The notes beneath the pieces are model-generated. The model made no database searches. It saw only the letters and a program-made list of their open reading frames with translations, and was not told the origin of the DNA. From Lachnospiraceae bacterium (GTDB lineage Bacteria; Bacillota; Clostridia; Lachnospirales; Lachnospiraceae): DNA of 64,000 bases. This document shows, one piece after another, positions 1-64,000 of the stretch. A program made the position numbers and the translations under genes. Position 1 is the first letter of the stretch; each line of letters starts with the position of its first letter. The stretch is from positions 124,001-188,000 of the forward strand of contig CAJTDN010000003.1 in NCBI GenBank assembly GCA_910574865.1. The letters are read 5' to 3'.

Positions 1-549
1 CGCGCCCAGGGTCTGTTGCGGGGCTGACGCGCCGCTACCGGCAACGCCAAGCCTCTTGTTCACCTCGTCGGCCAGCTGCGGCATCCGGCTTTTCAGGTAG
101 GGACCGGGGCAGTTCGTGGCCGCGTACATGTCGTGCGTTTTCAAGTTTCCGTCTTTCCCGCCAGTCCAGACGAGTTTCGGGATTCCGTTCCTCCGGCAGA
201 TATCAACGCAAAGCTCCACAAGCGTGTTCCACGATGCTTCTGATATCGGCCAGTCACCGCCGGTGGAACTGTTCGCGACCTCGATGGTCACCGCCCGCCG
301 GTCTGCAGCCGCGTTGCTCGTTGTCCACGGCCGTTCGCTCTCGTCCACGTGCAATCCAACGCCTCCGTAAACATCGATGCTGTAGGTTGACGATGCTTGG
401 CGTTTCGGGTCGGCAAACAAGTCCCCGATTGTCTGCAGGCTCAAGTTTCCCGCCTGATGGTGCGGGATGATGTCCGTGATTCTCTCCCCGTTCCGCGACG
501 AGCGGTTCGGACTTATTTTCGTGTAGCTTACAAGGCTGGAGTTACTCAT
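1..549 (-). CDS. N-acetylmuramoyl-L-alanine amidase (phage endolysin), C-terminus outside window
   Basis: Endolysin that would cut the amide bond between N-acetylmuramic acid and the stem peptide at lysis. The visible 183 residues match an Amidase_2 (T7-lysozyme-like) fold: an early HHQAGN segment with the first zinc histidine, then THDMYAATNCPGPYL with the second histidine and the cysteine ligand near residue 150. The ATG at 549 has an AAGGGGG ribosome site about 9 bases away; an in-frame ATG at 558 is possible but sits directly against that site. It overlaps the small upstream gene by 8 bases. The reading frame runs off the left edge, so any cell-wall-binding domain is unseen. Confidence 0.88.
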   Translation of the reverse strand, partial: MSNSSLVSYTKISPNRSSRNGERITDIIPHHQAGNLSLQTIGDLFADPKRQASSTYSIDVYGGVGLHVDESERPWTTSNAAADRRAVTIEVANSSTGGDWPISEASWNTLVELCVDICRRNGIPKLVWTGGKDGNLKTHDMYAATNCPGPYLKSRMPQLADEVNKRLGVAGSGASAPQQTLGA

Positions 550-637
550 CCTCGTCATCCCCCTTCCCGTTCGTCAGTTCTTCCAACGCTTCCTCTGAAA
601 TCTCCACGCCGTTAATGTCATAAATCTTCTCATCCAT
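542..637 (-). CDS. small acidic phage protein, 31 aa
   Basis: A 31-residue frame beginning MDEKIYDINGVEI and ending in a run of D and E. The ATG at 637 follows AGGAAAAGG, and the stop overlaps the amidase start by 8 bases, so the two are probably translated together. No family is recognised. Its place between holin and endolysin suggests a lysis-module accessory, but that is position only. Confidence 0.55.
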   Translation of the reverse strand: MDEKIYDINGVEISEEALEELTNGKGDDEDE

Positions 638-706
638 TTTCCTTTTCCTCGCTTTCTTTTTTCTTAAATCCCGGCCAGTTTTGCCGGTATAAAAAAGAGG
701 ACGATG

Positions 707-1213
707 TCACTCGTCCCCAATGTCAATGTTCGTGTAATCCTTGTCCCGGAGCTGCAATAGCACGTCCTTTAATTTTTGCGGTATCGGGATGAACATCGCC
801 GCGTTCTCCAATAGGCTCAATCCCTCGTTCGCGATATAGAACATGATGACCACCTCCCGGAGCGGGACGGCGTTATTCATCCAGTTCTGAACCACGAACG
901 CCGCCGCAATCAGGACGAACATGACCACTTTCTTCAGCAGTCCCCCGAACCCGATTTCGGATGACAGGCTCTTCGTATGTATGCCCTTGGCAATCCCGGT
1001 CAAATAATCCAGCACCGCCAAGGCCAGGATTGCCTTAAGCGACACGTCCCATCCTCCGAGCCAGTATGTAATCCCACCGCCGATAACGCCAAACACGACG
1101 CTGATCCAGTTAAATAATTTCTCCATGGTTTTACCTCGCTTTCCGTAATATTCCCAGTTTTCAAGTTCCCAAACGCCCCCGTCCGGCGCGCGGATTCTGT
1201 GTGTCATCCTCAT
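707..1213 (-). CDS. phage holin (toxin-secretion/phage lysis holin family)
   Basis: Holin that would permeabilise the membrane so the neighbouring amidase reaches the wall. The core from MEKLFNWISVVFG onward has the holin family 4 (TcdE/UtxA-type) layout: hydrophobic segments FNWISVVFGVIGGGITYWLGG, ILALAVLDYLTGIAKG and VVMFVLIAAAFVVQNWM, then a short charged tail. Two in-frame starts are plausible. ATG 1213 follows a very strong AAAGGAGGAGG and adds 29 hydrophilic residues. ATG 1126 follows GCGAGG and gives the usual-length holin. Both may be used, as in dual-start holins. It lies just downstream of the last fibre gene. Confidence 0.85.
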   Translation of the reverse strand: MRMTHRIRAPDGGVWELENWEYYGKRGKTMEKLFNWISVVFGVIGGGITYWLGGWDVSLKAILALAVLDYLTGIAKGIHTKSLSSEIGFGGLLKKVVMFVLIAAAFVVQNWMNNAVPLREVVIMFYIANEGLSLLENAAMFIPIPQKLKDVLLQLRDKDYTNIDIGDE

Positions 1214-1232
1214 GACCGTCCTCCTCCTTTCC

Positions 1233-2424
1233 TTACCAGTCCCCGTAATAGTCAAAAATGTCAAACATGCAGTATACCGTCCCGTTCCCGGGGATTGTCA
1301 GGTTCCCTGATGTCTGGATTCCGATATCCCCGTTCTTCGCAACAATCGCCTGGTTCACGAAAAAATTATCCTTGCTCTGCGTACTCCCGACAACCTTTAT
1401 CACAAACGGGAGGGTTTTGGTGGCCCCGGACATTCCAATATTACCAATATCGGCCAGATAAATCCCTTTTGTTGATGCCCCGGTTTGCAATTCTGGCAAT
1501 AAAACTTGCGAGTCGGCACTGCCGTTTTGTATCCTCACGAGTGCCCTCGCACTGATAATCTTGTTTACCGTGTCAAGCATCACCCTTCCGGACGCGTTGC
1601 ATGTTATGGCTCCCCGCAAGCCTCCCACGTTCGTCACGCTTCTCTTCACGGACTGGGTGTCGGAAAGCTTGATTCCATCGGGAACCAAGGCGAATGGGAA
1701 GTGGTTGATATTTTGGGCATCATGATTATAAATCCTCAAAGCTCCGTTATAGGCATCAATTGACCAGTAACCTCCTTCTGCCGCGCTTGGATAAATTTTC
1801 ACGACTCCACCGCTACTGTTATCAAGTACCTTCACGGAAGTCCCGTCAACCTCTCTTGCCGCCCCCTCGAACACATTGGTTCCCTCCGTGGCGGAGGAAA
1901 TAATACGCTTGTTATTGGTTGCGTCCCAAAGGTAAAAATTCCCGGAACCATTCGCCGTGCCTGCCCATATCGACCGGTTTTTGTCCCTCCAATACACGTT
2001 CGGGGAATTTTCCATCGTGTCAGTCCCCATTTGCAGATGACCCGTCATCACGTCCCCGCCCTTGCCGACCTTTGCATTCAACGCCGCCTGCTGTGCCGTT
2101 GACACCGGCTTGTTCGCATCGGACGTGTTGTTGACGTTCCCAAGCCCGATGTTGGCCGGAGTGATGTTCACGTTGCCCTTCCTATACGCGGATTCCGCGC
2201 TTCCCTTCATCCCGGTGACAAAACTCGCGGGCATGCCGTCCAGCTTCGCCTTGTCCTCCTTGGACATCAGGCCGTTTTTATCAGCGGTGGCCGTCGCCCC
2301 CCCCCCCGAACATCTGTTCCTTTATGTTCCCGTATGGGACGTTCACCGTCTGGTTCCCGTCCGTCCCGAGGAATTTCACGTTTTCGATGCTTTCCGGCGC
2401 ACCGTACTGGCTTACTTTCCCCAT
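1233..2424 (-). pseudogene. tail fibre gene, out of frame at an 11-G tract
   Basis: Two pieces of one receptor-binding/fibre gene. The first starts at ATG 2424 (AGAGGAGAATGG ribosome site) as MGKVSQYGAPESIENVKF, closely resembling the start of the next fibre gene upstream. It runs to MFGGG and then meets 11 consecutive G residues (2297-2307). In this sequence the frame then stops almost at once, at a TGA near 2290. With 10 or 13 G the frame would continue through ATATADKNGLMSKEDKAKLDG into the 344-residue distal part, which carries the fibre-type GLGNVNNTSDANKPVS and GGDVMTGHL motifs. The internal ATG at 2267 has no ribosome site. This is either a phase-off state, a lesion or a homopolymer sequencing error. 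Confidence 0.78.
2297..2307 (-). repeat. homopolymer G(11) tract in coding strand of fibre gene
   Basis: Eleven C on the + strand, eleven G in the sense of the fibre gene, immediately after the ATGTTC codons. A length of 3k+1 restores the frame; 11 does not. A tract of this length is in the range known for slipped-strand phase variation. Confidence 0.85.
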
Positions 2425-2439
2425 CTTCCATTCTCCTCT

Positions 2440-3246
2440 CTATTTTGTTCGTTTCCACATGTAGCACGTGATGTACGGCTGCAGGCTGCTGTTGCCGGCC
2501 GATGTCGTGGCCAGGTCGCCGCTCCCGTTTGACGTGAGCGCGCCACATCCGTTCGTGTTAATCGCCCCGCTTCCGTTTGTCGTAAGTCCCACTCCGGATG
2601 TTCTCGCCGTGTTTTGGGTCGTGGTAAGTTCCACCCCGCTCGTACCTGGAGAAGCACTGCCAGTGTATATTATGCTCGTTGGCACGGATTCCCCGTTTGT
2701 GTACTTCACGCCTCCACCAGCTGCTTCTAAGTACGCCGATTGGAAACGCATCGTCTGTGTATGATTATGACTGTTCACCGTGTGGCTATGGCTCGGGATA
2801 GTATGGAAATGATCGTTCACCGTGTGCGAATGGGCATTTATACTGTGCGCATGGCTGTTTATGCTGTGCGCATGGTCATTGATGGTGTGCGCGTGGTTCC
2901 CGACCACGTGCTGGTGCGTGTAACTTTTCACGCCGCCCGTCTTCTCCGTAGTGTTAAAATCACCGTCATTCGCGTTCACCCCCACCGGCACCCGGCCGCT
3001 CCCCCATGCCACCCATGTGCCGCCCAGGTACGTGGACGGGTTCGCGCCGGTCGTGTTCACCTCGATGCTCCCGACCGGGTGGGACGCGAGTATCAGTTCC
3101 TTCACGACATCAACCAACGTTCCGCCCCCCCCAAACATATGTTTCTTTACATCCTCCATCGGGACACCGTACGTCCCGGAAGAATCGACCGCAAGCAGCT
3201 TCGCGTTCTGCAAACTTGCGGGTGCTCCGTACTGGTTCACCTTCAT
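2440..3246 (-). CDS. tail collar/fibre protein with heptad H-x-H metal-binding repeats
   Basis: Receptor-binding fibre or collar-type protein, 268 residues from ATG 3246 (AAAGGTGG ribosome site; the in-frame TTG at 3255 is less likely). Order: an N-terminal attachment segment KVNQYGAPASL shared with the neighbouring fibre gene; MFGGGG encoded partly by eight G; a tail-collar-like part GSIEVNTTGANPSTYLGGTWVAWGSGRVPVG; then residues about 117-165 with eight H-x-H motifs, seven of them in exact 7-residue register; and a Thr/Gly/Asn-rich end closing PYITCYMWKRT, the usual end of collar-type fibres. In T4 gp12, H-x-H motifs bind metal in the trimeric needle, so a metal-threaded trimer is inferred. 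Confidence 0.85.
   Translation of the reverse strand: MKVNQYGAPASLQNAKLLAVDSSGTYGVPMEDVKKHMFGGGGTLVDVVKELILASHPVGSIEVNTTGANPSTYLGGTWVAWGSGRVPVGVNANDGDFNTTEKTGGVKSYTHQHVVGNHAHTINDHAHSINSHAHSINAHSHTVNDHFHTIPSHSHTVNSHNHTQTMRFQSAYLEAAGGGVKYTNGESVPTSIIYTGSASPGTSGVELTTTQNTARTSGVGLTTNGSGAINTNGCGALTSNGSGDLATTSAGNSSLQPYITCYMWKRTK
3125..3132 (-). repeat. homopolymer G(8) tract in coding strand of fibre gene
   Basis: Eight C on the + strand at the position equivalent to the 11-G tract of the next fibre gene. Here the frame is intact across the tract (MFGGGGTLV). Confidence 0.7.
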
Positions 3247-3251
3247 TTCTA

Positions 3252-4169
3252 TCAACCACCTTTCTGCACGGCTTTTTCAAGCTCGTCGAGCCTCGCCTTT
3301 AAAGCGTCTATTTCCTTTTGTTGCATTTGTACCTTTTTAATCAAATACGGCGTGAATTTCGAATAGTCGATGTTGTCAGGTACATGGCCAAGTCCCTCGA
3401 TATCACGGTATCCGACCACCTCCGGGATGATTTCCGCGACTTCTTCCGCGATTGCCCCATGCACCCCATCCTTCTGGCTTGTCCCGATAACATCATCCTT
3501 ATAGTCGAATTTTTTCACCCGGATTTTCAGGATTTTATCAGCCTCTTCCTCGTACATGTCAACAATGTTTTCCTTGTACCGTTTCGAAGATACCGTATTA
3601 AAACTCCCGGCACACATGGTCGGCCAGCCGCCGGAACGGTTATTCACATCGCACGTTCTGTTATTTCCAGTCATAAGCAAAAGCCGGGTATCGTCACGTG
3701 ACGAAGATACCTCAAAAGAATCTCCACCACCATGAATTTCTCCTTTTGCTACATGATTATAACTAAACAATACGTTCGCCGTGAACGTCCCCCCACCCCA
3801 TGGCGAGCCGGACGGTCCTTGCGGCCCCGTTGCACCAGTCGCGCCAGTATATCCCCTTGGCCCCTGCGCCCCGGTCGCTCCCGTATCGCCCTTCGGCCCT
3901 TGTGGCCCGGTATATCCCTGAGGCCCTTGCGGCCCCGTCGCGCCGGTATCGCCTTTATCGCCCTTGTCGCCTTTCATCCCTTGGATTCCTTGCGGGCCTC
4001 GCAGCTCTTCCTTGTGCTGCGCGACGTAGGATTCCACCGCCGATGCCGCCGTGTCACTGGTAAAGCTTTTCAGTTCCGTCCCCGGCACGTTCCTGGTCTG
4101 GCTTCCCAATGCCGCCGGGAACAACGCGCCGTCATTGAGTGCCGACTGCTCATACTGGTCAATTCTCAT
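3252..4169 (-). CDS. tail fibre with collagen-like repeats and S74 chaperone domain
   Basis: Fibre protein of 305 residues. Residues about 58-122 are collagen-like Gly-X-Y triplets ([16 protein letters not shown] and onward), which fold as a triple helix. A short receptor-type region follows. The C-terminus from SKRYKENI to [13 protein letters not shown] is an S74 intramolecular chaperone (endosialidase-type) with a terminal coiled coil; such domains drive trimerisation and often cleave themselves off at a conserved Ser. The start ATG 4169 follows GGGAGGTAG. It ends 5 bases before the next fibre gene. Confidence 0.9.
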
Positions 4170-4185
4170 CTTCTACCTCCCGATT

Positions 4186-4986
4186 CTATTTTGCCTCGTC
4201 ATTTATCACCGATGCCGGTGCGGTTTCCGTGAACGGGTTCCACCCGCCGGTATCCCACATGACATGCGGCCACACCGCCTCGATGGCGGCCATCTTATCC
4301 ATCAGATTTGACACGTTCTTATTAATGTCGCCGATCCAGTCCGAAAAGCCAACCACGGTGCCGGACGGCAGCGCGGTGACGAACTGGTCTTTATAAAATG
4401 TCACTTTGACATTACTGTCATATTGCGGCTTGCTGAAACGCACGATTTCCACGTGGGCGTTGGATGCCTGCGACTGCACGTACAAGTCCCAAACATCGTC
4501 TTCCGCGTTGACCATTACTGCACCGTAATCCCCGTCTCCCCCAAACGACCGCAAAGAAGGGGTTCCGTTTGTCGCGTTGATTCCCTGCCAGCTGACAAAC
4601 AAGATAACGCTCCCAAGCGCGCGTCGCTTGACCAGCTCCAGAATTATCGGGGAATTGTGGTTTCTGGCCGGCATAAGGTTTTCGAACCGGGCCACCTTGA
4701 TGAAGCCGTTGCCGTGGCCGGATTGTTCCGTGGTCAGATAGACGCTCGTCCCGCCTCGGTTCATCAGTCTGCCGGTCATCGTGTCCCCGGTCTTGTCCAC
4801 CTTGCCGGACGTTAGCTCCACCGTCTGCTCCTGGAGTTGCACAGTCGCATTTTTCAAAAACGCATCATTATCGACAAGCTTTTCCACCACATCATTGAAC
4901 ACGTCCGCATGCCCCGGATCCGTCTCTTCAAACTTTCTTATTTGTTCGCTATACACCGGATTCTCCGATATATCAAAATACGCCAT
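4186..4986 (-). CDS. tail fibre protein
   Basis: 266 residues, first of four successive fibre-type genes. The N-terminus (MAYFDISENPVYSEQIRKFEETDPGHADVFNDVV) resembles the baseplate-attachment part of clostridial phage fibres. It is followed by a coiled stretch ending VDKTGDTMTGRLM, the tail-fibre repeat motif also present in the phase-off gene. The C-terminal half is unrecognised and probably beta-rich. The ribosome site is AAGGAGG. It probably joins the other fibres to the collar protein at 5010-5393. Confidence 0.75.
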   Translation of the reverse strand: MAYFDISENPVYSEQIRKFEETDPGHADVFNDVVEKLVDNDAFLKNATVQLQEQTVELTSGKVDKTGDTMTGRLMNRGGTSVYLTTEQSGHGNGFIKVARFENLMPARNHNSPIILELVKRRALGSVILFVSWQGINATNGTPSLRSFGGDGDYGAVMVNAEDDVWDLYVQSQASNAHVEIVRFSKPQYDSNVKVTFYKDQFVTALPSGTVVGFSDWIGDINKNVSNLMDKMAAIEAVWPHVMWDTGGWNPFTETAPASVINDEAK

Positions 4987-5009
4987 ATTTTCCTCCTTCT
5001 GGATGTGTG

Positions 5010-5393
5010 TCAGAAAATATCATCCAACGTAAATGTCATTTCCAAGTCATCATCCTTTCCCTTCTCCGTGAACGATTTGATGCAGACGATGTTCCCGTCT
5101 GCATCATACAATCCAACCTCGCTTATGGACTCGTTCGCCAGTTCCGTCTCTGACAATGTGCATTTATAACGGCAGGTCGTATCAGTGACAAACTCGTAAC
5201 TGTCGACCTCCTTTCGGTATAGCTCATGCCGAAGTTCTGCCTGCCCTTCCGTAGGTGACATGACAGCCCCGTCCTGCACACCACCGTCACCGAAAGCCAT
5301 TCCGACAATTTTGGGAAGTGCAATGGCTCCGGCTCTCGCCTTGACCATGTTCTCTCTTGCCTTTTTCGTGATAACCACGTTGTTATTTGACAT
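5010..5393 (-). CDS. phage tail-collar fibre-type protein
   Basis: 127 residues beginning MSNNNVVITKKARENMVKARAG. This N-terminus, followed by GIALPKIVGMAFGDGG-like sequence and a C-terminal SEVGLYDADGNIVCIKSF, is typical of the small fibre-attachment proteins between tail protein I and the fibres in contractile phages (DUF3751-like). ATG 5393 overlaps the preceding stop as TAATG and has TTGGAGGAG upstream, so translation is coupled. Longer upstream frames have no ribosome site. Confidence 0.8.
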   Translation of the reverse strand: MSNNNVVITKKARENMVKARAGAIALPKIVGMAFGDGGVQDGAVMSPTEGQAELRHELYRKEVDSYEFVTDTTCRYKCTLSETELANESISEVGLYDADGNIVCIKSFTEKGKDDDLEMTFTLDDIF

Positions 5394-6172
5394 TACAACT
5401 CCTCCAATCTGCACAACGCATTCAAATTCCGTGAGCCATCCAGCCTGACAGATCCATCCAGATACCATAGGTTTCTCCTGACGGTAATACTCCCAGCCCC
5501 GAATTCTTCCAAATGCTTCTCCATCGCTATATGCAGTTTAATGCTTTCCACTTTCGGGTACGTTTTACTACCAAGGAAAAATATACCTATTTGCAAATTC
5601 ACGACCCTTAAAACCATTTTCTCAAGATTTCCATTATCAACGGTAATTTCCACCCTATCGTTTATCTTGTAAGTCACGTGCGATTGCTTCAAAGCATCAA
5701 GCATTGAGCGTACCAGTTTAGAATCCAACGTTCCATCCCCGGTAAAGTATGCCATGAACACATTCGGATGGCTTGGAACATACCCATATTCTCCCAGGTC
5801 ATTAGCATCCGCGATTCTGACCTCGAATCCCGTCACATATTTTAATGACAATTCCATCTGGTATGGCGTTATCGGAGCCCTGCAATCTCGTTTCCGGTAA
5901 ATAAGCTTCCTACGTTCCTCATAAGGCAGATTCGACCTTATCGGAAGCCCCCACTTCACTTCGTGATACACAAGCCCCCATGTGGCGGTTTCTGGAAAAA
6001 ATTGTTCCGGCAGCTCGTTGACTATTTCCAATACCTTGTCATATTCCAGCCCCATCACCTGATATAGCCACTTTCCCACATACGACTCGTCATAAAACCC
6101 ATCGGACACGTAACTTAACATTTTCTTCGCACTTTCACTTGTTGGGAAATTCTCTAAATCATGCTTTTCCAT
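5393..6172 (-). CDS. XkdU-like baseplate protein (DUF2313, tail protein I role)
   Basis: Baseplate component that links the gpJ-type wedge to the fibres. The order XkdS, baseplate J, this gene, then fibres is that of PBSX-like contractile tails. The sequence has the family features: an N-terminal helical part (KHDLENFPTSESAKKMLSYVSDGFYDE), a central segment with PETATWGLVYHEVKWGLP and ERRKLIYRKRDCRAPITP, and a C-terminal beta region. ATG 6172 follows AGGAGGTGACC; a GTG at 6178 sits too near that site. Confidence 0.82.
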   Translation of the reverse strand: MEKHDLENFPTSESAKKMLSYVSDGFYDESYVGKWLYQVMGLEYDKVLEIVNELPEQFFPETATWGLVYHEVKWGLPIRSNLPYEERRKLIYRKRDCRAPITPYQMELSLKYVTGFEVRIADANDLGEYGYVPSHPNVFMAYFTGDGTLDSKLVRSMLDALKQSHVTYKINDRVEITVDNGNLEKMVLRVVNLQIGIFFLGSKTYPKVESIKLHIAMEKHLEEFGAGSITVRRNLWYLDGSVRLDGSRNLNALCRLEEL

Positions 6173-6181
6173 GGTCACCTC

Positions 6182-7300
6182 CTAGCTAAAATCAAGGGTG
6201 CCGGTTTCCGGATATTCTTCACGATTCAGGCTGATGTTCTCCATTCCCTCGTTCATGAGGAATTCACCGAAATCCTTTATTCCGGCAATATCCGAAATGA
6301 TAGGTCGTACATCGTTATAACGTAGCACGCCTTGTTGCTTCGCCGATACATAGACCTTTTTTATTGATGCCACGAAATCCTCTTCAATTTGTCCAATTGT
6401 CGTGGTTTCATCATACACGAGACCCGTGATCACATAATCCACCTTCACGGTCGTCACCGACTCGCATATCAGTTTCGCGCAAGCGGTTGGTAACAACCTT
6501 GCACTCCTATCTTCTGGCGAGACGATGTAATTATATACATCCTGCACCAGCTTATCGTTGGCCGGCTGTCCATTCTCATCCACCAATACCAGCTTGACCG
6601 TCCCCGGCCCCTCCGCGGCCGGAATCACGATGCAGTCACCGGCGCCGGATTCCTTTGCCCAACGCATGTAATCGCTGTCATTTCCAAGATAAGTCAGACT
6701 GTTCGCATACTCTGCAGCAATCCTATCATAATAATCATCGTCGCTCTCCACCTCCGTTCCGCCCCGGACGGGTTCCGGATTTGTCACTCCAGAGACATTC
6801 TTATCCGGTTTCGCCATAAGTACCACCGTGTTCGCCGGCACATTGGACGTGATACCGGGTTCCACGGCCGACACCGGCACAAGCACTGTCCCATCCGGCC
6901 CGATTTCCTTTTCCTCCGTAGAGCGGAAACCTATGGACGGCCCTATATCCGTTGCCGGCGTGCAAAACACCGTTCCCGCCGCCAGGAGCGTTCCCGGGCT
7001 TCCCGTCACCTTCACTTTCCCCGACGCGCTCCTTGGCAAATGCCGTTCAAGATGAACCTGCCTACCATGGAAATCCAACCATTCATCCCATGCATACTGT
7101 GGAAAGGCAATCATCAGCGTCCTTACCAAGTGGTAGTTGATGAACCGATCTTTTTCCAATGCTGCAGGCATGGTAAAATCATAAGGAAATCCACCTGGCA
7201 TGTCATCAATGTCCGCGGGCAAACTGTCCATCATCCGCTGATGAATTTCTTCGGCGCTATTGTTTTCAAAAAAAGCCGGCCTTATAAAGTCTGGTTGCAT
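6182..7300 (-). CDS. baseplate J/gp47-like protein (XkdT)
   Basis: Wedge protein of the contractile baseplate, 372 residues, the usual length. Key sequence: the GTVFCTPATDIGPSIGFRSTEE region, then PVSAVEPGITSNVPANTV and GGTEVESDDDYYDRI, the signature of the baseplate J family, followed by a region giving GAGDCIVIPAAEGPGTVKLVLVD. ATG 7300 has AGGAGGTAGGGAA in front. It sits between XkdS-like and XkdU-like genes with 9-12 base gaps, clearly one operon. Confidence 0.92.
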   Translation of the reverse strand: MQPDFIRPAFFENNSAEEIHQRMMDSLPADIDDMPGGFPYDFTMPAALEKDRFINYHLVRTLMIAFPQYAWDEWLDFHGRQVHLERHLPRSASGKVKVTGSPGTLLAAGTVFCTPATDIGPSIGFRSTEEKEIGPDGTVLVPVSAVEPGITSNVPANTVVLMAKPDKNVSGVTNPEPVRGGTEVESDDDYYDRIAAEYANSLTYLGNDSDYMRWAKESGAGDCIVIPAAEGPGTVKLVLVDENGQPANDKLVQDVYNYIVSPEDRSARLLPTACAKLICESVTTVKVDYVITGLVYDETTTIGQIEEDFVASIKKVYVSAKQQGVLRYNDVRPIISDIAGIKDFGEFLMNEGMENISLNREEYPETGTLDFS

Positions 7301-7311
7301 TTCCCTACCTC

Positions 7312-7749
7312 CTATATCCTTATCGTAATTTTCTCGTCATGATCAATACTTAACACCTTGAACTTGCAATGCATGTTATCGCCCTCCCATGAAAATTCAA
7401 AATCCAGGACATCCTCCGCCCTGGGGTTCACCATGAGCGCGTCGGTAATCGTCCGTTGCACCATGGACTCGACCGTTTTTTCATCGTCATTATCCATGGC
7501 ACGCTCCATTTCCGTACCGATGGAACCTGGGTACGCAAGGCAACGGTACCGCTCTGTTTGTGCAATTTTAAAACACCATGTCGAGAAAGCCTCCCGTCCA
7601 TCGCACTCCACCATGCGATTCGCACCATCCAGGACAAAGTCACCTGCCTCCGAATCCCATTTGACGCTTCGCTTGTATTCGGTATCATATTTCGTGCCTT
7701 CCAACGCGAACTCTGGAACCTGCACTATCGGAAATATCGTTTCTGCCAT
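7312..7749 (-). CDS. XkdS-like baseplate protein (DUF2634)
   Basis: 145 residues from MAETIFPIVQVPEFALEG. Proteins of this family occupy the gp25-like position next to baseplate J and help anchor sheath to baseplate. The internal AFSTWCFKIAQTERYRCLAYPGSIGTEME is a family hallmark. ATG 7749 follows AAGGAGGCGGGAAG. Confidence 0.85.
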   Translation of the reverse strand: MAETIFPIVQVPEFALEGTKYDTEYKRSVKWDSEAGDFVLDGANRMVECDGREAFSTWCFKIAQTERYRCLAYPGSIGTEMERAMDNDDEKTVESMVQRTITDALMVNPRAEDVLDFEFSWEGDNMHCKFKVLSIDHDEKITIRI

Positions 7750-7762
7750 TCTTCCCGCCTCC

Positions 7763-8131
7763 TTACGACCTTTCAATAACGTCCACGACCACGGCTTCGT
7801 TCTGTACCCATGCGACAAAAACCCGGTCGCCCGGCATGATTGCGGGCGGCTTCACATCATGACTATGTGCGCCGGTATGGTTTGTTTGCGTTTGCTCCTC
7901 GTGTCCCGCATGCCCCCCACCCGAAATAGTAAAATTCAAACTTCCCACATGCCTGCAAACCGAATAATCCCCCTTTGGAATCGGTATCGGGAACGTATTT
8001 GTCACCAGACTTCCATTCGCCTGAATTTCTCCGAAATCAAGCATCAATGGAGATTCATTCTCCACCTTCATCCTATGGCTCAAAACCGTCGCTAACTTGT
8101 TCGTACCCGAACGTCTATCAAATCCTTCCAT
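7763..8131 (-). CDS. XkdR-like tail protein (DUF2577)
   Basis: 122 residues. Members lie between XkdQ and XkdS and are thought to be baseplate hub parts. The central low-complexity GGGHAGHEEQTQTNHTGAHSH and the OB-like end PGDRVFVAWVQNEAVVVDVIER fit the family. ATG 8131 follows GCGAGG at 9 bases; GTG 8140 would fall on the ribosome site. Confidence 0.8.
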   Translation of the reverse strand: MEGFDRRSGTNKLATVLSHRMKVENESPLMLDFGEIQANGSLVTNTFPIPIPKGDYSVCRHVGSLNFTISGGGHAGHEEQTQTNHTGAHSHDVKPPAIMPGDRVFVAWVQNEAVVVDVIERS

Positions 8132-8164
8132 TTGCGCCACCTCGCTTATTCAAGTATTCCCCTT

Positions 8165-9172
8165 CTATTCCAATTCCACGTACTCCAGTTCCATCGTCAT
8201 GCCATAAACGTCCGCATCGTGCTGGATGCTCTTTACATAATAATATTCCGATGCGAAATTGCTCCTGATATAGACGAGGTCTCCCTTGCGAACAAACGGG
8301 ACATCCGGACTCTGTACCGTCATCTTTCTCTCAATCTTGCCTTCTCCATCAAGTATCTCCCGCGCCGCCGAATTCGCGTCATTCAAATTTTCATCCGTCC
8401 CCCTCGTGTAAATCCTCTGCCGAATTCCATACTTGGTTTCCCCGTTTAGCGTGGCATCTACGTTTCGTTTGCCGTCATCATCCGCTTGTCCGACCACTTT
8501 TACCCGGGTAATGAGGTTCGCCATGCTGACGGACTGGCTAAACGACTGCACGTTGTCCATTTCAAACACGTACACCGTCTCGTTGCCCCCTTGCGGGATT
8601 ACATTGGCATATCCCTTTGCCGCCCGTATCATGCACTTTTCTTCCCCCCGTTTAACCGCATCATCCAGCAACTCCAGCAAAATGTCTGATAGATACTTGT
8701 TGTTAAACACCATCTTCCCATGCGACGCATTAGGTCCTTTATAATCCCCCTGGGGTATCTCCCAATCGTCAAATATGCCTTGGATTGCTGACTTCGTACC
8801 AGTACCAGATGGGTAATACCGATTGTCCTGACTTTTCTGTAGCTTGTACAATTCATCATAACAAGTGCATTTCAAATCACTGCCGCTGTTCTTCTCGATA
8901 GGATTCCATGTTTCCACGTATCCGCGAGCCACCTCGTCCTCAATGTTTCCTCCGTCAGACGCAAATATGCCAACCAAGCAACCGGGTTTGATGATGCTTG
9001 ACAAATATCCTTGGGATGTCTTGTCGTTTTTAGCCACGAACGATAAACGCATGGAAATTTCACTCTTGTTCTCCTCCCATCCCAAATTCTGGATATAATC
9101 TTTGATGTTATACTGCTTGCCATTTTCATCCATCACTACGACCCTATATCCAATCTTAGACAAATCTATCAT
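8165..9172 (-). CDS. XkdQ-like baseplate hub protein
   Basis: 335 residues from MIDLSKIGYRVVVMDENGKQYNIKDYIQNLGWEENK. This is the gp27/hub-type protein of PBSX-like tails (late control gene D-like fold), whose C-terminal beta domain is seen in SPDVPFVRKGDLVYIRS and YYVKSIQHDADVYGMTMELEYVE. ATG 9172 follows GGGATAGGAGC; an ATG 45 bases earlier lacks a ribosome site. It is placed directly after the LysM protein XkdP, as in PBSX. Confidence 0.83.
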   Translation of the reverse strand: MIDLSKIGYRVVVMDENGKQYNIKDYIQNLGWEENKSEISMRLSFVAKNDKTSQGYLSSIIKPGCLVGIFASDGGNIEDEVARGYVETWNPIEKNSGSDLKCTCYDELYKLQKSQDNRYYPSGTGTKSAIQGIFDDWEIPQGDYKGPNASHGKMVFNNKYLSDILLELLDDAVKRGEEKCMIRAAKGYANVIPQGGNETVYVFEMDNVQSFSQSVSMANLITRVKVVGQADDDGKRNVDATLNGETKYGIRQRIYTRGTDENLNDANSAAREILDGEGKIERKMTVQSPDVPFVRKGDLVYIRSNFASEYYYVKSIQHDADVYGMTMELEYVELE

Positions 9173-9183
9173 TTGTTCCGCTC

Positions 9184-9873
9184 CTATCCCGGTATCGTCA
9201 AAATTTCGCCCGGCCAAATCCAGTGGCCGTGGTCGGAACTCGCCTTTCCTCGCTTCCTCGCTTCCGCTTCGATGGTTCCCGAATTCGCATCATAAATTAC
9301 GTTCCACTTACTCCCATTCCCCAGCTTCTTTGTAGCGATGCCCCATAAAGTGTCCCCGCTTACGACCGTGTACGTGTCCCCTCCAAACGAGCCGCCCGAA
9401 TCGTTCCTCGGCTTGGTCTTCTTTACAAACTTGGCAATTTTCAACTCGTTCGTGGTATAAATCTGCAACGGTTTCTTCTGCACGAAAGTTATGGAGTACT
9501 CTATGTTTCCATATGCGCCGACCGCCCTCGGTTGGAACGAGGAAATCGTGACATCCACGTTAATCCACGTTTCCGTCACGATTAAATTCAATACCGTCTC
9601 ATTTTTCATGAAATCATTCAAAAGCTTTACGCACTCGTTCGGTTCCTTCCAGCTGTTTTTCTTCACAATCGGCTCGTTCCTCTTGGATTCCCCGAAAAAC
9701 ACGCCGTCCCAAGTGAATTCCGACGTGTCCGTTCCTTTTGGTATTTTCACGGTACCCTGGGAAATGATATCGAAGCTCTGGTATTTTGCACCATATTTCC
9801 CTTGCACCTTTTCGGGCAACGCCGGGAACGTGAATTTCGAACCGTTCCCGATCGGGATAAGCTTTATATCCAT
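9184..9873 (-). CDS. XkdP-like tail protein with C-terminal LysM domain
   Basis: 229 residues. The N-terminal 150 residues (MDIKLIPIGNGSKFTFPALPEKVQ) are the gp53-like baseplate part. Residues about 172-229 form a LysM module: YTVVSGDTLWGIATKKLGNGSKW, then ILTIPG at the end. LysM binds peptidoglycan, so this hub-proximal protein probably helps the tail tip engage the wall. It begins 2 bases after the tape measure gene. Confidence 0.9.
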   Translation of the reverse strand: MDIKLIPIGNGSKFTFPALPEKVQGKYGAKYQSFDIISQGTVKIPKGTDTSEFTWDGVFFGESKRNEPIVKKNSWKEPNECVKLLNDFMKNETVLNLIVTETWINVDVTISSFQPRAVGAYGNIEYSITFVQKKPLQIYTTNELKIAKFVKKTKPRNDSGGSFGGDTYTVVSGDTLWGIATKKLGNGSKWNVIYDANSGTIEAEARKRGKASSDHGHWIWPGEILTIPG

Positions 9874-9875
9874 GC

Positions 9876-12800
9876 CTACGCCTCCTTTAACGGCATGTTG
9901 GAAAAGACTTCCTCCAGCATTCCGGCAATCTCGCCCCCCAGCTCGTCCGCCATTTCCTTCATGTGCCGTCTGATTACCTGCATGACATCCTCTTCCGTTT
10001 GTTCCCCGCCTGCGGACACGACAAATTCGGGGGTCATGTTCACATTCACTTGTACCGTGGGTCCGGCATTTCCAGCTCGCGCATCCATTGAAAACGCATC
10101 ATATAAGGGCGTCTCCGTGTCACCGTCCATGGGTTTGTTATAGGTCGTGGGAACGTTTGTATTTGCATCCTGGAATAATTGGTTGCCTATCATGTTATCA
10201 CTCGATTTCGAGCCATATATGTAACCGCCATCCGCGTGGTTAGATATTCCCAATGCTGCCCCCGCTTGTTCATACAATTCCAACGCCCTTGTCCGCCTGC
10301 TTGGATTAGTCGGAATCACATATTCCCCATACCCTTCTTCCGCCAGCCATGACAATTGTGGACCACCGCTCACGTAACCTCCCCCGGCATGCGCGGTCAC
10401 AGTAATGGCCGCGCTCCCCGAAGCCCCATTTCCACTAACGGTAAACGTTTTCGTAGGATTCAGCACGTTGTAATCCAGCATCACACTTACTGGCATCGTG
10501 GTACTCACACCGGCATTAAACGCCATGTCAACAGACGCATCCGTATTATTTTTCAACGTGTTTACGGCATTGTTAATTTCCTCCATGTCCGCGTTTCGTA
10601 TCGCGTCCCCAACGCCATTGCTCACCTCTACTCCAATCGGACTATAATTTAAAAGCATAAACTGCGATGGTAATATCGTCTCAAGATTCGTGGCCAATGC
10701 CATGGTTCCTGCACTCAAATCGACCGTTGTCATCTGTTCATAATACTCATTTGATAATGGTCCGACAAAATCTATTCCGGAATATGCGTCACTCATGTCC
10801 ATCGCGCACATGGCAGATACGATTTCATTCTTTATGTTCTGCGGTATGGTTTCCGCTGTCGCTTTCAACAACTCCGCCACCGCCATTTGCGTTTCTCCTG
10901 ATAACGCTTCCAATCCGAACCACTCCGCAATGTCCTCCGCGGTCCAATTCGCCGGTTCTGGCTCTATTGCTAAAGCATTGTCCATCGCTTCTTTCAACTT
11001 CTCAGCCGTGGTTCCCTCGATTTCCGGCAGGATTCCATCCAGTTCCGTTCCGAAGGCATCCGCGATAGCCTCTAGCTGGAAGGATTCAACCCTCACCTGG
11101 AGACCTTCTATCTGGGCATTATACCCGTCCGCTATCTGCTGCAGCTGGGTCTTGTATTCTTCTTCGGTAATCGCGTCTTCCGATAACTGCAAGTTCAAAT
11201 TCGTCAGGCTGACTTCCAGTGCCTGGTCGTAACTCTGCGTCATGCTTTCCATGCTTGTTTTCAATTCGGCCTGCAGGCCCGCGAAAGACTCCGCGTCAAG
11301 TGCCGCACCCCCGTACCGGATTTTAATGGCCGAAAACTGCGCGTCCGCTTCCGCTTGCGCCACCTTGTTCGTGATATCCGTAATCTGCTGCTGGATACTG
11401 GTGATTTCTGCCTGCTCGTCCAAGGTAATCACCCCGTCCTCCAATGCCACGTTCAGCCGCGCCGTTAGTTGCCCGCCCAGGGCTTCTATCTGTGACTGCA
11501 GGTTCGCATAGGTTTCGTTTAACCTGCCCGTGTAGTCCGGGCCATCCTCCCCTAATAACAGCTTCAACGCAACCGTCGCCTCGTAGTGCTTGTTCTCCAC
11601 GTATGTTTTCGCACTCTCCACGAATTCGTCGATAGCTGTCCGGTACTCATCAATATCGTCCTCGGACAATTTCATTCCGAGTCCGACCTTCCAGTTCAGT
11701 TTGTCCAGTGACTGTACCCTTCCCTTGAACGCGGACAATGCCGATTCGGATTCGGTCATGGCGGACGAAAATGCATTTATACTGTCCACATATTTATCAA
11801 ACACGATGTCGGACGCGATTTCCTTGATTTCCTTCAGCGACAGCTTCAAATCGCCAAAACGGCTGTTCAGCTTGTCAGTCACCGCTTCCTGGAACATCAC
11901 TCCAAGTTCCTGGGCACTTACCTCCGTGTCATTGATGGCATCATTCAAAGCCTTCGTTTCAAAGGTCACGTCGTCAATGGAAAACCCGGTGGCCTCGAAC
12001 ACCTTCTGTGCCTTCTCGGCTTCCTTTTGCATTTCCTCGACATTTTCCTGATACTCCTCCTTGACCTTGTTCCCCTTGATCCATCCGGCTATTCCGCCGA
12101 CTCCGGCACCGATTAAGGCACCCACCGCCGTTCCAAGTCCCGGGATGATTGACCCAAGCGCGGCACCGGCTGCCGCTCCGGCCGCCACCCCTCCGACTTT
12201 CCACGCCGCAGACTCCCCGTAGGCTTTGGATTCCGCCTTGTCATCAGACTTGATTGCCCTATATGCATCCAACGCACCGCTCACAAGCGTCGCACCGGCC
12301 GCGACACCGCCCACCGTGGCCGCCGTTCCTGCCGCGATTAACCCGGCACCGGTAGCCGCCCCGGAGCCAAGGTTCAGGCCGGTCATTCCCATCGTGGCCC
12401 CAAGCCCTTTCAGGCCGGTTCCTTTGGCAGCCGAGCCCATCAGCCAGCTCCCGAAGCTACCCGCAAGCGACGTTCCGGACTCGCCTTTTCCGAACAATGC
12501 TTTCCCGATATCAAACGCGCCCTTCCCCATGTTCACGAACGGTGTTCCGATCTTCCCCAGCATGACCACTGACATTATCGATGACAAATCTGCCGACTCG
12601 CCGCCAGGGAGTAGTTTTCCCGCGCTTGACAGCAAATTCTTAAAGCCTCCCCAAAGCGTCCCTGATACGGTATCAAAATCAAATCCTTCCGAAAATCCTT
12701 TCGCGAAAGATGCCCCGATGCTCGCTCCCTCGTCCAATGTCTCGCCAAGGTCAATTCCCAGCAATGTCATGACACCCATCTTCAGGCCTGCGCCTATACC

Positions 12801-14375
12801 TTCCCCGATATCCTGCGAAAACTCCGCGAATCTTGCCTTGCCGGTACCGTTCCACCACTCCGAAAACGGCTTCGCGATAAATTCGTCCCAGGCGATTCCG
12901 GCTTTTCCGAAAAAATCCGCGTTCTTCCACTCGTCCGTTTCGGAAATTTCGTCAAACTTCCTCTTCATCCGCTCGGCTTTCGTATCAACCCAGTCCATCA
13001 GTTCGTCCAACCCCTGTTCAACCTCCGGCATCTGGTCAGTCAACCAGGTTGCAAGACTCCTGACATAGGGGGACAGTCTTTCACCAAGGGATACTTTCGC
13101 CCCGTCCACGGCACTTTGCAGCAACGTGATAGAACCCTGCAGGTTATCCAGCATTGTTTCCGACATCCTGCCCGCCGCACCGTCCGCATTATTGATTGCG
13201 TCCGCCAGTTTATTGTAATCCGTCTCTGACGCGTTCAGTATCGCCAACAAACCTTTTTGCGCCTCGGTTCCTGCAATCGTGTTCGCGAGCTGGGATTTTT
13301 GTTCCGCCGACATGCCCGCGGTGGCCTTCCTCAGCTCTCCCATCACGTCCGACAAATCCCTCGCGTTGCCTTCCGACGTGAAAAACGAGATTTTCAAATC
13401 CTTCAACGCGTCTGCCGCGCCATTGGTGTTCGTGGACAATCTCGTGAAGATGGAATTCAAGGCCGTGCCGGCCATGGTCGCCTTGATGCCCGTATTGGCC
13501 ATGAGTCCGGTCATTAACGCGACATCCTCTATCGAGTAACCAAGTGCCCCGGCCATGGAACCAGCATATTTGAACGTTTCTCCCATTCCAGAAACGCTCG
13601 TGTTCGCATTTGACGCGGCCGCTGCCAAAACATCGGAAAACCGTCCGGCATCGGAAGCGTTCATGTTGAACGCCGTCAACGCGTCCGTGACGATATCGGA
13701 AGTGGTTGCCAAATCTTCTCCTGATGCCGCTGCAAGGCTAAGTATGCCTTCGATACCGTTTAGCATGTCTTCCGTTTTCCACCCTGCCATGGCCATGTAA
13801 TTGAATGCCTCCGCCAATTCCTCCGCGGTAAACTTTGTCGTGGCACCCATTTCCTTCGCCTTGCTCGTCAACTTATCCACTTCGTACCCCGTTGCCCCGC
13901 TTATGGCCTGAACCTGCGACATGGCGGCTTCAAAATCCTTATAGGTTTCTATCGTATCTCTCAAACCTATACTGACTCCGAGAACCGCCCCCACTTGAAA
14001 GACCGGGTTTTTTAACAAGTTTATAATCCCTCTCACGGGCGAAGTGACCAGGTCAATTGCCCGCATCGTCACACTCCACGTTTTCCCAGCCAGACCCCTG
14101 AGTCCGTTTCCAAGGGTGGAAAGGATTGGCGTAATCTTGTCTTTCGCTTCCAGCATGATTTCATACTTTTCTTTCGCCCAGTTTGCCAGGCTTTTCTCTG
14201 TTTTCCGGGCCTGCTTGTCAAACTGCGTCACCGTGGTATTGCTCTTCTTTGCCGCGTCGTTGGCATTCTCCGCCGCTTTTTTCATGCGGTCAAATTTTAT
14301 GGTGATTCCGGAAAGTTCCGGGTCGGTATTGTCTATCGTTTCAATCGGTATCTCAATTCTGACCGTCTCCGCCAC
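9876..14375 (-). CDS. tail tape measure protein
   Basis: 1499 residues, the longest gene here. It sets tail length; at about 1.5 angstrom per residue it implies a tail near 220 nm (inference). The segment MSQVQAISGATGYEVDKLTSKAKEMGATTKFTAEELAEAFNYMAMAG around residues 150-200 is the conserved core of TP901-type tape measures. Gly/Ala-rich hydrophobic segments lie near residues 640-760 and long coiled coils follow to about 1130. The start is a GTG at 14375 after AAAGGAGGGG. It overlaps the end of the frameshifted chaperone product by 23 bases, as is usual for this gene pair. Confidence 0.93.
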   Translation of the reverse strand: MAETVRIEIPIETIDNTDPELSGITIKFDRMKKAAENANDAAKKSNTTVTQFDKQARKTEKSLANWAKEKYEIMLEAKDKITPILSTLGNGLRGLAGKTWSVTMRAIDLVTSPVRGIINLLKNPVFQVGAVLGVSIGLRDTIETYKDFEAAMSQVQAISGATGYEVDKLTSKAKEMGATTKFTAEELAEAFNYMAMAGWKTEDMLNGIEGILSLAAASGEDLATTSDIVTDALTAFNMNASDAGRFSDVLAAAASNANTSVSGMGETFKYAGSMAGALGYSIEDVALMTGLMANTGIKATMAGTALNSIFTRLSTNTNGAADALKDLKISFFTSEGNARDLSDVMGELRKATAGMSAEQKSQLANTIAGTEAQKGLLAILNASETDYNKLADAINNADGAAGRMSETMLDNLQGSITLLQSAVDGAKVSLGERLSPYVRSLATWLTDQMPEVEQGLDELMDWVDTKAERMKRKFDEISETDEWKNADFFGKAGIAWDEFIAKPFSEWWNGTGKARFAEFSQDIGEGIGAGLKMGVMTLLGIDLGETLDEGASIGASFAKGFSEGFDFDTVSGTLWGGFKNLLSSAGKLLPGGESADLSSIMSVVMLGKIGTPFVNMGKGAFDIGKALFGKGESGTSLAGSFGSWLMGSAAKGTGLKGLGATMGMTGLNLGSGAATGAGLIAAGTAATVGGVAAGATLVSGALDAYRAIKSDDKAESKAYGESAAWKVGGVAAGAAAGAALGSIIPGLGTAVGALIGAGVGGIAGWIKGNKVKEEYQENVEEMQKEAEKAQKVFEATGFSIDDVTFETKALNDAINDTEVSAQELGVMFQEAVTDKLNSRFGDLKLSLKEIKEIASDIVFDKYVDSINAFSSAMTESESALSAFKGRVQSLDKLNWKVGLGMKLSEDDIDEYRTAIDEFVESAKTYVENKHYEATVALKLLLGEDGPDYTGRLNETYANLQSQIEALGGQLTARLNVALEDGVITLDEQAEITSIQQQITDITNKVAQAEADAQFSAIKIRYGGAALDAESFAGLQAELKTSMESMTQSYDQALEVSLTNLNLQLSEDAITEEEYKTQLQQIADGYNAQIEGLQVRVESFQLEAIADAFGTELDGILPEIEGTTAEKLKEAMDNALAIEPEPANWTAEDIAEWFGLEALSGETQMAVAELLKATAETIPQNIKNEIVSAMCAMDMSDAYSGIDFVGPLSNEYYEQMTTVDLSAGTMALATNLETILPSQFMLLNYSPIGVEVSNGVGDAIRNADMEEINNAVNTLKNNTDASVDMAFNAGVSTTMPVSVMLDYNVLNPTKTFTVSGNGASGSAAITVTAHAGGGYVSGGPQLSWLAEEGYGEYVIPTNPSRRTRALELYEQAGAALGISNHADGGYIYGSKSSDNMIGNQLFQDANTNVPTTYNKPMDGDTETPLYDAFSMDARAGNAGPTVQVNVNMTPEFVVSAGGEQTEEDVMQVIRRHMKEMADELGGEIAGMLEEVFSNMPLKEA

Positions 14376-15110
14376 CCTCGTCCCCTCCTTTCGTCCGTGA
14401 TTCCAGGGTAATCCTCATGGAGGCAAGCATAAATACCTGCACCCCTTTTGGTTTCTTGTAAAATTCGTCCGGGGTAATGCCCGTAGTCTGGAAAATATGA
14501 TGCAACAAGCAGGCCTTTCCCCCGGCACTAATCAGTTTTTTGCCACTTCCTCCAGATTATTGGACTCATAGCCACTGAGCTTGTCGATTGCCTCCAGGAT
14601 TTTATCCTTCTCACCAGCCTTCAATGAATACTCAATCACGTCAAGGCCGTTCATGACACGGTCTTTCTTGGCGTTGAGCGCGTTCCATACCTTGCGGTTA
14701 TCCCACAGCTTTTCCTTGTCCTCATCAACCGTTGCCTCATAAATGATGGCGGACTGGTATTTGATCCGATCCGTATCATCCGGTAGCGTTATGCCGAGTT
14801 GCTTATTCCGCACGTACTTGGTATGCCTTTTCTTGCATTTATCGTATTCCCGAGCGCTGAGGGGACGGATGTTGAACGCAAAATACAGCCTGCCTTCCCT
14901 GATAATCTCTATGCGCTGCGACTCTTCCGAGGCAAACTCCGACGCGTCAATCAATCCTTGGATAAAATCCTCCTCATTCGCACGAATCAATGCCTTGGTG
15001 TCTTCCTCATCGGTCTCATATTCTTTTACGACCTGCCGTTCCGTTCCCTGCACGGCCACCCTCGTATCAACATCTGCTGCTCCTATGCCCTTTGTGAACT
15101 CTTTTGACAT
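14353..15110 (-). CDS. tail assembly chaperone, long form by -1 frameshift (gpGT-like)
   Basis: Fusion product predicted when ribosomes slip -1 at 14535-14541. The extension has 60 residues starting LISAGGKACLLHHIFQTTG and containing TPDEFYKKPKGVQVFMLASM. A TPEEFY...FMLASM-type segment is typical of the downstream half of tail chaperones in contractile phages. The frame is open for the whole distance to the tape measure start and stops inside it, the same arrangement as lambda G/GT. The long form would coat the tape measure protein during tail assembly, at a few percent of the short form. Confidence 0.8.
14532..15110 (-). CDS. tail assembly chaperone, short form (XkdN-like)
   Basis: 192 residues from MSKEFTKGIGAADVDTRVAVQG. 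It is the XkdN-type gene found between tube protein and tape measure in PBSX-like tails, equivalent to lambda gpG. The conserved core is EIIREGRLYFAFNIRPLSAREYDKCKKRHTKYV. ATG 15110 follows AGGAGGAAAGGCGA. The gene ends GCA AAA AAC TGA, so the stop lies directly after a slippery heptamer. Confidence 0.85.
   Translation of the reverse strand: MSKEFTKGIGAADVDTRVAVQGTERQVVKEYETDEEDTKALIRANEEDFIQGLIDASEFASEESQRIEIIREGRLYFAFNIRPLSAREYDKCKKRHTKYVRNKQLGITLPDDTDRIKYQSAIIYEATVDEDKEKLWDNRKVWNALNAKKDRVMNGLDVIEYSLKAGEKDKILEAIDKLSGYESNNLEEVAKN
14535..14541 (-). promoter_or_regulatory. programmed -1 ribosomal frameshift site, A AAA AAC
   Basis: On the minus strand the last three sense codons of the short chaperone read GCA AAA AAC before TGA. 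This gives the heptamer A AAA AAC in the correct zero-frame register for -1 slippage. The -1 frame is open for 60 more codons with the expected family sequence. No downstream pseudoknot was established. Confidence 0.82.
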
Positions 15111-15176
15111 TCGCCTTTCCTCCTCTCTGCTTACTGAAAAAGGGCGGCTCTCCGCCACCCTTCATTGTCCCCTTTG

Positions 15177-15641
15177 TCATTGCCTATCAACGCTGAGCAA
15201 CGACTGCAGGCTCGGAGCCCGGTTAACGAAGAAGTTCCAGTTGCGCTTGATTACATCGCCCACTGACACGTTCTGGATATCCACCTGCCCGGAAGGGATA
15301 CAATCGCGGTAAATCACACGCTCTTCGGAACCGTTCCTTCCAAGCAACGATCCCTGGAAATCCCACACGGGCATAACCTGCGTTTCCAGAGATTTCATCA
15401 GTTCCACGATAAATTCATCATCCTCCACCACGATTTGCGACATGGTAAGGCTGACGGCAAAGGTGTTCGCCGTCTCATGTTCCTGGGCATCGCCCAAAAC
15501 ACTGTACTTGGCGTTGTTCCAGCTGACATTTGACGTGAACTGCTCCACCGTTGCCAGTAAAACCCCGTCCTTGCTGTAAAACGCGCCATCCTTGCCGGTT
15601 CTGGCATGCCTGGAATCGCCCGCCGCTCTTTCATTTCTCAT
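15177..15641 (-). CDS. tail tube protein (XkdM-like)
   Basis: 154 residues, the inner tube of a contractile tail. Family features: an early GKDGAFYSKDGVLLATVEQFTSNV segment, then VEDDEFIVELMKSLETQVMPVWDFQGSLLGRNGSEERV. It lies directly after the sheath gene and before the chaperone, the conserved tail order. ATG 15641 follows GGGAGG. Confidence 0.88.
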   Translation of the reverse strand: MRNERAAGDSRHARTGKDGAFYSKDGVLLATVEQFTSNVSWNNAKYSVLGDAQEHETANTFAVSLTMSQIVVEDDEFIVELMKSLETQVMPVWDFQGSLLGRNGSEERVIYRDCIPSGQVDIQNVSVGDVIKRNWNFFVNRAPSLQSLLSVDRQ

Positions 15642-15657
15642 GACTCATACCTCCCTA

Positions 15658-17064
15658 TCATTCATTCGTGCTGAACCTGAACAAGAAAGTCAGATAGATG
15701 TGCTCCATCGAATCCTTGTCAATCACGTCGATATCAAACCACGCGCTATCCCCGTCAGCCTTGTACGCGTTGCTTTCCGTCACCGCGCACGCCACCAGCT
15801 TTCCTTCCTCACGCATGGAATCACCGACACCTTGTATCTGGCTGATAACGGTTGCCCTCCCGTTGTTGTCGTTGTCAACCTTTCCGATTAAGTTATCTGC
15901 GGTGGTGTTGATGCGCCGAATCAGTTCGAAACGCGTCTTCACGCGCCTGATTTTTTTCCACCCGTCATCCTGGTCATCCGTCGGCGTGACAAGCGTGTTA
16001 ATCGCGTTATCAATCCATATTTGCTTTGCCTTGTTGTAACTCAGGACAAGACAGCCTTTTTTCTCCGCCAGCACCATGTCCGTGTTTGTAAGGTTTTCCA
16101 AGATTTCCGTAAACCCGTTCACCACGGCATGCGTAAGTGACGAGTTGGCGGATGCCGCGCCAATCATCCCGGCGAGACGTGCCGCCGTCTGGTACCCGTC
16201 AATCTCGACCCCCTGCTCGTCTACCCACGCGTTCAGCACGTAATTCATTTTCTCGTCGTTGAATGCCGCAGCATGCGTTATCCGGGTTTCCAAGTCCACC
16301 GTGTGCTTTTCCGCTACGACCGCCTGGGCAAGGGAGCCGGCATCAAAAATACGGTTCACGAACGCCTGCAACAACAGATGGATTTCCGTATCTTCCGTGT
16401 CCAGGCATATCGTGTTAAAATCATAGGGTTCCACTTGCGCAAACGCGTTCGAATAATCCGACGTGGTGACCTGGGGATTGGTGCCTTTTGTAAAAGTTCC
16501 TTGTGAAACGTTTTCCAGCAACACGCTGTCCTTCCCCGCTTTCAGCTCCGCTTTAAAATTCTTGGAAGATGCCATCGCCTCGACCAACGCCTTGGCCTCC
16601 CCTTCGCCGGACGCAAACTCGATTTTCTCAAACTCCGTTGTCCCTGCATAAAAAATACACTCTTTCACGGACGAATCCGAAAGCTTCTCCCGAACCGTGA
16701 CCGTGAAATCCTTGTCGCCCGGATACTTCGCCGTGATGCTAAGTGCCTCTTCATCACTGGTATCATTCAAGTTAATCGTGCCTTGCGTTCCTCCGTTACC
16801 CGCCCGGCATGCAATAATGGTTTTCGCCCCGCCGCTGATTGCTTCCCTGATTGCGTCCGTCGTCAGGCCGGTTCCAAAGATTTGCTCGTAACCATCCTCG
16901 GAGCTCAGCTCTACTGCCGTGTTCAACGGTCCGAAGTCTGCCTTGAAAACCACCGCCGTCACCCCGTTCATAATCCCAGCTGCGGCATTGCCCCCTTTCT
17001 TCTGTATGTTAAAATAAGAGCCGGGGCGTACCTTCGTCTCGCCTAAAATAAACGTTCCAGCCAT
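15658..17064 (-). CDS. tail sheath protein (XkdK-like)
   Basis: 468 residues; the contractile sheath subunit, showing that this phage has a myovirus-type tail. The N-terminus AGTFILGETKVRPGSYFNIQKKGG and the conserved C-terminal half (RLAGMIGAASANSSLTHAVV, LVLSYNKAKQIWIDNAINTL, then RVKTRFELIRRIN and ISQIQGVGDSM) are typical. The ATG at 17064 is about 10 bases from AAAGGAGG; a GTG at 17070 is in frame but only 4 bases from it. Confidence 0.94.
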   Translation of the reverse strand: MAGTFILGETKVRPGSYFNIQKKGGNAAAGIMNGVTAVVFKADFGPLNTAVELSSEDGYEQIFGTGLTTDAIREAISGGAKTIIACRAGNGGTQGTINLNDTSDEEALSITAKYPGDKDFTVTVREKLSDSSVKECIFYAGTTEFEKIEFASGEGEAKALVEAMASSKNFKAELKAGKDSVLLENVSQGTFTKGTNPQVTTSDYSNAFAQVEPYDFNTICLDTEDTEIHLLLQAFVNRIFDAGSLAQAVVAEKHTVDLETRITHAAAFNDEKMNYVLNAWVDEQGVEIDGYQTAARLAGMIGAASANSSLTHAVVNGFTEILENLTNTDMVLAEKKGCLVLSYNKAKQIWIDNAINTLVTPTDDQDDGWKKIRRVKTRFELIRRINTTADNLIGKVDNDNNGRATVISQIQGVGDSMREEGKLVACAVTESNAYKADGDSAWFDIDVIDKDSMEHIYLTFLFRFSTNE

Positions 17065-17066
17065 TT

Positions 17067-17336
17067 TCACTCGACCTCCTTTGCCAAGAATTTTTTCACG
17101 ATTGCACTCGCCTCAGCAACCGTGCACTCCAACACCCCTGCCGCCCTAAGTGCCGCCACAACGCATTCTTTTCGTGTTCCGAACACTTTTTTCGCATTGG
17201 CCGCAAGTTCATTAATCGGATACTTGGATTCTTGCGAACCTTTCTGTTCCTTTTTCAACGCTTGTTCCCGGGTCGCTTCCGTCCTGGACTTAACGGGTTC
17301 CCTGGTTTCAACGTCCTTTGATATTTCCTTTGACAT
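17067..17336 (-). CDS. hypothetical phage protein, 89 aa
   Basis: Not recognised. The N-terminal third is charged and probably disordered (MSKEISKDVETREPVKSRTEATREQ). The C-terminal 50 residues look helical, with FGTRKECVVAALRAAGVLECTVAEASAIVKKFL. The stop lies immediately before the sheath start, so it is co-transcribed with sheath and tube. Small genes of this length at this place are common in clostridial contractile phages. AGGAGGCATACG lies before the ATG. Confidence 0.7.
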   Translation of the reverse strand: MSKEISKDVETREPVKSRTEATREQALKKEQKGSQESKYPINELAANAKKVFGTRKECVVAALRAAGVLECTVAEASAIVKKFLAKEVE

Positions 17337-17348
17337 CGTATGCCTCCT

Positions 17349-18224
17349 TTATTTTTGTTCCACGCGGACCTCCGTCAACGCATGTGGTTTTGCCTTATAC
17401 CTCAGCAAGCCATAGTGACCCGTCATGAAAATCTGACCATCTTTCAGATAATCCGACTTGTGGTTCACCTGCAGGCGTTTGATGAACATCGGCGAATAAT
17501 CCAACATGATTATCTCCCCTGATAACGACATGTCATTCGCGATTGCCGCGGTCACCTTCATCCTTTTTTCGCTTTCCGGGCATAATACATGGACGGCTAT
17601 TCTTCCATCCATCCATGCGACCGTATTGGTTTCCTCGGACTTTTCCACGGATACCAGCCTGCAGTAGACCAACGGACACGTTGCCGTCGCCTCCGTTATT
17701 TCCTCCATCTTGTCGATTCCCATGACCAGGCATTCCGGATACAGCTTTTTTATGTATGTACCGACAGCCATCACCGGATCCGGATCCGATGTCTCCTGGG
17801 ACGGGTACTCCAGGATGTCGAATCTAACCTCGCATCCAATTGTCACGTTTGATTTTTTCTCATCCATGGTAAACGCATCCGTCCTTGCCCATGTGAAGCA
17901 ATACGGAGTCCCTCCATCCGGCTTCAATATCACGTCCCGCAGACAATCCCTTACCAGTGGTTCAATCTTCTCAGGCGCAATCTCGGTAGTGTTTTGGCAC
18001 AACAACGACACCGACAAGGTACCGGCACTATGCCTTTCTTCATTCGCCTGCAAATCAAAATTGTAAATCACTTCCGGATACTGCGTGTTTCCGCACCATC
18101 CTTCCTGGCATTCGTCCGGCGGTTCCGAACTGAAAACGGCAGGTGCGCCATTGAACGACGCAAGATGCTTGACGAGGTTCTCCGAACTGACGAACCTTTT
18201 ATGAATCAATTCCTCCAAAATCAT
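17349..18224 (-). CDS. tail completion/terminator-region protein, 291 aa
   Basis: Unnamed structural protein just upstream of the sheath gene, where tail terminator proteins lie. Two similar-length halves can be made out: residues about 1-145 with QANEERHSAGTLSVSLLCQN, and 150-291 with VAWMDGRIAVHVLCPESEKRMK; both look like alpha/beta terminator folds, so a two-domain protein is suspected. ATG 18224 follows AAGGAGTCGG; the reading frame is open 11 codons earlier but without a ribosome site. It overlaps the preceding gene by 26 bases. Confidence 0.6.
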   Translation of the reverse strand: MILEELIHKRFVSSENLVKHLASFNGAPAVFSSEPPDECQEGWCGNTQYPEVIYNFDLQANEERHSAGTLSVSLLCQNTTEIAPEKIEPLVRDCLRDVILKPDGGTPYCFTWARTDAFTMDEKKSNVTIGCEVRFDILEYPSQETSDPDPVMAVGTYIKKLYPECLVMGIDKMEEITEATATCPLVYCRLVSVEKSEETNTVAWMDGRIAVHVLCPESEKRMKVTAAIANDMSLSGEIIMLDYSPMFIKRLQVNHKSDYLKDGQIFMTGHYGLLRYKAKPHALTEVRVEQK

Positions 18225-18534
18225 CGTTTCCGACTCCTTCCTCTTCCTGACACTCACCGTCAGCCTTTATGTTGCATTCCCATATATCTGTCATATCGGC
18301 AGACCAGCGGATTTCCCACTGTCCATCCGCCACCTCCGACACGGGTATGATAAAATGGTTTGTCACATTGCCAATTCCGGGATAATACTGGATTATCAGC
18401 TGATTCTCCGTTGCCGCCGTCACGAATCCCGCCTTTCCCTCGTTCCATGTGGAATGTCTGCCCCAAAGCAGGTATCCCCGCTTAATCTGAGACATGTCAA
18501 AGACGGCTCTTTGCTTTTCTATCACAAGTGACAT
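18199..18534 (-). CDS. hypothetical phage head-tail protein, 111 aa
   Basis: 111 residues starting MSLVIEKQRAVFDMSQIKRGYLLWGRHSTW, with a beta-rich centre (KAGFVTAATENQLIIQYYPG) and an acidic end. Small SH3-like proteins with this opening occur beside head-tail connectors in clostridial phages. Function is not known. GTAGGACAT lies upstream and the gene overlaps the next one. Confidence 0.6.
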   Translation of the reverse strand: MSLVIEKQRAVFDMSQIKRGYLLWGRHSTWNEGKAGFVTAATENQLIIQYYPGIGNVTNHFIIPVSEVADGQWEIRWSADMTDIWECNIKADGECQEEEGVGNDDFGGIDS

Positions 18535-18544
18535 GTCCTACCTC

Positions 18545-19003
18545 CTATGCGTAAGGCTCGCTATAAATCCTCTGGATTTCCGGCGTGGCCTTTTCCTTGA
18601 TTTTCTCCACGAACGGCCTTGCCGCCATTTTGGATGTCCCGCTTTCCAAGTAACCGGCGTAAGATTCTTGGCTTTCCAATTCTGCCACAATGGCAACCCC
18701 TCCAGCAGGGGCGTTATCACTTTTTACCTGCCCGTTCCAGTGCATGCGAAGATTCCCCGTGCGTCTTGCCGGCGGCTCTCCCGGAGCCGACGCGGTATAG
18801 GTCGCTTTTTTCGTGAAAGGTTTTCGATAAACCCGGCCACTGCGCTGACCTTTGAGTACCTCCAACTCCGCGTTCCTCATGGCATTTACTGCCCGGACAC
18901 CCCTCGAAACCACCTTGCGGTTGATGTTCGCCACCTGCTCTTTCACGGTCGCCCGGATGACACTGCCAGCACTGCCGGCTTTTCCATCTACCCACAGCTT
19001 CAT
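18545..19003 (-). CDS. HK97 gp10-like head-tail/tail completion protein
   Basis: 152 residues. The segment APGEPPARRTGNLR followed by YAGYLESGTSKMAARPFV is the signature of HK97 gp10-like proteins, which act at the head-tail junction. The N-terminal part is a basic helix. The start overlaps the preceding stop by 4 bases (ATGA), indicating coupling. Confidence 0.82.
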   Translation of the reverse strand: MKLWVDGKAGSAGSVIRATVKEQVANINRKVVSRGVRAVNAMRNAELEVLKGQRSGRVYRKPFTKKATYTASAPGEPPARRTGNLRMHWNGQVKSDNAPAGGVAIVAELESQESYAGYLESGTSKMAARPFVEKIKEKATPEIQRIYSEPYA

Positions 19004-19356
19004 TTCACGTCCCCTCTTTCCTCGGCATAATATATCGTCGAAATGCCGAGAGTTCCCGCCTCGTCAATATCGACGATATAAAACACGCGGTTTTCCAGCA
19101 CCAGTTTGTCGGTTCGCTTCGCTTTCGGACTTCCCGCCTGCACAATCGTATGGGTGACAATATGATCCTTTTGGCTGTGGTTTGTCCTGTCCTCGTCAGA
19201 GACTGACGCAAGACACCCTTTCAATGTCTTTGTCCCATTGCCGCCATGGCTGTTCGCCACCCGCCCAGTGCTTGTCACCACCTGCTTGTTGCTCTCAATG
19301 ACGAACTCTTTGAACAAGTTTCCCGGTCTTACATACATCATCCTCGTATTTATCAT
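19000..19356 (-). CDS. phage head-tail joining/closure protein
   Basis: 118 residues. Beta-rich with LVLENRVFYIVDIDEAGTLGISTIYYAEE at the end, as in head completion proteins (gp16/XkdH-like). Four-base overlaps on both sides place it in the connector block between the gp6-like and gp10-like genes. Confidence 0.68.
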   Translation of the reverse strand: MINTRMMYVRPGNLFKEFVIESNKQVVTSTGRVANSHGGNGTKTLKGCLASVSDEDRTNHSQKDHIVTHTIVQAGSPKAKRTDKLVLENRVFYIVDIDEAGTLGISTIYYAEERGDVK

Positions 19357-19766
19357 CTGCCACCCGCCCTTTCGTTCCTCTGCATGCCGGCATAAAAATA
19401 CGGCGGCTTATCCCGTGACGCGTTTCCGAACCGCGGTATGCTGCTGGACTCGGCCGACACTTCCTTTTTCAGCTTGTCATAATCCGCCCGCCACAGCTTC
19501 GCCCTTTCCTGCAGTTCCAATGTCAGCGGGCCGGTTCTTGTATTGACCTCATAGCCAAACCGGCGGCATAGGCTCTCCAGTAACATGAGCTTTGCCCTTT
19601 TCCATGATTTCGGATAGCTGTCTATCGCCGCCTGGATTTCCTCGTCAGTAAGAGCTGTCGTGTCAGAGAGCCCGTCCACCATTACGTCGCCCAGTTCAAA
19701 CCTCATACGGTCCTTTCCGGGATTCTTGACATTCGCCGGGTCGTATGTGTATGTGCCTTTCGCCAT
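19353..19766 (-). CDS. head-tail connector protein (gp6/YqbG-like)
   Basis: 137 residues. FELGDVMVDGLSDTTALTDEEIQAAIDSY, then a helix ending KLMLLESLCRRFGYEV, matches the helical adaptor proteins that sit on the portal. The stop overlaps the next gene by 4 bases. The family call rests on this pattern and the position two genes after the capsid. Confidence 0.72.
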   Translation of the reverse strand: MAKGTYTYDPANVKNPGKDRMRFELGDVMVDGLSDTTALTDEEIQAAIDSYPKSWKRAKLMLLESLCRRFGYEVNTRTGPLTLELQERAKLWRADYDKLKKEVSAESSSIPRFGNASRDKPPYFYAGMQRNERAGGR

Positions 19767-20170
19767 CAGGTGCCAGCCCCTTCCGTGTTAGTTCCCGTGG
19801 TTGCGTTACCGCCTATGGATTCGTTTGGATTCCCTCCAGCTGGGAATGATTTGTCCACCCGCTTTTTGGCCGCGTTTTTGGCAGTGCCACGACCGCCTGC
19901 CACCTGGAATGCCTCCTGCTCTTTCCTCATATCCTGGACTGCGTTATCCACGGCCTCGGCAATCGCCTCCGCGAGCATCTCTTCAACCTGCTCCTGCGTG
20001 TAGAGGGGGACGGACTGCCCGTCCGGTTCCCCCACGCCGTCTTTAACAATGGTAATCACGCCCATCTTTTCCTGCGCCCTGGCATCTACCACGAATTCCT
20101 CCGGTATTTCATCATCGATATAAAACTGCCGGCCGCCAAAACTGCAGGGCTTATTCGCAATCAGTCTCAT
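19766..20170 (-). CDS. hypothetical phage structural protein, 134 aa
   Basis: N-terminal 60 residues look folded (MRLIANKPCSFGGRQFYIDDEIPEEFVVDARAQEKMGVITIV), like the beta domain of small head-region proteins. A helix QVEEMLAEAIAEAVDNAVQDMR follows, then a Gly/Asn/Thr-rich tail. It shares a base with the next start. Function is unknown; the place after the capsid suggests a head protein. Confidence 0.65.
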   Translation of the reverse strand: MRLIANKPCSFGGRQFYIDDEIPEEFVVDARAQEKMGVITIVKDGVGEPDGQSVPLYTQEQVEEMLAEAIAEAVDNAVQDMRKEQEAFQVAGGRGTAKNAAKKRVDKSFPAGGNPNESIGGNATTGTNTEGAGT

Positions 20171-20182
20171 AGCGTGTCCTCC

Positions 20183-21211
20183 TTACACCGCCTCCGCAAA
20201 GAACATGGCCAGGTCATCTGCCGTCTTTTTCATGTCGGCAGCCATAAGACCCTCGATGAACTCGGAGTGTGTGCCGTTCTCTCCCGGATAACTCAGAACC
20301 GGCATGATATTGCCGTTCCCCAGCATGTCCCATGTAAAGATATAACCGGCAGAAGGTTCGTCAATGGATGGGGTATCCGTCGCATAGGCCAGCAAAAAAG
20401 CGTTGGGGTCTCCGATGTACTCCATCTTTGCCGCCTGCCCCGGCTTCGCCTTGTTCATAATGGACCTTTGCACCGTGATTCTGTCAATCTCAAACAGCTG
20501 TGCCAGCACGTTCAGCGTGACAGACGCGGGATTCGCCGTGGAGCCGCCGTATTTCACCCTTTCCAGGATTGCCGGGTGCTTCTTCAACGCGTTATACACG
20601 TTGACACCCAGTGCAAGCCTGTTCGGCATACGCCCGGTGGCCTCTTCCATCGCCGTTTTCTTCTCGTCCACGAAGGACACGGGATCAGAATTGGCATTGC
20701 TGAACTTGATGAACTGCCCCGATGCGGTCGTGGTGGAATCCACACCGGTATACTCCTGACCCCATACGCCCTTCCTGAAGAAGTTACGGGCAAACCAGGC
20801 ATCCTGATGGATATTCGCCTGCCCGGCCATCGTCTTCGTCCTCTGCTGTTTCGGATCCGCCATCCTCGGCCCCATCCTCCGGCTTAAGTCCGTCTGCCTG
20901 ATCTGGTCGATACCCATAATCATCTGATCCACCTCGCAGGCGTAAGTTTCCGTGTGCTCGGAAAGCACCGCCGGGTCAACCTTGCCGTATGCCGGTTTTC
21001 TTTGCCAGTTGTCACGCAACAAATCCTCCTTATCGAAAATATAATAATTGTCAGAGGACATCGAGACCGGGCAAATCGGGAAAATCGTCTTTGCGAAACT
21101 CTTCGAGTCACTCTGGTAGTATGCCAGCGCCATGTTGGAGAGCGCCGTATGCGGTCTGAAAGCACCCTTTGCGATATCCGCCTGGATGCTTGCTGCTGTT
21201 CTTTTAGCCAT
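20183..21211 (-). CDS. major capsid protein
   Basis: 342 residues. It lies after scaffold and decoration genes and before connectors, and has capsid-like features: an early basic segment AFRPHTALSNMALAYYQSDSKSFAKTIFPICPV, then NRLALGVNVYNALKKHPAILERVKYG and IDRITVQRSIMNKAKPG, and a late ADDLAMFFAEAV. AGGAGGTAAAGG precedes the ATG. The fold family (HK97 superfamily) is assumed rather than shown. Confidence 0.86.
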   Translation of the reverse strand: MAKRTAASIQADIAKGAFRPHTALSNMALAYYQSDSKSFAKTIFPICPVSMSSDNYYIFDKEDLLRDNWQRKPAYGKVDPAVLSEHTETYACEVDQMIMGIDQIRQTDLSRRMGPRMADPKQQRTKTMAGQANIHQDAWFARNFFRKGVWGQEYTGVDSTTTASGQFIKFSNANSDPVSFVDEKKTAMEEATGRMPNRLALGVNVYNALKKHPAILERVKYGGSTANPASVTLNVLAQLFEIDRITVQRSIMNKAKPGQAAKMEYIGDPNAFLLAYATDTPSIDEPSAGYIFTWDMLGNGNIMPVLSYPGENGTHSEFIEGLMAADMKKTADDLAMFFAEAV

Positions 21212-21659
21212 TATCCTTTACCTCCTCCTGAACCTCCTTGGATTTCTGATACTTCGTAATCTGCACTCTGCAGTATTCATCTTTCGTGACCGCCGAAAGC
21301 GCAATACCTGCCACATAATTACCGGACTCCGCCTTGACGGCCAGGCCGCCGGATGCCATGACCTCGTCCCCTTTGGCAATGTCACCACCGGCCAGAACAT
21401 AGCCGATGTCCTTGATTTGGATATCTACATCATCGCCTACATTCACTTTACCGGACTCAACGCCTGAAATGTCATTGATTCCGGCCTCTATCAGTGCGAT
21501 TCCCACCGGGACCACGGAACCGTCCGCCGCAAGGACGACATTGCCGTCCTTGTCATATGCCATAATCCGGTTCCTCGCATCCGCGATTTCCGCCCCGGCC
21601 TGCTCCACGACCGTCACACTCTGGTTAATCTGCACCCCGTTGAAATTTCTGTTTGCCAC
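21204..21659 (-). CDS. capsid decoration/structural cement protein (DUF2190-like)
   Basis: 151 residues, beta-rich. GVQINQSVTVVEQAGAEIADARNRIMAYDKDGNVVLAADGS and GDIAKGDEVMASGGLAVKAESGNYVAGIALSAV match small capsid cement proteins encoded directly before the capsid gene. Overlap of 8 bases with the capsid start suggests matched expression. Confidence 0.75.
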   Translation of the reverse strand: MANRNFNGVQINQSVTVVEQAGAEIADARNRIMAYDKDGNVVLAADGSVVPVGIALIEAGINDISGVESGKVNVGDDVDIQIKDIGYVLAGGDIAKGDEVMASGGLAVKAESGNYVAGIALSAVTKDEYCRVQITKYQKSKEVQEEVKDNG

Positions 21660-21675
21660 TTCTTATCCTCCTTCC

Positions 21676-22953
21676 TTAAAACCCTGCCTCTGCCTCGTAT
21701 TCGTCCATCAGCTCCGGGTTATCCTCCCATGCCTTCGCCATTGCGGAGGCATAATCCAGAGAGGAATCTTTCTCCATGTATCCCTTTGCAATAGCCTCGG
21801 CCTTCGCCTCTGCCGCTCCTGCCGTGCCAGAACCGTGACCTGACTTGCCGATTTCGGAAAAAACCCCGGACTTTTCAACCGTGACCACCGCCTGGTCCAG
21901 CACGGCAATCATGTCATCATAGGCCGTGCCTCCCGCCGCTCTGAGACTCTTGAACAGCGGTACCAGTTCATCCTCTTTTTTGCCGATGATTGCATATCTC
22001 TTCGCCACCTCGGCAAGTTCCCTGGCCTCCGCGTCCTCGCGGAATTTCTTCAAGCCTTCCAGTTCTGCCCTCACTGCCGGGTGCAGACCCTTGTAGATGT
22101 TATCCTGGCCGTCCTCCTGCCCTGCGGGCGTTTCTTCGGGCTTTTCCGATACGGACTTTGTCACCGTCTGCTCCGCAGGAGCCAGTGTCTGCCCTTCGGA
22201 TACAGAAGCCGTTGCCGTGTTGCCACTGTCAGAGGTGCCTCCTTCCTCCAAACCACAACGTTTTTCAATGCTTTCCAAAAACACCCGCTCCGCATCCGTC
22301 AACTTACTCTTGTCAATCTTCATTTCCTCTTTGTCTCCTTTCGGTTTTTCACCATTGTCTAATCCGTCTTCCTCGGATTTTTCCTTTTGGGTATCCTTAC
22401 GGGCTTTTTCGATTGCTCCGTTCAGCCTTTCCACGGCCGACTTCATAATCTCCAGTTCCGCCTCCGATACCGCTTCGTTCTTCCTGACAATGCCGGCCGC
22501 TCTGCCGCCGACCCATTCCTTGATTGACTCCTGCACTACCGCATAAAACTCGTCAAGGCTTTCCTGCATTGCCGCTTGCGCGCCGGTACTATCCAGCTCT
22601 TCATCATTCAGAATCGAGCAGAGGGAGGATTGCAGGGCATAGCAGGTATCCCACATTTCATCGGCAATCTTATAGTTCCTTGCTTCGTTGATTTTCTCAT
22701 TGAAGCTTGCCGAATCGCCTTTCTGTATTTCATACACCGCGTTGTCAATTTCCTCCTGATTCATACCGGCAGCCTTTCCGATAAAGCCGAGCAGCCTTTT
22801 CAATATGCTGCCGGTACCTTTCCCTTGACCATCTTCCGCGCTCCGTGTTTCCACGTCTTTTCGCTTTTTCATCCTGATATCAGCATCCGGATTCGCACCT
22901 TCGTCCACAAAATCCACCTTCCTGATTCTGAGGTTTTTTAGTTTCGTTGCCAC
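21676..22953 (-). CDS. phage scaffold-like protein with XkdF-type N-terminal motif
   Basis: 425 residues between protease and capsid genes. The first residues LKNLRIRKVDFVDEGANPDADIRM match a motif found in XkdF-type protease/scaffold proteins. The rest is long, charged and predicted helical (QKEKSEEDGLDNGEKPKGDKEE; EGLKKFREDAEARELAEVAKRYA), as expected for a scaffold that templates capsid assembly and is then degraded. The end DSSLDYASAMAKAWEDNPELMDEY is typical of such proteins. AAAGGAGGCGG precedes the ATG. Confidence 0.7.
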   Translation of the reverse strand: MATKLKNLRIRKVDFVDEGANPDADIRMKKRKDVETRSAEDGQGKGTGSILKRLLGFIGKAAGMNQEEIDNAVYEIQKGDSASFNEKINEARNYKIADEMWDTCYALQSSLCSILNDEELDSTGAQAAMQESLDEFYAVVQESIKEWVGGRAAGIVRKNEAVSEAELEIMKSAVERLNGAIEKARKDTQKEKSEEDGLDNGEKPKGDKEEMKIDKSKLTDAERVFLESIEKRCGLEEGGTSDSGNTATASVSEGQTLAPAEQTVTKSVSEKPEETPAGQEDGQDNIYKGLHPAVRAELEGLKKFREDAEARELAEVAKRYAIIGKKEDELVPLFKSLRAAGGTAYDDMIAVLDQAVVTVEKSGVFSEIGKSGHGSGTAGAAEAKAEAIAKGYMEKDSSLDYASAMAKAWEDNPELMDEYEAEAGF

Positions 22954-22989
22954 TTTTCCGCCTCCTTTCTGTAAATTTATAAAACAAGT

Positions 22990-23009
22990 GGCACCCGTTT
23001 CTGGATGCC
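22990..23009 (-). terminator. possible weak terminator or attenuator between protease and scaffold genes
   Basis: In the 157-base gap a 7-bp stem GGCATCC/GGGTGCC with a six-base loop is followed on the minus strand by ACTTGTTTTA. The U tract is broken, so it would at most attenuate. Nothing else is seen in the gap. Confidence 0.3.
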
Positions 23010-23110
23010 GCTTGATTTATCAAAAAATATGCTCTACCTATGCTCTTTTTACGGTTACATAGGTAGGATTATTAGGTTGGAGCGGTTGAAAAACGCAATA
23101 CGCCCCATTT

Positions 23111-23599
23111 TTACAGACTGTTTTCATCCTCCACCGTCACCCTCTCGGCCTCGCCCTCGATTGAAAACATCTGGTAGGTTCCGTCCTTGACCTTTTCCCA
23201 CACGCCTTTATCCGTGACCTTGAACCCAATCCACCAGCCAACCGGGAGCGTCCCAGCCGGAATCCCCATGGCCTTCATCTTTTCCTCAGTGAATACGACG
23301 CTCTCTACCAGAACGGCAGCACCGCCCCGTTCATGCATCTCGCCACCTTCACGGTAGAGCATGACATATTCATACGCTGCTCTTTCCAGTTCCTGCGGTT
23401 CGATGATGTCACCCTGCCAGTCCTCAATCAGTTCCCCGTCTATACGCATGGAAACGCTCGCCCATCCGAATGCAAGCATCTTTTCGTCGTCAGACTTCAT
23501 AACCTTAAACCGGCCTTTCAAAACTCCCTCTGTATCTTCCAAATGGGTACCAGCAGACTTTTCGATATAGTCCGAAAACTTTTTCATCTTCTCAATCAC
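23111..23599 (-). CDS. XkdF-like prohead serine protease
   Basis: 162 residues. Prohead protease that cleaves scaffold during head maturation. Features: MLAFGWASVSMRIDGELIEDWQGDIIEPQELERAAYEY, then EGGEMHERGG (candidate catalytic His) and YQMFSIEGEAERV (candidate Ser). It starts with GTG in a GTGA overlap with the preceding stop; an ATG at 23587 is the alternative. It is placed after the gpF-like gene as in PBSX. Confidence 0.86.
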   Translation of the reverse strand: MIEKMKKFSDYIEKSAGTHLEDTEGVLKGRFKVMKSDDEKMLAFGWASVSMRIDGELIEDWQGDIIEPQELERAAYEYVMLYREGGEMHERGGAAVLVESVVFTEEKMKAMGIPAGTLPVGWWIGFKVTDKGVWEKVKDGTYQMFSIEGEAERVTVEDENSL

Positions 23600-24558
23600 T
23601 TCCTTCCTGCAGATGAAGATTCCTCAATATATTCAACCGCACACGCACACCGGGGATGTGCCGGCGGTAGCATATGTTGCCCTTCGAACAGCAACCTACC
23701 CCTGATATCGAAGTCGGAATCCATGTCAATCTCCACCCCCTCCAGTGACGCGCACAATTCGCATACCGCGTCATCACCGGACGTGCTCCACCTTTTTTTC
23801 ATAATGCCTAGATATCCTTCATTCTGCGCCTGCCTTATCCCTTCGTCAGCACCTCGGTTATACGCGAAGGCACTTTCCGTCTGAGCAATCGTCATGGCTC
23901 TTGCCCGGTGTTTCCTCTCCGCGTACTTCTGCGTGGCATCAAGCGCTTTCTTCCGTATGCTTTCCGGTTTCATCCGCGGATGCTCGTTTTTCAATGTCGC
24001 CACGATATTGTCATAAAACCTCGTGGCCGCTTTCGCGTCCCCCTCTGTCAGCCCGATGCAGGGACGAATCAGCCTGGAAAGCTCGTCCACCGTGTGTCCG
24101 TCACGCATTTTCTTTGTCAGAAGTGCTGCGATGGCATCTTTCTGTTCCCGGGTGCTTGCCGTGACGAATTCCGCGCCACGCTCGCTAATCCAGTTCAGTA
24201 TGCCCGGAGCCTGCGTGTCGAACTCAAAAGCGAGGCCGTCAAGGATGGGCTGCCCCGCCGAACCGGCCATGATTGCATCCGTCCATAGATTGCGAAGCCG
24301 GTTCGCCACCAGCACGGAATAATCCTGCGCCCAAAGCCGCATCGTTTCCTGGCTGATTGCGCCGTCAATGACCGCCTGCCGCAGTTCCTGGTATGTAATC
24401 GCGTTTTGCTGGTCTTCCCAAAAGCCGCATAGGATTTCCACCGGCTCACCGGTAACGGCAGCACTTTCCAGATATTTTTCAAGCCTGCGGAGGACTTCCC
24501 GACCGTTCTTGGTCTTTACTTTCCTTACCCTTTTGGGGGCAATCATCCTGAGTCCCAT
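23596..24558 (-). CDS. minor head protein, Mu gpF/SPP1 gp7-like
   Basis: 320 residues. The C-terminal half has the Phage_Mu_F signature: ARAMTIAQTESAFAYNRGADEG, then KKRWSTSGDDAVCELCASLEG and PPAHPRCACAVEYI with conserved Cys and His. Such proteins sit inside the head near the portal and can assist DNA ejection. It overlaps the portal gene by 16 bases. Confidence 0.9.
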   Translation of the reverse strand: MGLRMIAPKRVRKVKTKNGREVLRRLEKYLESAAVTGEPVEILCGFWEDQQNAITYQELRQAVIDGAISQETMRLWAQDYSVLVANRLRNLWTDAIMAGSAGQPILDGLAFEFDTQAPGILNWISERGAEFVTASTREQKDAIAALLTKKMRDGHTVDELSRLIRPCIGLTEGDAKAATRFYDNIVATLKNEHPRMKPESIRKKALDATQKYAERKHRARAMTIAQTESAFAYNRGADEGIRQAQNEGYLGIMKKRWSTSGDDAVCELCASLEGVEIDMDSDFDIRGRLLFEGQHMLPPAHPRCACAVEYIEESSSAGRK

Positions 24559-25964
24559 GCGCCGCTCTCCCTTCCCAACCGCCTTTTAGCCGCTTTTACC
24601 TTATCGTCTGGGATTTCTTCTTCCTCTTCCTCGTTCGGTTCGGTACCTGCGGCTGTTACCGGCTCCGGCGGCTGGTTCTGCTCCTGCTGATCCTGCCTTG
24701 CCCGGTCAAGTTCCCTTGTGTCAGAGGTTCTTCCCGGAAGGTGTCCCACCTGCCGGACATAATCCTCCAGCCCGTCATCTGGTACCAGGACTCCTATGCC
24801 CGTCATGTCCTTGATGAAGGATGCCACCTTCGTGATGTCGGTGTCCTCAATATCTCCATGCGTCATTTTAGGGTACTCCGTGATGCCGGCGAAATGCTGG
24901 CCGTTGATGTCAATCAATGACGGTATGCCCTGGCTATTGAACGTCTCACAGATAATATCCAGAAACGCCCCTATGGCAACGGCGAACAGTTCCGTCTTGT
25001 CGGAACTAAGCGCCCAGCTGCCCGTCTTGTCATGCCCCAGGAAAATAAAATCCGCCAATACTGTCATCGCAATCCTAGTATCGTAGCGGTTGATAATCGC
25101 GTTCGTGTCAAACTGCCGGGTGCCTCCGGAACTGAGCAGTTCCAGCTTGTAGCCGAACGGGAGGACGACACCCTCCATTTCATCCCTGCGGATATTCCTG
25201 ACCATCCTTTCCAGCCCGCCCACAATCTTCCCGTTCTGTGGGATGTTTTCATCCCATATGTCCAGTCCATCCGGCCCATAAATCACCGGCAGTCCCGCGA
25301 GGTCCCGCTCAATGCCGATTCCTTCAATCTCCTGGATTCTCCGCTTGAAGTACCAGGACCGATAGGCGTTTCTCAGGATACTCCTGCCCTCCGGGTTGTT
25401 CTTGCGGCTCTTGGTCCGAAACAGCAACGCCTTTTCCACGGGAATCGTGAACGTGCCGAAATCCGGTGGCGGCATCTGCGTCATTCCCAGCAGATTGTCC
25501 TCGTTGTCATATTCCCACTCATATAACGTCTCCTGCGCCCTGATTGGAAGTTTCTTCCATCCAATCAGCCCATCATTGAATTTGCTCTTGGTTCGTGAAT
25601 CCTTCGTGTTTCCCATGCGCCGCTTATACACGATTTCATGAAAGCTCCATCCGTAAGTGAGGAAAGACAAGATTTCGGAAATGGTGTCAATCCATGTGTC
25701 CTGCATATCGTCCATACAGCTTTCCACGAACTCCGCCGCCTCCTTATCCTTTGCGGTATCCCCGCCTGGCTCCACGTTCCAGTCGCATTGTCTCACCAGC
25801 ATTTCTATCGCGAAGAGGATGGCACCTACCACATCGTCATTTTCAGACATTTCCCGGTAGACCTCAATCCCACTTTTACCTCTCAGTTCATGCAGGAACT
25901 CTTCATAAATGGTTCCTCCGTACCGCCTCTGGCCTATGCGGCCGATTTCCCTGCTGCTGGCCAT
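24543..25964 (-). CDS. portal protein (Mu gp29-like, DUF935)
   Basis: 473 residues, forming the dodecameric head vertex channel. Matches the Mu-type portal: GKSGIEVYREMSENDDVVGAILFAIEMLVRQCDWNVEP, FLTYGWSFHEIVYK, GRSILRNAYRSWYFKRRIQEIEGIGIERDLAGLPV, and YDTRIAMTVLADFIFLGHDKTGSWALSSDK. The C-terminus is disordered with a run of E. It lies between terminase and gpF-like genes. Confidence 0.92.
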   Translation of the reverse strand: MASSREIGRIGQRRYGGTIYEEFLHELRGKSGIEVYREMSENDDVVGAILFAIEMLVRQCDWNVEPGGDTAKDKEAAEFVESCMDDMQDTWIDTISEILSFLTYGWSFHEIVYKRRMGNTKDSRTKSKFNDGLIGWKKLPIRAQETLYEWEYDNEDNLLGMTQMPPPDFGTFTIPVEKALLFRTKSRKNNPEGRSILRNAYRSWYFKRRIQEIEGIGIERDLAGLPVIYGPDGLDIWDENIPQNGKIVGGLERMVRNIRRDEMEGVVLPFGYKLELLSSGGTRQFDTNAIINRYDTRIAMTVLADFIFLGHDKTGSWALSSDKTELFAVAIGAFLDIICETFNSQGIPSLIDINGQHFAGITEYPKMTHGDIEDTDITKVASFIKDMTGIGVLVPDDGLEDYVRQVGHLPGRTSDTRELDRARQDQQEQNQPPEPVTAAGTEPNEEEEEEIPDDKVKAAKRRLGRESGAWDSG

Positions 25965-25975
25965 CCGCTCTCACC

Positions 25976-27418
25976 TCACCTTCTCCAATAACTGCTCTTC
26001 CCTAAGCTGCTGCCCGTAGGCGGTGCCGAGTATGTCCCGCCGCTCTCTATCTCATTAAACGCAGAACTGCTACCGTCCACCATGTCTTTGAATTTCGACT
26101 GCGGAAAATTCTCCATCTGGTTGAAATACATTTCATTCCAGTCAGCAACCAGCACGTCCACATTCCCCTTGTCCATTCCTTCCAGGCCGAGCCACTGTGC
26201 CGATAATGGCTCCGCCCTTGTGACCTTGTCCCCTGATTCCGGCACTATCTTCACCGTGAAGCCGGAGAGGAATTTCAAGAAGCTCTGTGCCTGGTCTTTT
26301 CCTGCCTGGCCTGGATCCTGCGGGAGTCGCGTGACCACTCTGCCGTGTTTCGCCCTATCTGTTATGCAGGTCATTTTGATTAACTCCCTTACCTCTGCGG
26401 AATCACTGCGGCGGTTAATGACATCCGCTATGATGTACCTGCCGTTCTTTCGCTTGCCAATCAGCACTCCCGCAGTGTATGCCGGCTCACCGTCCTCGTC
26501 CTCCGAGGTCGCCGCCAAATCCCATCCTCTCGCCCATAGGACCACGTCCGTGGGCAGATGCTCCAGCATGTTGACCTTTGTCCGCTTGAACATCAAGCCC
26601 GCTGCCGCCTTTATCTTCCAGTTGCCGTATAGGAGGCGCTCCCTTTCCACAAGTGCCAGGGCCATGAGGTTCGCCATGTAGCCGGGGTCGTTTTTCATCA
26701 GAATCTTGTTGTCCTGCAGAGTGCTGGCTATAAACGTGACGCTTTTTGCCATAACTGCGGCTTTCTCATAATCCATGCCGTTCTCTATCGCCGCATCAAT
26801 GGCCGCCTGCCTGGTATCAAACCAGTAGATTACCTCATTCAGGCGTACCATCCAGCGTACTTTCCCGGATCTTTCTGGAATCGGATAGCCGGTATCCGGA
26901 TTAATCCACCACTTTATGAACTCAGCGACCCATGAGTCCGCGTCCGGATTGCATGTCGCCCTCACGTACGGCTTCACCCCGCACATGCTTCGGTTTCGAG
27001 ACAACATATAGAAAAAAACATATTCACTGAAATGCGTCAACTCGTCAAACCCTATCAGCGCGATTTGGGACCCCTGCCATCCCTCGCAGTCTTCATCACG
27101 GCCGAGGTGCGCGAACGTGACCGTTGCACCGCTTCTAAAACGCCAGTGTAGTTTTGGTGTCTTTAGCGGGTTGGAACCTTGCACATGGCTGTAAATGAGT
27201 CTGGAGGACTCCCATAATCCGCCTGGTGATGTCACCTGCGTGTAGTCCTTCCGAAATATTGCCGCGTTGAACAGAGGGTTATTGATATGCCTCAACGGCT
27301 CCAGCAGCAGCCCGTATGTCTTCCCGCCTCCCGCCGCCCCGCCATAGATGCAGATGTCAGCGGAGGTGGCAAGGAATTTCTCCTGCGGCCCCTTCTGCGG
27401 CCTGATTACTGTCCGCAT
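25976..27418 (-). CDS. terminase large subunit
   Basis: 480 residues; packaging ATPase and nuclease. Walker A GGAAGGGKT at residues 26-34 and Walker B LIGFDE at 121-126 are intact. The C-terminal RNase H-like nuclease begins near residue 285 at ARGWDLAATSEDEDGEPAYTAGVLIG, with the first catalytic Asp in GWDLA. The end GSSLGKSSYWRR is typical. It begins 3 bases after the small subunit stop. Confidence 0.96.
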   Translation of the reverse strand: MRTVIRPQKGPQEKFLATSADICIYGGAAGGGKTYGLLLEPLRHINNPLFNAAIFRKDYTQVTSPGGLWESSRLIYSHVQGSNPLKTPKLHWRFRSGATVTFAHLGRDEDCEGWQGSQIALIGFDELTHFSEYVFFYMLSRNRSMCGVKPYVRATCNPDADSWVAEFIKWWINPDTGYPIPERSGKVRWMVRLNEVIYWFDTRQAAIDAAIENGMDYEKAAVMAKSVTFIASTLQDNKILMKNDPGYMANLMALALVERERLLYGNWKIKAAAGLMFKRTKVNMLEHLPTDVVLWARGWDLAATSEDEDGEPAYTAGVLIGKRKNGRYIIADVINRRSDSAEVRELIKMTCITDRAKHGRVVTRLPQDPGQAGKDQAQSFLKFLSGFTVKIVPESGDKVTRAEPLSAQWLGLEGMDKGNVDVLVADWNEMYFNQMENFPQSKFKDMVDGSSSAFNEIESGGTYSAPPTGSSLGKSSYWRR

Positions 27419-27421
27419 ATA

Positions 27422-27892
27422 TCACCCGTCTCCTCCTTCATCTTCCTTTTCCGGAAGGTAAAATATCGTTTGCTCTCCATCGTTTCCGGCATTTGAAGCA
27501 AGATATTCCGGCCGGTCCGCCCATTTGCCACGTTGCCTATTTTTTAGCCAGAAGCACTGAGCCGCCACATCCGGGGGAACATGCTTCTTGGTCGTCTCAA
27601 CCCTTACCGGCTTTACGTTTCCATTCTTGTCAACCTCGACAATCTTCTTTTCCTCGGTGTAGTCGTAGCCGGTGGCTCTCTTATACAGACTCCTTATGAC
27701 TTTGGCATCCGATACGCCTTTCCCTTCTGCCAGTGCCTTACCAAACGATTCATGCTCTTTGGCCCAGCGGATAATGGTTCGTTTTGAGATGCCTATCGCG
27801 TCGGCAATCTCTTCATTGGTGGCACCCATCGCGGCCATGGACCACGCCCAATCATCGTGGTATAGGGCATTGTACTTTGGCCGTGCCGCCAT
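27422..27892 (-). CDS. terminase small subunit
   Basis: 156 residues. The N-terminal DNA-binding domain contains the helix-turn-helix NEEIADAIGISKRTIIRWAKEH (about residues 26-47), and LYKRATGYDYTEEKKIV with a late PPDVAAQCFWLKNRQRGKW is the usual small-terminase pattern. It would recognise the packaging site, which is probably near this gene but cannot be located. Confidence 0.92.
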   Translation of the reverse strand: MAARPKYNALYHDDWAWSMAAMGATNEEIADAIGISKRTIIRWAKEHESFGKALAEGKGVSDAKVIRSLYKRATGYDYTEEKKIVEVDKNGNVKPVRVETTKKHVPPDVAAQCFWLKNRQRGKWADRPEYLASNAGNDGEQTIFYLPEKEDEGGDG

Positions 27893-27900
27893 ACAGAATA

Positions 27901-28821
27901 TTACCTCCCGCCGAGATAATCAGCACAAAGGTACTCGATAAGCTGCCACCTATTTTTGCTTGTTACGGTACCCTCTTTCTCCGCTTTTTTGATGGCCTGC
28001 TGTATCACCTTTGCAGATTCTCCAGGAATTGCATTACTGCCAAACAGTTTCGCCAGATAGGTCCATTCCTCGTCCTCGTTGAAACCGACTCCATCCATTT
28101 TTTCACTGGCATTCTGAATCATTGAATGAATAGCCGCACCAACATTCCGAATGTCCGTAAACTTCTGATACCGGCTGAGGGTTTCCACAAATCTCTTGCA
28201 CTGTTCATATGATGCTACGCCAACAATCTCCGATGCAGTAGTTTCCAGGCTCTTTATCAGAACATCCATATCTTGCACCTGGTGCGGCAAGAATGAAAAT
28301 GTCACGTTCTTAAAATCAAACTGAATGGCAGGCGACAGCATTTTATCGTATGCCTCCAATGGTTCCTCCATGATGTCTTTTCCGACAAAGCTCTCAATCA
28401 TATCATCCACATCGGTAATCATCTTTACGATTTCCCGTAGCGTGCTGTCATCGTCAAATCCGGAGATAGCATTATGAGCCAGCTGCTTTGCCGCAATCTG
28501 GCTCCGTGAGAGTCCTGACACATCCACAATCACGACAATCTCTTTTAATCCTGCCGCCCTTGCGCTCTTAATCCGATGATGCCCCGATACAATCTCCAGC
28601 TTTCCATCTTTCAGAACCAAAAAAGGCAGGCTCTCCAACTGCCCTCTCTTCATGATGTTGGCCGTCAGCTGATCCTGCACTTCATTCTTCATCACCCTGG
28701 CGTTGATGTCCTGCTCCTTGACCTTATCAATCTGTACTTTCGCAATCACCAGGCCGGAACCCATATCATAAATTACTGAGCATCCTTCGACCTGGATGCT
28801 TTCGCTCTGTTCGTTTGCCAC
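27901..28821 (-). CDS. ParB-like nuclease-domain protein
   Basis: 306 residues. ParB/Srx-type N-terminal domain: INARVMKNEVQDQLTANIMKRGQLESLPFLVLKDG, then EIVSGHHRIKSARAAGL, the conserved GHHR motif. The C-terminal half is unassigned. The start is taken as GTG 28821 because AAGGAGGG lies 7 bases before it; the ATG at 28842 has none. It overlaps the methyltransferase-like gene by 49 bases. Phages often pair a ParB-like protein with an adenine methyltransferase next to terminase; a role in packaging or antirestriction is inference. Confidence 0.82.
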   Translation of the reverse strand: MANEQSESIQVEGCSVIYDMGSGLVIAKVQIDKVKEQDINARVMKNEVQDQLTANIMKRGQLESLPFLVLKDGKLEIVSGHHRIKSARAAGLKEIVVIVDVSGLSRSQIAAKQLAHNAISGFDDDSTLREIVKMITDVDDMIESFVGKDIMEEPLEAYDKMLSPAIQFDFKNVTFSFLPHQVQDMDVLIKSLETTASEIVGVASYEQCKRFVETLSRYQKFTDIRNVGAAIHSMIQNASEKMDGVGFNEDEEWTYLAKLFGSNAIPGESAKVIQQAIKKAEKEGTVTSKNRWQLIEYLCADYLGGR

Positions 28822-30188
28822 TGTTTTTCCCTCCTTAGCCATTCAATCAATGTCTGCTGTTCTGATCTGCCCTCAACCAACTCAGCCTCATATGTCAGCT
28901 TATAACCGTTCCACTTATCCTCTGCCCGATTTACCAGTTTCATTATGCCCCGAACCTCTTTGTTCTCCGGATGTCTGGTAAGCATTACGGTGCGCATTTT
29001 CACAACCTTTTCCTGCTCGATATTATCCAGGAGAGTATCTACAAATTCCCGGTTCTGTGCCAGCATATAGCAGAGCCGCCCCAACCGATACTTCTCATGA
29101 GGTACTTTCATCACATACCATACAAAGACTGAATCTGCAGCCATCTTCGATATGCCGAACACTCCAGCCACATAACCATCTATCAGCAATGCCCGGTTGT
29201 AGGTAGCTGATGAACCCACGAAATTATGCGTCCATAGGACACGGTAATACTGAGCCTGTGCCGCCTTAATAGGAATTACCTGCACTTTGCTGTCCTCTTT
29301 GATTTCATAATCCCTCGGCAACATACTGCAGTCCAGCGGCTCCAGCTTGCTTTCTGAAGGACGCTTGATTTTCTTTCCGTTAGCAAGAACTGTCGCCTCT
29401 TCCTCTCGGTTCGTTGTAATATAAGCGTTCAAATCCGCCCTGGTACCAGACCGGGCATATATCGTATATCCTACTGCCTCACCTGCCCTCTTTTCCTGGT
29501 AGCAGAGAACTAGCGCCTTTGCACCCATGCATATATCGTAAAACTGTTTGTATCCAGTTTCTGGATTGAACATCTGATACTCCGGCTCTTTCCATGTCAT
29601 TTTCCCCTGGGAATCGTAGAACTTCTCATAGCCAGAAAAATAAGTCGGCGGATTTGCGATAATCAGGGCGTGGGGGTCATCCAGTACCTCTTTCAAATGC
29701 TCCCACATATCCAGCGGCCTATAACTCATTCCATACAGAAGATTCCGCACAACTTCAATCTGTCGATTGATACTTTCTATGTGATTCTGCCGTCTCAACC
29801 GCAAATCCATAAGCATCTGGTAGAAATAATCATTGCCTGCGTTCTTTGATGTTCTCAGGTACAGCTGTGCGTACAATGCCGTTGCCGGGTCAAGTAACTC
29901 CGAATCCTCAAAGCCTTGTGCATGAATTTCCAGAGGCTCTAATGACTGACCCGTGATGGCATACCCAAGCACCGTAGACATCATATTCACATCGCTTGTT
30001 TCAATCTGCTCCGGCTTGAATCCATTCTGCACCGCCAGATTTGCCATAGCGAATGTACCCGCACAAGGCTCTACGAACCTGGTATATCCAGATTGCGCTG
30101 CCGTCTCAATCAGCTTTACGAGGAATTTTTGTTCCGAGGTACCCAAGCACCCTAGGAACATTGCACCCGGATTCATGAAAAAAGCCAT
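28773..30188 (-). CDS. putative antirestriction adenine methyltransferase
   Basis: 471 residues from MAFFMNPGAMFLGCLGTSEQKFLVKLIE. Motif I for AdoMet binding is FVEPCAGTFAMANLAVQNG, and the catalytic motif is IIANPPTYFSGYEKF, i.e. NPPT where most N6-adenine methyltransferases have NPPY. The aromatic residue is shifted by one (NPPTYF). The C-terminal part with VFGISKMAADSVFVWYVMKVPHEKYRLGRL is shared by phage proteins of this type. ATG 30188 follows AGAGGAG; the frame is open 34 codons further with no ribosome site. It may protect phage DNA from host restriction. Confidence 0.78.
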   Translation of the reverse strand: MAFFMNPGAMFLGCLGTSEQKFLVKLIETAAQSGYTRFVEPCAGTFAMANLAVQNGFKPEQIETSDVNMMSTVLGYAITGQSLEPLEIHAQGFEDSELLDPATALYAQLYLRTSKNAGNDYFYQMLMDLRLRRQNHIESINRQIEVVRNLLYGMSYRPLDMWEHLKEVLDDPHALIIANPPTYFSGYEKFYDSQGKMTWKEPEYQMFNPETGYKQFYDICMGAKALVLCYQEKRAGEAVGYTIYARSGTRADLNAYITTNREEEATVLANGKKIKRPSESKLEPLDCSMLPRDYEIKEDSKVQVIPIKAAQAQYYRVLWTHNFVGSSATYNRALLIDGYVAGVFGISKMAADSVFVWYVMKVPHEKYRLGRLCYMLAQNREFVDTLLDNIEQEKVVKMRTVMLTRHPENKEVRGIMKLVNRAEDKWNGYKLTYEAELVEGRSEQQTLIEWLRREKQWQTNRAKASRSKDAQ

Positions 30189-30287
30189 TTGTCTATCACT
30201 CCTCTCTGAATTTTGGAAGCTATGCAAAAAGCTGAGGTGGCTCCAAGTATAACCCCGGAGATTTTTGATACCCGCCACAGCACATTG

Positions 30288-30325
30288 CATAAAAATAAGG
30301 CACCGTACTCACTGAATACGATGCC
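30288..30325 (-). terminator. hairpin with U tract upstream of methyltransferase gene
   Basis: Minus-strand stem of about 9 bp (GGCATCGTA paired with TACGGTGCC, one G-U) around a loop TTCAGTGAG, followed by TTATTTTTA. It would terminate or attenuate transcripts leaving the DUF488-like gene before the ParB/terminase block. The rest of the 226-base gap (30189-30414) shows no gene. Confidence 0.5.
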
Positions 30326-30414
30326 GTTGTTGTTGGACCGGAACCCTGCGCCACTGAGCAGGAACTTTCCCCTGGAAGGGAAACATGATATTTTCACCAG
30401 TTCCGGATATTATG

Positions 30415-30924
30415 TTAAATCCCTGCCATACCACAATCAAACAGACTTATTTGCTTACAACCGATATCTTCCTTTGTCGGCCCTTTGGCAGGTTTCCTAC
30501 TGTCAACCTTTGACTTTCCCTTTGCTTTCGGCGGTGTCGGATCGGGCAACTCTTCTATGACTTCTCCCGCATTCTCCATCCACCATTCTGCGAAGATAGT
30601 TCTGTGACACCAGTCGCCCTCCACTCTCACATCCTCAAAGCAGAGAAGTACAAGCTCCTTGTCCTCACTTCTCGCCTTTTCATCCAGCTTTGTTACCATG
30701 CTGATGATTCTGTCTTTTCCAATACCCTCCAGCTTACCGTAATATGCTCTCTTGAACGCCTCAATATCCATGTTCAGCATATACCCTTTCGGTGCTAGGG
30801 AATAGCACTGCTCTCTCAACTCGTACCCCAACCGAAATCTCGGTCGCCCGATGCTGATTCCTACTGAATAATGCTTGTCGCTCGATAATCCTTTATTGCT
30901 ATACCTGCTAGTCCATATCGCCAT
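30415..30924 (-). CDS. DUF488-like protein
   Basis: 169 residues. MAIWTSRYSNKGL at the start and ELVLLCFEDVRVEGDWCHRTIFAEWW at about residues 90-115 match DUF488: the LLC(F/Y)E...CHR..(V/I)AEW motif. The C-terminal 50 residues are basic and disordered, ending KQISLFDCGMAGI. Role in the phage is unknown. It is the first gene of the late block and has its own -10-like element upstream. Confidence 0.72.
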   Translation of the reverse strand: MAIWTSRYSNKGLSSDKHYSVGISIGRPRFRLGYELREQCYSLAPKGYMLNMDIEAFKRAYYGKLEGIGKDRIISMVTKLDEKARSEDKELVLLCFEDVRVEGDWCHRTIFAEWWMENAGEVIEELPDPTPPKAKGKSKVDSRKPAKGPTKEDIGCKQISLFDCGMAGI

Positions 30925-31201
30925 TTCGAATCACTCCTTTTAATCTGTTGTCCTTGTAATAATTATACTATACAGACGGTTCTAAGTACACTTAAATAGC
31001 CTTATTTAACCGATTGTTTACATATCCTCCAGGCATTGCGGCAGGCCTTCCGGCCCGCCGCCCGCACTTGGGAAGAAAAAACTACTGGCCATTTTTAGGA
31101 GTGACATTTGATTGGCTGATACCATATTACCACTTGGCGATTCTCATGTAAACCTACTCTTTTTCTACCTGCCTTTCGTATAGCCGCAGGGAGCGTTCAA
31201 A
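30925..31201 (-). promoter_or_regulatory. 277-base early/late junction with late promoter candidate and strong hairpin
   Basis: Contains a perfect TATAAT on the minus strand (30962-30967), 38 bases before the DUF488-like start, with no good -35 (GTACTT at 17 bases), as expected for an activator-dependent late promoter. Further upstream, 31038-31061 is a GC-rich hairpin, GCGGC A GGCC TTCC GGCC C GCCGC, without a U tract. At 31018-31023 the minus strand reads ATG TAA directly behind GGAGGAT, a start-stop minimal frame. No ordinary gene is present. Confidence 0.45.
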
Positions 31202-31777
31202 TCATATCCCAAGCAGGTAAACAGCCACGATTCCGCATGCTATCCCCAGGTCCTTGTACACCGTCTTCTCGCTTACTTTTTCTACCGTAGAAATTTCCTG
31301 CACCGAGTATTCTTTTTCCTCCAGATACATCATGCTCAGTTCCCGGAACCGGCGCCTCGCCTCCTCGCTTCCGGACCTTTCGCACTCTTCCCGGTACATT
31401 TCCGTCGCTTTTTCTATGCGGTAGACGCAATACAAATCCTCCTGCCTCCGTTTCTCCCCATCCTGGATTACCCTTTCTGACCTGCTTACCGCCTCCCTCG
31501 CGCTCCCCATGAGGTCTTGTATGAATTTCCACCTGAGTTCAACTTTCTCCTCTTCCGTAAACTCCGCCTCGTCTGACAGCGTGGCCTTCATCCTTCGGTA
31601 CGAGCCAAGCATCTTTTTGGTTTTCTTTACCTTGTTCTCTTCCCTGGCCCTTTTCTTCTCCGCCTTCACCTGCTCCGCCCTGAATGTCTGCGCCGCCTCC
31701 TTCCCTGCCACGGCAGCAATCTGGTTAATCTGCTCCTGTGTCAGGACATACATCGGTATCTTTTTATTCGTTGCCAT
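31202..31777 (-). CDS. phage late transcription regulator, sigma-70 r4-like
   Basis: 191 residues. Long charged coiled-coil body (residues 20-130) and a C-terminal helix-turn-helix, YSVQEISTVEKVSEKTVYKDLGIACG, resembling sigma region 4 or ArpU/RinA-type late activators. It is the last gene before the late block. The ATG follows CAAGGAGGCGACACT, and that ribosome site is complementary to a segment 60 bases upstream. Confidence 0.68.
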   Translation of the reverse strand: MATNKKIPMYVLTQEQINQIAAVAGKEAAQTFRAEQVKAEKKRAREENKVKKTKKMLGSYRRMKATLSDEAEFTEEEKVELRWKFIQDLMGSAREAVSRSERVIQDGEKRRQEDLYCVYRIEKATEMYREECERSGSEEARRRFRELSMMYLEEKEYSVQEISTVEKVSEKTVYKDLGIACGIVAVYLLGI

Positions 31778-31782
31778 AGTGT

Positions 31783-31854
31783 CGCCTCCTTGACTTTCCC
31801 GCGCATGCGAGGTATAATCTTTTCGTGGTTTTGGTCGTCTTTCGCAAGGAGGCG
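31783..31854 (-). promoter_or_regulatory. inverted repeat that masks the ribosome site of the late regulator
   Basis: The minus strand carries CGCCTCCTTG (31854-31845) and its perfect complement CAAGGAGGCG (31792-31783), 52 bases apart. The second copy is the Shine-Dalgarno region of the gene starting at 31777. In RNA they would form a 10-bp stem that hides it. Confidence 0.55.
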
Positions 31855-31864
31855 GCCTTTCTTT

Positions 31865-32122
31865 TTACCCGCGCCTCTTCGGGCAGGTGGCGAAATGCGA
31901 TATGTACCCGACACCTTCAGCCTCGCTGCTGTCCACCCGGTCCGCGCAGACCACCTCACCTATCTGGGTGACAATCTTCTCCGTCGCCCTGCACCCTTCC
32001 TTCGCCCTGCGGTAGCTTATCATTTCCGGGTCGACCGGCATGTTCTTTCCCGCCCTCGTCCGAATCCACATGATTCGCTTACCGCAATACGCGCATGTTC
32101 CAAACGAATTACCTGACCTCAT
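31865..32122 (-). CDS. small zinc-binding phage protein, 85 aa
   Basis: 85 residues. CAYCGKRIMWIRTRAGKNMPVDPEMI is a recurrent phage motif with one CxxC; a second Cys pair may be FATCPKRRG at the end, giving a zinc ribbon. Function is not known. ATG 32122 follows AGGAACAAGGAAACC. Confidence 0.72.
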   Translation of the reverse strand: MRSGNSFGTCAYCGKRIMWIRTRAGKNMPVDPEMISYRRAKEGCRATEKIVTQIGEVVCADRVDSSEAEGVGYISHFATCPKRRG

Positions 32123-32149
32123 GGTTTCCTTGTTCCTCCTTTCCTCAAT

Positions 32150-32623
32150 CTACTCCACATCCATCACTTCGAACCCTATCGCCCACACCCAAGGATTCGC
32201 TTTCCACCCGTACCTTCCAATGTCGCCCTTCTTGACGGTGGCATCCCATGTCCCCATAAAATGCAGCGTGGGTGACACAACGAACTTGCCTTCCGTGCGA
32301 TATCCCAGGCATCCCTCTTTTTCCGCCTGCTCGTCGGTAATTTTCTGCAACCGTTCCACCCGCACATCCGTCACCCGCCGGGCGTACGGCGTGTAATAAA
32401 TCTCGTGCGCCAGCCTTTCCGGGTCTTTCCGGATCCACTCGAACAAATTTACCACGTTCCCGTCCAGGTCGTTCACGGTCTCGATATTGCTCCTTGGCTT
32501 GTTGAACAGCACCGCACCGCTCCCCAGAAAAGGCTCCAAGTAACTGTGGTGTTCGGGGAAGAAATTTATTATCCAGTTCGCCAGCGACCACTTACTGCCG
32601 GGATATTTCATTACCGCTTTCAT
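32150..32623 (-). CDS. chimeric frame: N-terminus of D12-class Dam methylase joined to ASCH-like C-terminus
   Basis: 157 residues in two unrelated parts. Residues 1 to about 80 (MKAVMKYPGSKWSLANWIINFFP, SYLEPFLGSGAVLFNKP, ETVNDLDGNVVNLFEWIRKDPERL) are the start of a Dam-type adenine methylase including AdoMet motif I. From RVTDVRVERLQKITDEQAEKEG onward the sequence is that of small phage ASCH-like proteins, ending TVKKGDIGRYGWKANPWVWAIGFEVMDV. The methylase catalytic DPPY part is absent, so methylation is not expected. The start is chosen at ATG 32623. It overlaps the preceding gene by 32 bases. Confidence 0.72.
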   Translation of the reverse strand: MKAVMKYPGSKWSLANWIINFFPEHHSYLEPFLGSGAVLFNKPRSNIETVNDLDGNVVNLFEWIRKDPERLAHEIYYTPYARRVTDVRVERLQKITDEQAEKEGCLGYRTEGKFVVSPTLHFMGTWDATVKKGDIGRYGWKANPWVWAIGFEVMDVE

Positions 32624-32867
32624 TGCACTTATCCCGCTCATGCTCGACTTTTCCTACAATCGCTTTCAGCTTGTCCTTGAAACCCTCCACCTCCGTTTCT
32701 GGCACGTCGACCATCGTTATGATGCCCTTTGGCGCCTCCAGCCCCCACGCGTCCGGCTCCCGCACTATCACGATGTCTCCTATCTCGACTTTTGCCTCGC
32801 TGATGTACGTGTATTCCCTGCCCCGCGGTTTCCCGCCTCTTAAAAACCTCAGTTTTACCAATTTCAT
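32592..32867 (-). CDS. hypothetical phage protein, 91 aa
   Basis: 91 residues from MKLVKLRFLRGGKPRGREYTYISEAKVEIGDIVIV. A small beta barrel is likely; the GDIVIVREPDAWGLEAPKGIITMVDVPETEVEGF segment recurs in phage proteins of unknown function. ATG 32867 follows AGGAGGATTACAAGG. Confidence 0.68.
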   Translation of the reverse strand: MKLVKLRFLRGGKPRGREYTYISEAKVEIGDIVIVREPDAWGLEAPKGIITMVDVPETEVEGFKDKLKAIVGKVEHERDKCNESGNEISRQ

Positions 32868-32880
32868 CCTTGTAATCCTC

Positions 32881-32973
32881 CTATCTTTTCCTGCCTGACT
32901 CAATATCCTTCAACTGCTCCATGTTTATCAGCCTGCAGTTCGGGCAGCATTATGAAATTTCTCGCCACTGCAT
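32881..32973 (-). pseudogene. small Cys-containing frame interrupted by TAA at codon 8
   Basis: Starting at the ATG of a TGATG overlap with the previous stop, the frame reads MQWREIS, TAA (32950-32952), then CCPNCRLINMEQLKDIESGRKR and TAG. The second part looks like half of a zinc-ribbon protein and ends just before the next gene's ribosome site. A point mutation in a tiny gene is the simplest reading; chance is possible. Confidence 0.35.
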
Positions 32974-33284
32974 CACCGCCTATTTGCCTTTCTGACCCTT
33001 TCAATCTCCGAGAGCGCGGGGGCATTGACACATTTCTTCATACCCTCGTATAACTCTTTCACTCCCGGATTGCCTCCCTCCACTTCATCCGCAAGGTGTC
33101 GCAGGACGAATACAATCAACCCTGCGTCCGCCTTTGCATATGGAGATATGACATTGATGATTTTTCCCGAATAGTGCTGCAGGCCTCTTTCCACCAACTT
33201 CATCGCCTCCTGCGTTTTACCGCTGGCAATCAGCTTGTTTCCACGGTCCACATAACTACTCATACGCTCTTTCCCGAATGCCAA
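32973..33284 (-). CDS. hypothetical phage protein, 103 aa
   Basis: 103 residues, all helical by appearance: SSYVDRGNKLIASGKTQEAMKLVERGLQHYSGKIINVISPYAKADAGLIVFVLRHLADEVEGG. Resembles small phage proteins with no assigned role. ATG follows AGGAGGAAATCTTGGC. Its stop overlaps the next small frame. Confidence 0.68.
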   Translation of the reverse strand: MAFGKERMSSYVDRGNKLIASGKTQEAMKLVERGLQHYSGKIINVISPYAKADAGLIVFVLRHLADEVEGGNPGVKELYEGMKKCVNAPALSEIERVRKANRR

Positions 33285-33293
33285 GATTTCCTC

Positions 33294-33971
33294 CTATTCT
33301 TCCGGCTCGTCCTCCGGCTCTTCGTATCCGTAGCCATCGTCCTCTCCGTTTTCCGACTCTTCTTCGCCCAGGAGTTCGTCCGTGATATCCTCCAGTCCCT
33401 CTCCAGGCTCCGTATCCTGCCCCAGACTGCCCTCGGTTCCTCCGGCCTCCGCATCCGCTTCCCTATATTCTCCATCAATTACTTCTCCAGCACCATCCGA
33501 CCCCGGCAACATCGGTATGCCCCTGGCCTCGATTTCATTGGAACCGGCAGGCTCTTCGCCCCCGCTTTCCTTCTCCTTATCCTGTTGGAAATCTGCATCA
33601 AAGATACTCCGTTGTGATGTATTGGCAATCGGTACCAGCTTGAATATCCCGGTCTCATCATCCATCACCAGCTCCATTTCATTGTTGAAAGAGCCGGATT
33701 TCTCGTCATTAATCTTCACGGCCGACGTCACCTTATGCTTGAACTGGGGCTTGCTGATTTCCCTTGTTTCGCCCTTGATATCCGGGTCATAGTTCGGGAC
33801 GAACTCCCTCACCATGGTGATATCTATTTTCAACGTCATGCTGCCTTCGTCCGTCCCCTTTTCCCGCATGTTGCCGATAAGCCGCTGGAGGACGAAGTTC
33901 ATGTCCCTCTTCATATCCCAGAAGGTGTCACTTTCAAAATCCAGCCTTTTTTCAAATTCTTCGTTCATCAC
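33294..33971 (-). CDS. hypothetical phage protein with acidic C-terminus
   Basis: 225 residues. The N-terminal 110 residues are folded (FESDTFWDMKRDMNFVLQRLIGNMREKGTDEGSMTLKIDITM), and the conserved KPQFKHKVTSAVKINDEKSGSFNNEMELV follows. The last 90 residues are very acidic and end EEPEDEPEE. An acidic tail of this kind is usual on proteins that sit at DNA replication or recombination sites, such as SSB, but no OB fold can be argued. It overlaps the next gene by 4 bases. Confidence 0.62.
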   Translation of the reverse strand: MMNEEFEKRLDFESDTFWDMKRDMNFVLQRLIGNMREKGTDEGSMTLKIDITMVREFVPNYDPDIKGETREISKPQFKHKVTSAVKINDEKSGSFNNEMELVMDDETGIFKLVPIANTSQRSIFDADFQQDKEKESGGEEPAGSNEIEARGIPMLPGSDGAGEVIDGEYREADAEAGGTEGSLGQDTEPGEGLEDITDELLGEEESENGEDDGYGYEEPEDEPEE

Positions 33972-35143
33972 TTAATCCTCCCGTATTCGATATCGTTCTC
34001 ATTCATAAACTGAGTCAGCTTCTGCAACTGCACCCTGGTGCCTACCGCACAAAATTTCGTGCGGTACCGCTTCACCTCTTCCTGCTTCGGCTCAAACGGG
34101 TCAACCGCCACGGATACCTGCTGCTCGACACTTCGGATGTTTCCTACCGTCGTGTGCTCCGTTGCGCTTTCCTGCGGGAACGTTCCGCCCCCTGCCACGT
34201 ATGATACATTTTGATTCGGTTCCGTTGCGCTTTCCCGGTTTCCCATCACGTTTTTCGGCTGTTCGGTCACGGTTTCTGGTCGCCTGCCTGCAGATTCCCG
34301 CCCCGCATTCTTCAGTGTCTCCAGCATCTTCCTCCGCTCTTCCTCGACTTTGTCCTTTTCCTCTGCCGCCTTGCGGCGTTCCTCGGCCATGCGTTTCCTT
34401 TCGGCCTCTTCCTCCGTCTTGCGCCTCTTTTCGGCCTCCAGCTTCACTTCCAGGTCGGACAACCGCTTGTTCTCCGCCAGTGCCTTGCTGAGGTCCAGAG
34501 TCTTTATGTAGACATCCTTCGCGTTCAGCTTGTACTTGCTTTCCAGGCTGTCGATTGTCTCCAGGTCAGTACGAACCTTCTCGACCTTTCCCTTGATGTC
34601 CGCCTGGGCCGTGGCCAGCTTGTAGGTCTGGTTCAGGTACCGACTGTCAAACACCTTTTCGAACGGAAGAACCTGGGCCAAATCACCAATCACTCCGTCG
34701 TAAGCCGCGCGGATACCTTTCTTCTTTTCCTCCTTCTGCTGATCCTCGAACGCCTTTACCTGCTTGTCGATGATGCCTACCGGCTCCTGAATCAATGCCA
34801 GGATTTCCTTCAACTCCGTCTCGAACACGTCATACGGCTTGTTGATGATTGCCTTGACCATCTTCCGGCGTTCCTCTATGGCCTTTGTCAGCTTGTTCAA
34901 TTCCGCGCGGTCCGCTTTCGCTTGTTTCATGTTGTCCTCCGTGTAGACAACATTCTCATACGAGGCTATCCTGCTCCTTACCGCCGCCTCCAGTTCCTCC
35001 TTGTTCCACTGGATTACCCGGAGGAAACCGTCCTCCGTAGGATTAATCAACCGGAACTCCATCTTTTCAGGCCGTGCCACGTCCACCTCGTTCACGACCT
35101 CCGCCTCCACCGTTTCTGGTGCCGTTTTCTTTCTTCCCGCCAT
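33968..35143 (-). CDS. DUF1351 phage protein, coiled coil
   Basis: 391 residues. DUF1351 pattern: FRLINPTEDGFLRVIQWNKEELEAAVRSRIASYENVVYTED, then ADRAELNKLTKAIEERRKMVKAIINKPYDVFETELKEIL. A long coiled coil with EERRKAAEEKDKVEEERRKM follows, then a Ser/Thr-rich linker and a C-terminal domain RYRTKFCAVGTRVQLQKLTQFMNENDIEYGRI. These proteins sit in recombination/replication modules; the exact role is unknown. Confidence 0.82.
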   Translation of the reverse strand: MAGRKKTAPETVEAEVVNEVDVARPEKMEFRLINPTEDGFLRVIQWNKEELEAAVRSRIASYENVVYTEDNMKQAKADRAELNKLTKAIEERRKMVKAIINKPYDVFETELKEILALIQEPVGIIDKQVKAFEDQQKEEKKKGIRAAYDGVIGDLAQVLPFEKVFDSRYLNQTYKLATAQADIKGKVEKVRTDLETIDSLESKYKLNAKDVYIKTLDLSKALAENKRLSDLEVKLEAEKRRKTEEEAERKRMAEERRKAAEEKDKVEEERRKMLETLKNAGRESAGRRPETVTEQPKNVMGNRESATEPNQNVSYVAGGGTFPQESATEHTTVGNIRSVEQQVSVAVDPFEPKQEEVKRYRTKFCAVGTRVQLQKLTQFMNENDIEYGRIK

Positions 35144-35154
35144 CTGTCTGCCTC

Positions 35155-35781
35155 CTAATTTTTATGGCTTGCAAATTCGCCATGATATTTGTTCTCTGCT
35201 TGCTCTCTTGCTCGTACCGCCTCTTCAATGCTTATGTAATTTCCTACATGAATCTCTTTTCTGTCCTTTGTTATTCTTACATTAAACTTGCCCTCCTTAG
35301 TCTTTCTAATCCCTAAATGTCCCGACTTGCATCCTTTAGAAACACTCTTATTTCTTGCATTATCTGCACTGCTGCAAATTCTGAGGTTAGATTTTCTGTT
35401 ATCACATTTATTGTTATTTTTGTGATCTATAATGATATCAGGAGAGTCTATACCCATAATAAATCTGTGCATTCTCACGACTCGGCCATCAATACGGGCT
35501 ACTGCATATCCCGATTTAGATACACACCATGAATATCTCTGCAATTTTTCAGCATCTTCTGCGTCTGCCAAAAATACAGTTCCATTCTTAGCCGTTATTT
35601 CCAAAACATCATTCTTCAACCGAAAAATATTCGTGCTTCTTCTTCCTTTCCCGTAAGGCTGTCCGTATCTCCGTATATTTTGATAATGCTTATTGCAATA
35701 AAATCTCCCATCTACACAAGCGGTCTTATTTTCTCCACATATACAACACTTTGGCCAATCCTTATCTGCTACTTTCCTCAT
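35155..35781 (-). CDS. HNH homing-type endonuclease with AP2-like domain
   Basis: 208 residues. N-terminal CICGENKTACVDGRFYCNKHYQNIRRYG forms a zinc finger. The HNH core is VVRMHRFIMGIDSPDIIIDHKNNNKCDNRKSNLRICSSADNARNK, with catalytic-type HR and DH..NNK residues. The C-terminal part (GHLGIRKTKEGKFNVRITKDRKEIHVGNYISIEEAVRAREQAE) is an AP2-like DNA-binding domain. A lower GC content than its neighbours and a 20-base overlap with the RusA-like gene suggest a self-inserting gene. Confidence 0.88.
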   Translation of the reverse strand: MRKVADKDWPKCCICGENKTACVDGRFYCNKHYQNIRRYGQPYGKGRRSTNIFRLKNDVLEITAKNGTVFLADAEDAEKLQRYSWCVSKSGYAVARIDGRVVRMHRFIMGIDSPDIIIDHKNNNKCDNRKSNLRICSSADNARNKSVSKGCKSGHLGIRKTKEGKFNVRITKDRKEIHVGNYISIEEAVRAREQAENKYHGEFASHKN

Positions 35782-36199
35782 ATTTCACCTCTTTCAAAAA
35801 TACTTCTACCCTCGGTTGCTCTCCATATATTTTTTCCACATATAACCTACAAACCTGCTTGTCATCGTCATATGCAATTCCATTGAGAGAATCCAGTATG
35901 ATTTTGGCCAGATTGTCGCAGTCAATCTTTTTCGTATGAAGAATTTTGCCCCGCAGCATCATCTCCCGGTTCTTTTTACTGACAGATTTAGGTATGGAAA
36001 ACACTCCTATTATCTTCGCCGCAATCTCACCATTCAGCTTTGTTCCTTTAGCCTCCTGTTGGTAAAATAACTTAACCAAATTTTCGTAACGAACCGTTTC
36101 GTCCGGTGTATATGTTCTGGCATAATCACCTGTCTTCACAAACCTAGGCCTTGCCTTTCCCTTCGGTTCCCCAGGAACAGTGAATTTTATTTCCTTCAC
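35762..36199 (-). CDS. RusA-like Holliday junction resolvase
   Basis: 145 residues. Resolves four-way junctions in phage recombination. The motif FTVPGEPKGKARPRF at the N-terminus and the catalytic region KKIDCDNLAKIILDSLNGIAYDDDKQVCRLYVEKIYGEQPRVEV (DCDN and DD acidic residues) are intact. Start is GTG 36199, 10 bases after AGGAGGTGAG. Confidence 0.9.
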   Translation of the reverse strand: MKEIKFTVPGEPKGKARPRFVKTGDYARTYTPDETVRYENLVKLFYQQEAKGTKLNGEIAAKIIGVFSIPKSVSKKNREMMLRGKILHTKKIDCDNLAKIILDSLNGIAYDDDKQVCRLYVEKIYGEQPRVEVFLKEVKYEESSR

Positions 36200-36203
36200 C
36201 CTT

Positions 36204-36395
36204 CTACTCACCTCCTGCATCAGCCGCACCGTCCTCTTTGTAAACCTTCAAGTAATAGTCCATCTGCTTTCCGGTCGGTGTTTTCTTCCTTACTCCCGGA
36301 CCGATTGCATAACCGTTTTCTAAGAGAATGCCCGCGACCGTCTTTCTGTCATCCAGCTTGTAAATGCTAAGTTCCGCCACCTTTTCCATTGCCAT
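36204..36395 (-). CDS. hypothetical phage protein, 63 aa
   Basis: 63 residues: MAMEKVAELSIYKLDDRKTVAGILLENGYAIGPGVRKK. Looks like a small alpha/beta protein; not recognised. Good ribosome site GGAAAG. It is immediately upstream of the resolvase and probably co-translated. Confidence 0.62.
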   Translation of the reverse strand: MAMEKVAELSIYKLDDRKTVAGILLENGYAIGPGVRKKTPTGKQMDYYLKVYKEDGAADAGGE

Positions 36396-36424
36396 GTTAT
36401 CTTTCCTCCATTAATTTTTTCATT

Positions 36425-37072
36425 TCACACCACCGCGCCTATCAGTTTTCTATACATTTCCCTCAGTCTTTCCGGCATGGGTACAGCGTTCCTTTCAACC
36501 GATTCCCTCTCTTCCCTGACAGATATTGAATTCCTTTTGGCAAGGTTTGTCGGTATTTGTTCGGTTGTTTTACAAACCAATCTCATCAAATCCGGACTCA
36601 GCTTTCGTATTTCCTTTTCTCTCACGATTTCTGCCCGATATGTACGCATGAAATTAGACTGCGTAACATTTACCCATGTACCGTCAATATTTTCCGCCAT
36701 TGCCCATTCCCGTAACTGCCTCGGACTTCCAACGGCCCGTTGTACCGTTGACGGCAATTTTGCAAATTCCTCATCCGAGTGGTATGTGGAATTCCTCATG
36801 GCCTTCAGAACCATTTGCCATGCGGCCAGCTCGTTAATCTCACCTTCCTCCCTTGAAAGCTCGCTTGCATGTTTTCTGATACCCGCCACCGTAGGTTCCT
36901 TCTCTACCGTCTGCATATGCTTCTTAATCGCGATGCTGCATAGTTCGTAATCCAGATCCGCAAGCAGTCCGTACCAGACTTCAAATGCCTCTTTATCTGG
37001 AATGAATGACGGTTGCGTGTAGACTGCCTTCAACCCCTTCACTAAGATTTTAAACTCTTCCCTTGTCACCAA
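36425..37072 (-). CDS. replicative helicase loader/inhibitor-like protein
   Basis: 215 residues. MVTREEFKILVKGLKAVYTQPSFIPDKEAFEVWYGLLADLDYELCSIAIKKHMQTVEKEPTVAGIRKHA is the pattern of the SPP1 G39P-like helicase loader/inhibitor N-domain. It overlaps the replisome organizer gene by 7 bases, so the two likely work together to place the host DnaB/DnaC helicase on phage DNA. Confidence 0.72.
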   Translation of the reverse strand: MVTREEFKILVKGLKAVYTQPSFIPDKEAFEVWYGLLADLDYELCSIAIKKHMQTVEKEPTVAGIRKHASELSREEGEINELAAWQMVLKAMRNSTYHSDEEFAKLPSTVQRAVGSPRQLREWAMAENIDGTWVNVTQSNFMRTYRAEIVREKEIRKLSPDLMRLVCKTTEQIPTNLAKRNSISVREERESVERNAVPMPERLREMYRKLIGAVV

Positions 37073-37959
37073 TTATCCACCTCACTTATTCTGTTTGCTA
37101 TCTTGTCCACATAAGAGTTCCCGCATTGATGGTTTTCCTTGAAGTCCTTGGCATCATAATTTCCTTCAAGCACCTTCGGGAAATTGTTCGGCCGCACAAA
37201 CCAGTCAAAGGTAATCGTCCACCCATTGTTGTTCTTCCCTTGCAGGAAATCACTGGATTTTATTTTTTCAATAGCCGATAACACGTCATCAACACTATAT
37301 TGCCTCACTCTTGCCACAAGCGAACTGTAACGTTTTGAAGCACTGTCCAATTTGGAAATCGGTCTTATGCCATAGCTCTGCAATCCGTTCCATGCCTCCA
37401 TGACGAGTCGGACATCCGTCTGACAAACTGTTTCGTTAGAAACAGTCATAGTGTCTTTCTCTAAACTCTTTTCTCTAATCTCTTTCTCTATACTCTTACT
37501 CTGTATGGACAAATCGGAGACATCTTGATGGACATTGTCCACGGTAATGTCCGTGCATTTGTCCGGCAACTGTCCACCCGGATTCTGCCGTTGCATACGT
37601 TTCTGCCTTGCATAATCAGTCTCGAATCCGATAAGAGCGTCGAAATCAGAAATGATAAGGCTTCCTTCGTTCTGTTCATAAATAAGCCCTAATTTCTTAA
37701 AAAGCCCCAAGGCAATTGACACCGTATCACGACTGAAATATTTGCAGTCGCGTTGTATTTTGTCGACATCAAACGGTATTATCACCTCCCCTATCTTCCT
37801 TGATAACATTCCTCCCGTGTTTATGCACATAAGGCATAGCATCTGATATAGCACAACATATTGTGCGCCATTCTTTTGACCCATGAGAAAGTCTACCGTG
37901 TCACTTGTCATGAAATCCTTTTTTAACTTTATCCAATAAAATTTCTTTCCAGTTGCCAT
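37066..37959 (-). CDS. phage replisome organizer (replication initiator)
   Basis: 297 residues from MATGKKFYWIKLKKDFMTSDTVDFLMGQKNGAQYVVLYQMLCLM, the standard N-terminal winged-helix domain of phage replisome organizers. A Lys/Gln/Asn-rich linker follows, and a C-terminal domain with VRQYSVDDVLSAIEKIKSSDFLQGKNNNGWTITFDWFVRPNNFPKVLEGNY, typical of DnaD-like tails. ATG 37959 follows GGAGGTGG; upstream in-frame sequence has no ribosome site. The replication origin is probably in or near this gene. Confidence 0.88.
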   Translation of the reverse strand: MATGKKFYWIKLKKDFMTSDTVDFLMGQKNGAQYVVLYQMLCLMCINTGGMLSRKIGEVIIPFDVDKIQRDCKYFSRDTVSIALGLFKKLGLIYEQNEGSLIISDFDALIGFETDYARQKRMQRQNPGGQLPDKCTDITVDNVHQDVSDLSIQSKSIEKEIREKSLEKDTMTVSNETVCQTDVRLVMEAWNGLQSYGIRPISKLDSASKRYSSLVARVRQYSVDDVLSAIEKIKSSDFLQGKNNNGWTITFDWFVRPNNFPKVLEGNYDAKDFKENHQCGNSYVDKIANRISEVDNW

Positions 37960-38079
37960 TTGCGCTTTTCCACCTCCAAAAGCTACGCATTCGCGAGCCA
38001 TCAGCGCATTTAAAGACCAGGGAGCAATCATATACGCCCTCTGGTAAAAATGCATCTATATATGGCCAGCCTTGAACAC

Positions 38080-38250
38080 TTACCGTTCTTCTAGCCCCTC
38101 CAACTCATTCAGCTTTTCTTTTGCTTCCCTGAAAAGTTCATCCACCTCCTCTTTCGTGATTTTCTCCGCATCTTCCATCGCTTTCCGCACGGCCTCGCAG
38201 GTACCGCACATACAGCCCCCCCCTTGGGCATATTTACAATTGTTGTTCAT
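38080..38250 (-). CDS. small Cys-rich protein, 56 aa
   Basis: 56 residues. N-terminal cysteines in the order C-x7-C-x1-C-x2-C (MNNNCKYAQGGGCMCGTCEAV) suggest a metal knuckle; the rest is a charged helix. It overlaps the preceding stop by 4 bases. Not recognised. Confidence 0.6.
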   Translation of the reverse strand: MNNNCKYAQGGGCMCGTCEAVRKAMEDAEKITKEEVDELFREAKEKLNELEGLEER

Positions 38251-38447
38251 CTGGCAGCACCTCCCATATGGGCAAGGTCGCTGTCAATGGCAGACTTTAC
38301 GCCGTCTGTCAGTAGGCCGTAAACGGACTCCAGTGCCACGGTTCCGCTTTCCAGCTCCGCCCTTAAAGCCCCGATGATTAAACCAATGTTGTAATAGTTC
38401 TTGTTGATTCTGTATTCATGGATATTTACGATATTTGAATTTTTCAT
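38247..38447 (-). CDS. hypothetical phage protein, 66 aa
   Basis: 66 residues from MKNSNIVNIHEYRINKNYYNIGLIIGALRAELESGTVALESVYGLLTDGVKSAIDSDLAHM. Probably a helical bundle. ATG 38447 follows AGGAGAGCCG. Not recognised. Confidence 0.6.
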   Translation of the reverse strand: MKNSNIVNIHEYRINKNYYNIGLIIGALRAELESGTVALESVYGLLTDGVKSAIDSDLAHMGGAAR

Positions 38448-38572
38448 GGTACGGCTCTCCTTTTTCTCTTGATTCCGCCGCATTGATATGATAGAATAAA
38501 TTTATCAATCGCTTTGGCGGTTGATTCGGTGTGGCGGGAATCCAAACTTTGGTCGGAGCGGATTCCTGCTCT

Positions 38573-38746
38573 TTATTTCTTTAGTTCTTCATAAACCTTA
38601 TCGATGCCCATTCTTATCACTTCTGCTCTCTTTATCCCCAGCTTCTCTGTACAATAGATAAGCTTTTCAACGTCACTTTCCGAAAGCCTAATCCGAGTAT
38701 TCAAATTCTTTGGGTCATCCGTTGGTCTACCTACTTGTGGACTCAT
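38573..38746 (-). CDS. ribbon-helix-helix (CopG/Arc-type) regulator, 57 aa
   Basis: 57 residues: MSPQVGRPTDDPKNLNTRIRLSESDVEKLIYCTEKLGIKRAEVIRMGIDKVYEELKK. The strand NTRIRLS followed by two helices is the RHH fold, DNA binding through the paired beta strands. GCGAGGTGATGAA precedes the ATG. It has its own promoter with paired repeats, so it probably represses itself and, with it, the genes to the left. Confidence 0.78.
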   Translation of the reverse strand: MSPQVGRPTDDPKNLNTRIRLSESDVEKLIYCTEKLGIKRAEVIRMGIDKVYEELKK

Positions 38747-38766
38747 TTCATCACCTCGCTTTATTT

Positions 38767-38810
38767 TGTATCCACATTATTATTGTATATTATGTATCCA
38801 CAAAAGTCAA
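38767..38810 (-). promoter_or_regulatory. promoter with two operator-like repeats upstream of the RHH gene
   Basis: Minus-strand promoter TTGACT (38805-38810), 17-base spacer, TACAAT (38782-38787). Two copies of TGTGGATACA (38793-38802 and 38767-38776) lie 26 bases apart, one in the spacer and one at the transcription start. Repeats in this place are expected for an autorepressor. Confidence 0.68.
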
Positions 38811-38895
38811 TAATAATTTTGAAATTCTCCAAAGTTTTTCCACCACACCTTGCCGTACCACATTCAGTTGTCAATGTACAATTCTTCCAGTGCTA

Positions 38896-39693
38896 TCAAA
38901 TCCCCGCGGTCAAATCCATGATTGAAATCGGTTTTGTCAGTACCCGGTTATGCCTGCAACAATCACACAACTCACACCGTTCCGGCTGTTCCCCGCCACC
39001 CTTGATTCGCAAAATCCTCGGCGTGTTCGCCTCGACCACGCTCAATGCCTCCTGCAGGTAATTGTCCGTCACATGGACAATGCGGATGTCCGGTTCCTCC
39101 TGCTTTGTCGCCGCCGCAATATAAAACGGCAGCCTTTTCCCTGTATTTTGCCTGACAATCTCCTGGTACACCGCTCCTTGTATATCATAATTCCAGTACC
39201 TCACAAAATCCGTATACCCATAATCTTTTACCCACTTCAAGTCAGTAATTGATTCCATAACCTTTAAATCTACAATCGCAACGTCAGGAATATAACTGTC
39301 AATCTTGATTTTCCAGTCAGTCCCAAACAAATCGCCAGTCATGATGACCTGCTTATGGCCAGACATATATTTCATGAAATATTCATCCCGTTCAATACGT
39401 GCAATAATCTTCTCTGCATTTTTGAACGGAGCCTTCAGTTCTCCTTTCTGTGTGAAAACGTCAGGATTTTCCATCTTGAAATGGGCTAACGAGCCTTCAA
39501 AATAACTGTCAACGTAGCTCCCGACCAACATTGCTGTACTTTTCTTAGGAATCCATCTTCCGTAAAGTTCTTCCATTGCTCCATACTCACATCCCAAACG
39601 TCCCAAACTGCCAACAAAATTCTTGTATTGGCTTACAGACATAAAAGCAATATTAGATTCTTGTGAATAATAATTGTCGTTATTCAGATTCAT
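38896..39693 (-). CDS. PD-(D/E)XK exonuclease (DUF3799/RecE C-terminal-like)
   Basis: 265 residues. Partner exonuclease of the RecT-like annealase. Nuclease features: SVSQYKNFVGS near the start, GSYVDSYFEG, then TDWKIKIDSYIPDVAIVDLKVM where D and E/D-x-K residues form the active site, and a late cluster GGGEQPERCELCDCCRHNR with cysteines that may bind Fe-S or zinc as in Cas4/RecB-like nucleases. ATGA overlap with the preceding gene. Confidence 0.82.
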   Translation of the reverse strand: MNLNNDNYYSQESNIAFMSVSQYKNFVGSLGRLGCEYGAMEELYGRWIPKKSTAMLVGSYVDSYFEGSLAHFKMENPDVFTQKGELKAPFKNAEKIIARIERDEYFMKYMSGHKQVIMTGDLFGTDWKIKIDSYIPDVAIVDLKVMESITDLKWVKDYGYTDFVRYWNYDIQGAVYQEIVRQNTGKRLPFYIAAATKQEEPDIRIVHVTDNYLQEALSVVEANTPRILRIKGGGEQPERCELCDCCRHNRVLTKPISIMDLTAGI

Positions 39694-40328
39694 TTTTTTC
39701 TCCTTTTAAATTCAAGAATTTCTTCTGGTTCCCATCCAAGCTTATACCTTTTAAGTATGCGGGAATACTTGATATTCCTAATAATGCTCCACTCTTTCAA
39801 ATTGTGTGTCTCGCCATTACATGAAAGCATCTTATTCCTCGTCGTATTGTTTTGCTGTGCTTGAATTGTCAACCATCTGCAATTTCTCGGTTCATAATTA
39901 CCTGCTACATTTATGCGGTCTAAAGTCTGTTCACCACGTGCAGCATCATACCTATAACCATTTTCAACTGCCCATTTCTGAAAATTTTCAAACCCATTGT
40001 TTCCTACCCATTCGTTACACACGCTTACCCCTCTGGCTCCATAATTCTTATACGATTTGCATTTTGAGTTAAAGCATCTTTGCTTCATGGAGATATAAAC
40101 GTGATACAATTTCGAATTTCTCGAATCATATTTATTATCGCTACGTCTTTTTCTTTCACACCCGCAATTAACCGCTTGGCCATTCAGTAATTTATCATTC
40201 CTGATATCTTTAAGGTTCCCGCAGGTACATTTACACGTATAATAAATATGTTTCCCATGGTTCGGTGCTCTTTCAACTACATTCAGCTTTCCAAAACGTC
40301 TGCCAACCAAATTCACAAACTGCGCCAC
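39690..40328 (-). CDS. AP2/HNH-type homing endonuclease-like protein
   Basis: 212 residues, inserted between the recT-like and exonuclease genes. N-terminal zinc-binding part RRFGKLNVVERAPNHGKHIYYTCKCTCGN; then YKNYGARGVSVCNEWVG and QTLDRINVAGNYEPRNCRWLTIQAQQNNTTRN, the pattern of phage AP2/HNH-like proteins; and a C-terminal helix-turn-helix-like LKEWSIIRNIKYSRILKRYKLGW. Low GC and the position point to a mobile gene. Confidence 0.78.
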   Translation of the reverse strand: MAQFVNLVGRRFGKLNVVERAPNHGKHIYYTCKCTCGNLKDIRNDKLLNGQAVNCGCERKRRSDNKYDSRNSKLYHVYISMKQRCFNSKCKSYKNYGARGVSVCNEWVGNNGFENFQKWAVENGYRYDAARGEQTLDRINVAGNYEPRNCRWLTIQAQQNNTTRNKMLSCNGETHNLKEWSIIRNIKYSRILKRYKLGWEPEEILEFKRRKK

Positions 40329-40340
40329 CTAAATTTCCTC

Positions 40341-41210
40341 CTATTCAATCTCTTCCAAAACCAAACCGCCAATCTGATTACTGTTATTCTTTGCAAGCGC
40401 AAAAGCGTCTACCGGCTCCACTTTTTCCGAGAGTGCCGCCGCATTCTGTCTGCTGGTAGATAAAAGCCCATTCTGAAACTCTACGCCACCACCCTCGTCG
40501 TAGGCCATTAACTGTTCAACCTTATCGAAATCCTTTTCAATATACTTACTCAACCTACGGATAACGGTTTTTCTGTACATTTCTCCAGAAGATTTCTTCC
40601 ATGCATCACTATCCTTTGCTTTTGAATAATTTTGACGCACTCCCTCAATTTCCGCTGCGCTCATACTCTCATAAAGCATGGAGCCATCCATATAAGTCAC
40701 GATTGCAAAGGCTCCTATTATCTTTCCGTTATTAAACGGAAGTGGCTTGAATATAAGTTTCTGCTTTCCATCTTCCACTCCCTCGTCGTAAAGATCTCCT
40801 TCCCGGACAATCTTCGCAAAAATGTCCTTAATGGGCTGTATGCTGTGCTTCTTGCATATCTTGATCTCGCCCTTGTAATCTGTCTGGAAATTCATTTCTT
40901 TGTTATATGGAATTGCGTAACACTCTCCGCTTAGGAAATCAAGCCCCAGAAAAGCCCCTTTTATCATGCAAAGTGCTATGGAATCCGCCGAAATACCGTC
41001 CAGGTTCTCGCGCTTCTTTTTGTCTTTGAGCATATCCCTAATCAGAGTAATGCAGTTGAGAATGAATCTGTCCTTATTGAACCCCTCCGGCATTGCCCCA
41101 ACCTTTTCCGAAATCTGTTTCATGAGTGCCTCCTGGATATTGTTAAGATACTCTGCCGTTGTTACCTGCTTGACCTGCTGGTTTACTTGCAGGTTTTCTT
41201 GTTGTTCCAT
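40341..41210 (-). CDS. recT: RecT-like single-strand annealing protein
   Basis: 289 residues. Anneals complementary single strands in phage recombination. The conserved core is GFNKDRFILNCITLIRDMLKD, ADSIALCMIKGAFLGLDFLSGECYAIPYNKEMNFQTDYKG, then LPFNNGKIIGAFAIVTYMDGSMLYESMS and KSSGEMYRKTVIRRLSKYI. The disordered C-terminus ends ...LALAKNNSNQIGGLVLEE-like sequence. It works with the nuclease at 38896-39693. Confidence 0.92.
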   Translation of the reverse strand: MEQQENLQVNQQVKQVTTAEYLNNIQEALMKQISEKVGAMPEGFNKDRFILNCITLIRDMLKDKKKRENLDGISADSIALCMIKGAFLGLDFLSGECYAIPYNKEMNFQTDYKGEIKICKKHSIQPIKDIFAKIVREGDLYDEGVEDGKQKLIFKPLPFNNGKIIGAFAIVTYMDGSMLYESMSAAEIEGVRQNYSKAKDSDAWKKSSGEMYRKTVIRRLSKYIEKDFDKVEQLMAYDEGGGVEFQNGLLSTSRQNAAALSEKVEPVDAFALAKNNSNQIGGLVLEEIE

Positions 41211-41230
41211 CTTGCTGTCCTCCTTTTCTT

Positions 41231-41431
41231 TTATGCCGTTGCAATACTTTCACCTACCAGTTCCAGCAATTCGCTGGAACTTATATCATCCAAACACTTC
41301 TCACAAATATAACCTTTCTGGCTGTTAAAATATTTGTCACCCTAAAAAATTCCTTCTCCGCATTTCCCACACTTGCATACTGGAACCGGCTCTGGAGCGT
41401 TGGGACATCTTGGGTGGCAGGGTACGCTCAT
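41231..41431 (-). pseudogene. zinc-ribbon protein interrupted by in-frame TAG
   Basis: ATG 41431 overlaps the previous stop as ATGA. The frame reads MSVPCHPRCPNAPEPVPVCK and CGKCGEGIF, then TAG (41342-41344, codon 30), then GDKYFNSQKGYICEKCLDD to a TAA at 41231. The Cys pairs on the two sides (CKCGKC and CEKC) are the halves of one zinc ribbon, so the amber codon clearly sits inside one gene; a change from GAG to TAG would explain it. Confidence 0.68.
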
Positions 41432-41685
41432 ACAAATGCTGCACATCCTTCGCACTCCCCTTTCTGCATCCTTAATAGCGTCGTGCCATTCACGCATTCT
41501 CTGAACAGATGATTTTTCAGCTCGTCCTTGAACAGCAACGGCAGGTATTCCTCCCGGTTCTCAATCCTACATACATCCATCTTCCCGTTACAGTACCAAA
41601 TCAGATACTCTACCGTTTCCTTGGATATGTGAATTCCTTCCCTTACCAATTCATTCACAATTTCATCAATCTTCGTCTGATCCAT
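41428..41685 (-). CDS. hypothetical phage protein, 85 aa
   Basis: 85 residues from MDQTKIDEIVNELVREGIHISKETVEYLIWYCNGKMDVCRIENREEYLPLL. Helical, ends with a Cys pair CEGCAAFV. Start ATG 41685 follows ACGGAGGATGGCT. Not recognised. Confidence 0.62.
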   Translation of the reverse strand: MDQTKIDEIVNELVREGIHISKETVEYLIWYCNGKMDVCRIENREEYLPLLFKDELKNHLFRECVNGTTLLRMQKGECEGCAAFV

Positions 41686-41724
41686 AGCCATCCTCCGTTC
41701 CAAGCAAATACCCCTTCGCTTTTC

Positions 41725-42339
41725 TCATTCTGCCAACTCCTTGTCTGTATAAAAATAGTGGTTTCCGTACCGAAAAAGAAATTGCAAGTTTTTACCGTGC
41801 CAGCTCGACTTCCCCTCGCTCTCGAAGTACAAGGCTCCCTGGCTTTCATCCCATCGTTCCAGCTGAATCAGTTCCAGCGCCTCGTAACATTCCTTGTCTG
41901 GTTCCACTCTGTCAAGCCTCCCGTTGATGACCGGGGTGAACTGCCCTTCCTGGAATATGACATCTTGTATGCTGTCCGGAAAATCATCGCTTCGTACACG
42001 GTTAAGCACAACCAGGATTACCAACGCTTTCCCTTGAACGTCCTCTCCTTCGGCCTCCGCCATCGCGATTTTTGCCAGCAAGTACGCGTCCTCCGAATCC
42101 CAGTCCATGCTTCTGGCAATCCCCCGGCTCCCTTCCGATGCGTCCGTCTCTTGAACCCCTTCTTTTTCCTCCGGCTGCGGTTCTGTCCCTATATCCTCGA
42201 TAATGATTTCATCTGTTTCCGTTGCCCCGCCGACATCCTTATACAAATTACCAATACCTTTAATCGTAAATGCGACAGCCCCGCATATCGTCAGGACCTT
42301 TAACCCGAACAATACCTTTCGCTTGCTTTTTCTGCTCAC
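41725..42339 (-). CDS. SleB-like cell wall hydrolase with signal anchor
   Basis: 204 residues. Residues 8-27 form a signal anchor (VLFGLKVLTICGAVAFTIKG). A Glu-rich linker is followed from residue 82 by a Hydrolase_2 (SleB/CwlJ) domain: AYLLAKIAMAEAEGEDVQGKALVILVVLNRVRSDDFPDSIQDVIFQEGQFTPV with the usual catalytic Glu in AEAEGE. It would cut cortex-like or muramic wall material. It lies in the early region, not the lysis module, so it is unlikely to be the main endolysin. Confidence 0.83.
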   Translation of the reverse strand: MSRKSKRKVLFGLKVLTICGAVAFTIKGIGNLYKDVGGATETDEIIIEDIGTEPQPEEKEGVQETDASEGSRGIARSMDWDSEDAYLLAKIAMAEAEGEDVQGKALVILVVLNRVRSDDFPDSIQDVIFQEGQFTPVINGRLDRVEPDKECYEALELIQLERWDESQGALYFESEGKSSWHGKNLQFLFRYGNHYFYTDKELAE

Positions 42340-42369
42340 AATTCAATCTCCCTTCCCGTCCTCGGCCGG

Positions 42370-42864
42370 TTACTCTCCCCTGATGTACTTCTTTATGGAA
42401 ATTTTCATTTCGCTTATGATTTCCGCAATCTTCTCCAGCTTTTCCAGAATTGCTTTCAGTTTCGGAATTTCTTCCCTGCTGACGATTCCGTCCTCCGTTA
42501 TCTCAATCAATTCCTCCTTCATCGCCTTTAGTTCATCCTCGTTGAACCCCAGCAAAAGCCGCAGTGTAATTCCCTGCATGCCTTTTTCCTCCGTTGCCAG
42601 CGGAAGAAAACCATGCACCGGGCATTCTCCCATGCAATACCCCGTAATCAATTCCGGGGCGTTGTACAAGTCGGCCATGAGGACGACCTTGTCCACCGGT
42701 ACAACCTTCGTGTTCCCCAGCTCGTAATCAGCCAGCGTTGATACCGAGATTCCTAGAAGCTCCGACGCTCCCTCCCGGCTGTATAGCCTCTCATTGTATG
42801 CCGCCGCCCTTTTCCTCGCCTTGAAATACACATTGTTGTTCTCGTTTGTAGGACCTTTTCCCAT
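42370..42864 (-). CDS. helix-turn-helix phage regulator
   Basis: 164 residues. The XRE-type helix-turn-helix is YSREGASELLGISVSTLADYELGNTKVVPVDKVVLMADLYNAPELI at residues 27-75. A Cys-containing bridge YCMGECPVHG and a long C-terminal helix follow, the layout of phage regulators near the immunity region. ATGGGAAAAGGTCC start. Confidence 0.8.
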   Translation of the reverse strand: MGKGPTNENNNVYFKARKRAAAYNERLYSREGASELLGISVSTLADYELGNTKVVPVDKVVLMADLYNAPELITGYCMGECPVHGFLPLATEEKGMQGITLRLLLGFNEDELKAMKEELIEITEDGIVSREEIPKLKAILEKLEKIAEIISEMKISIKKYIRGE

Positions 42865-42892
42865 TTCATGTTACCTGCCCTTCTGCTATAAT

Positions 42893-43327
42893 CTAATCAT
42901 CACCAGAGGGTATGGCCGGCATTTTGATGTCAAGTAATTCGTTGATGAGGTTTACAAGTTCCTCGTTCATCATCCTGCCGTTGAGAATCATCGACAGCTT
43001 GTCCCTGGAAACGTCCAGTTCTTCCGCCAGCTGGTTGATGCTCATCTTCCGCTTGATGAGCTCGATCCTGACTTGTTGGCACCATTCATCTGATGGTGTG
43101 TCAGTCCGTTCCGGCATACCCGTCGTGCCAAGCACCTCGTTGATTTTTTCTACAATCACTTTCGCGGTCATGTTGGAATAGCGACCGCGGATTACCATGG
43201 ACACGGTTGTGATGCCATAGCCGATGTCTTCGGCCAGTTTCCGGAGCGTCATGTCCTTGTCAATAAGGGCTTTTTTTACATCCTTGCTCCATTGTGACAC
43301 TTTTTGTGTCTGTGATGCTTCTCCCAT
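42893..43327 (-). CDS. tandem Cro/cI-type helix-turn-helix regulator
   Basis: 144 residues. Two XRE domains in tandem: about residues 10-62 (KKALIDKDMTLRKLAEDIGYGITTVSMVIRGRYSNM) and 80-128 (VRIELIKRKMSINQLAEELDVSRDKLSMILNGRMMNEELV). First leftward gene across the control region from the cI-like gene, so it holds the Cro position. ATG 43327 follows AAAGGAGTGATACTCA. Confidence 0.8.
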   Translation of the reverse strand: MGEASQTQKVSQWSKDVKKALIDKDMTLRKLAEDIGYGITTVSMVIRGRYSNMTAKVIVEKINEVLGTTGMPERTDTPSDEWCQQVRIELIKRKMSINQLAEELDVSRDKLSMILNGRMMNEELVNLINELLDIKMPAIPSGDD

Positions 43328-43564
43328 TTGAGTATCACTCCTTTCTCGCATTTGCTTACTATTTGTTATTTATTTTTGCGCGTTTACGTGCTATAATAGG
43401 ACTAATCTATTTGCAGGTTCGCAAACACGCTTAGAAATACATTTTGCTCTCTGCTCGCAACTTTGAACTTATTTGTATTCCTTGTATGTATTATACCACG
43501 TAATTGCGAGTTTGTAAATGGTTACGCTCTTATTTGCGTATTTATTTTACTACGGAGGTACGAA
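43328..43564. promoter_or_regulatory. divergent immunity control region with operator half sites
   Basis: 237 bases between the leftward Cro-like and rightward cI-like genes. Recurrent half sites of the type TTGCGA or TCGCAA occur at about 43419 (GTTCGCAAAC), 43455 (CTCGCAACTTTG), 43506 (TTGCGAGTTTG) and 43531 (ATTTGCGTA). A TATAAT lies at 43392-43397 on +, and TATTATACC about 43492 on +. Exact promoters are not settled. Confidence 0.5.
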
Positions 43565-43930
43565 ATGGAAATCATCGAAAGAATCTACCAATTGCTAGGC
43601 GAAAAAGACAAGCGCGCGTACGAGCTTTGCGACAAACTCTCTATCCGGACTTCCACCATGTCAACATGGAAGTCCCGCACCAGTGACCCGCCCGCGAAGT
43701 ACATGAAAACCATAGCCGATTTCTTGGGCGTGTCCCTGGACTACCTTATGACAGGCCAGGAGGCTCCATCTCGTAGGTACACCACCCCGGAAGAGGACGA
43801 GCTACTGGAACTGTTCCGTTCTCTTCCAGAGCCAAAGAAATATGAATTTATCGGGGAACTCAAAGGATTTCTGAAAGCCTATACGGAGTCTCAGAAGTAC
43901 CTCGATGAAGAAAAAAGATTATCAGTTTAA
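43565..43930 (+). CDS. cI-like lysogeny repressor (XRE family)
   Basis: 121 residues from MEIIERIYQLLGEKDKRAYELCDKLSIRTSTMSTWKSRTSDPPAKYMKTIADFLGVSLDYLMTG, a complete XRE helix-turn-helix at residues 8-62. The C-terminal part is short (ELLELFRSLPEPKKYEFIGELKGFLKAY) and has no LexA-like protease residues, so induction would need another route. ATG 43565 follows ACGGAGGTACGAA. It is transcribed toward the integrase. Confidence 0.85.
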   Translation: MEIIERIYQLLGEKDKRAYELCDKLSIRTSTMSTWKSRTSDPPAKYMKTIADFLGVSLDYLMTGQEAPSRRYTTPEEDELLELFRSLPEPKKYEFIGELKGFLKAYTESQKYLDEEKRLSV

Positions 43931-43976
43931 AATGGTATCGGAAATATGGCCGGTACTAAAGACAGGAGGACCACCT

Positions 43977-44291
43977 ATGGCAAATGCTGCCCAATACTTC
44001 GAACTGGCACATGCCGAGGAAACAAGCGGCAATGAGAATGCCGCCCTGCTTTTCTACATTTCCTCTTTTTGTGACAGCTTTAACTCCGCATCAGGAGATT
44101 ATCCTTGCGGCACTATCGCCAAAATTCGGAGCCTGCAAAACCGGCTTTCCCTTTCCGACCTGCAGCTCCTTTCTTTGGTACATTCCTATGGGCCTCTCTC
44201 GGATGCAGAGTGCCGGAAACTATTATCCTATTCCATATATGGCTGCGTTACCGGGATTAAGGCCGTCCTGGCTGACCGTTCCCATGGATAA
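43977..44291 (+). CDS. hypothetical lysogeny-region protein, 104 aa
   Basis: 104 residues from MANAAQYFELAHAEETSGNENAALLFYISSFCDSFNSASGDYPCGTIAKIRSLQNRLSLSDLQLLSLVHSYG. A short helical-repeat-like N-terminus is possible. ATG 43977 follows ACAGGAGGACCACCT; the frame is open upstream but without such a site. It lies between repressor and integrase, so it is expressed in the lysogen. No family recognised. Confidence 0.6.
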   Translation: MANAAQYFELAHAEETSGNENAALLFYISSFCDSFNSASGDYPCGTIAKIRSLQNRLSLSDLQLLSLVHSYGPLSDAECRKLLSYSIYGCVTGIKAVLADRSHG

Positions 44292-44308
44292 CGAAACGGA
44301 GGAATCAC

Positions 44309-44890
44309 ATGAAACATCAACTAACAGGTAATGAAGAATTCACCCTGCGTGGCACAAGTGCCGGAATTACCGTTATGGATTTCTGGCACTGGGCGTTTTC
44401 GGATCTGATCGACAATACCCAACGCGGGGTAATGGCAGAGTTCCTCGTTCATTCATCACTGAACCAATCCCCCTCCCCCGATACGCAAGCGCGGGAGAAC
44501 TGGCTCCCGTTTGACGTGACGAGTCCGTCCGGGCGCAGGATTGAAGTGAAATCTGCCGCTTACGTCCAAGCCTGGACTCCCGAAAACATGTTTGCCCAGA
44601 TTCGGTTCGACATCGGGAAAAAGCTGGCCTGGGACAATGCCACCGCCACTTCGGCCACCGTCGCAAAGCGCAACTGCGACTTATATGTATTCTGCCTATT
44701 TACCGCCAAGACAAAGGGCATTTCCTTGCTTGACCTGGACTATTGGGATTTTTATGTGCTGCCCACATCCGTCCTGGATAAAAACGTCCCAGACCAGAAG
44801 GGAATCGCCTTGTCCTCGCTCCTAAAACTGGAGCCGGTAAAAACAGACTATACCGGCCTCGGCGCGGTAATCGAATCAATCAGACTGTAA
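44309..44890 (+). CDS. hypothetical protein with restriction-endonuclease-like core
   Basis: 193 residues. The segment from DNTQRGVMAEFLVHSSL (Glu44) to WLPFDVTSPSGRRIEVKSAAYV gives Glu44, Asp69 and Glu79-Val-Lys81, the arrangement of PD-(D/E)XK nucleases. Later residues NCDLYVFCLFTAKTKGISLLDLDYWDFYVLPTSVLD fit such a fold. ATG 44309 follows CGGAGGAATCAC. Lysogeny-region location suggests a role in excluding other phages; that is inference. Confidence 0.6.
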   Translation: MKHQLTGNEEFTLRGTSAGITVMDFWHWAFSDLIDNTQRGVMAEFLVHSSLNQSPSPDTQARENWLPFDVTSPSGRRIEVKSAAYVQAWTPENMFAQIRFDIGKKLAWDNATATSATVAKRNCDLYVFCLFTAKTKGISLLDLDYWDFYVLPTSVLDKNVPDQKGIALSSLLKLEPVKTDYTGLGAVIESIRL

Positions 44891-44903
44891 AGGAAGTGAC
44901 ACC

Positions 44904-46034
44904 ATGAGACTACCTAACGGTTACGGAAGCGTGACCAAATTGCCCGGGAAACGACGCAAGCCTTACCTTGCCCGTGTCACCCTCGGATGGATTACCGACG
45001 AGCACGCCGGAAAGACCGTTCAGAACCGTGTGCCAATAGGCACGTTCAAAACCAAAAAGGAGGCCCTGCAGGCATTGGCCGAGTACGGTGCCAACCCATA
45101 CGACGTACAGAGCAATAACCTGACACTGGCTGACCTCTATAAGAAATGGACGGAAACATACTTCCCCACCTTGGAAAGCGATTCCTCAGCCCGGACAATC
45201 ACCTCCGCATGGAAATACTGCCACGCCATATACGGCATGCGTGTCAAGGACCTTCGAGCACGGCATATCAAAGGGGTCATGGAAAACGGCTACGTCATTT
45301 CCGAACGCGGGAAGAATGCCGGGGAAAAAATAATGGCCACAGCCGGAACAAAGGCCCGAATCAAGTCCTTGTTCAATCTCATGTTGGATTACGCCCTGGA
45401 ATACGAACTTGTCGATAAGAACTATGCCCGTACTTTTGACCTGGCCAATGACATCATCAAGGAAAAAGAGGCGGCCACAAGGGGGCATATTAACTTTACC
45501 CCTGACGAAATGCGAATGCTCTGGGATAACGTCGATACTTTCCGTTTTGTTGACTGGATTCTCATTCAGTGCTACATGGGTTGGCGTCCGCAAGAACTGG
45601 CCAGGCTACGGATTAAAGATGTGAACCTTGATTCCCAATACATCACCGGCGGCATGAAGAGCAATGCCGGAAAGGAACGCGTCGTGCCGATACACCCGCG
45701 CATTAAGAATCTTATACAGCGTAATTATGATATGGCCATGGAACTCGGCAGCGCATACCTTTTCAATGACCCGGATGCCGTCAAGGGAGGAATGACCATC
45801 ACGTACGACAAATATGCCGGGCGTTTCGCCAAGACCATGACGGCCCTGGGGATGCGCGATGAACACCGCCCCCATGACCCGCGAACCACGTTCATAACTA
45901 TGGCGAAGAAGGCCGGGGTGGACGAGTACGTGATAAAGCGTCTTGTCGGTCACAAAATCACGGACGTGACCGAGGGGATCTATACGAAACGTGATGTCGA
46001 ATGGCTCAGAGCCGAACTTGAAAAGATGCCGTAA
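44904..46034 (+). CDS. tyrosine-type integrase
   Basis: 376 residues. Integrates and excises the prophage. Arm-binding N-terminus (residues 1-60), core-binding SAM-like domain (75-185), catalytic domain (195-376). Catalytic residues: Arg228 (MGWRPQELARL), Lys257 or Lys252 in the beta hairpin (KSNAGKERVVPIH), His324-x-x-Arg327 (RPHDPRTTFIT), His350 (LVGHKITD) and Tyr360 (GIYTKR). All are present, so it should be active. AGGAAGTGACACC precedes the ATG. Confidence 0.95.
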   Translation: MRLPNGYGSVTKLPGKRRKPYLARVTLGWITDEHAGKTVQNRVPIGTFKTKKEALQALAEYGANPYDVQSNNLTLADLYKKWTETYFPTLESDSSARTITSAWKYCHAIYGMRVKDLRARHIKGVMENGYVISERGKNAGEKIMATAGTKARIKSLFNLMLDYALEYELVDKNYARTFDLANDIIKEKEAATRGHINFTPDEMRMLWDNVDTFRFVDWILIQCYMGWRPQELARLRIKDVNLDSQYITGGMKSNAGKERVVPIHPRIKNLIQRNYDMAMELGSAYLFNDPDAVKGGMTITYDKYAGRFAKTMTALGMRDEHRPHDPRTTFITMAKKAGVDEYVIKRLVGHKITDVTEGIYTKRDVEWLRAELEKMP

Positions 46035-46064
46035 GCCTTATGGTTACGGCTCTTTTCATTCCTT
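46028..46064 (+). terminator. integrase terminator overlapping its stop
   Basis: Stem GCCGTAA / TTACGGC (46028-46034 with 46044-46050) around a nine-base loop, followed by TCTTTTCATTCCTTTT. The stop codon lies in the left arm. Confidence 0.6.
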
Positions 46065-46079
46065 TTGAAAAAAAGTTTT

Positions 46080-46132
46080 GTTACCTGCTTGTTACCTGCA
46101 CCGTGTTACCTGCTTGTTACCTTTACGTTACC
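46080..46132 (+). repeat. five direct repeats GTTACCT beside the integrase gene
   Basis: GTTACCT occurs at 46080, 46091, 46104, 46115 and 46126; spacing 11, 13, 11, 11 bases, so all lie nearly on one face of the helix. They follow the integrase gene at the prophage end and are good candidates for arm-type integrase sites. Confidence 0.72.
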
Positions 46133-46200
46133 TACGGAGCACTTTTTCCCGCGTCCCAGCACTAGCCACGGCAAATTCGTGTCTTGCCGGCATGGGCATC
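46133..46200. other. likely prophage/host junction (attachment region)
   Basis: Between the repeats and the host terminator at 46201. It contains a small palindrome CGGCAA/TTGCCG (46169-46174 with 46184-46189). The core attachment sequence cannot be fixed without the other prophage end. Confidence 0.35.
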
Positions 46201-46249
46201 AAAAAACCCCGCAATCCTTGGAAACACGCCGTTTCCAGGGGCTGCGGGG
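46201..46249 (-). terminator. intrinsic terminator of the GGGtGRT operon
   Basis: Long minus-strand hairpin: TGCGGGG pairs with CCCCGCA, and inside it CCTGGAAAC-type sequence pairs with GTTTCCAAG, loop GGCGT. Six T follow on the minus strand (46206-46201). Strong rho-independent terminator. Confidence 0.88.
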
Positions 46250-46270
46250 GTATGAAATCACAATCTTAAT

Positions 46271-47281
46271 TTAGAACTTCCCGGCCTTCGCCGCTTCCTC
46301 GACGGAGACAGCGACCGCCACGGTCATGCCGACCATCGGGTTGTTTCCCGCGCCAATCAGACCCATCATCTCGACATGGGCCGGCACGGAGGACGAGCCG
46401 GCAAACTGCGCGTCGGAGTGCATACGTCCCAACGTGTCCGTCATACCATAGGAAGCCGGGCCTGCCGCCATGTTGTCCGGATGAAGCGTACGTCCCGTAC
46501 CGCCGCCGGATGCCACGGAGAAATACTTCTTGCCCTGCTCGATGCATTCCTTCTTATAAGTGCCGGCCACCGGATGCTGGAAACGGGTCGGGTTGGTGGA
46601 ATTACCGGTAATGGAAACGTCCACGCCTTCCTTGTGCATGATGGCGACACCCTCGCGCACGTCGTTCGCGCCGTAGCAGTTCACCTTGGAACGAAGCCCG
46701 TCAGAATAAGCGATTCTCTGGACTTCCTTCAACTCGCCAGTATAATAGTCGTACTCGGTCTGCACATAAGTGAAACCGTTGATACGGGAAATAATCTTGG
46801 CAGCGTCCTTTCCAAGGCCGTTCAGGATAACACGCAAGGGTTTCTTGCGAACCTTGTTCGCCTTCTCGGCGATACCGATGGCGCCTTCCGCGGCCGCGAA
46901 TGACTCATGTCCGGCAAGGAACGCGAAGCAGTCCGTGTCCTCTTCCAGGAGCATCTTGCCAAGGTTTCCATGTCCAAGCCCCACCTTGCGCTGGTCGGCA
47001 ACGGAACCCGGGATACAGAAAGCCTGAAGTCCCTCGCCGATAGCGGCGGCGGCATCAGCCGCGGTCTTGCAGCCTTTCTTGATGGCGATGGCCGCGCCAA
47101 CGGTGTAAGCCCAGCAGGCGTTCTCAAAACAAATCGGCTGAATGCCCTTGATTTGGTTGTACACGTCAAGGCCGGCATCTTTCGTAATCTTCTCCGCCTC
47201 TTCGATAGAGGCAATGCCATAACTGTTCAATACTTTATTGATATTGTCAATTCTTCTTTCATATGATTCAAATAAAGCCAT
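46271..47281 (-). CDS. GGGtGRT family protein
   Basis: 336 residues. Contains the name-giving motif GGGTGRT at residues 259-265. The family is common in anaerobic Firmicutes beside a NifU-like protein; its reaction is not established. Several conserved Cys (51, 56, 71, 89, 118, 202) and long Gly-rich segments are seen. AGGAGGACAATTAA precedes the ATG. Same operon as the next gene, 35 bases apart, ending in a strong terminator. Confidence 0.93.
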   Translation of the reverse strand: MALFESYERRIDNINKVLNSYGIASIEEAEKITKDAGLDVYNQIKGIQPICFENACWAYTVGAAIAIKKGCKTAADAAAAIGEGLQAFCIPGSVADQRKVGLGHGNLGKMLLEEDTDCFAFLAGHESFAAAEGAIGIAEKANKVRKKPLRVILNGLGKDAAKIISRINGFTYVQTEYDYYTGELKEVQRIAYSDGLRSKVNCYGANDVREGVAIMHKEGVDVSITGNSTNPTRFQHPVAGTYKKECIEQGKKYFSVASGGGTGRTLHPDNMAAGPASYGMTDTLGRMHSDAQFAGSSSVPAHVEMMGLIGAGNNPMVGMTVAVAVSVEEAAKAGKF

Positions 47282-47316
47282 TTAATTGTCCTCCTGATTT
47301 GTTTTTACCTTTGTAA

Positions 47317-48009
47317 TCATTCCTTGCGCGGATCAATAATCTTCGCCGCGTCAGCAACGCGTCCGTACTGTCCCTTGGCCTTCTCCCAGGCGTCGTTCGG
47401 CGTGTCACCGTTCTTGATGAAGTCCGTCATCTTGCCAAGGTTCACAAACTGGTAGCCGATGATTTCGTCGTGGTCGTCCAACGCGATGCCGGTCACATAG
47501 CCTTCCGCCATCTCCAGGTAACGCGGTCCCTTCGCCAGGGTTCCGTACATCGTGCCGACCTGGGAACGGAGCCCCTTGCCAAGATCCTCGAGACCCGCGC
47601 CAACGGCAAGTCCGTCCTCGGAGAACGCGCTCTGTGTTCTTCCGTATACAATCTGAAGGAACAGTTCTCTCATGGCGGTGTTAATCGCGTCACAAACGAG
47701 GTCCGTGTTAAGCGCTTCCAGGATGGTCTTCCCGGGAAGAATCTCGGAGGCCATCGCCGCGGAATGCGTCATGCCGGAACATCCGAGCGTCTCGACCAAA
47801 GCTTCCTGGATGATGCCGTCCTTCACGTTCAGAGTCAGCTTGCAGGCACCCTGCTGCGGCGCGCACCAACCGACACCGTGCGTGAAACCGGAAATGTCCT
47901 TCACTTCTTTTGCCTGTACCCATTTTGCCTCTTCCGGGATTGGAGCCGGTCCGTGATTCGCGCCTTGGGCCACCGGACACATCATTTGTACTTCATGTGA
48001 ATAAATCAT
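47317..48009 (-). CDS. iron-sulfur cluster assembly scaffold-like protein (NifU/IscU-type)
   Basis: 230 residues. GVGWCAPQQGACKLTLNVKDGIIQEALVETLGCSGMTHSAAMASEILPGKTILEAL is a NifU N-terminal/SufU-like domain with Cys ligands (WCAP, GAC, LGCSG). The C-terminal half is specific to this group, which is encoded next to GGGtGRT proteins. AAAGGAGTTTTAAC precedes ATG 48009. The two genes presumably act together, perhaps in metal-cluster handling. Confidence 0.85.
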   Translation of the reverse strand: MIYSHEVQMMCPVAQGANHGPAPIPEEAKWVQAKEVKDISGFTHGVGWCAPQQGACKLTLNVKDGIIQEALVETLGCSGMTHSAAMASEILPGKTILEALNTDLVCDAINTAMRELFLQIVYGRTQSAFSEDGLAVGAGLEDLGKGLRSQVGTMYGTLAKGPRYLEMAEGYVTGIALDDHDEIIGYQFVNLGKMTDFIKNGDTPNDAWEKAKGQYGRVADAAKIIDPRKE

Positions 48010-48084
48010 GTTAAAACTCCTTTCAAATATGTATGATTTTTCTCGTGCATGTCTGCTTGTTAAAAGAACATCACACTTGTAGCT

Positions 48085-48113
48085 ATTTTCTCACATTTTT
48101 GCGCGTACGTCAA
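48085..48113 (-). promoter_or_regulatory. candidate promoter of the NifU-like/GGGtGRT operon
   Basis: Minus strand TTGACG (48108-48113), 17-base spacer, GAAAAT (48085-48090). The -35 is good, the -10 poor. It lies 75 bases before the start codon. Confidence 0.42.
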
Positions 48114-48148
48114 TTGCCACTTTATATAAACTTTTAAAACTTTTATAC

Positions 48149-48557
48149 TTACTTTTGAAACAAGTCCGCATGTGTCCCAGTATCAACAAGTGAATCTAGC
48201 GTCGGTGTACAGAAGGCAACACGGTCGATGAAGGGCATATTTCCCCCCTTTCGTCGTTACTTTCACTCCGCGTACGTCCTTGTACGCGTCGCTCAAGTGC
48301 CTTGAAAGGGGGGAAATATGCCTCTTCACGACTCTGCGACCTCACCCATAGGGATTTCAAGGGTTTTCAAGAAAGATGAATGAGGCGTACAAGGACGTAC
48401 GCCGATTGAAGATGACGCTGAAAACCCTTGAAATCACATGGGCTGAGGCGTGTTGCCCTCCGTACACCGACGCTAACAAAGAGATATCAAGCCCGCGCTT
48501 CTTAGCAATTTTCAAGGATTTTTTGAATTTCTCCGAAAGAACCAACTCGTATCTCAT
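48149..48557 (-). pseudogene. YafQ/RelE-type toxin gene split by a palindromic element
   Basis: The N-terminal part (48557-48476) reads MRYELVLSEKFKKSLKIAKK then RGLDISLL, the start of a YafQ-type mRNA interferase. The C-terminal part lies beyond the element at 48196-48149 and reads DSLVDTGTHADLFQK and stop, the normal end of these toxins (TG(S/T)H(A/S)DLF). About 45 residues of the middle are missing, including most catalytic residues. The gap is occupied by the 279-bp element at 48197-48475. The first part overlaps the antitoxin gene by 4 bases as in intact loci. Confidence 0.85.
48197..48475. repeat. 279-bp nested inverted-repeat (cruciform) element
   Basis: Outer arms: TAGCGTCGGTGTAC + AGAA + GGCAACACG (48197-48223) mirrored by CGTGTTGCC + CTCC + GTACACCGACGCTA (48449-48475). 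Inside are two stem modules. Module A: a perfect 19-bp stem (48234-48252 with 48304-48322) capped by CGCGTAC-GTCCTT-GTACGCG (48269-48288). Module B: a perfect 17-bp stem (48353-48369 with 48419-48435) capped by GGCGTAC-AAGGAC-GTACGCC (48384-48403). The two cap loops, GTCCTT and AAGGAC, are complementary. No coding capacity, no transposase, no clear target duplication. Confidence 0.85.
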
Positions 48558-48826
48558 ATATCCAAATCCTCCAACGCCTCTGAAAAACTGCCATACTTCT
48601 TCGTATTTGAATCATGGCTAATCCGTTTTGCCTCTTCCATGGCTTCTATCACTTCGGGCTTAAATTTCGGATACTTCACTTCGAAAGGTATTCCGTCATG
48701 TAAAATAACCTGCTTTAAAAACATGTTAATCGCCTCGGACAAACTCAAGCCCAAGCCTTCCAAAAATTCCACCGCTTGTTTTTTCGTCATCTCGTCTATT
48801 CTTACTTACGTCGATACTGTTGCCAT
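48554..48826 (-). pseudogene. RelB/DinJ-type antitoxin with TAA at codon 7
   Basis: ATG 48826 after AAAGGAGGTGCTTATT reads MATVST, TAA (48806-48808), then VRIDEMTKKQAVEFLEGLGLSLSEAINMFLKQV. Antitoxins of this family start MATVSTYVRID, so the stop replaces one Tyr codon. Reinitiation at ATG 48790 would give 78 residues lacking the first strand of the RHH DNA-binding domain. The C-terminal toxin-wrapping part (AKRISHDSNTKKYGSFSEALEDLDI) is intact. Confidence 0.82.
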
Positions 48827-49007
48827 AATAAGCACCTCCTTTTTTTCAAAATAGCACAAGTCGTTTACGTTATCAACATCTTTGCGATTTTCAATTTCAA
48901 TATTGGGCGCACCGTCTTACAATTCACGGGGCTGTGCGCTTCTACGCTCCCGCTCCGGTCCATGCCAAACGGCCACCGTCCGATAAAGTAATGGTGTCAA
49001 TAGGGCA
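48827..49007. other. 181-base gap between antitoxin remnant and MATE gene
   Basis: No gene or clear terminator recognised. The AT-rich left part (48840-48910) presumably holds the old toxin-antitoxin promoter; no good -35/-10 pair was found. Confidence 0.4.
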
Positions 49008-50348
49008 TCACCCCTTTCTCCACCTTGCCACGTAATACCCAATCCCAATCGCGTCGGCCAAAAACCACCCAATCGGCACCGACCACCAGATTCCGACCAC
49101 GCCGATGGCGGGAACTGACGAAAGGACATAGGCAAGTACCACCCGCGTCCCCAGCGAGGCCACGGTCAGGACGACGGACATTCCCGGCCTTCCCACCGCC
49201 CGGTAAAACCCATAAAGCAAGAACAGACAGCCGATTCCAAAGTAAAACGCCCCCTCTATCCGTAAGTAACGCACGCCCTCGGCGAGGATGGACGTCTCCT
49301 CCCCGCCCACGAAAATTTGCATCAGCGGCCGGGCGAAGACACACACGAGGCTTGAAACAGCGACACAGAAAACAAGCGATGTCGCAACGGCCCCTTTCAG
49401 TCCCGCGCGGATACGTTCCTCTTTCTTCGCCCCATAATTCTGGGCGATAAAGGTGGAAAACGCGTTGCCAAAGTCCTGCACCGGCATATAGGCAAACGCG
49501 TCGATTTTTACCGCCGCCGCGAACGCCGCCATGACCGTGGCCCCGAAGCTGTTGACCACGCCCTGCACCATCAGGATTCCCAGGTTCATGATAGACTGCT
49601 GGACGCACGTCAGCACGGAAAAACCGGCGATTTCTTTCACGCAGGCCAGGTGAATGCGAATCCCCCGCAATTCGCCCTTTCCAAACCGCAGACACGGCAC
49701 GCGCAGGAACGAATATAACGTGATGCCGATTCCGGAAACGTACTGCGCGATCACGGTCGCCTCCGCCGCGCCGGCCACGCCCCGTTTCAATCCGACCACG
49801 AAACACAAATCCAGCGCGATGTTTAATATGGTGGAGACCGCCAGGAACACAAGCGGGATGACGGAATTGCCCACCGCTCTCAGTAACGAGGCAAAGTAAT
49901 TATAGAAAAACGTGGCCAGAATCCCGCAAAAAATGACCGCGAGATAATCACGCATGCTTGCCCACACTTCCCCCGGCACTTGTAAAAACAACTTTATTTG
50001 ATCTAAAAGCACGAACACGAGGACATTCAAAACGACCGCCAGCCCAAAAATGAGCAGGAAAGAAACACAGACACCCTCCTTCAGACCCTTTTCATCCCGC
50101 TCCCCGAAACGGATGGAGAACAATGTCCCGCTTCCCATGCACAAGCCAAGCAGAATCGAAGTCAGAAACGTCATCAACGTAAAGGAAGACCCCACCGCCG
50201 CCAGAGCGTTGGGGCCTAAAAACCTTCCCACAATCAAAGTGTCCGCAATGTTGTAACATTGCTGCAGCAAATTTCCCAGTATCATCGGGACGGCAAAAAG
50301 CAGCATGGACTTCATGACCGGCCCCTTCGTCATATCCGTGTTCATCAT
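49008..50348 (-). CDS. MATE family multidrug exporter
   Basis: 446 residues with twelve hydrophobic segments, the full length of the family. Cation-coupled export of drugs or other cations from the cytoplasm. Conserved pattern near the start: MKSMLLFAVPMILGNLLQQCYNIADTLIVGRFLGPNALAAVGSS, repeated in the second half as VLTCVQQSIMNLGILMVQGVVNSFG. Start ATG 50348, GGGAG at 6 bases. It has its own promoter and an operator-like palindrome. Confidence 0.92.
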   Translation of the reverse strand: MMNTDMTKGPVMKSMLLFAVPMILGNLLQQCYNIADTLIVGRFLGPNALAAVGSSFTLMTFLTSILLGLCMGSGTLFSIRFGERDEKGLKEGVCVSFLLIFGLAVVLNVLVFVLLDQIKLFLQVPGEVWASMRDYLAVIFCGILATFFYNYFASLLRAVGNSVIPLVFLAVSTILNIALDLCFVVGLKRGVAGAAEATVIAQYVSGIGITLYSFLRVPCLRFGKGELRGIRIHLACVKEIAGFSVLTCVQQSIMNLGILMVQGVVNSFGATVMAAFAAAVKIDAFAYMPVQDFGNAFSTFIAQNYGAKKEERIRAGLKGAVATSLVFCVAVSSLVCVFARPLMQIFVGGEETSILAEGVRYLRIEGAFYFGIGCLFLLYGFYRAVGRPGMSVVLTVASLGTRVVLAYVLSSVPAIGVVGIWWSVPIGWFLADAIGIGYYVARWRKG

Positions 50349-50368
50349 AATACTCCCAACATTTTTAA

Positions 50369-50421
50369 TACCGTACGCTATCCGGTACGCATATGATAAT
50401 ATACCAACATGCCTGAGTCAA
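50369..50421 (-). promoter_or_regulatory. promoter and operator-like palindrome of the MATE gene
   Basis: Minus strand TTGACT (50416-50421), 17-base spacer, TATCAT (50393-50398). Just downstream lies TACCG-N9-CGGTA (50369-50387), with the embedded repeat GTACGC, a likely repressor site covering the start of transcription. Confidence 0.6.
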
Positions 50422-50437
50422 TGCTCTACAGAACAAC

Positions 50438-51493
50438 TCAAAAAAGAAACGGTATATTTCCCCCATATGGCTTGTTGCTGTCAAACATCGGTTCGCCGGA
50501 TGACGGCACGCTGCCGTCCTCAATTTTAAACACACAGCCGGTATTTGTACCGGACTTATATGCATTGCCGTCCTGGTCATACATTCCTTCATATCCCTGC
50601 ACGTCAAGGATATGGTTTAGCGCGTCATGTGAGCTTTCTCCCACCGCAAAATACGTGTCCCCCGCGCTGAGGATGTATCCCTTTGCCCCTTCCTGGTCGT
50701 AACTTGCCAGGAGATAACGGTCAACCGGCACGCTCACCGTCTCCGACTCTCCCGGAGCGATAACAGCCGTTTTCTCATATCCGACGAACTGAATCGCGCT
50801 TTTTTCCACCTCGTTCTTCTTTTCATACTCCCCGTACGGTGTCTGTGCATAAACGAGCACGGAACATTTTCCTTCCTTGTCACCCTGGTTTTCCACTTTC
50901 ACCTCCACCAGGTATTAATCCGTTTCCTCCTCAAACGTAACCTTCTCTATCGACTGGGCGAACGTCGTGTAGGACATTCCGAAGCCGAACGGGAAGCACA
51001 TTTCCTCGGCATAATTCCACCCACCGTTTGACCGGAACGTCCCCACCTCGGAATCGGCGTTTCCCTCTCCCATGACACAGTCGGCATAGCGCGTCTCATA
51101 ATACTTATAACCAATGTAAATGTTTTCCTGCTCCACCGTCACGTACTTCCTCTTCTCGTCCTTGATGATGCCGTCGTCATACATGGTGTCCACGTTCGAC
51201 CACGTCGGGGCGTTTCCCGCGCTATTCGCCATCGCCGGGGCGGAAAGGGATGAGGCCGCGAATGTGTCCGACAGCCTGCCCGACGGGTTCACCGTACCGT
51301 CCAGGATTTTTGCCACTCCCATGTAACCCGTGTTTCCCGGCGCGCCAATCCATAGGCATGCGAAAAATCCGACCGCGTCCTGAAACACGGAAACATGGAA
51401 CTCTTCACCCTTTTCCCCGGAATATCTTCTTATATAATCCTTTAACCTCCCCGCCGCCGCGGCATCGTCTTCCACGATAGACACCCTGATCAT
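50438..51493 (-). pseudogene. remnant: LytTR response-regulator N-terminus fused to part of a GH3 glycosidase
   Basis: ATG 51493 overlaps the pncC stop (ATGA). Residues 1-44 (MIRVSIVEDDAAAAGRLKDY onward) are the start of a response-regulator receiver with its acidic pair EDD. From ACLWIGAPGNTGYMGVAKILDG the sequence is a GH3 beta-glucosidase C-terminal region (NPSGRLSDTF, FPFGFGMSYTTF). A TAA at 50915-50917 interrupts it; the frame continues as YLVEVKVENQGDKEG, the fibronectin-like GH3 end domain, and stops early at 50438 without the usual C-terminus. At least one deletion, one nonsense change and one truncation are needed. Confidence 0.78.
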
Positions 51494-52104
51494 AAGCCCC
51501 GACCTTCCAGCATCTCCACCGCCAGCTTCAACGCCTCCGCCACCGTGCTCTCCCGGTTTTCACGGCGCGTCCCGCTAAATCGACACTCCTTCACTCGCGT
51601 TTCCCCGTCCACGAAGCATCCGACATAGACCAGTCCCACCGGCTTTTCCTCGCTTCCGCCGCCGGGTCCGGCGATGCCGGTCGCGCTCAACGCCACGTCC
51701 GCGCCTGCCGCGCGCGCCGCGCCTTCGGCCATCTCCCTGGCCGTCTGCCCGCTCACCGCCCCGAACTTTTCAAGCGTCCGCGCATCCACGCCGACTAACC
51801 TCTGCTTGGCCTCGTTCGAGTATGTCACGTAACCCTCGTTCAACACGTCCGACGCACCCGCCACGTTCACGATGGTTCCGGCAATCAGGCCGCCCGTGCA
51901 CGACTCCGCCGTCGTAACGGTCATGCCGCGCGCCGCCAAAAGCGCGACAAGACGTTCTTCCGCCGTATCCGTCCGCGCGTCTTTTCCACGGCCACCCGGC
52001 CCATCCATAACCGCGTTTTCCGTCCGCGCGTCCATGCCCACGACCGGATTTTTTACCGCCGCCTCCTGCGCGTCCGCGCGCCCGCACGCCCTTTCCCCAC
52101 TCAT
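51490..52104 (-). CDS. pncC: nicotinamide-nucleotide amidohydrolase (PncC/CinA C-terminal)
   Basis: 204 residues. Converts NMN to NaMN in the pyridine nucleotide cycle. The domain starts near residue 48: ERLVALLAARGMTVTTAESCTGGLIAGTIVNVAGASDVLNEGYVTYSNEAKQRLVGV, with catalytic Ser in ESCTGG, and ALSATGIAGPGGGSEEKPVGLVYVG. An unusual 47-residue N-terminal extension carries GMDARTENAV and KDARTDTAE, echoing GVDARTLEK within the domain. The early start is supported by GGGAGGCATGTGAG. It lies 1 base after pgsA. Confidence 0.92.
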   Translation of the reverse strand: MSGERACGRADAQEAAVKNPVVGMDARTENAVMDGPGGRGKDARTDTAEERLVALLAARGMTVTTAESCTGGLIAGTIVNVAGASDVLNEGYVTYSNEAKQRLVGVDARTLEKFGAVSGQTAREMAEGAARAAGADVALSATGIAGPGGGSEEKPVGLVYVGCFVDGETRVKECRFSGTRRENRESTVAEALKLAVEMLEGRGL

Positions 52105-52105
52105 C

Positions 52106-52648
52106 TCACATGCCTCCCTGGGTCAGCACCTGCTTGTTTTTCATGACATAATCCGCCAGCGAAATAATGGTCAGCGCGAGCGACACCCAGATTAAAATAT
52201 TTTCCACCCAGACGAACACGCCGCCAAAATCCAAAATCAATACAATCGTCATCGCCATCTGGAACACGGTCTTGAATTTCCCCCAGTAACTGGCCGCGAT
52301 CACGATGCCGCTGTCGGAAGCCACCAGCCGGAAACCGCTGATAATGAACTCCCGCGCGATAATGATAATGACAATCCATGCCGACAGTTTCCCCATCTCA
52401 ATCAGACAAATCATGGCCGAGCACACCAAGAGCTTGTCCGCCAGCGGATCCATGAACTTGCCAAAATTGGTCACCAGATTATTCTTGCGGGCAATCTGCC
52501 CGTCCAAAAAATCCGTGAAGCTCGCCACACAAAACAGCACGAGGGCAATCCATTTGTTGGCCGCCCCGCCCACGTCCGTCAACATGAAAAACACGAAGAA
52601 CGGCACCATCACCACCCGCAACACGGTCAATTTATTCGGTAAATTCAT
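52106..52648 (-). CDS. pgsA: CDP-diacylglycerol-glycerol-3-phosphate 3-phosphatidyltransferase
   Basis: 180 residues, membrane enzyme making phosphatidylglycerol phosphate. The CDP-alcohol transferase motif D-G-x2-A-R-x8-G-x3-D-x3-D is complete at residues 49-71 (LDGQIARKNNLVTNFGKFMDPLADK). Several membrane segments. ATG 52648 follows AGGAGGATTAAGTG; GTG 52651 is adjacent. Overlaps the rimO stop by 17 bases. Confidence 0.96.
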   Translation of the reverse strand: MNLPNKLTVLRVVMVPFFVFFMLTDVGGAANKWIALVLFCVASFTDFLDGQIARKNNLVTNFGKFMDPLADKLLVCSAMICLIEMGKLSAWIVIIIIAREFIISGFRLVASDSGIVIAASYWGKFKTVFQMAMTIVLILDFGGVFVWVENILIWVSLALTIISLADYVMKNKQVLTQGGM

Positions 52649-53969
52649 CACTTAATCCTCCTATCAGGTCATACTCCTGCGCACCCGTCACGGTCACGTT
52701 CGCGAAATCCCCCGTCGTGAGCACTTCTTCCGTCTCCACGAAAATCAGCCCGTCCACGCCCGGCGCGTCCCGGTACGTCCGCCCGACATACGCCGGCTCG
52801 TCCGGAAGCTTCCCCTCAATCATCACGGGCAGTTTCCGCCCGACCATCGCCTCCGCCTGCTCGAACGCGATGTCCTGCTGCAGCTCCATCAGTTCCGCCT
52901 GGCGTTCCTCCTTCACTTCCTCGTCGATTTGCCCCGGCAGCTCCGCCGCCGGCGTGTCCTCCTCCGGTGAGTAGGTGAACACCCCCAGCCGGTCGAACTC
53001 CATCTCGTCCACGAAATCCATGAGTTCCTCGTGCTGCTCATCGGTCTCCCCCGGAAAACCGGTAATCAGCGTCGTACGCAGGCAAATGTCGGGAATTTCC
53101 CGCCTCAGCCTGGTAATGACATCAACCAGCTCCCGCTTCGTCGTCCGCCGCCCCATCCTCTTTAAAATCTCATCCGAGGCGTGCTGTATCGGCAAGTCCA
53201 GGTAATGGCAGACCTTCGGCTCCTCCTTCATCACCGCGATAAGCTCGTCCGTGATTTCCTCCGGATAGCAATAAAGAAGGCGGATCCACCGCAAGCCACT
53301 GATTTTACACAGCCTCCGCAAAAGCTCGGGAAGCCGCTTCCCTCCATATATGTCAATCCCGTAAAGCGTCGTCTCCTGGGCGACCAGAATCAGTTCCTTC
53401 ACGCCCTGCGCCGCCAACTCTTCCGCCTCCGCAAGCAGCTCCTCCATCGGCACGCTGCGGTACGGCCCGCGTATTTTGGGGATGATGCAATACGTGCAGT
53501 GCCGGTCGCACCCTTCCGCGATTTTCAAATACGCGTAATGCCCGCCGGTCGTCACCTGCCGTTTCGCCCCCACCCGGGGCAGTGCCTTCAAATCCTCCAT
53601 CCAAAGCTGCCGCTTTCCTTCCAACGCCGCCTCGATTGCCTCCACGATTTTGTCATGGGCGGTCGTGCCAAGTACCACGTCAACCTCGGGAATCTCCTTT
53701 TGGATTTCCTCCCGATAACGCTCGGCCAGACAGCCCGTCACAATCAGCGCCTTCGCCCGCCCGTTCTTTTTGTACTCCGCCATCTCCAGGATGTTGTCCA
53801 CGCTCTCCTGCTTGGCGTCATGGATAAAACAACACGTGTTGATGACAATGACATCCGCCTGTTCCTCGTCGTCCGTCACCTCGTATCCCTTGGATACCAG
53901 CAGGCCCAGCATCTTCTCGCTGTCCACGAGGTTCTTGTCACACCCCAATGAAATAAACAATATATTCAT
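52632..53969 (-). CDS. rimO: ribosomal protein S12 methylthiotransferase RimO
   Basis: 445 residues. Adds a methylthio group to the conserved Asp of ribosomal protein S12. UPF0004 domain with Cys10, Cys46 and Cys80; radical SAM domain with C154-x3-C158-x2-C161 (GCDRHCTYC); C-terminal TRAM domain from about residue 375. MNILFISLGCDKNLVDSEKM distinguishes RimO from MiaB. ATG 53969 follows GGGAGAAGGTT. Confidence 0.97.
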   Translation of the reverse strand: MNILFISLGCDKNLVDSEKMLGLLVSKGYEVTDDEEQADVIVINTCCFIHDAKQESVDNILEMAEYKKNGRAKALIVTGCLAERYREEIQKEIPEVDVVLGTTAHDKIVEAIEAALEGKRQLWMEDLKALPRVGAKRQVTTGGHYAYLKIAEGCDRHCTYCIIPKIRGPYRSVPMEELLAEAEELAAQGVKELILVAQETTLYGIDIYGGKRLPELLRRLCKISGLRWIRLLYCYPEEITDELIAVMKEEPKVCHYLDLPIQHASDEILKRMGRRTTKRELVDVITRLRREIPDICLRTTLITGFPGETDEQHEELMDFVDEMEFDRLGVFTYSPEEDTPAAELPGQIDEEVKEERQAELMELQQDIAFEQAEAMVGRKLPVMIEGKLPDEPAYVGRTYRDAPGVDGLIFVETEEVLTTGDFANVTVTGAQEYDLIGGLSDEFTE

Positions 53970-54144
53970 AACCTTCTCCCAAAAAGGCAGATACCGCCAA
54001 CGGCACCTGCCCCATACCTGAAACGGCGCCACGTCCTATGGCCGCCCCATCTGCAAACACGCCAGAAACGATTCCAAGTCCCACGCGGCCGCCACGCCTG
54101 CCAGCGCGAATCCAAATGGCCTTGCCGTCCTCTTTCCGGCCAGT
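53970..54144. other. 175-base gap between rpoZ and rimO
   Basis: No gene, no clear terminator. GC-rich with several GGC/GCC segments. rimO may be transcribed from rpoZ. Confidence 0.4.
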
Positions 54145-54462
54145 CTACGCCTCTTGTGCTTCTTCCAGTTCGTCAAATTCATCAAACTCCACTTCTTCCG
54201 TCGTCTCCTCCTCCGAAAGCTCCTCCGACGCGTTCTCGGCCAAAATCTGGAACTTTCCCCCGTTCAGCTCGCTGATGGCCGTTGACAACGGCTTCGCGTT
54301 GGCCTTGGCGTTGACCAGCGGCATCTGCCCGTCAATCAGCTGCCTCGCCCGCTTGGACGTCGCCAGCACGATAGAATAACGGCTGTTGACCACCTTGGTC
54401 TCTCCCTCCTCCACGTCCTTGTTCACCACGCTCATCAAATCCGTATACGATGGATGTAACAT
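54145..54462 (-). CDS. rpoZ: RNA polymerase omega subunit
   Basis: 105 residues from MLHPSYTDLMSVVNKDVEEGETKVVNSRYSIVLATSKRARQLIDG, the omega core; PLSTAISELNGGKFQI completes it. The C-terminal 30 residues are almost wholly acidic (SEEETTEEVEFDEFDELEEAQEA). Start chosen at ATG 54462, 9 bases from AGGAGA; an ATG at 54471 touches that site. In the usual gmk-rpoZ order. Confidence 0.95.
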   Translation of the reverse strand: MLHPSYTDLMSVVNKDVEEGETKVVNSRYSIVLATSKRARQLIDGQMPLVNAKANAKPLSTAISELNGGKFQILAENASEELSEEETTEEVEFDEFDELEEAQEA

Positions 54463-54571
54463 AATACTCATTCTCCTTTCAAAATTCCTTGGTCATGTCC
54501 GCCACCCGTTCCGGCAACAGACTATTTTCAACTTTTCCGTCCTCCTCGTCATCCTGGCACCGGGCAATTCC

Positions 54572-55195
54572 TTATAATTCTTCCAACTCCCTCTTGATGT
54601 CAGAAATAAATGCCGCGCAACGTGCGCAACGCCGGTGCTCCCCGCAAATAATCGCGTGCACCTGTTCCACGCAAGCGTCAAGATTATCATTGACCACCAG
54701 ATAATCATACCGGCTCATCCCTTCGGCCTCCTCGGCCGCCCTCTGAAGCCTCGACTCAATCACGTCCCGGGTTTCCGTCCCCCGGCCGACCAGCCGTCGT
54801 TCCAGCTCCGCCGCGCTCGGCGGCGTGACGAACAGAAGCAACGTGTCGGGGAACTTCTCCTTTACCTTCAAAGCCCCCTGAATCTCAATCTCCAGAATCA
54901 CGTCCTTGCCGGCCGCGAGCTGCCTCTCCACGTAATCGCGCGGCGTGCCATAATAATGCTCCACGTACCTGGCGTACTCGATTAACTCGTCATTCGCGAT
55001 TTTGTCTTCAAATTCCTCGGTACTGATGAAGAAGTACTCCCTTCCGTCCTCCTCGCCCGGCCTCGGCTTCCTCGTCGTCGCCGAAATGGACAAGGCATAA
55101 CGTTCCTCGTATTTCGCGAGCAGCGCCTTCATCAGCGTACCCTTGCCAGCCCCGGAAAAACCGGACACCACGATAAGAATCCCTCTTGTATCCAT
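54572..55195 (-). CDS. gmk: guanylate kinase
   Basis: 207 residues. Phosphorylates GMP to GDP. P-loop GFSGAGKGT at residues 12-20, GMP-binding SISATTRKPRPGEEDGREYFFIS, and the lid YYGTPRDYVERQL. The C-terminus has an added CGEHRRCARCAAF with three Cys, which could bind a metal; this is not typical of the family. ATG 55195 follows GTGAGGTGCGC. Confidence 0.96.
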   Translation of the reverse strand: MDTRGILIVVSGFSGAGKGTLMKALLAKYEERYALSISATTRKPRPGEEDGREYFFISTEEFEDKIANDELIEYARYVEHYYGTPRDYVERQLAAGKDVILEIEIQGALKVKEKFPDTLLLFVTPPSAAELERRLVGRGTETRDVIESRLQRAAEEAEGMSRYDYLVVNDNLDACVEQVHAIICGEHRRCARCAAFISDIKRELEEL

Positions 55196-55220
55196 GCGCA
55201 CCTCACTTACTATCCGAGTC

Positions 55221-55406
55221 CTTTTCACGGGTAACCGACCCACAAGCCGCGAAATCGTACGCCTTTGGCGTACGTCGCCCTCTACAAGGGTTCTTATTTC
55301 TCGCTTGGGGGCGGTTACCCCTTTCGGGGTATTAGGAATAAGAGACTTGGCATTTTGCAAGCAAGCTTGCAATGCCAACTTTCTTGTTCCCTATACCCGT
55401 GAAAAG
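55221..55406. repeat. 186-bp multi-hairpin palindromic block between gmk and yicC
   Basis: Outer arms CTTTTCACGGGTA (55221-55233) and TACCCGTGAAAAG (55394-55406) are perfect complements. Inside, in order: CGTACGCC-TTT-GGCGTACG (55256-55274); TCTTATT/AATAAGA (55292-55298 with 55337-55343) enclosing TACCCC-TTTC-GGGGTA (55316-55331); and TTGGCATT..GCAAGC-AA-GCTTGC..AATGCCAA (55347-55378). No coding sequence. The 216-base gap holds nothing else. Confidence 0.78.
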
Positions 55407-55411
55407 TAACT

Positions 55412-56290
55412 TTATTCTATGTTTTGTATCTGTTCCCGTATCTTCTCAATCTCCGTCTTCAGCCCGATGGCGTGGCCTGACACCTCCAGGTCGTTGGCCT
55501 TGGACAATATCGTGTTCGCCTCCCGGTTCATCTCCTGCGCGATAAAGTCCAGCTTGCGCCCGACGCCTTCTTTTTCATCCAGCGTGTCCCGCATGTGGCC
55601 GATGTGACTTTTCAGGCGGACGATTTCCTCGTCCGTACAAATCTTGTCGGCATACAGCACGATTTCCGCCGCCATACGGCCCTCCTCGATTTGGGAATCC
55701 TCCACAAGCTCCTTTACCTTCTCCATAAGCCTCGCGCGGTACTCCGTCAAAATGTCCGGGGAGCGTGTCTCAATCTTCGCGACCAGTTCTTCCATCAGGG
55801 AAAGCTTTTCCAAAATGTCCTTCTTCAGGTTTTCCCCTTCCGCCGCCCGCGTCTCGGAAAAACGCTCAAACGCGCCCTCCAGCGCATTTTTCAGACCGTT
55901 CCAAAGTTCTTCCTCATCCTCGCCCTGCTCTTCCATGGTCAGGACCTCCGGACACCTGGCCAGGGTGGAAACCCTGATGTCGTACTCAATCTCGAACTCC
56001 TGCTTCATCTGCCCGAAGCACTTCATGTACTCCCTCGCCAGGACTTCATTATACTTCAGGGACAGCTGGTTTTGCGACAAATCCTCGTAACTGATGAAAA
56101 TGTCCACCTTCCCGCGGCTTGCATACTGCTTCAACAACGTCCGCACCGCCGTCTCGTAAAAATTGAACTTCTTCGGCATGCGGACGCTCACGTCCAGGTA
56201 ACGGTGGTTGACCCCTTTCACCTCCACCGTGAACTTCCTGTCACCGCTTGAAAACTCATACCTGCCAAAACCCGTCATGCTTTTCATCAT
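55412..56290 (-). CDS. yicC: YicC/YloC family endoribonuclease
   Basis: 292 residues. The family start MKSMTGFGRYEF is present, with VKGVNHRYLDVSVRMPK and a conserved end DEKEGVGRKLDFIAQEMNREANTILSKANDLEVSGHAIGLKTEIEKIREQIQNIE. Members are hexameric RNases involved in sRNA/mRNA turnover. Normally followed by remA and gmk in Firmicutes; here the block of hairpins is in between. Confidence 0.95.
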   Translation of the reverse strand: MMKSMTGFGRYEFSSGDRKFTVEVKGVNHRYLDVSVRMPKKFNFYETAVRTLLKQYASRGKVDIFISYEDLSQNQLSLKYNEVLAREYMKCFGQMKQEFEIEYDIRVSTLARCPEVLTMEEQGEDEEELWNGLKNALEGAFERFSETRAAEGENLKKDILEKLSLMEELVAKIETRSPDILTEYRARLMEKVKELVEDSQIEEGRMAAEIVLYADKICTDEEIVRLKSHIGHMRDTLDEKEGVGRKLDFIAQEMNREANTILSKANDLEVSGHAIGLKTEIEKIREQIQNIE

Positions 56291-56466
56291 GCCATATCAT
56301 CCTTCGACTTCCTTGTTATAATGCCATTTGTAAATCCACGGTTCGTGCTATCCACGATACCACCTTAACCCGCGACCCTCGCGGTTCGCCAGTCCATTAT
56401 ACTACTAAATCTTACCATCGGTCAACCTATTTTCGCAATCAGGCAAATTTCATTGTTCCTTCCTTG

Positions 56467-56495
56467 TTCCATTCACGGTTGAAATGTTGTATAAT
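56467..56495 (+). promoter_or_regulatory. promoter of the TetR gene (TTCCAT-17-TATAAT)
   Basis: TTCCAT (56467-56472), 17 bases, TATAAT (56490-56495). The same -35, spacing and much of the spacer (GAAATGTT) recur before the AAA-like gene at 61212-61240. A hairpin CAGCCC-CGTGCC-GGGCTG (56506-56523) follows, then a second TATAAT at 56534-56539. Confidence 0.55.
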
Positions 56496-56631
56496 GGTTA
56501 CTGTCCAGCCCCGTGCCGGGCTGAATTGTAATGTATAATGGGGACACACGACAAACCGGTTTTGCTTGTCATATGTACGGCGCAGGTTTCTTGTACGATT
56601 ACATACATGTTTGAAAAGGAGTTCGATACAA

Positions 56632-57168
56632 ATGGATTTAAGAGAAAAAAAGACGATACGTGACATTCAAGACGCTTTTTTACAACTGCGTGCCCGCAAG
56701 CCGTTGGAACGCATCACGGTCAGGGAACTGGTGGAACTTGCGGAAATCGGCAAGTCCACGTTTTACCTGCACTACAAAGATATCTACGACTTGTGTGACC
56801 AGATGCAAAAAGAAGTGATACAAAACATTTTCGCCGACATTCCGCGATATGACGTGTTTTTCACCGATACCACGTTATTTTCCCGTGAAATGTTCCAGTC
56901 CTTCATCAATCACAGCGCGGTTACGGACATCTTGTTTTCCGGCCGACAATATTATGTCCTTGCGCACTATATAGAACAAGGTATGCGGGAATACTTTTTC
57001 CGGGACTATCCCGAATTGGAGGGGAACATGGAATTTAACATATGGCTCTCCCTCGTCGTCCACGGGGGTTTTTCCGCTTACGTGGAGAACCATGAAGCAT
57101 TCGGGGACGAGGACACGATTCAACTCATCTCTTCAAAGATATCAAAAATCCCCCTTCCCCATTTGTAA
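56632..57168 (+). CDS. TetR family transcriptional regulator
   Basis: 178 residues. N-terminal helix-turn-helix: KKTIRDIQDAFLQLRARKPLERITVRELVELAEIGKSTFYLHYKDIYDLCDQM, residues 6-58, the standard TetR pattern. The C-terminal ligand domain is of the type with TTLFSREMFQSFINHSAVTDILFSGRQYYVLAHYIEQG. ATG 56632 follows AAAAGGAGTTCGATACAA. Regulated genes are unknown; the closest are the solute-binding protein (convergent) and the MATE exporters. Confidence 0.88.
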   Translation: MDLREKKTIRDIQDAFLQLRARKPLERITVRELVELAEIGKSTFYLHYKDIYDLCDQMQKEVIQNIFADIPRYDVFFTDTTLFSREMFQSFINHSAVTDILFSGRQYYVLAHYIEQGMREYFFRDYPELEGNMEFNIWLSLVVHGGFSAYVENHEAFGDEDTIQLISSKISKIPLPHL

Positions 57169-57266
57169 TGGCGGGAGCATTTCCTCCCACCATCTCGTCC
57201 ATATTTTTTCCGCGTTCACGATACTTCCCCGTTCCACCATGAGAAGTTTTCAATCTGGCTCCCTGC

Positions 57267-59228
57267 TCAATTTCCCCTGGCCGTATTTGCCAAATCCACA
57301 TATTTCTGGAGCAGGGAAACCGCCGTGTCCGTGTCGATTCCTTCAAAGCCTTTTACGTAATCCTCCCAGCTCAGCGTTCCCTTGATAACATCCGGCACGT
57401 TCTGAGACTGATAATCCGTGCATAACGTGCCAATCTTATTATACTGTTCCGATTCCTCCACGTTAAGCAGGCTGCTGTAATCCAACACGTTCCCCGTGTT
57501 CAAATATCTTGTCCACTGTTCAAAGGCCTTGGCCACCACCATCGGATTTCCCCGGTCGAACGTACAATACTCCCCATTACTTGTCAGCTTAAGCCCGGTA
57601 TCCATCGTCTGCCCCAGCAACGCCTCCATAATCGTGTCGGAAGACGAGAACGTTGTTTTCACCACGGGCTTTCCGTTTTCATCCACGGATTCCGTATAAG
57701 CGGTATCAAACTCATAATCCGCAAAAATATCAGGATCAAGCTTCACGGACTTATATTGTTCGCTGTTCAGGCCAAACCGGATAAGCTTCGCCCCTTCCAG
57801 CGTGTAGGTCCAGTCAAAATATGTAAACAACGCTTCCAAATCTTTCCCTTCCGCCTTTTCCGTGATGCCGACCGGGGCGCCCTTCCTGCTGTTCTGGTAC
57901 AACGCGTCCGGTTCTTTGTACATCTGCTCTTCGTCCCCGTACATGTCATTAATCGGAAGCGGCGCGCCCATCACGTACGCGTCTTTCTGATCCTCCTCGT
58001 TCTGGCAGGACATGCGCAGCGACGTTCCCAAATTACTCACGAGGCCGCACCACATGCCGACCTTCCCCTGGTTGACATTGGCCGAATCAATCTGGAAAAA
58101 CATGTCGCTGGCGTGTGTGTTGAAATTCTGGTCAAGCCATCCCTTCTCATACCAGACTTGCATGCATTCCAAATAGGTCTTGAAATTCTCGGAAACACCG
58201 TCATAAGAGACTTCGCCATCTTTCACATAGAAAGAACCCGTGCCACCACCAAAGGAAGATGTGACGTCTCCCAACGAGCTGTATCCATAATACTGGATGG
58301 AAAATCCATAGGCGCCGCTGTCATCCGCCCATCCCCGTTCGGCAATCGCCTTGTCAAACGCCGCAAACATCCATTCCCAGTCACTGATAGTAAGCGGGTC
58401 GGACGTGCCGCTCGGGAAAATCACGTTGTCCTCATAATCCTCTGACGGGTCATCGCCCTCGCTTGACGTAAAAGCGGTCACCTCGTTCTTCTTCCATCCT
58501 TCCAGGTTGTCCTCCTTTACCGCCTTTTCAAGCGGGGTCACGGCCGGATGTCCGTTCTCCTTCACGTAATCGCTCTCCCAGTCCCAGACATATTCGGTCG
58601 GCTCTGCATATTTCACAATCCAGTCCCGGCGGTAGCACGTTCCCTCCCACGGGTCTTCCACGCCGTCCACGAACGGGTAAATCGCATAATAATGCGCGTT
58701 TCCCTCGTCATCCGCCACCTGAACCAGAGGCTTCAGCTCCGGGTTGGCATCAAGAAACGCCATGTAATTCGGCATGTATTTTTCCACGTATTCTGTAATA
58801 TCCATCAGGACGCCGTTTTCAAACATGGCCTGCGGGCTTTCCGAAGAATATACAAGCGTTATGATTTCCGGATATTCTCCCGTCCCAATCATCGTATTAA
58901 AGTTATCCACCTCCGAGCCGGCAATCGGGGCCAAAAATGAAAACTTCAGCTTTCTCCCGTTCTCTTCCGTCCCAAGACCGCCGTTTTCAACGTCCCAATA
59001 CTGCTGGTTCAAAAACTGCGCGACCGAATTGTCCTCGAACTTTTCATAAAATTCCCCGCTGCCACTGCCAATCCACCATGTGAAATCGGCATTCTTTCCG
59101 GCGTCGCCGGAGCCGCCGACATCCTTACCATCCCCGGAATCCCCCTTGCCGCATCCCGCGACCAGGGTAAGCGCCATCGCGGCCACGAGTCCCACGGATA
59201 ACATCCGCTTTACCACTTTGTTTTTCAT
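57267..59228 (-). CDS. extracellular solute-binding lipoprotein (ABC importer type)
   Basis: 653 residues. Signal peptide with lipobox LVAGC, lipidated Cys26, then a Gly/Asp-rich linker. The mature part resembles large carbohydrate-binding proteins of family 1 found in Lachnospiraceae (LipO-like): FTWWIGSGSGEFYEKFEDNSV, EYPEIITLVYSSESPQAMFENGVLMDITEYVEKYMPNYMAFL, GTCYRRDWIVKYAEP. No permease or ATPase gene is near, so it is an orphan. AAAAGGAGGCAGTTTT precedes the ATG. Confidence 0.92.
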   Translation of the reverse strand: MKNKVVKRMLSVGLVAAMALTLVAGCGKGDSGDGKDVGGSGDAGKNADFTWWIGSGSGEFYEKFEDNSVAQFLNQQYWDVENGGLGTEENGRKLKFSFLAPIAGSEVDNFNTMIGTGEYPEIITLVYSSESPQAMFENGVLMDITEYVEKYMPNYMAFLDANPELKPLVQVADDEGNAHYYAIYPFVDGVEDPWEGTCYRRDWIVKYAEPTEYVWDWESDYVKENGHPAVTPLEKAVKEDNLEGWKKNEVTAFTSSEGDDPSEDYEDNVIFPSGTSDPLTISDWEWMFAAFDKAIAERGWADDSGAYGFSIQYYGYSSLGDVTSSFGGGTGSFYVKDGEVSYDGVSENFKTYLECMQVWYEKGWLDQNFNTHASDMFFQIDSANVNQGKVGMWCGLVSNLGTSLRMSCQNEEDQKDAYVMGAPLPINDMYGDEEQMYKEPDALYQNSRKGAPVGITEKAEGKDLEALFTYFDWTYTLEGAKLIRFGLNSEQYKSVKLDPDIFADYEFDTAYTESVDENGKPVVKTTFSSSDTIMEALLGQTMDTGLKLTSNGEYCTFDRGNPMVVAKAFEQWTRYLNTGNVLDYSSLLNVEESEQYNKIGTLCTDYQSQNVPDVIKGTLSWEDYVKGFEGIDTDTAVSLLQKYVDLANTARGN

Positions 59229-59412
59229 AAAACTGCCTCCTTTTTATATACGGAAAAACGCGCCTCCCCATGCTTGTACACGGCCGACGCGTCCCGCATT
59301 TGATAACAAAAATTTTAGCAGATTTCATTTTAAAAGCGTAGAATCTATTTTGTCGAATCTTCCATTAATGGACACATTGGCAAAATCGGCCATAAATCAA
59401 TGTCGTAATACG
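59229..59412 (-). promoter_or_regulatory. upstream region of solute-binding protein with palindrome
   Basis: 184 bases. Perfect 12-bp palindrome TCCATTAATGGA at 59361-59372, operator-like. TTCGAC about 59350 is a possible -35 with A/T-rich -10 sequence near 59325. No gene is seen. Confidence 0.4.
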
Positions 59413-60876
59413 TTACGAGGCAACTCCCGAACGGTTATGCATCCAATCCGCCTTGAAGAAATATATCGTGAAGATAATCCCGCTTAAGCTCCACGTCAGC
59501 GGGTACGCCCAGAATATCACGCCGATTTTCGGAATAAAACGCACGATTAGCGTGATGTAACTGACACGGACGATACACCAGCACACCAGCATGACCACCA
59601 TCGGCACGCCCGAGTGCCCCGCCCCGCGGAAAATCGCCGCCAGGCAGTGCGAGTAAGCCAAAAGGAAATAGAACAACGTGACCGTATGCGCCTGTGTCAC
59701 GCCGAACGCCACCACTTCCGGGTCGCTGTTAAACCCGGCAATCAGATATGGCGACAGCACGTAAATGGCAATCCCCACCAGTTCGGCGATACATACGGAA
59801 CACAAGATGCCAAACCGCGTCCCTTTTTTCACCCGCTCATACTCCCTTGCCCCCAGGTTCTGGCTGATGAACGTCGTCAGCGCCATCACGAAGCAGTTAA
59901 TCGGGAGGAATCCAAATCCCTCGATTTTCGAATAGGACCCGCACCCGGCCACCGCCATCTTGCCAAACGCGTTGATGTTGGACTGCACCACGACATTGGC
60001 CAGGGCGATGATGGAATTCTGGAACCCGGTCGGAAGGCCGTTTCGAACCACTTCCCTAAGCATCGGCAAGTCAAAACGAATGCGCCGGATGTTGATACAA
60101 TACTCCTCCTTGACCCGGGTCAGCCTGAAAAGGCACAGCGTCACGCTCAAAAACTGGGATATCACCGTGGCCAGCGCCGCGCTGCCGACACCCATATGGA
60201 GCACCGCCACGAACAACAAGTCCAAAACGATGTTGACCATGGAAGAAAATACCAGGTAATAGAGCGGATGCCTGCTATCGCCCACGGACTGCATGATGCC
60301 CACGCAGATATTGTAAAGCACGAACGCCAGCGAGCCGCAAAAATAAACGCGGAAATAAAGGATGGAGGACGGCAGCACCTCCGCCGGCGTTCCCATCAGC
60401 CGCAAAATAAACGGGGTGAACAAGATGCCAAGCAACATCAAGGCCACGCCCGCCACAATGCCGAACGCCACCGTCGTATGTATCGCCCGCTCCATCCTCA
60501 CGCTGTCCTTCGCCCCGAAATAACGGGCGATGACGACCCCCGCCCCGGCGGAAACCCCGGCAAAAAAGCCCACCATCAAAAAAATCAGGCTGCCGGACGA
60601 GCTGACCGCCGCCAACGCGTTGCTGCCGATAAAATTTCCCACAATCAGCGAGTCCGCCGTGTTATAAAGCTGCTGAAACAGGTTTCCCAAAAAAAGCGGG
60701 AACGCGAACGCCAGAATCTGCCGCCCGATTGGCCCGCTCGTCATGCGGTTGGCCGCCGTCCTTACGTGGCTTTTCTTTTCCTCCATGTGGCTCTTCTTTT
60801 CCTCTACATTTCCACCGCTTGCCGGCCTTTTCACATCGTCTTCCTTATCATGATTCGTCAATTTTGTCTGCATCAT
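59413..60876 (-). CDS. MATE family exporter
   Basis: 487 residues, twelve membrane segments. RMTSGPIGRQILAFAFPLFLGNLFQQLYNTADSLIVGNFIGSNALAAVSSSGSLIFL is the family opening; the C-terminal half repeats it (VRNGLPTGFQNSIIALANVVVQSNINAFG). The N-terminal 45 residues are charged and contain EEKKSH twice, encoded by a 21-base tandem repeat. ATG 60876 follows AAGGAGTGAAAAGG; the frame stays open 64 codons upstream without a ribosome site. Confidence 0.9.
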   Translation of the reverse strand: MMQTKLTNHDKEDDVKRPASGGNVEEKKSHMEEKKSHVRTAANRMTSGPIGRQILAFAFPLFLGNLFQQLYNTADSLIVGNFIGSNALAAVSSSGSLIFLMVGFFAGVSAGAGVVIARYFGAKDSVRMERAIHTTVAFGIVAGVALMLLGILFTPFILRLMGTPAEVLPSSILYFRVYFCGSLAFVLYNICVGIMQSVGDSRHPLYYLVFSSMVNIVLDLLFVAVLHMGVGSAALATVISQFLSVTLCLFRLTRVKEEYCINIRRIRFDLPMLREVVRNGLPTGFQNSIIALANVVVQSNINAFGKMAVAGCGSYSKIEGFGFLPINCFVMALTTFISQNLGAREYERVKKGTRFGILCSVCIAELVGIAIYVLSPYLIAGFNSDPEVVAFGVTQAHTVTLFYFLLAYSHCLAAIFRGAGHSGVPMVVMLVCWCIVRVSYITLIVRFIPKIGVIFWAYPLTWSLSGIIFTIYFFKADWMHNRSGVAS

Positions 60877-61135
60877 AATCCTTTTCACTCCTTCCACCCT
60901 TATAAACAAATGATACCTATAAATTACCGCATACTTTGTGCCCATACAATTATGGCCACAGAAAAACCGCCCCGGACACGCGCATTCCGAAGCAGCTTCC
61001 CCAATATAATATTTCGCAGATAACAGATTTATATTACAGAATTCCCCCCACTCGTTTATTGATTCCATGATACCATCTTTTCAATCCAAATTCAAGGCAC
61101 TTTATATAATCCGATTTTTCTCATTTCCACAAAAA

Positions 61136-61180
61136 GTTACAATTCACGGCTTAACCGCCGTGAAGAGTAACAATTGTAAC
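61136..61180. repeat. 45-bp double inverted repeat
   Basis: Outer GTTACAATT (61136-61144) and AATTGTAAC (61172-61180); inner TTCACGGC-TTAACC-GCCGTGAA (61143-61164). It can fold as a branched hairpin and lies 30 bases before the -35 of the AAA-like gene. Confidence 0.6.
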
Positions 61181-61211
61181 TCCCCCCTCCCGAACAATTT
61201 TATTTTCCTTA

Positions 61212-61240
61212 TTCCATTTATATTGGAAATGTTATATAAT
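61212..61240 (+). promoter_or_regulatory. promoter of the AAA-like gene (TTCCAT-17-TATAAT)
   Basis: TTCCAT (61212-61217), 17 bases, TATAAT (61235-61240). The spacer shares TTG.AAATGTT with the TetR promoter. Confidence 0.55.
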
Positions 61241-61325
61241 AGCAACCATACACCATACGTTTACGATTTAGAAAGGCATCAATTTAATTCATTCTATGAA
61301 ACATCAACGACATGGGAGGTATCTT

Positions 61326-62909
61326 ATGGGAATTTATCTAAATCCGGACAATGAAGGGTTCTGGGAATCCGTCCATTCCGAAATCTACGTGGACAAGACC
61401 GGCTTGATTACTTATACGAACAAGTATTTAAGTACCAGACAAAAGTACATGTGCGTGAGTCGGCCACGCCGCTTCGGGAAGTCCATGGCACTTGAGATGC
61501 TTGCCGCCTATTATAGCCGTGGCTGCGATTCCAGGGAATTATTCTCGGGACTGGACATCGCGAAAGATGCCTCTTACGAAACGAATCTGAACCAATATGA
61601 CGTGATTTACCTGAACATGCAACGGTTTTTAATTCGGGTGAAAAGTGAGGACATGACTGATTATCTGGAACAACTGGTCATTGATGAGCTTCGTGAAACA
61701 TACGGGGAATATTTTCCAGAAACGGAAACCATCCTCGCCGCTGCGTTGGAGCGGATTTATGCCAGGACGAAAAAGAAATTCATTTTCCTGGTTGACGAGT
61801 GGGACTGCGTGATGCGCGAACGCCAGGAATCCGAGGAATTGCAAAAGCAATACCTCGACTTTTTACGTAATCTCCTGAAAGACCAGCCTTACGTCGCCCT
61901 GGCCTATATGACAGGCATCCTGCCCGTGAAAAAATACGGGCAGCACTCCGCGTTGAACATGTTCTGGGAGTATTCCATGACGGACCAAGGCTTTCTTAAG
62001 GAATTTACCGGTTTTACAGAAAACGAGGTAAAACAGTTATGCAAACAGTTTGATATGGATTTTGCAGAAGCAGGCAATTGGTATGATGGATACCAGTTAG
62101 AAAATTTTCATCACATTTATAATCCCAAATCTGTCGTGGAGGCAATGCAACGCCGCAAATTTTCCAACTACTGGACCACGACCGAGGTTTACGACGCGCT
62201 GAAGGTCTATATGGACATGGACTTTGACGGGCTTCGCTCAGACATCGTGCGCATGCTTGGCGGTGGGCGCGTCAAGGTCAACACGTACACGTTCCAAAAC
62301 GACATGCGCAATTTCCAAGTCAAGGACGACGTGCTGACCTTGTTAATTCACCTGGGCTACCTCGCCTTTGACTCCACGAAGGAAGAAGTCTTCATTCCGA
62401 ACAAGGAAATCACCCGGGAATTTGAAAACGCCATGAGCGTCGGCGGCTGGGCGGAAATCATGCGTGTTTTGAAAGCCTCCGAGCGGCTTCTTGACGACAC
62501 GCTCCTCTGTGATGAAACGCACGTCGCCGAGGGGCTTGACCTGGCGCACACGGAAGTGGCTTCGATACTGACTTACAATGACGAGAATTCCCTTGCCTGC
62601 GCCATCTCCATCGCCTATTACAGCGCGAGGAAGGATTACAAGATGATTCGCGAACTTCCCACCGGGCGCGGTTTCGCGGACATCGTCTTCCTGCCGCTGC
62701 CCCACCGTAACAAGCCCGCACTTGTGGTCGAACTGAAATATGACAAATCCGCGCACACGGCCATCCAGCAAATCAAAGACAGAAAGTACACGCAGGCGCT
62801 CGAAGGCTACATGGGTGAAATCCTGCTAATCGGGGTAAATTACGACAAAGATGACAAAGACAAGCCGCATAGCTGCGTGATTGAAAAAATGACATACATG
62901 GCGCAGTAG
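61326..62909 (+). CDS. AAA-ATPase-like/PD-(D/E)XK nuclease-like protein, copy 1
   Basis: 527 residues. N-terminal AAA-ATPase-like domain: MGIYLNPDNEGFWESVHSEIYVDKTGLI, P-loop variant RPRRFGKS at residues 46-53, Walker B FLVDEWD at about 155-161. C-terminal PDDEXK_9-type nuclease domain with GFADIVFLP and ALVVELKY as active-site strand, then AIQQIKDRKYTQAL. Such proteins are abundant and often multicopy in gut anaerobes; their role is unknown. ATG 61326 follows GGGAGGTATCTT; an in-frame ATG at 61296 lacks a site. Confidence 0.9.
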   Translation: MGIYLNPDNEGFWESVHSEIYVDKTGLITYTNKYLSTRQKYMCVSRPRRFGKSMALEMLAAYYSRGCDSRELFSGLDIAKDASYETNLNQYDVIYLNMQRFLIRVKSEDMTDYLEQLVIDELRETYGEYFPETETILAAALERIYARTKKKFIFLVDEWDCVMRERQESEELQKQYLDFLRNLLKDQPYVALAYMTGILPVKKYGQHSALNMFWEYSMTDQGFLKEFTGFTENEVKQLCKQFDMDFAEAGNWYDGYQLENFHHIYNPKSVVEAMQRRKFSNYWTTTEVYDALKVYMDMDFDGLRSDIVRMLGGGRVKVNTYTFQNDMRNFQVKDDVLTLLIHLGYLAFDSTKEEVFIPNKEITREFENAMSVGGWAEIMRVLKASERLLDDTLLCDETHVAEGLDLAHTEVASILTYNDENSLACAISIAYYSARKDYKMIRELPTGRGFADIVFLPLPHRNKPALVVELKYDKSAHTAIQQIKDRKYTQALEGYMGEILLIGVNYDKDDKDKPHSCVIEKMTYMAQ

Positions 62910-63011
62910 CAAAGGTGGATTTTCCAAAGGGAAAGAAAATGGCTACCGTTAAGCGACATGGGCGTTTTGTTTAAAAAATCTGAGTGAAACGAAAAACATG
63001 GGAGGTACCTT

Positions 63012-64000
63012 ATGGGAATTTATCTAAATCCGGACAACGAAGGGTTCTGGGAATCCGTCCGTTCCGAAATCTACGTGGACAAAACCGGTTTAATCGCATA
63101 CACGAACAAATGCCTAAACACGGAGCAGAAATACCTCTGCGTCAGCAGGCCGCGCCGCTTCGGGAAATCCATGGCGTTAAAGATGCTCGCCGCCTATTAC
63201 AGTCGCGGCTGCGATTCCGGGGAACTCTTTTTTGGCCTGAAAATCACGCGTGAAGATTCTTATGAGGCAAATTTGAACCGGTACGACGTGATTTATCTGA
63301 ACATGCAGCAATTTTTAATCGAAACGAGGGGGCAGGCAGACCTCACAGAATATTTAGAGCAGACGGTGATTGACGAAATCCGCGAAGTATACGGGGATTT
63401 GCTCCTCGGCCGGGAAGTCATGCTCGCCGCCGTGCTAAGGCGGATTTACACCCGGACGAAAAAGAAATTCATTTTCCTGGTTGACGAGTGGGACTGCGTG
63501 ATGCGCGAACGCCAGGAATCCGAAGAATTGCAAAAACAATACCTCGACTTTTTACGTAATCTCCTGAAAGACCAGCCTTACGTCGCCCTGGCCTATATGA
63601 CAGGCATCCTGCCCGTGAAAAAATACGGGCAGCACTCCGCGTTGAACATGTTCTGGGAGTATTCCATGACGGACCAAGGCTTTCTTAAGGAATTTACCGG
63701 TTTTACAGAAAACGAGGTAAAACAGTTATGCAAACAGTTTGATATGGATTTTGCAGAAGCAGGCAATTGGTATGATGGATACCAGTTAGAAAATTTTCAT
63801 CACATTTATAATCCCAAATCTGTCGTGGAGGCAATGCAACGCCGCAAATTTTCCAACTACTGGACCACGACCGAGGTTTACGACGCGCTGAAGGTCTATA
63901 TAGACATGGACTTTGACGGGCTCCGCTCGGATATCGTGCGCATGCTTGGCGGCGGGCGCGTCAAGGTCAACACGTACACGTTCCAAAACGACATGCGCAA
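63012..64000 (+). CDS. AAA-ATPase-like/PD-(D/E)XK nuclease-like protein, copy 2, cut by window end
   Basis: 330 residues visible, open to the right edge. Same start (ATG 63012 after GGGAGGTACCTT) and motifs as copy 1 (RPRRFGKS, FLVDEWD). The first 147 codons differ clearly from copy 1 (one codon longer), while from 63454 to the end the DNA is almost the same as copy 1 from 61765, with only a few single-base differences. The C-terminal nuclease domain lies outside the window. Confidence 0.88.
   Translation, partial: MGIYLNPDNEGFWESVRSEIYVDKTGLIAYTNKCLNTEQKYLCVSRPRRFGKSMALKMLAAYYSRGCDSGELFFGLKITREDSYEANLNRYDVIYLNMQQFLIETRGQADLTEYLEQTVIDEIREVYGDLLLGREVMLAAVLRRIYTRTKKKFIFLVDEWDCVMRERQESEELQKQYLDFLRNLLKDQPYVALAYMTGILPVKKYGQHSALNMFWEYSMTDQGFLKEFTGFTENEVKQLCKQFDMDFAEAGNWYDGYQLENFHHIYNPKSVVEAMQRRKFSNYWTTTEVYDALKVYIDMDFDGLRSDIVRMLGGGRVKVNTYTFQNDMR

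What the first reader, a model, noticed from the sequence alone, without database searches (positions are those of the whole stretch)
48149..48557. A 279-bp cruciform element with two stem modules and complementary cap loops sits inside a YafQ-type toxin gene
Seen directly: perfect outer arms (14 + 9 bp), a perfect 19-bp stem and a perfect 17-bp stem, each capped by a GTAC-type hairpin whose loops (GTCCTT and AAGGAC) are complementary. The toxin N-terminus ends exactly at one outer arm and its C-terminus (DSLVDTGTHADLFQK) begins exactly at the other, with about 45 residues missing. No transposase is present. This looks like a non-autonomous mobile or recombination element, possibly mobilised in trans, that carries a folded single-strand structure. 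I do not recognise it as a named family.
Basis: partly seen in the sequence, partly recalled or inferred. Interest (0 to 1): 0.85.

Follow-up and report, generated by a model that had tools for sequence, protein, structure and literature searches.

The report
Y-shaped mobile DNA in gut bacteria
A 279-base stretch of DNA that folds into a Y has copied itself dozens of times through this bacterium's genome, and relatives with the same fold but different letters occur in other Clostridia, which suggests that the folded shape itself does a job that is not yet known.

Summary
Window 48197-48475 is a 279-bp element with a Y fold: an outer inverted-repeat stem plus two arms. It is mobile: at least 40 copies in this genome, 37 full length, three letter-identical on different contigs. 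Relatives of like length occur in 21 other organisms; a structure model finds relatives in 39 of 397 family and 27 of 391 class genomes, this one included. Stems change with strong compensation (49 of 94 pairs) while arm tips barely vary. What looks unpaired in the arms is a fixed pattern of A.G/G.A oppositions on one strand of each arm. Ends are TA; a 2-bp TA duplication is shown at one site, in a pglZ gene. Related one-armed elements of about 160 bp often sit in CTAG and share ends with IS630 transposons. Best reading: non-autonomous elements moved in trans by IS630/Tc1-mariner-type transposases, carrying a fold kept by selection. No transposase with the window element's own ends was found in what I examined; the arms' role is unknown. 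The complementary cap loops only reflect that the arms are inverted copies of one module.

The parts
48197..48475 (.). 279-bp two-armed, Y-shaped mobile element (whole, with its TA ends)
   Evidence: Identical copies L002 and L003; 37 full-length copies at 95-100% identity; CM R1 285.6 bits, the only place in the window at E <= 0.1 (the window copy is one of the 26 that built R1)
48197..48198 (.). TA target dinucleotide, left
   Evidence: TA at both ends in 35 of 37 full-length own-genome copies; single-TA empty site inferred at L012
48474..48475 (.). TA target dinucleotide, right
   Evidence: As for the left TA
48197..48223 (+). Outer stem, 5' arm (terminal inverted repeat)
   Evidence: 27 nt, 93% complementary to 48449-48475; 11 of 25 pairs of this helix show changes on both sides in A1
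48449..48475 (+). Outer stem, 3' arm (terminal inverted repeat)
48224..48332 (-). Arm 1; its A.G/G.A oppositions form on the minus strand
   Evidence: A1 columns 31-142; perfect 19-bp lower stem; A.G/G.A at positions 2-3 and 6-7 in 24-26 of 26 sequences per position
48270..48287 (-). Apical hairpin of arm 1, cap GTCCTT on the plus strand
48340..48448 (+). Arm 2, inverted homologue of arm 1; its A.G/G.A oppositions form on the plus strand
   Evidence: Inverted pair I3; positions 2-3, 6-7, 9-10 in 23-24 of 26 sequences per position
48385..48402 (+). Apical hairpin of arm 2, cap AAGGAC on the plus strand
48476..48557 (-). N-terminal piece of the interrupted toxin-like gene
   Evidence: Weak hits only; no Pfam family at E 0.01
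48149..48196 (-). C-terminal piece of the interrupted toxin-like gene
   Evidence: Read from the sequence; no family search completed (one search returned an error)
48554..48790 (-). RelB/DinJ-type antitoxin gene upstream of the interrupted gene
   Evidence: PF04221 E 2.7e-12; TIGR02384 E 2.6e-17

Best explanation
It is a non-autonomous DNA transposon (a MITE-like element) that inserts at TA, duplicates the TA, and is moved in trans by a transposase of the IS630/Tc1-mariner type. Shown: multicopy, recent copies, TA ends, a single-TA empty site inferred at one locus, no transposase gene inside, a deeply kept Y fold. Inferred: the transposase type, from the TA duplication and from one-armed sister elements whose ends match IS630 elements. 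Also inferred: each arm works as a folded single strand, because its fixed A.G/G.A oppositions exist only when one strand folds on itself. My preferred role is that the folded strand, or the extruded cruciform, brings the two ends together or recruits a factor and so makes the element a better transposition substrate. The YafQ-like gene is one target among many; the missing coding DNA needs a further deletion, for instance recombination between two nearby copies.
For: Copies. TA ends: 35 of 37 own-genome copies; 37 of 47 full-length copies elsewhere (end-picking favoured TA). Target duplication: at L012 the two pieces of a pglZ gene match PADLOC profile PDLC02564 up to position 387 (residue 227 of 228, E 2.3e-5) and from 389 (E 1.4e-87), and only a single TA between the flanks keeps the frame open. 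One-armed sisters: C before TA in 17 of 25 and G after TA in 17 of 25, both in 12, that is CTAG, a recorded IS630 target (reference titles seen in PMC2170065). IS630-type transposase genes lie in elements with such ends: L328 complete, and L327, L330, L331, L368, L371, L376 with at least one end within 3 mismatches; L330 and L331 lie in the same genome (G298) as one-armed L286-L288. Adjacent elements share one TA. Fold: 97.1% of cells paired against 30-45% in slid controls, 49 pairs with double changes against a shuffled mean of 27.2. Arms.
Against: No PF13358 (DDE_3) match in this genome, in the complete Claveliimonas bilis genome, in 10 of 14 two-armed carriers (these two included) or in 18 of 20 further carriers, mostly of one-armed elements. 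Co-occurrence over 397 family genomes is 6 (39 with elements, 38 with DDE_3), P = 0.15. None of 35 DDE_3 loci has the window element's end within 2 mismatches; four (L350, L354, L357, L365) have 3-mismatch hits away from any repeat pair found. None of these 35 loci has the arm. The open-frame test over 111 joined sites is not decisive as a whole: by my count of its 47 listed rows, 16 favour one TA, 14 none, 12 two, 5 tie, with long open runs also against (L119 none, L114 two). Palindrome correction could also give compensated stem changes.
Confidence: 0.68

Rival explanations
1. The element is mobilised by an enzyme that recognises the folded single-stranded arm itself (HUH/Y1-like, as for REP/REPIN or PATE elements), and the variable outer repeats only need to pair.
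For: Arm tips are conserved while outer repeats differ between lineages yet stay self-complementary; one arm of the purine-strand type per strand; no DDE_3 match in most carrier genomes tested.
Against: TA duplication at one site, CTAG preference and end-sharing with IS630 elements in the one-armed class are not expected of HUH enzymes (recalled). No Y1 search was run.
Confidence: 0.15
2. The element is a mobile structured RNA gene: the conserved strand works as RNA and transposition only spreads it.
For: Fold with compensated changes; conserved non-canonical helices; G.T exceeds A.C on the purine strand of one-armed outer stems, 52 against 28 in 27 sequences.
Against: In two-armed elements the purine strands of the two arms are on opposite strands, so no single transcript has both. 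Outer-stem G.T and A.C are about equal there, 67 and 71. No promoter- or terminator-like site in the window copy. No element reaches an Rfam gathering score; the best sub-threshold hit is a microRNA model, 32.3 bits against 88.
Confidence: 0.1
3. An ordinary MITE with a neutral palindrome: stems stay complementary by intrastrand template switching, and arms are alike because the elements spread recently between species.
For: Inverted repeats can be homogenised (recalled). MITEs with base-paired folds are common (passages in PMC2229807 and PMC3049150).
Against: Correction would erase the A.G/G.A oppositions, yet they are kept in most of 83 arms at fixed positions. Class-level relatives share the architecture but little sequence (these were found with a structure model, which favours that outcome).
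Confidence: 0.07

Closest known systems
RUP, repeat unit of pneumococcus (IS630-Spn1 MITE)
   Same: Short, non-coding, tightly folded, TA at termini with duplication, proposed to be moved in trans by an IS630 transposase (passages in PMC2229807, and PMC3049150).
   Different: RUP is 107 bp, known from streptococci, and the review reports no functional DNA motif. Here there are two (or one) long arms with fixed non-canonical tips, found across a bacterial class.
CIR elements of Caulobacter and Brucella
   Same: Two-armed secondary structure kept between species, TA at termini (passages in PMC2229807).
   Different: About 110 bp, a GANTC motif at one terminal loop, no terminal inverted repeat, Alphaproteobacteria. 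Here there is a terminal inverted repeat and a different motif. No alignment between the two was made.
Correia/NEMIS elements of Neisseria
   Same: Terminal inverted repeats, TA at termini, size variants with and without an internal part (passages in PMC2229807).
   Different: 107/155 bp, 24-bp repeats, an IHF site in some (passages in PMC10969869); no Y fold described in the passages seen.
IS630 / ISY100 (Tc1-mariner/IS630 insertion sequences)
   Same: TA target with duplication (introduction passages of PMC2170065); CTAG preference of IS630 (reference titles there); ends of Lachnospiraceae IS630 elements shared with one-armed elements.
   Different: They code for a transposase; the 35 DDE_3 loci examined lack the arm.
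REP/REPIN elements with RAYT transposases, and PATEs of IS200/IS605 (recalled)
   Same: Inverted hairpin pairs thought to be recognised as folded single strands.
   Different: No TA duplication is expected there; not tested further here.

Membership tests
IS630-type MITE | TA target with 2-bp duplication | tested here: met
   One coding-site case, L012; TA ends in 35 of 37 copies. The 111-site frame test as a whole is not decisive.
IS630-type MITE | Terminal inverted repeats, no transposase gene, multicopy | tested here: met
   Three listed ORFs overlap the element (54, 66 and 81 aa); they were not examined as genes.
IS630-type MITE | Ends shared with an IS630-family element that codes for a transposase | tested here: inconclusive
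   Met for one-armed sisters (L328; L330 and L331 in the same genome as L286-L288). Not found for the window element's ends in 35 DDE_3 loci.
IS630-type MITE | Mobilised in trans by that transposase | not testable with these tools
   Needs a transposition assay.
RUP | 107-bp streptococcal sequence | not tested
   Length and host differ; no alignment with RUP was made.
CIR | GANTC at a terminal loop, no terminal inverted repeat | tested here: not met
   A 27-nt terminal inverted repeat is present; caps are GTCCTT and AAGGAC. One GACTC lies near the centre linker, not in a cap.
REP/REPIN or IS200/IS605-derived element | Insertion without target duplication by a Y1 enzyme | tested here: not met
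   TA duplication at one site, L012. No Y1 gene was searched.
Known structured RNA (Rfam 15) | Score above a family's gathering threshold | tested here: not met
   No element reaches a gathering score (1001 bases of the window) or (12 loci, mostly one-armed; only two flanking tRNAs do).

The most novel reading that the evidence does not exclude
A class-wide superfamily of transposable elements, one-armed of about 160 bp and two-armed of about 275 bp, in which the conserved information is a folded single strand: an arm with consecutive A.G/G.A pairs on a covarying stem, two such arms inverted on a three-way junction. Outer repeats are interchangeable between lineages. The mobilising complex, or a shared host factor, would recognise this folded nucleic acid and not a double-stranded end sequence alone. 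(The A.G/G.A pattern was counted in Lachnospiraceae-family elements only; class-level arms were compared by fold.)
Probability: 0.3. Interest if true: 0.85.

Novelty: new variant of a known kind. Interest (0 to 1): 0.64.

Why it matters
MITEs are usually seen as accidental leftovers of insertion sequences, kept only for their ends. Here an internal fold is kept across genera, and an architecture of nearly fixed length turns up in several families of the Clostridia, while end sequences change. That makes testable whether a fold can be a selected part of a parasitic DNA and whether folded single strands help DDE transposition. The elements interrupt genes (here one of a toxin-antitoxin pair; elsewhere pglZ) and leave many truncated remnants. 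Nothing on them turned up in the open-access library searches I ran.

Tried and rejected
Complementary cap loops as a kissing device: rejected as independent evidence, since both arms carry the same cap on their own purine strands.

An autonomous long copy sharing the window element's ends: not found. In the C. bilis complete genome the facing end pairs that I paired up from the listing span 24-279 bp. In the own genome only the first 100 of 178 end places were listed; I read 40 further loci from those. Partners were looked for within 400 bp there; where facing ends lie further apart (L088, L195) the far end belongs to a separate mini-copy.

Plasmids, phages, viral contigs: no similarity of the window element in plasmids or phages at E 1e-3. 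The two-armed motif gave 0 viral contigs. A looser one-armed pattern gave 38 contigs, of which one (L322) has an element by CM; the other 37 gave no match at E 0.1.

Empty site by orthology: a stretch of L125 searched in its own genome and five related ones gave element matches but no flank match outside its own genome. Orthologous comparisons among fetched loci show the element present in all three genomes (L096, L155, L159) or internally deleted in one (L238 against L229).

RNA-strand test by wobble asymmetry: about even in two-armed outer stems (67 G.T, 71 A.C) and in A1 (outer 13 and 18; arm 1 42 and 16, of which 26 G.T cells are one invariant pair; arm 2 17 and 11); biased to the purine strand in one-armed ones (52 and 28). 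Suggestive only. In one search, of 31 elements L285 was skipped and 3 redundant ones dropped.

IS630 elements of G014, G438 and G441: ends unrelated to the window element.

Rows dropped: of the loci (73), 47 full-length elements were kept; truncated, short or low-scoring ones were left out. A1 has 26 sequences: 25 of those 47 plus the window copy. One-armed statistics use 31 elements chosen from the matches; for 25 of 31 a TA could be anchored at both ends. One search reads the 11 loci that one search returned from other genomes, 11 of its 26 other genomes with a match.

Full report
What is there. Window 48197-48475 is a 279-bp element, TAGCGTCGGTGTAC...GTACACCGACGCTA. Its outer stem (27 nt per side, two mismatches) leads into two arms, 48224-48332 and 48340-48448, each a long stem with a cap hairpin. 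As single-stranded DNA both strands fold into a Y at about -96 and -98 kcal/mol, z = -14 and -16 against 200 dinucleotide shuffles, with no shuffle as good.

It is mobile. A search of the window's own genome lists 40 long matches (40 of 137 candidates were scored, so this is a lower bound). I fetched these 40: 37 are full length at 95-100% identity, and the copies L002 and L003 on two other contigs are letter-identical to the window copy. The 14-base end occurs 178 times with at most one mismatch, against 0 for the reversed control, more than 40 copies need. Reading 40 further loci from the 100 listed places showed remnants: copies cut off at various distances from one end, and copies with the middle deleted, down to 24 bp. 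One orthologous pair (L229 and L238, same flanks) shows the middle lost in place in one genome. So full copies insert and then decay.

Relatives. The motif GTTACTTTCNCTCCGCGTACG hits 73 stretches of genome contigs; by their titles all are Lachnospiraceae-type or uncultured Clostridia/Eubacteriales records. After filtering, 47 elements of 274-284 bp in 21 organisms remain, several copies per organism. One of these organisms (Mediterraneibacter glycyrrhizinilyticus) has contigs of the same lengths as G010, a genome of the window's genus. A pattern search with one mismatch allowed finds the motif in 10 of 397 family genomes, but a covariance model built from 26 elements (R1) finds relatives in 39 of 397 family genomes and 27 of 391 class genomes, this genome included in both. 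Four candidates per genome were scored and stricter filters were used, so these are lower bounds.

Two architectures. Besides two-armed elements of about 277 bp, one search returned elements of about 156-167 bp with a single central arm and quite different outer repeats, for example CTAGTACACCGAATAATAAGTAACC or TAGTGCTCCATCCGGCC; I read 31. Eleven class-level two-armed matches from five other families share little sequence with the window copy, yet their match lengths are 273-278 bp; 8 of 11 have a predicted fold with a 21-27 bp outer stem and exactly two arms of 105-115 nt, and 3 of 11 (L382, L385, L387) have more branches. They were found with a structure model, which favours such an outcome. 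Of 46 elements of 274-281 bp, 46 fold as a Y with at least 15 outer pairs.

Selection on the fold. On alignment A1, 97.1% of 2444 cells are standard pairs, against 30-45% when partners are slid by 1-3 columns; 49 of 94 pairs show changes on both sides (shuffled mean 27.2, 0 of 500 as high). The structure came from this alignment, which by itself lifts the cells-paired figure over the slid ones. Lower stems of the arms are the variable part (mean column identity 0.77-0.80), the outer stem is at 0.89, and the arm tips are the conserved part (0.92-0.94). Palindromes can be kept complementary by template switching (recalled), so compensation alone is not proof of function. The arm tips argue against that explanation.

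The arm motif. Arm 1, arm 2 (reverse complement) and the single arm align to one motif. Counting pairs outward from the cap hairpin on the purine-rich strand of each arm, positions 2-3 and 6-7 are A.G then G.A in nearly all of 83 arms (arm 1: 25, 26, 25, 24 of 26; arm 2: 23, 24, 23, 24 of 26; one-armed: 29, 31, 30, 29 of 31). Positions 9-10 repeat this in arm 2 (23, 24 of 26) and one-armed elements (26, 22 of 31) but not in arm 1, which is Watson-Crick there. Position 12 is C.A in 80 of 83 and position 13 G.A in 76 of 83. Positions 1, 8, 11 and partly 4 vary mostly as Watson-Crick pairs. The 83 are not independent lineages. Each A.G/G.A step reads 5'-GA-3' on both sides, the arrangement known to form sheared pairs (recalled); whether they are sheared is not tested. 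Such oppositions exist only when one strand folds on itself; on the complementary strand they would be T.C and C.T. In two-armed elements the purine strand of arm 1 is the minus strand and that of arm 2 the plus strand, so each strand carries one such arm. G.T and A.C mismatches in outer stems agree with this: balanced in two-armed elements (67 and 71 in 47 copies), but 52 against 28 in favour of the purine strand in 27 one-armed elements (P 0.0097, relatedness ignored).

How it inserts. Ends are TA in 35 of 37 own-genome copies. A pglZ gene interrupted in this genome (L012) gives the clean case: the piece before the element matches PADLOC profile PDLC02564 to position 387 with one residue to spare, the piece after it starts at 389, and the frame stays open 150 codons each way (the limit of the test) only if exactly one TA remains, against 17 and 20 codons otherwise. 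Over all 111 sites the frame test is not decisive (16 rows for one TA, 14 for none, 12 for two, 5 ties by my count of 47 listed rows). One-armed elements have C before TA in 17 of 25 and G after TA in 17 of 25, both in 12; two-armed ones do not (5 and 7 of 54; own genome 8 and 12 of 36). CTAG with TA is a recorded target of IS630 (reference titles).

The mobiliser. IS630-type transposase genes (PF13358) occur in 38 of 397 family genomes, 34 over the family's cut-off. Of 35 such loci examined for ends, L328 is a complete element, C-TA-GTGTACTGACATATTGATAT...-TA-G, with two ORFs that match NF033545 (126.4 bits, over the cut-off of 100, and 41.7 bits, under it). L327, L330, L331, L368, L371 and L376 show an end within 3 mismatches of one-armed ends; L330 and L331 are in G298, the same genome as one-armed L286-L288. 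None of the 35 loci carries the arm. Against this reading: 10 of 14 two-armed carriers and 18 of 20 further carriers have no PF13358 match, the overlap over 397 genomes is 6 (P 0.15), and no transposase with the window element's own ends was found. Several genomes are drafts where repeated elements can be missing, but C. bilis is complete and has none. The mobiliser of the two-armed elements is therefore inferred, not shown.

The YafQ-like gene. The antitoxin gene upstream is RelB/DinJ-type. The N-terminal piece gives only weak matches, two designed proteins first. A simple TA insertion would not remove coding DNA, so a second event is needed.

Literature. Closest described elements are RUP (TA ends, IS630-Spn1), Correia/NEMIS, and CIR with its conserved two-armed structure (passages seen in PMC2229807; PMC3049150; the review PMC10969869). 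Searches combining MITE terms with Lachnospiraceae, IS630, conserved secondary structure, three-way junction or tandem G.A listed nothing on these elements. The library holds open-access papers only.

Verdict. A real, recently active, widespread family. It works like an IS630-type MITE, but its kept internal fold and the fixed non-canonical arm tips set it apart; I rate it a new variant of a known kind. The role of the arms is open and testable.

Noticed in passing
L121 (An138), L032 (own genome C3:303868-304146), window 48197-48475: Three elements sit at toxin-antitoxin gene pairs (inside or at the edge of the toxin-like gene), by reading of flanks; no enrichment test was made.
   Followed up: partly
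L012 (own genome C1:132404-132682): Element interrupts a BREX pglZ gene; the same open frame before it also matches the start of PglX, as if pglX and pglZ had been fused by a deletion.
   Followed up: partly
L322:1277-1440 (IMGVR_UViG_3300010280_000276): A one-armed element with CTAG at both ends lies on a viral contig, a possible vehicle between hosts.
   Followed up: partly
L022, L027, L031, L239, L274, L287, L288: Neighbouring elements share a single TA; insertion can recreate CTAG or TA at each end, so tandem arrays can form.
   Followed up: partly
one-armed elements, outer stem (for example L286-L288): The outer stem holds a second internal loop, CTTGYCT opposite CTGCGT, which looks like the base of the arm with its two sides swapped.
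   Followed up: no
L258/L346 (G416:C1:3175601): A half element with one arm of the two-armed type followed by unrelated AT-rich DNA.
   Followed up: no
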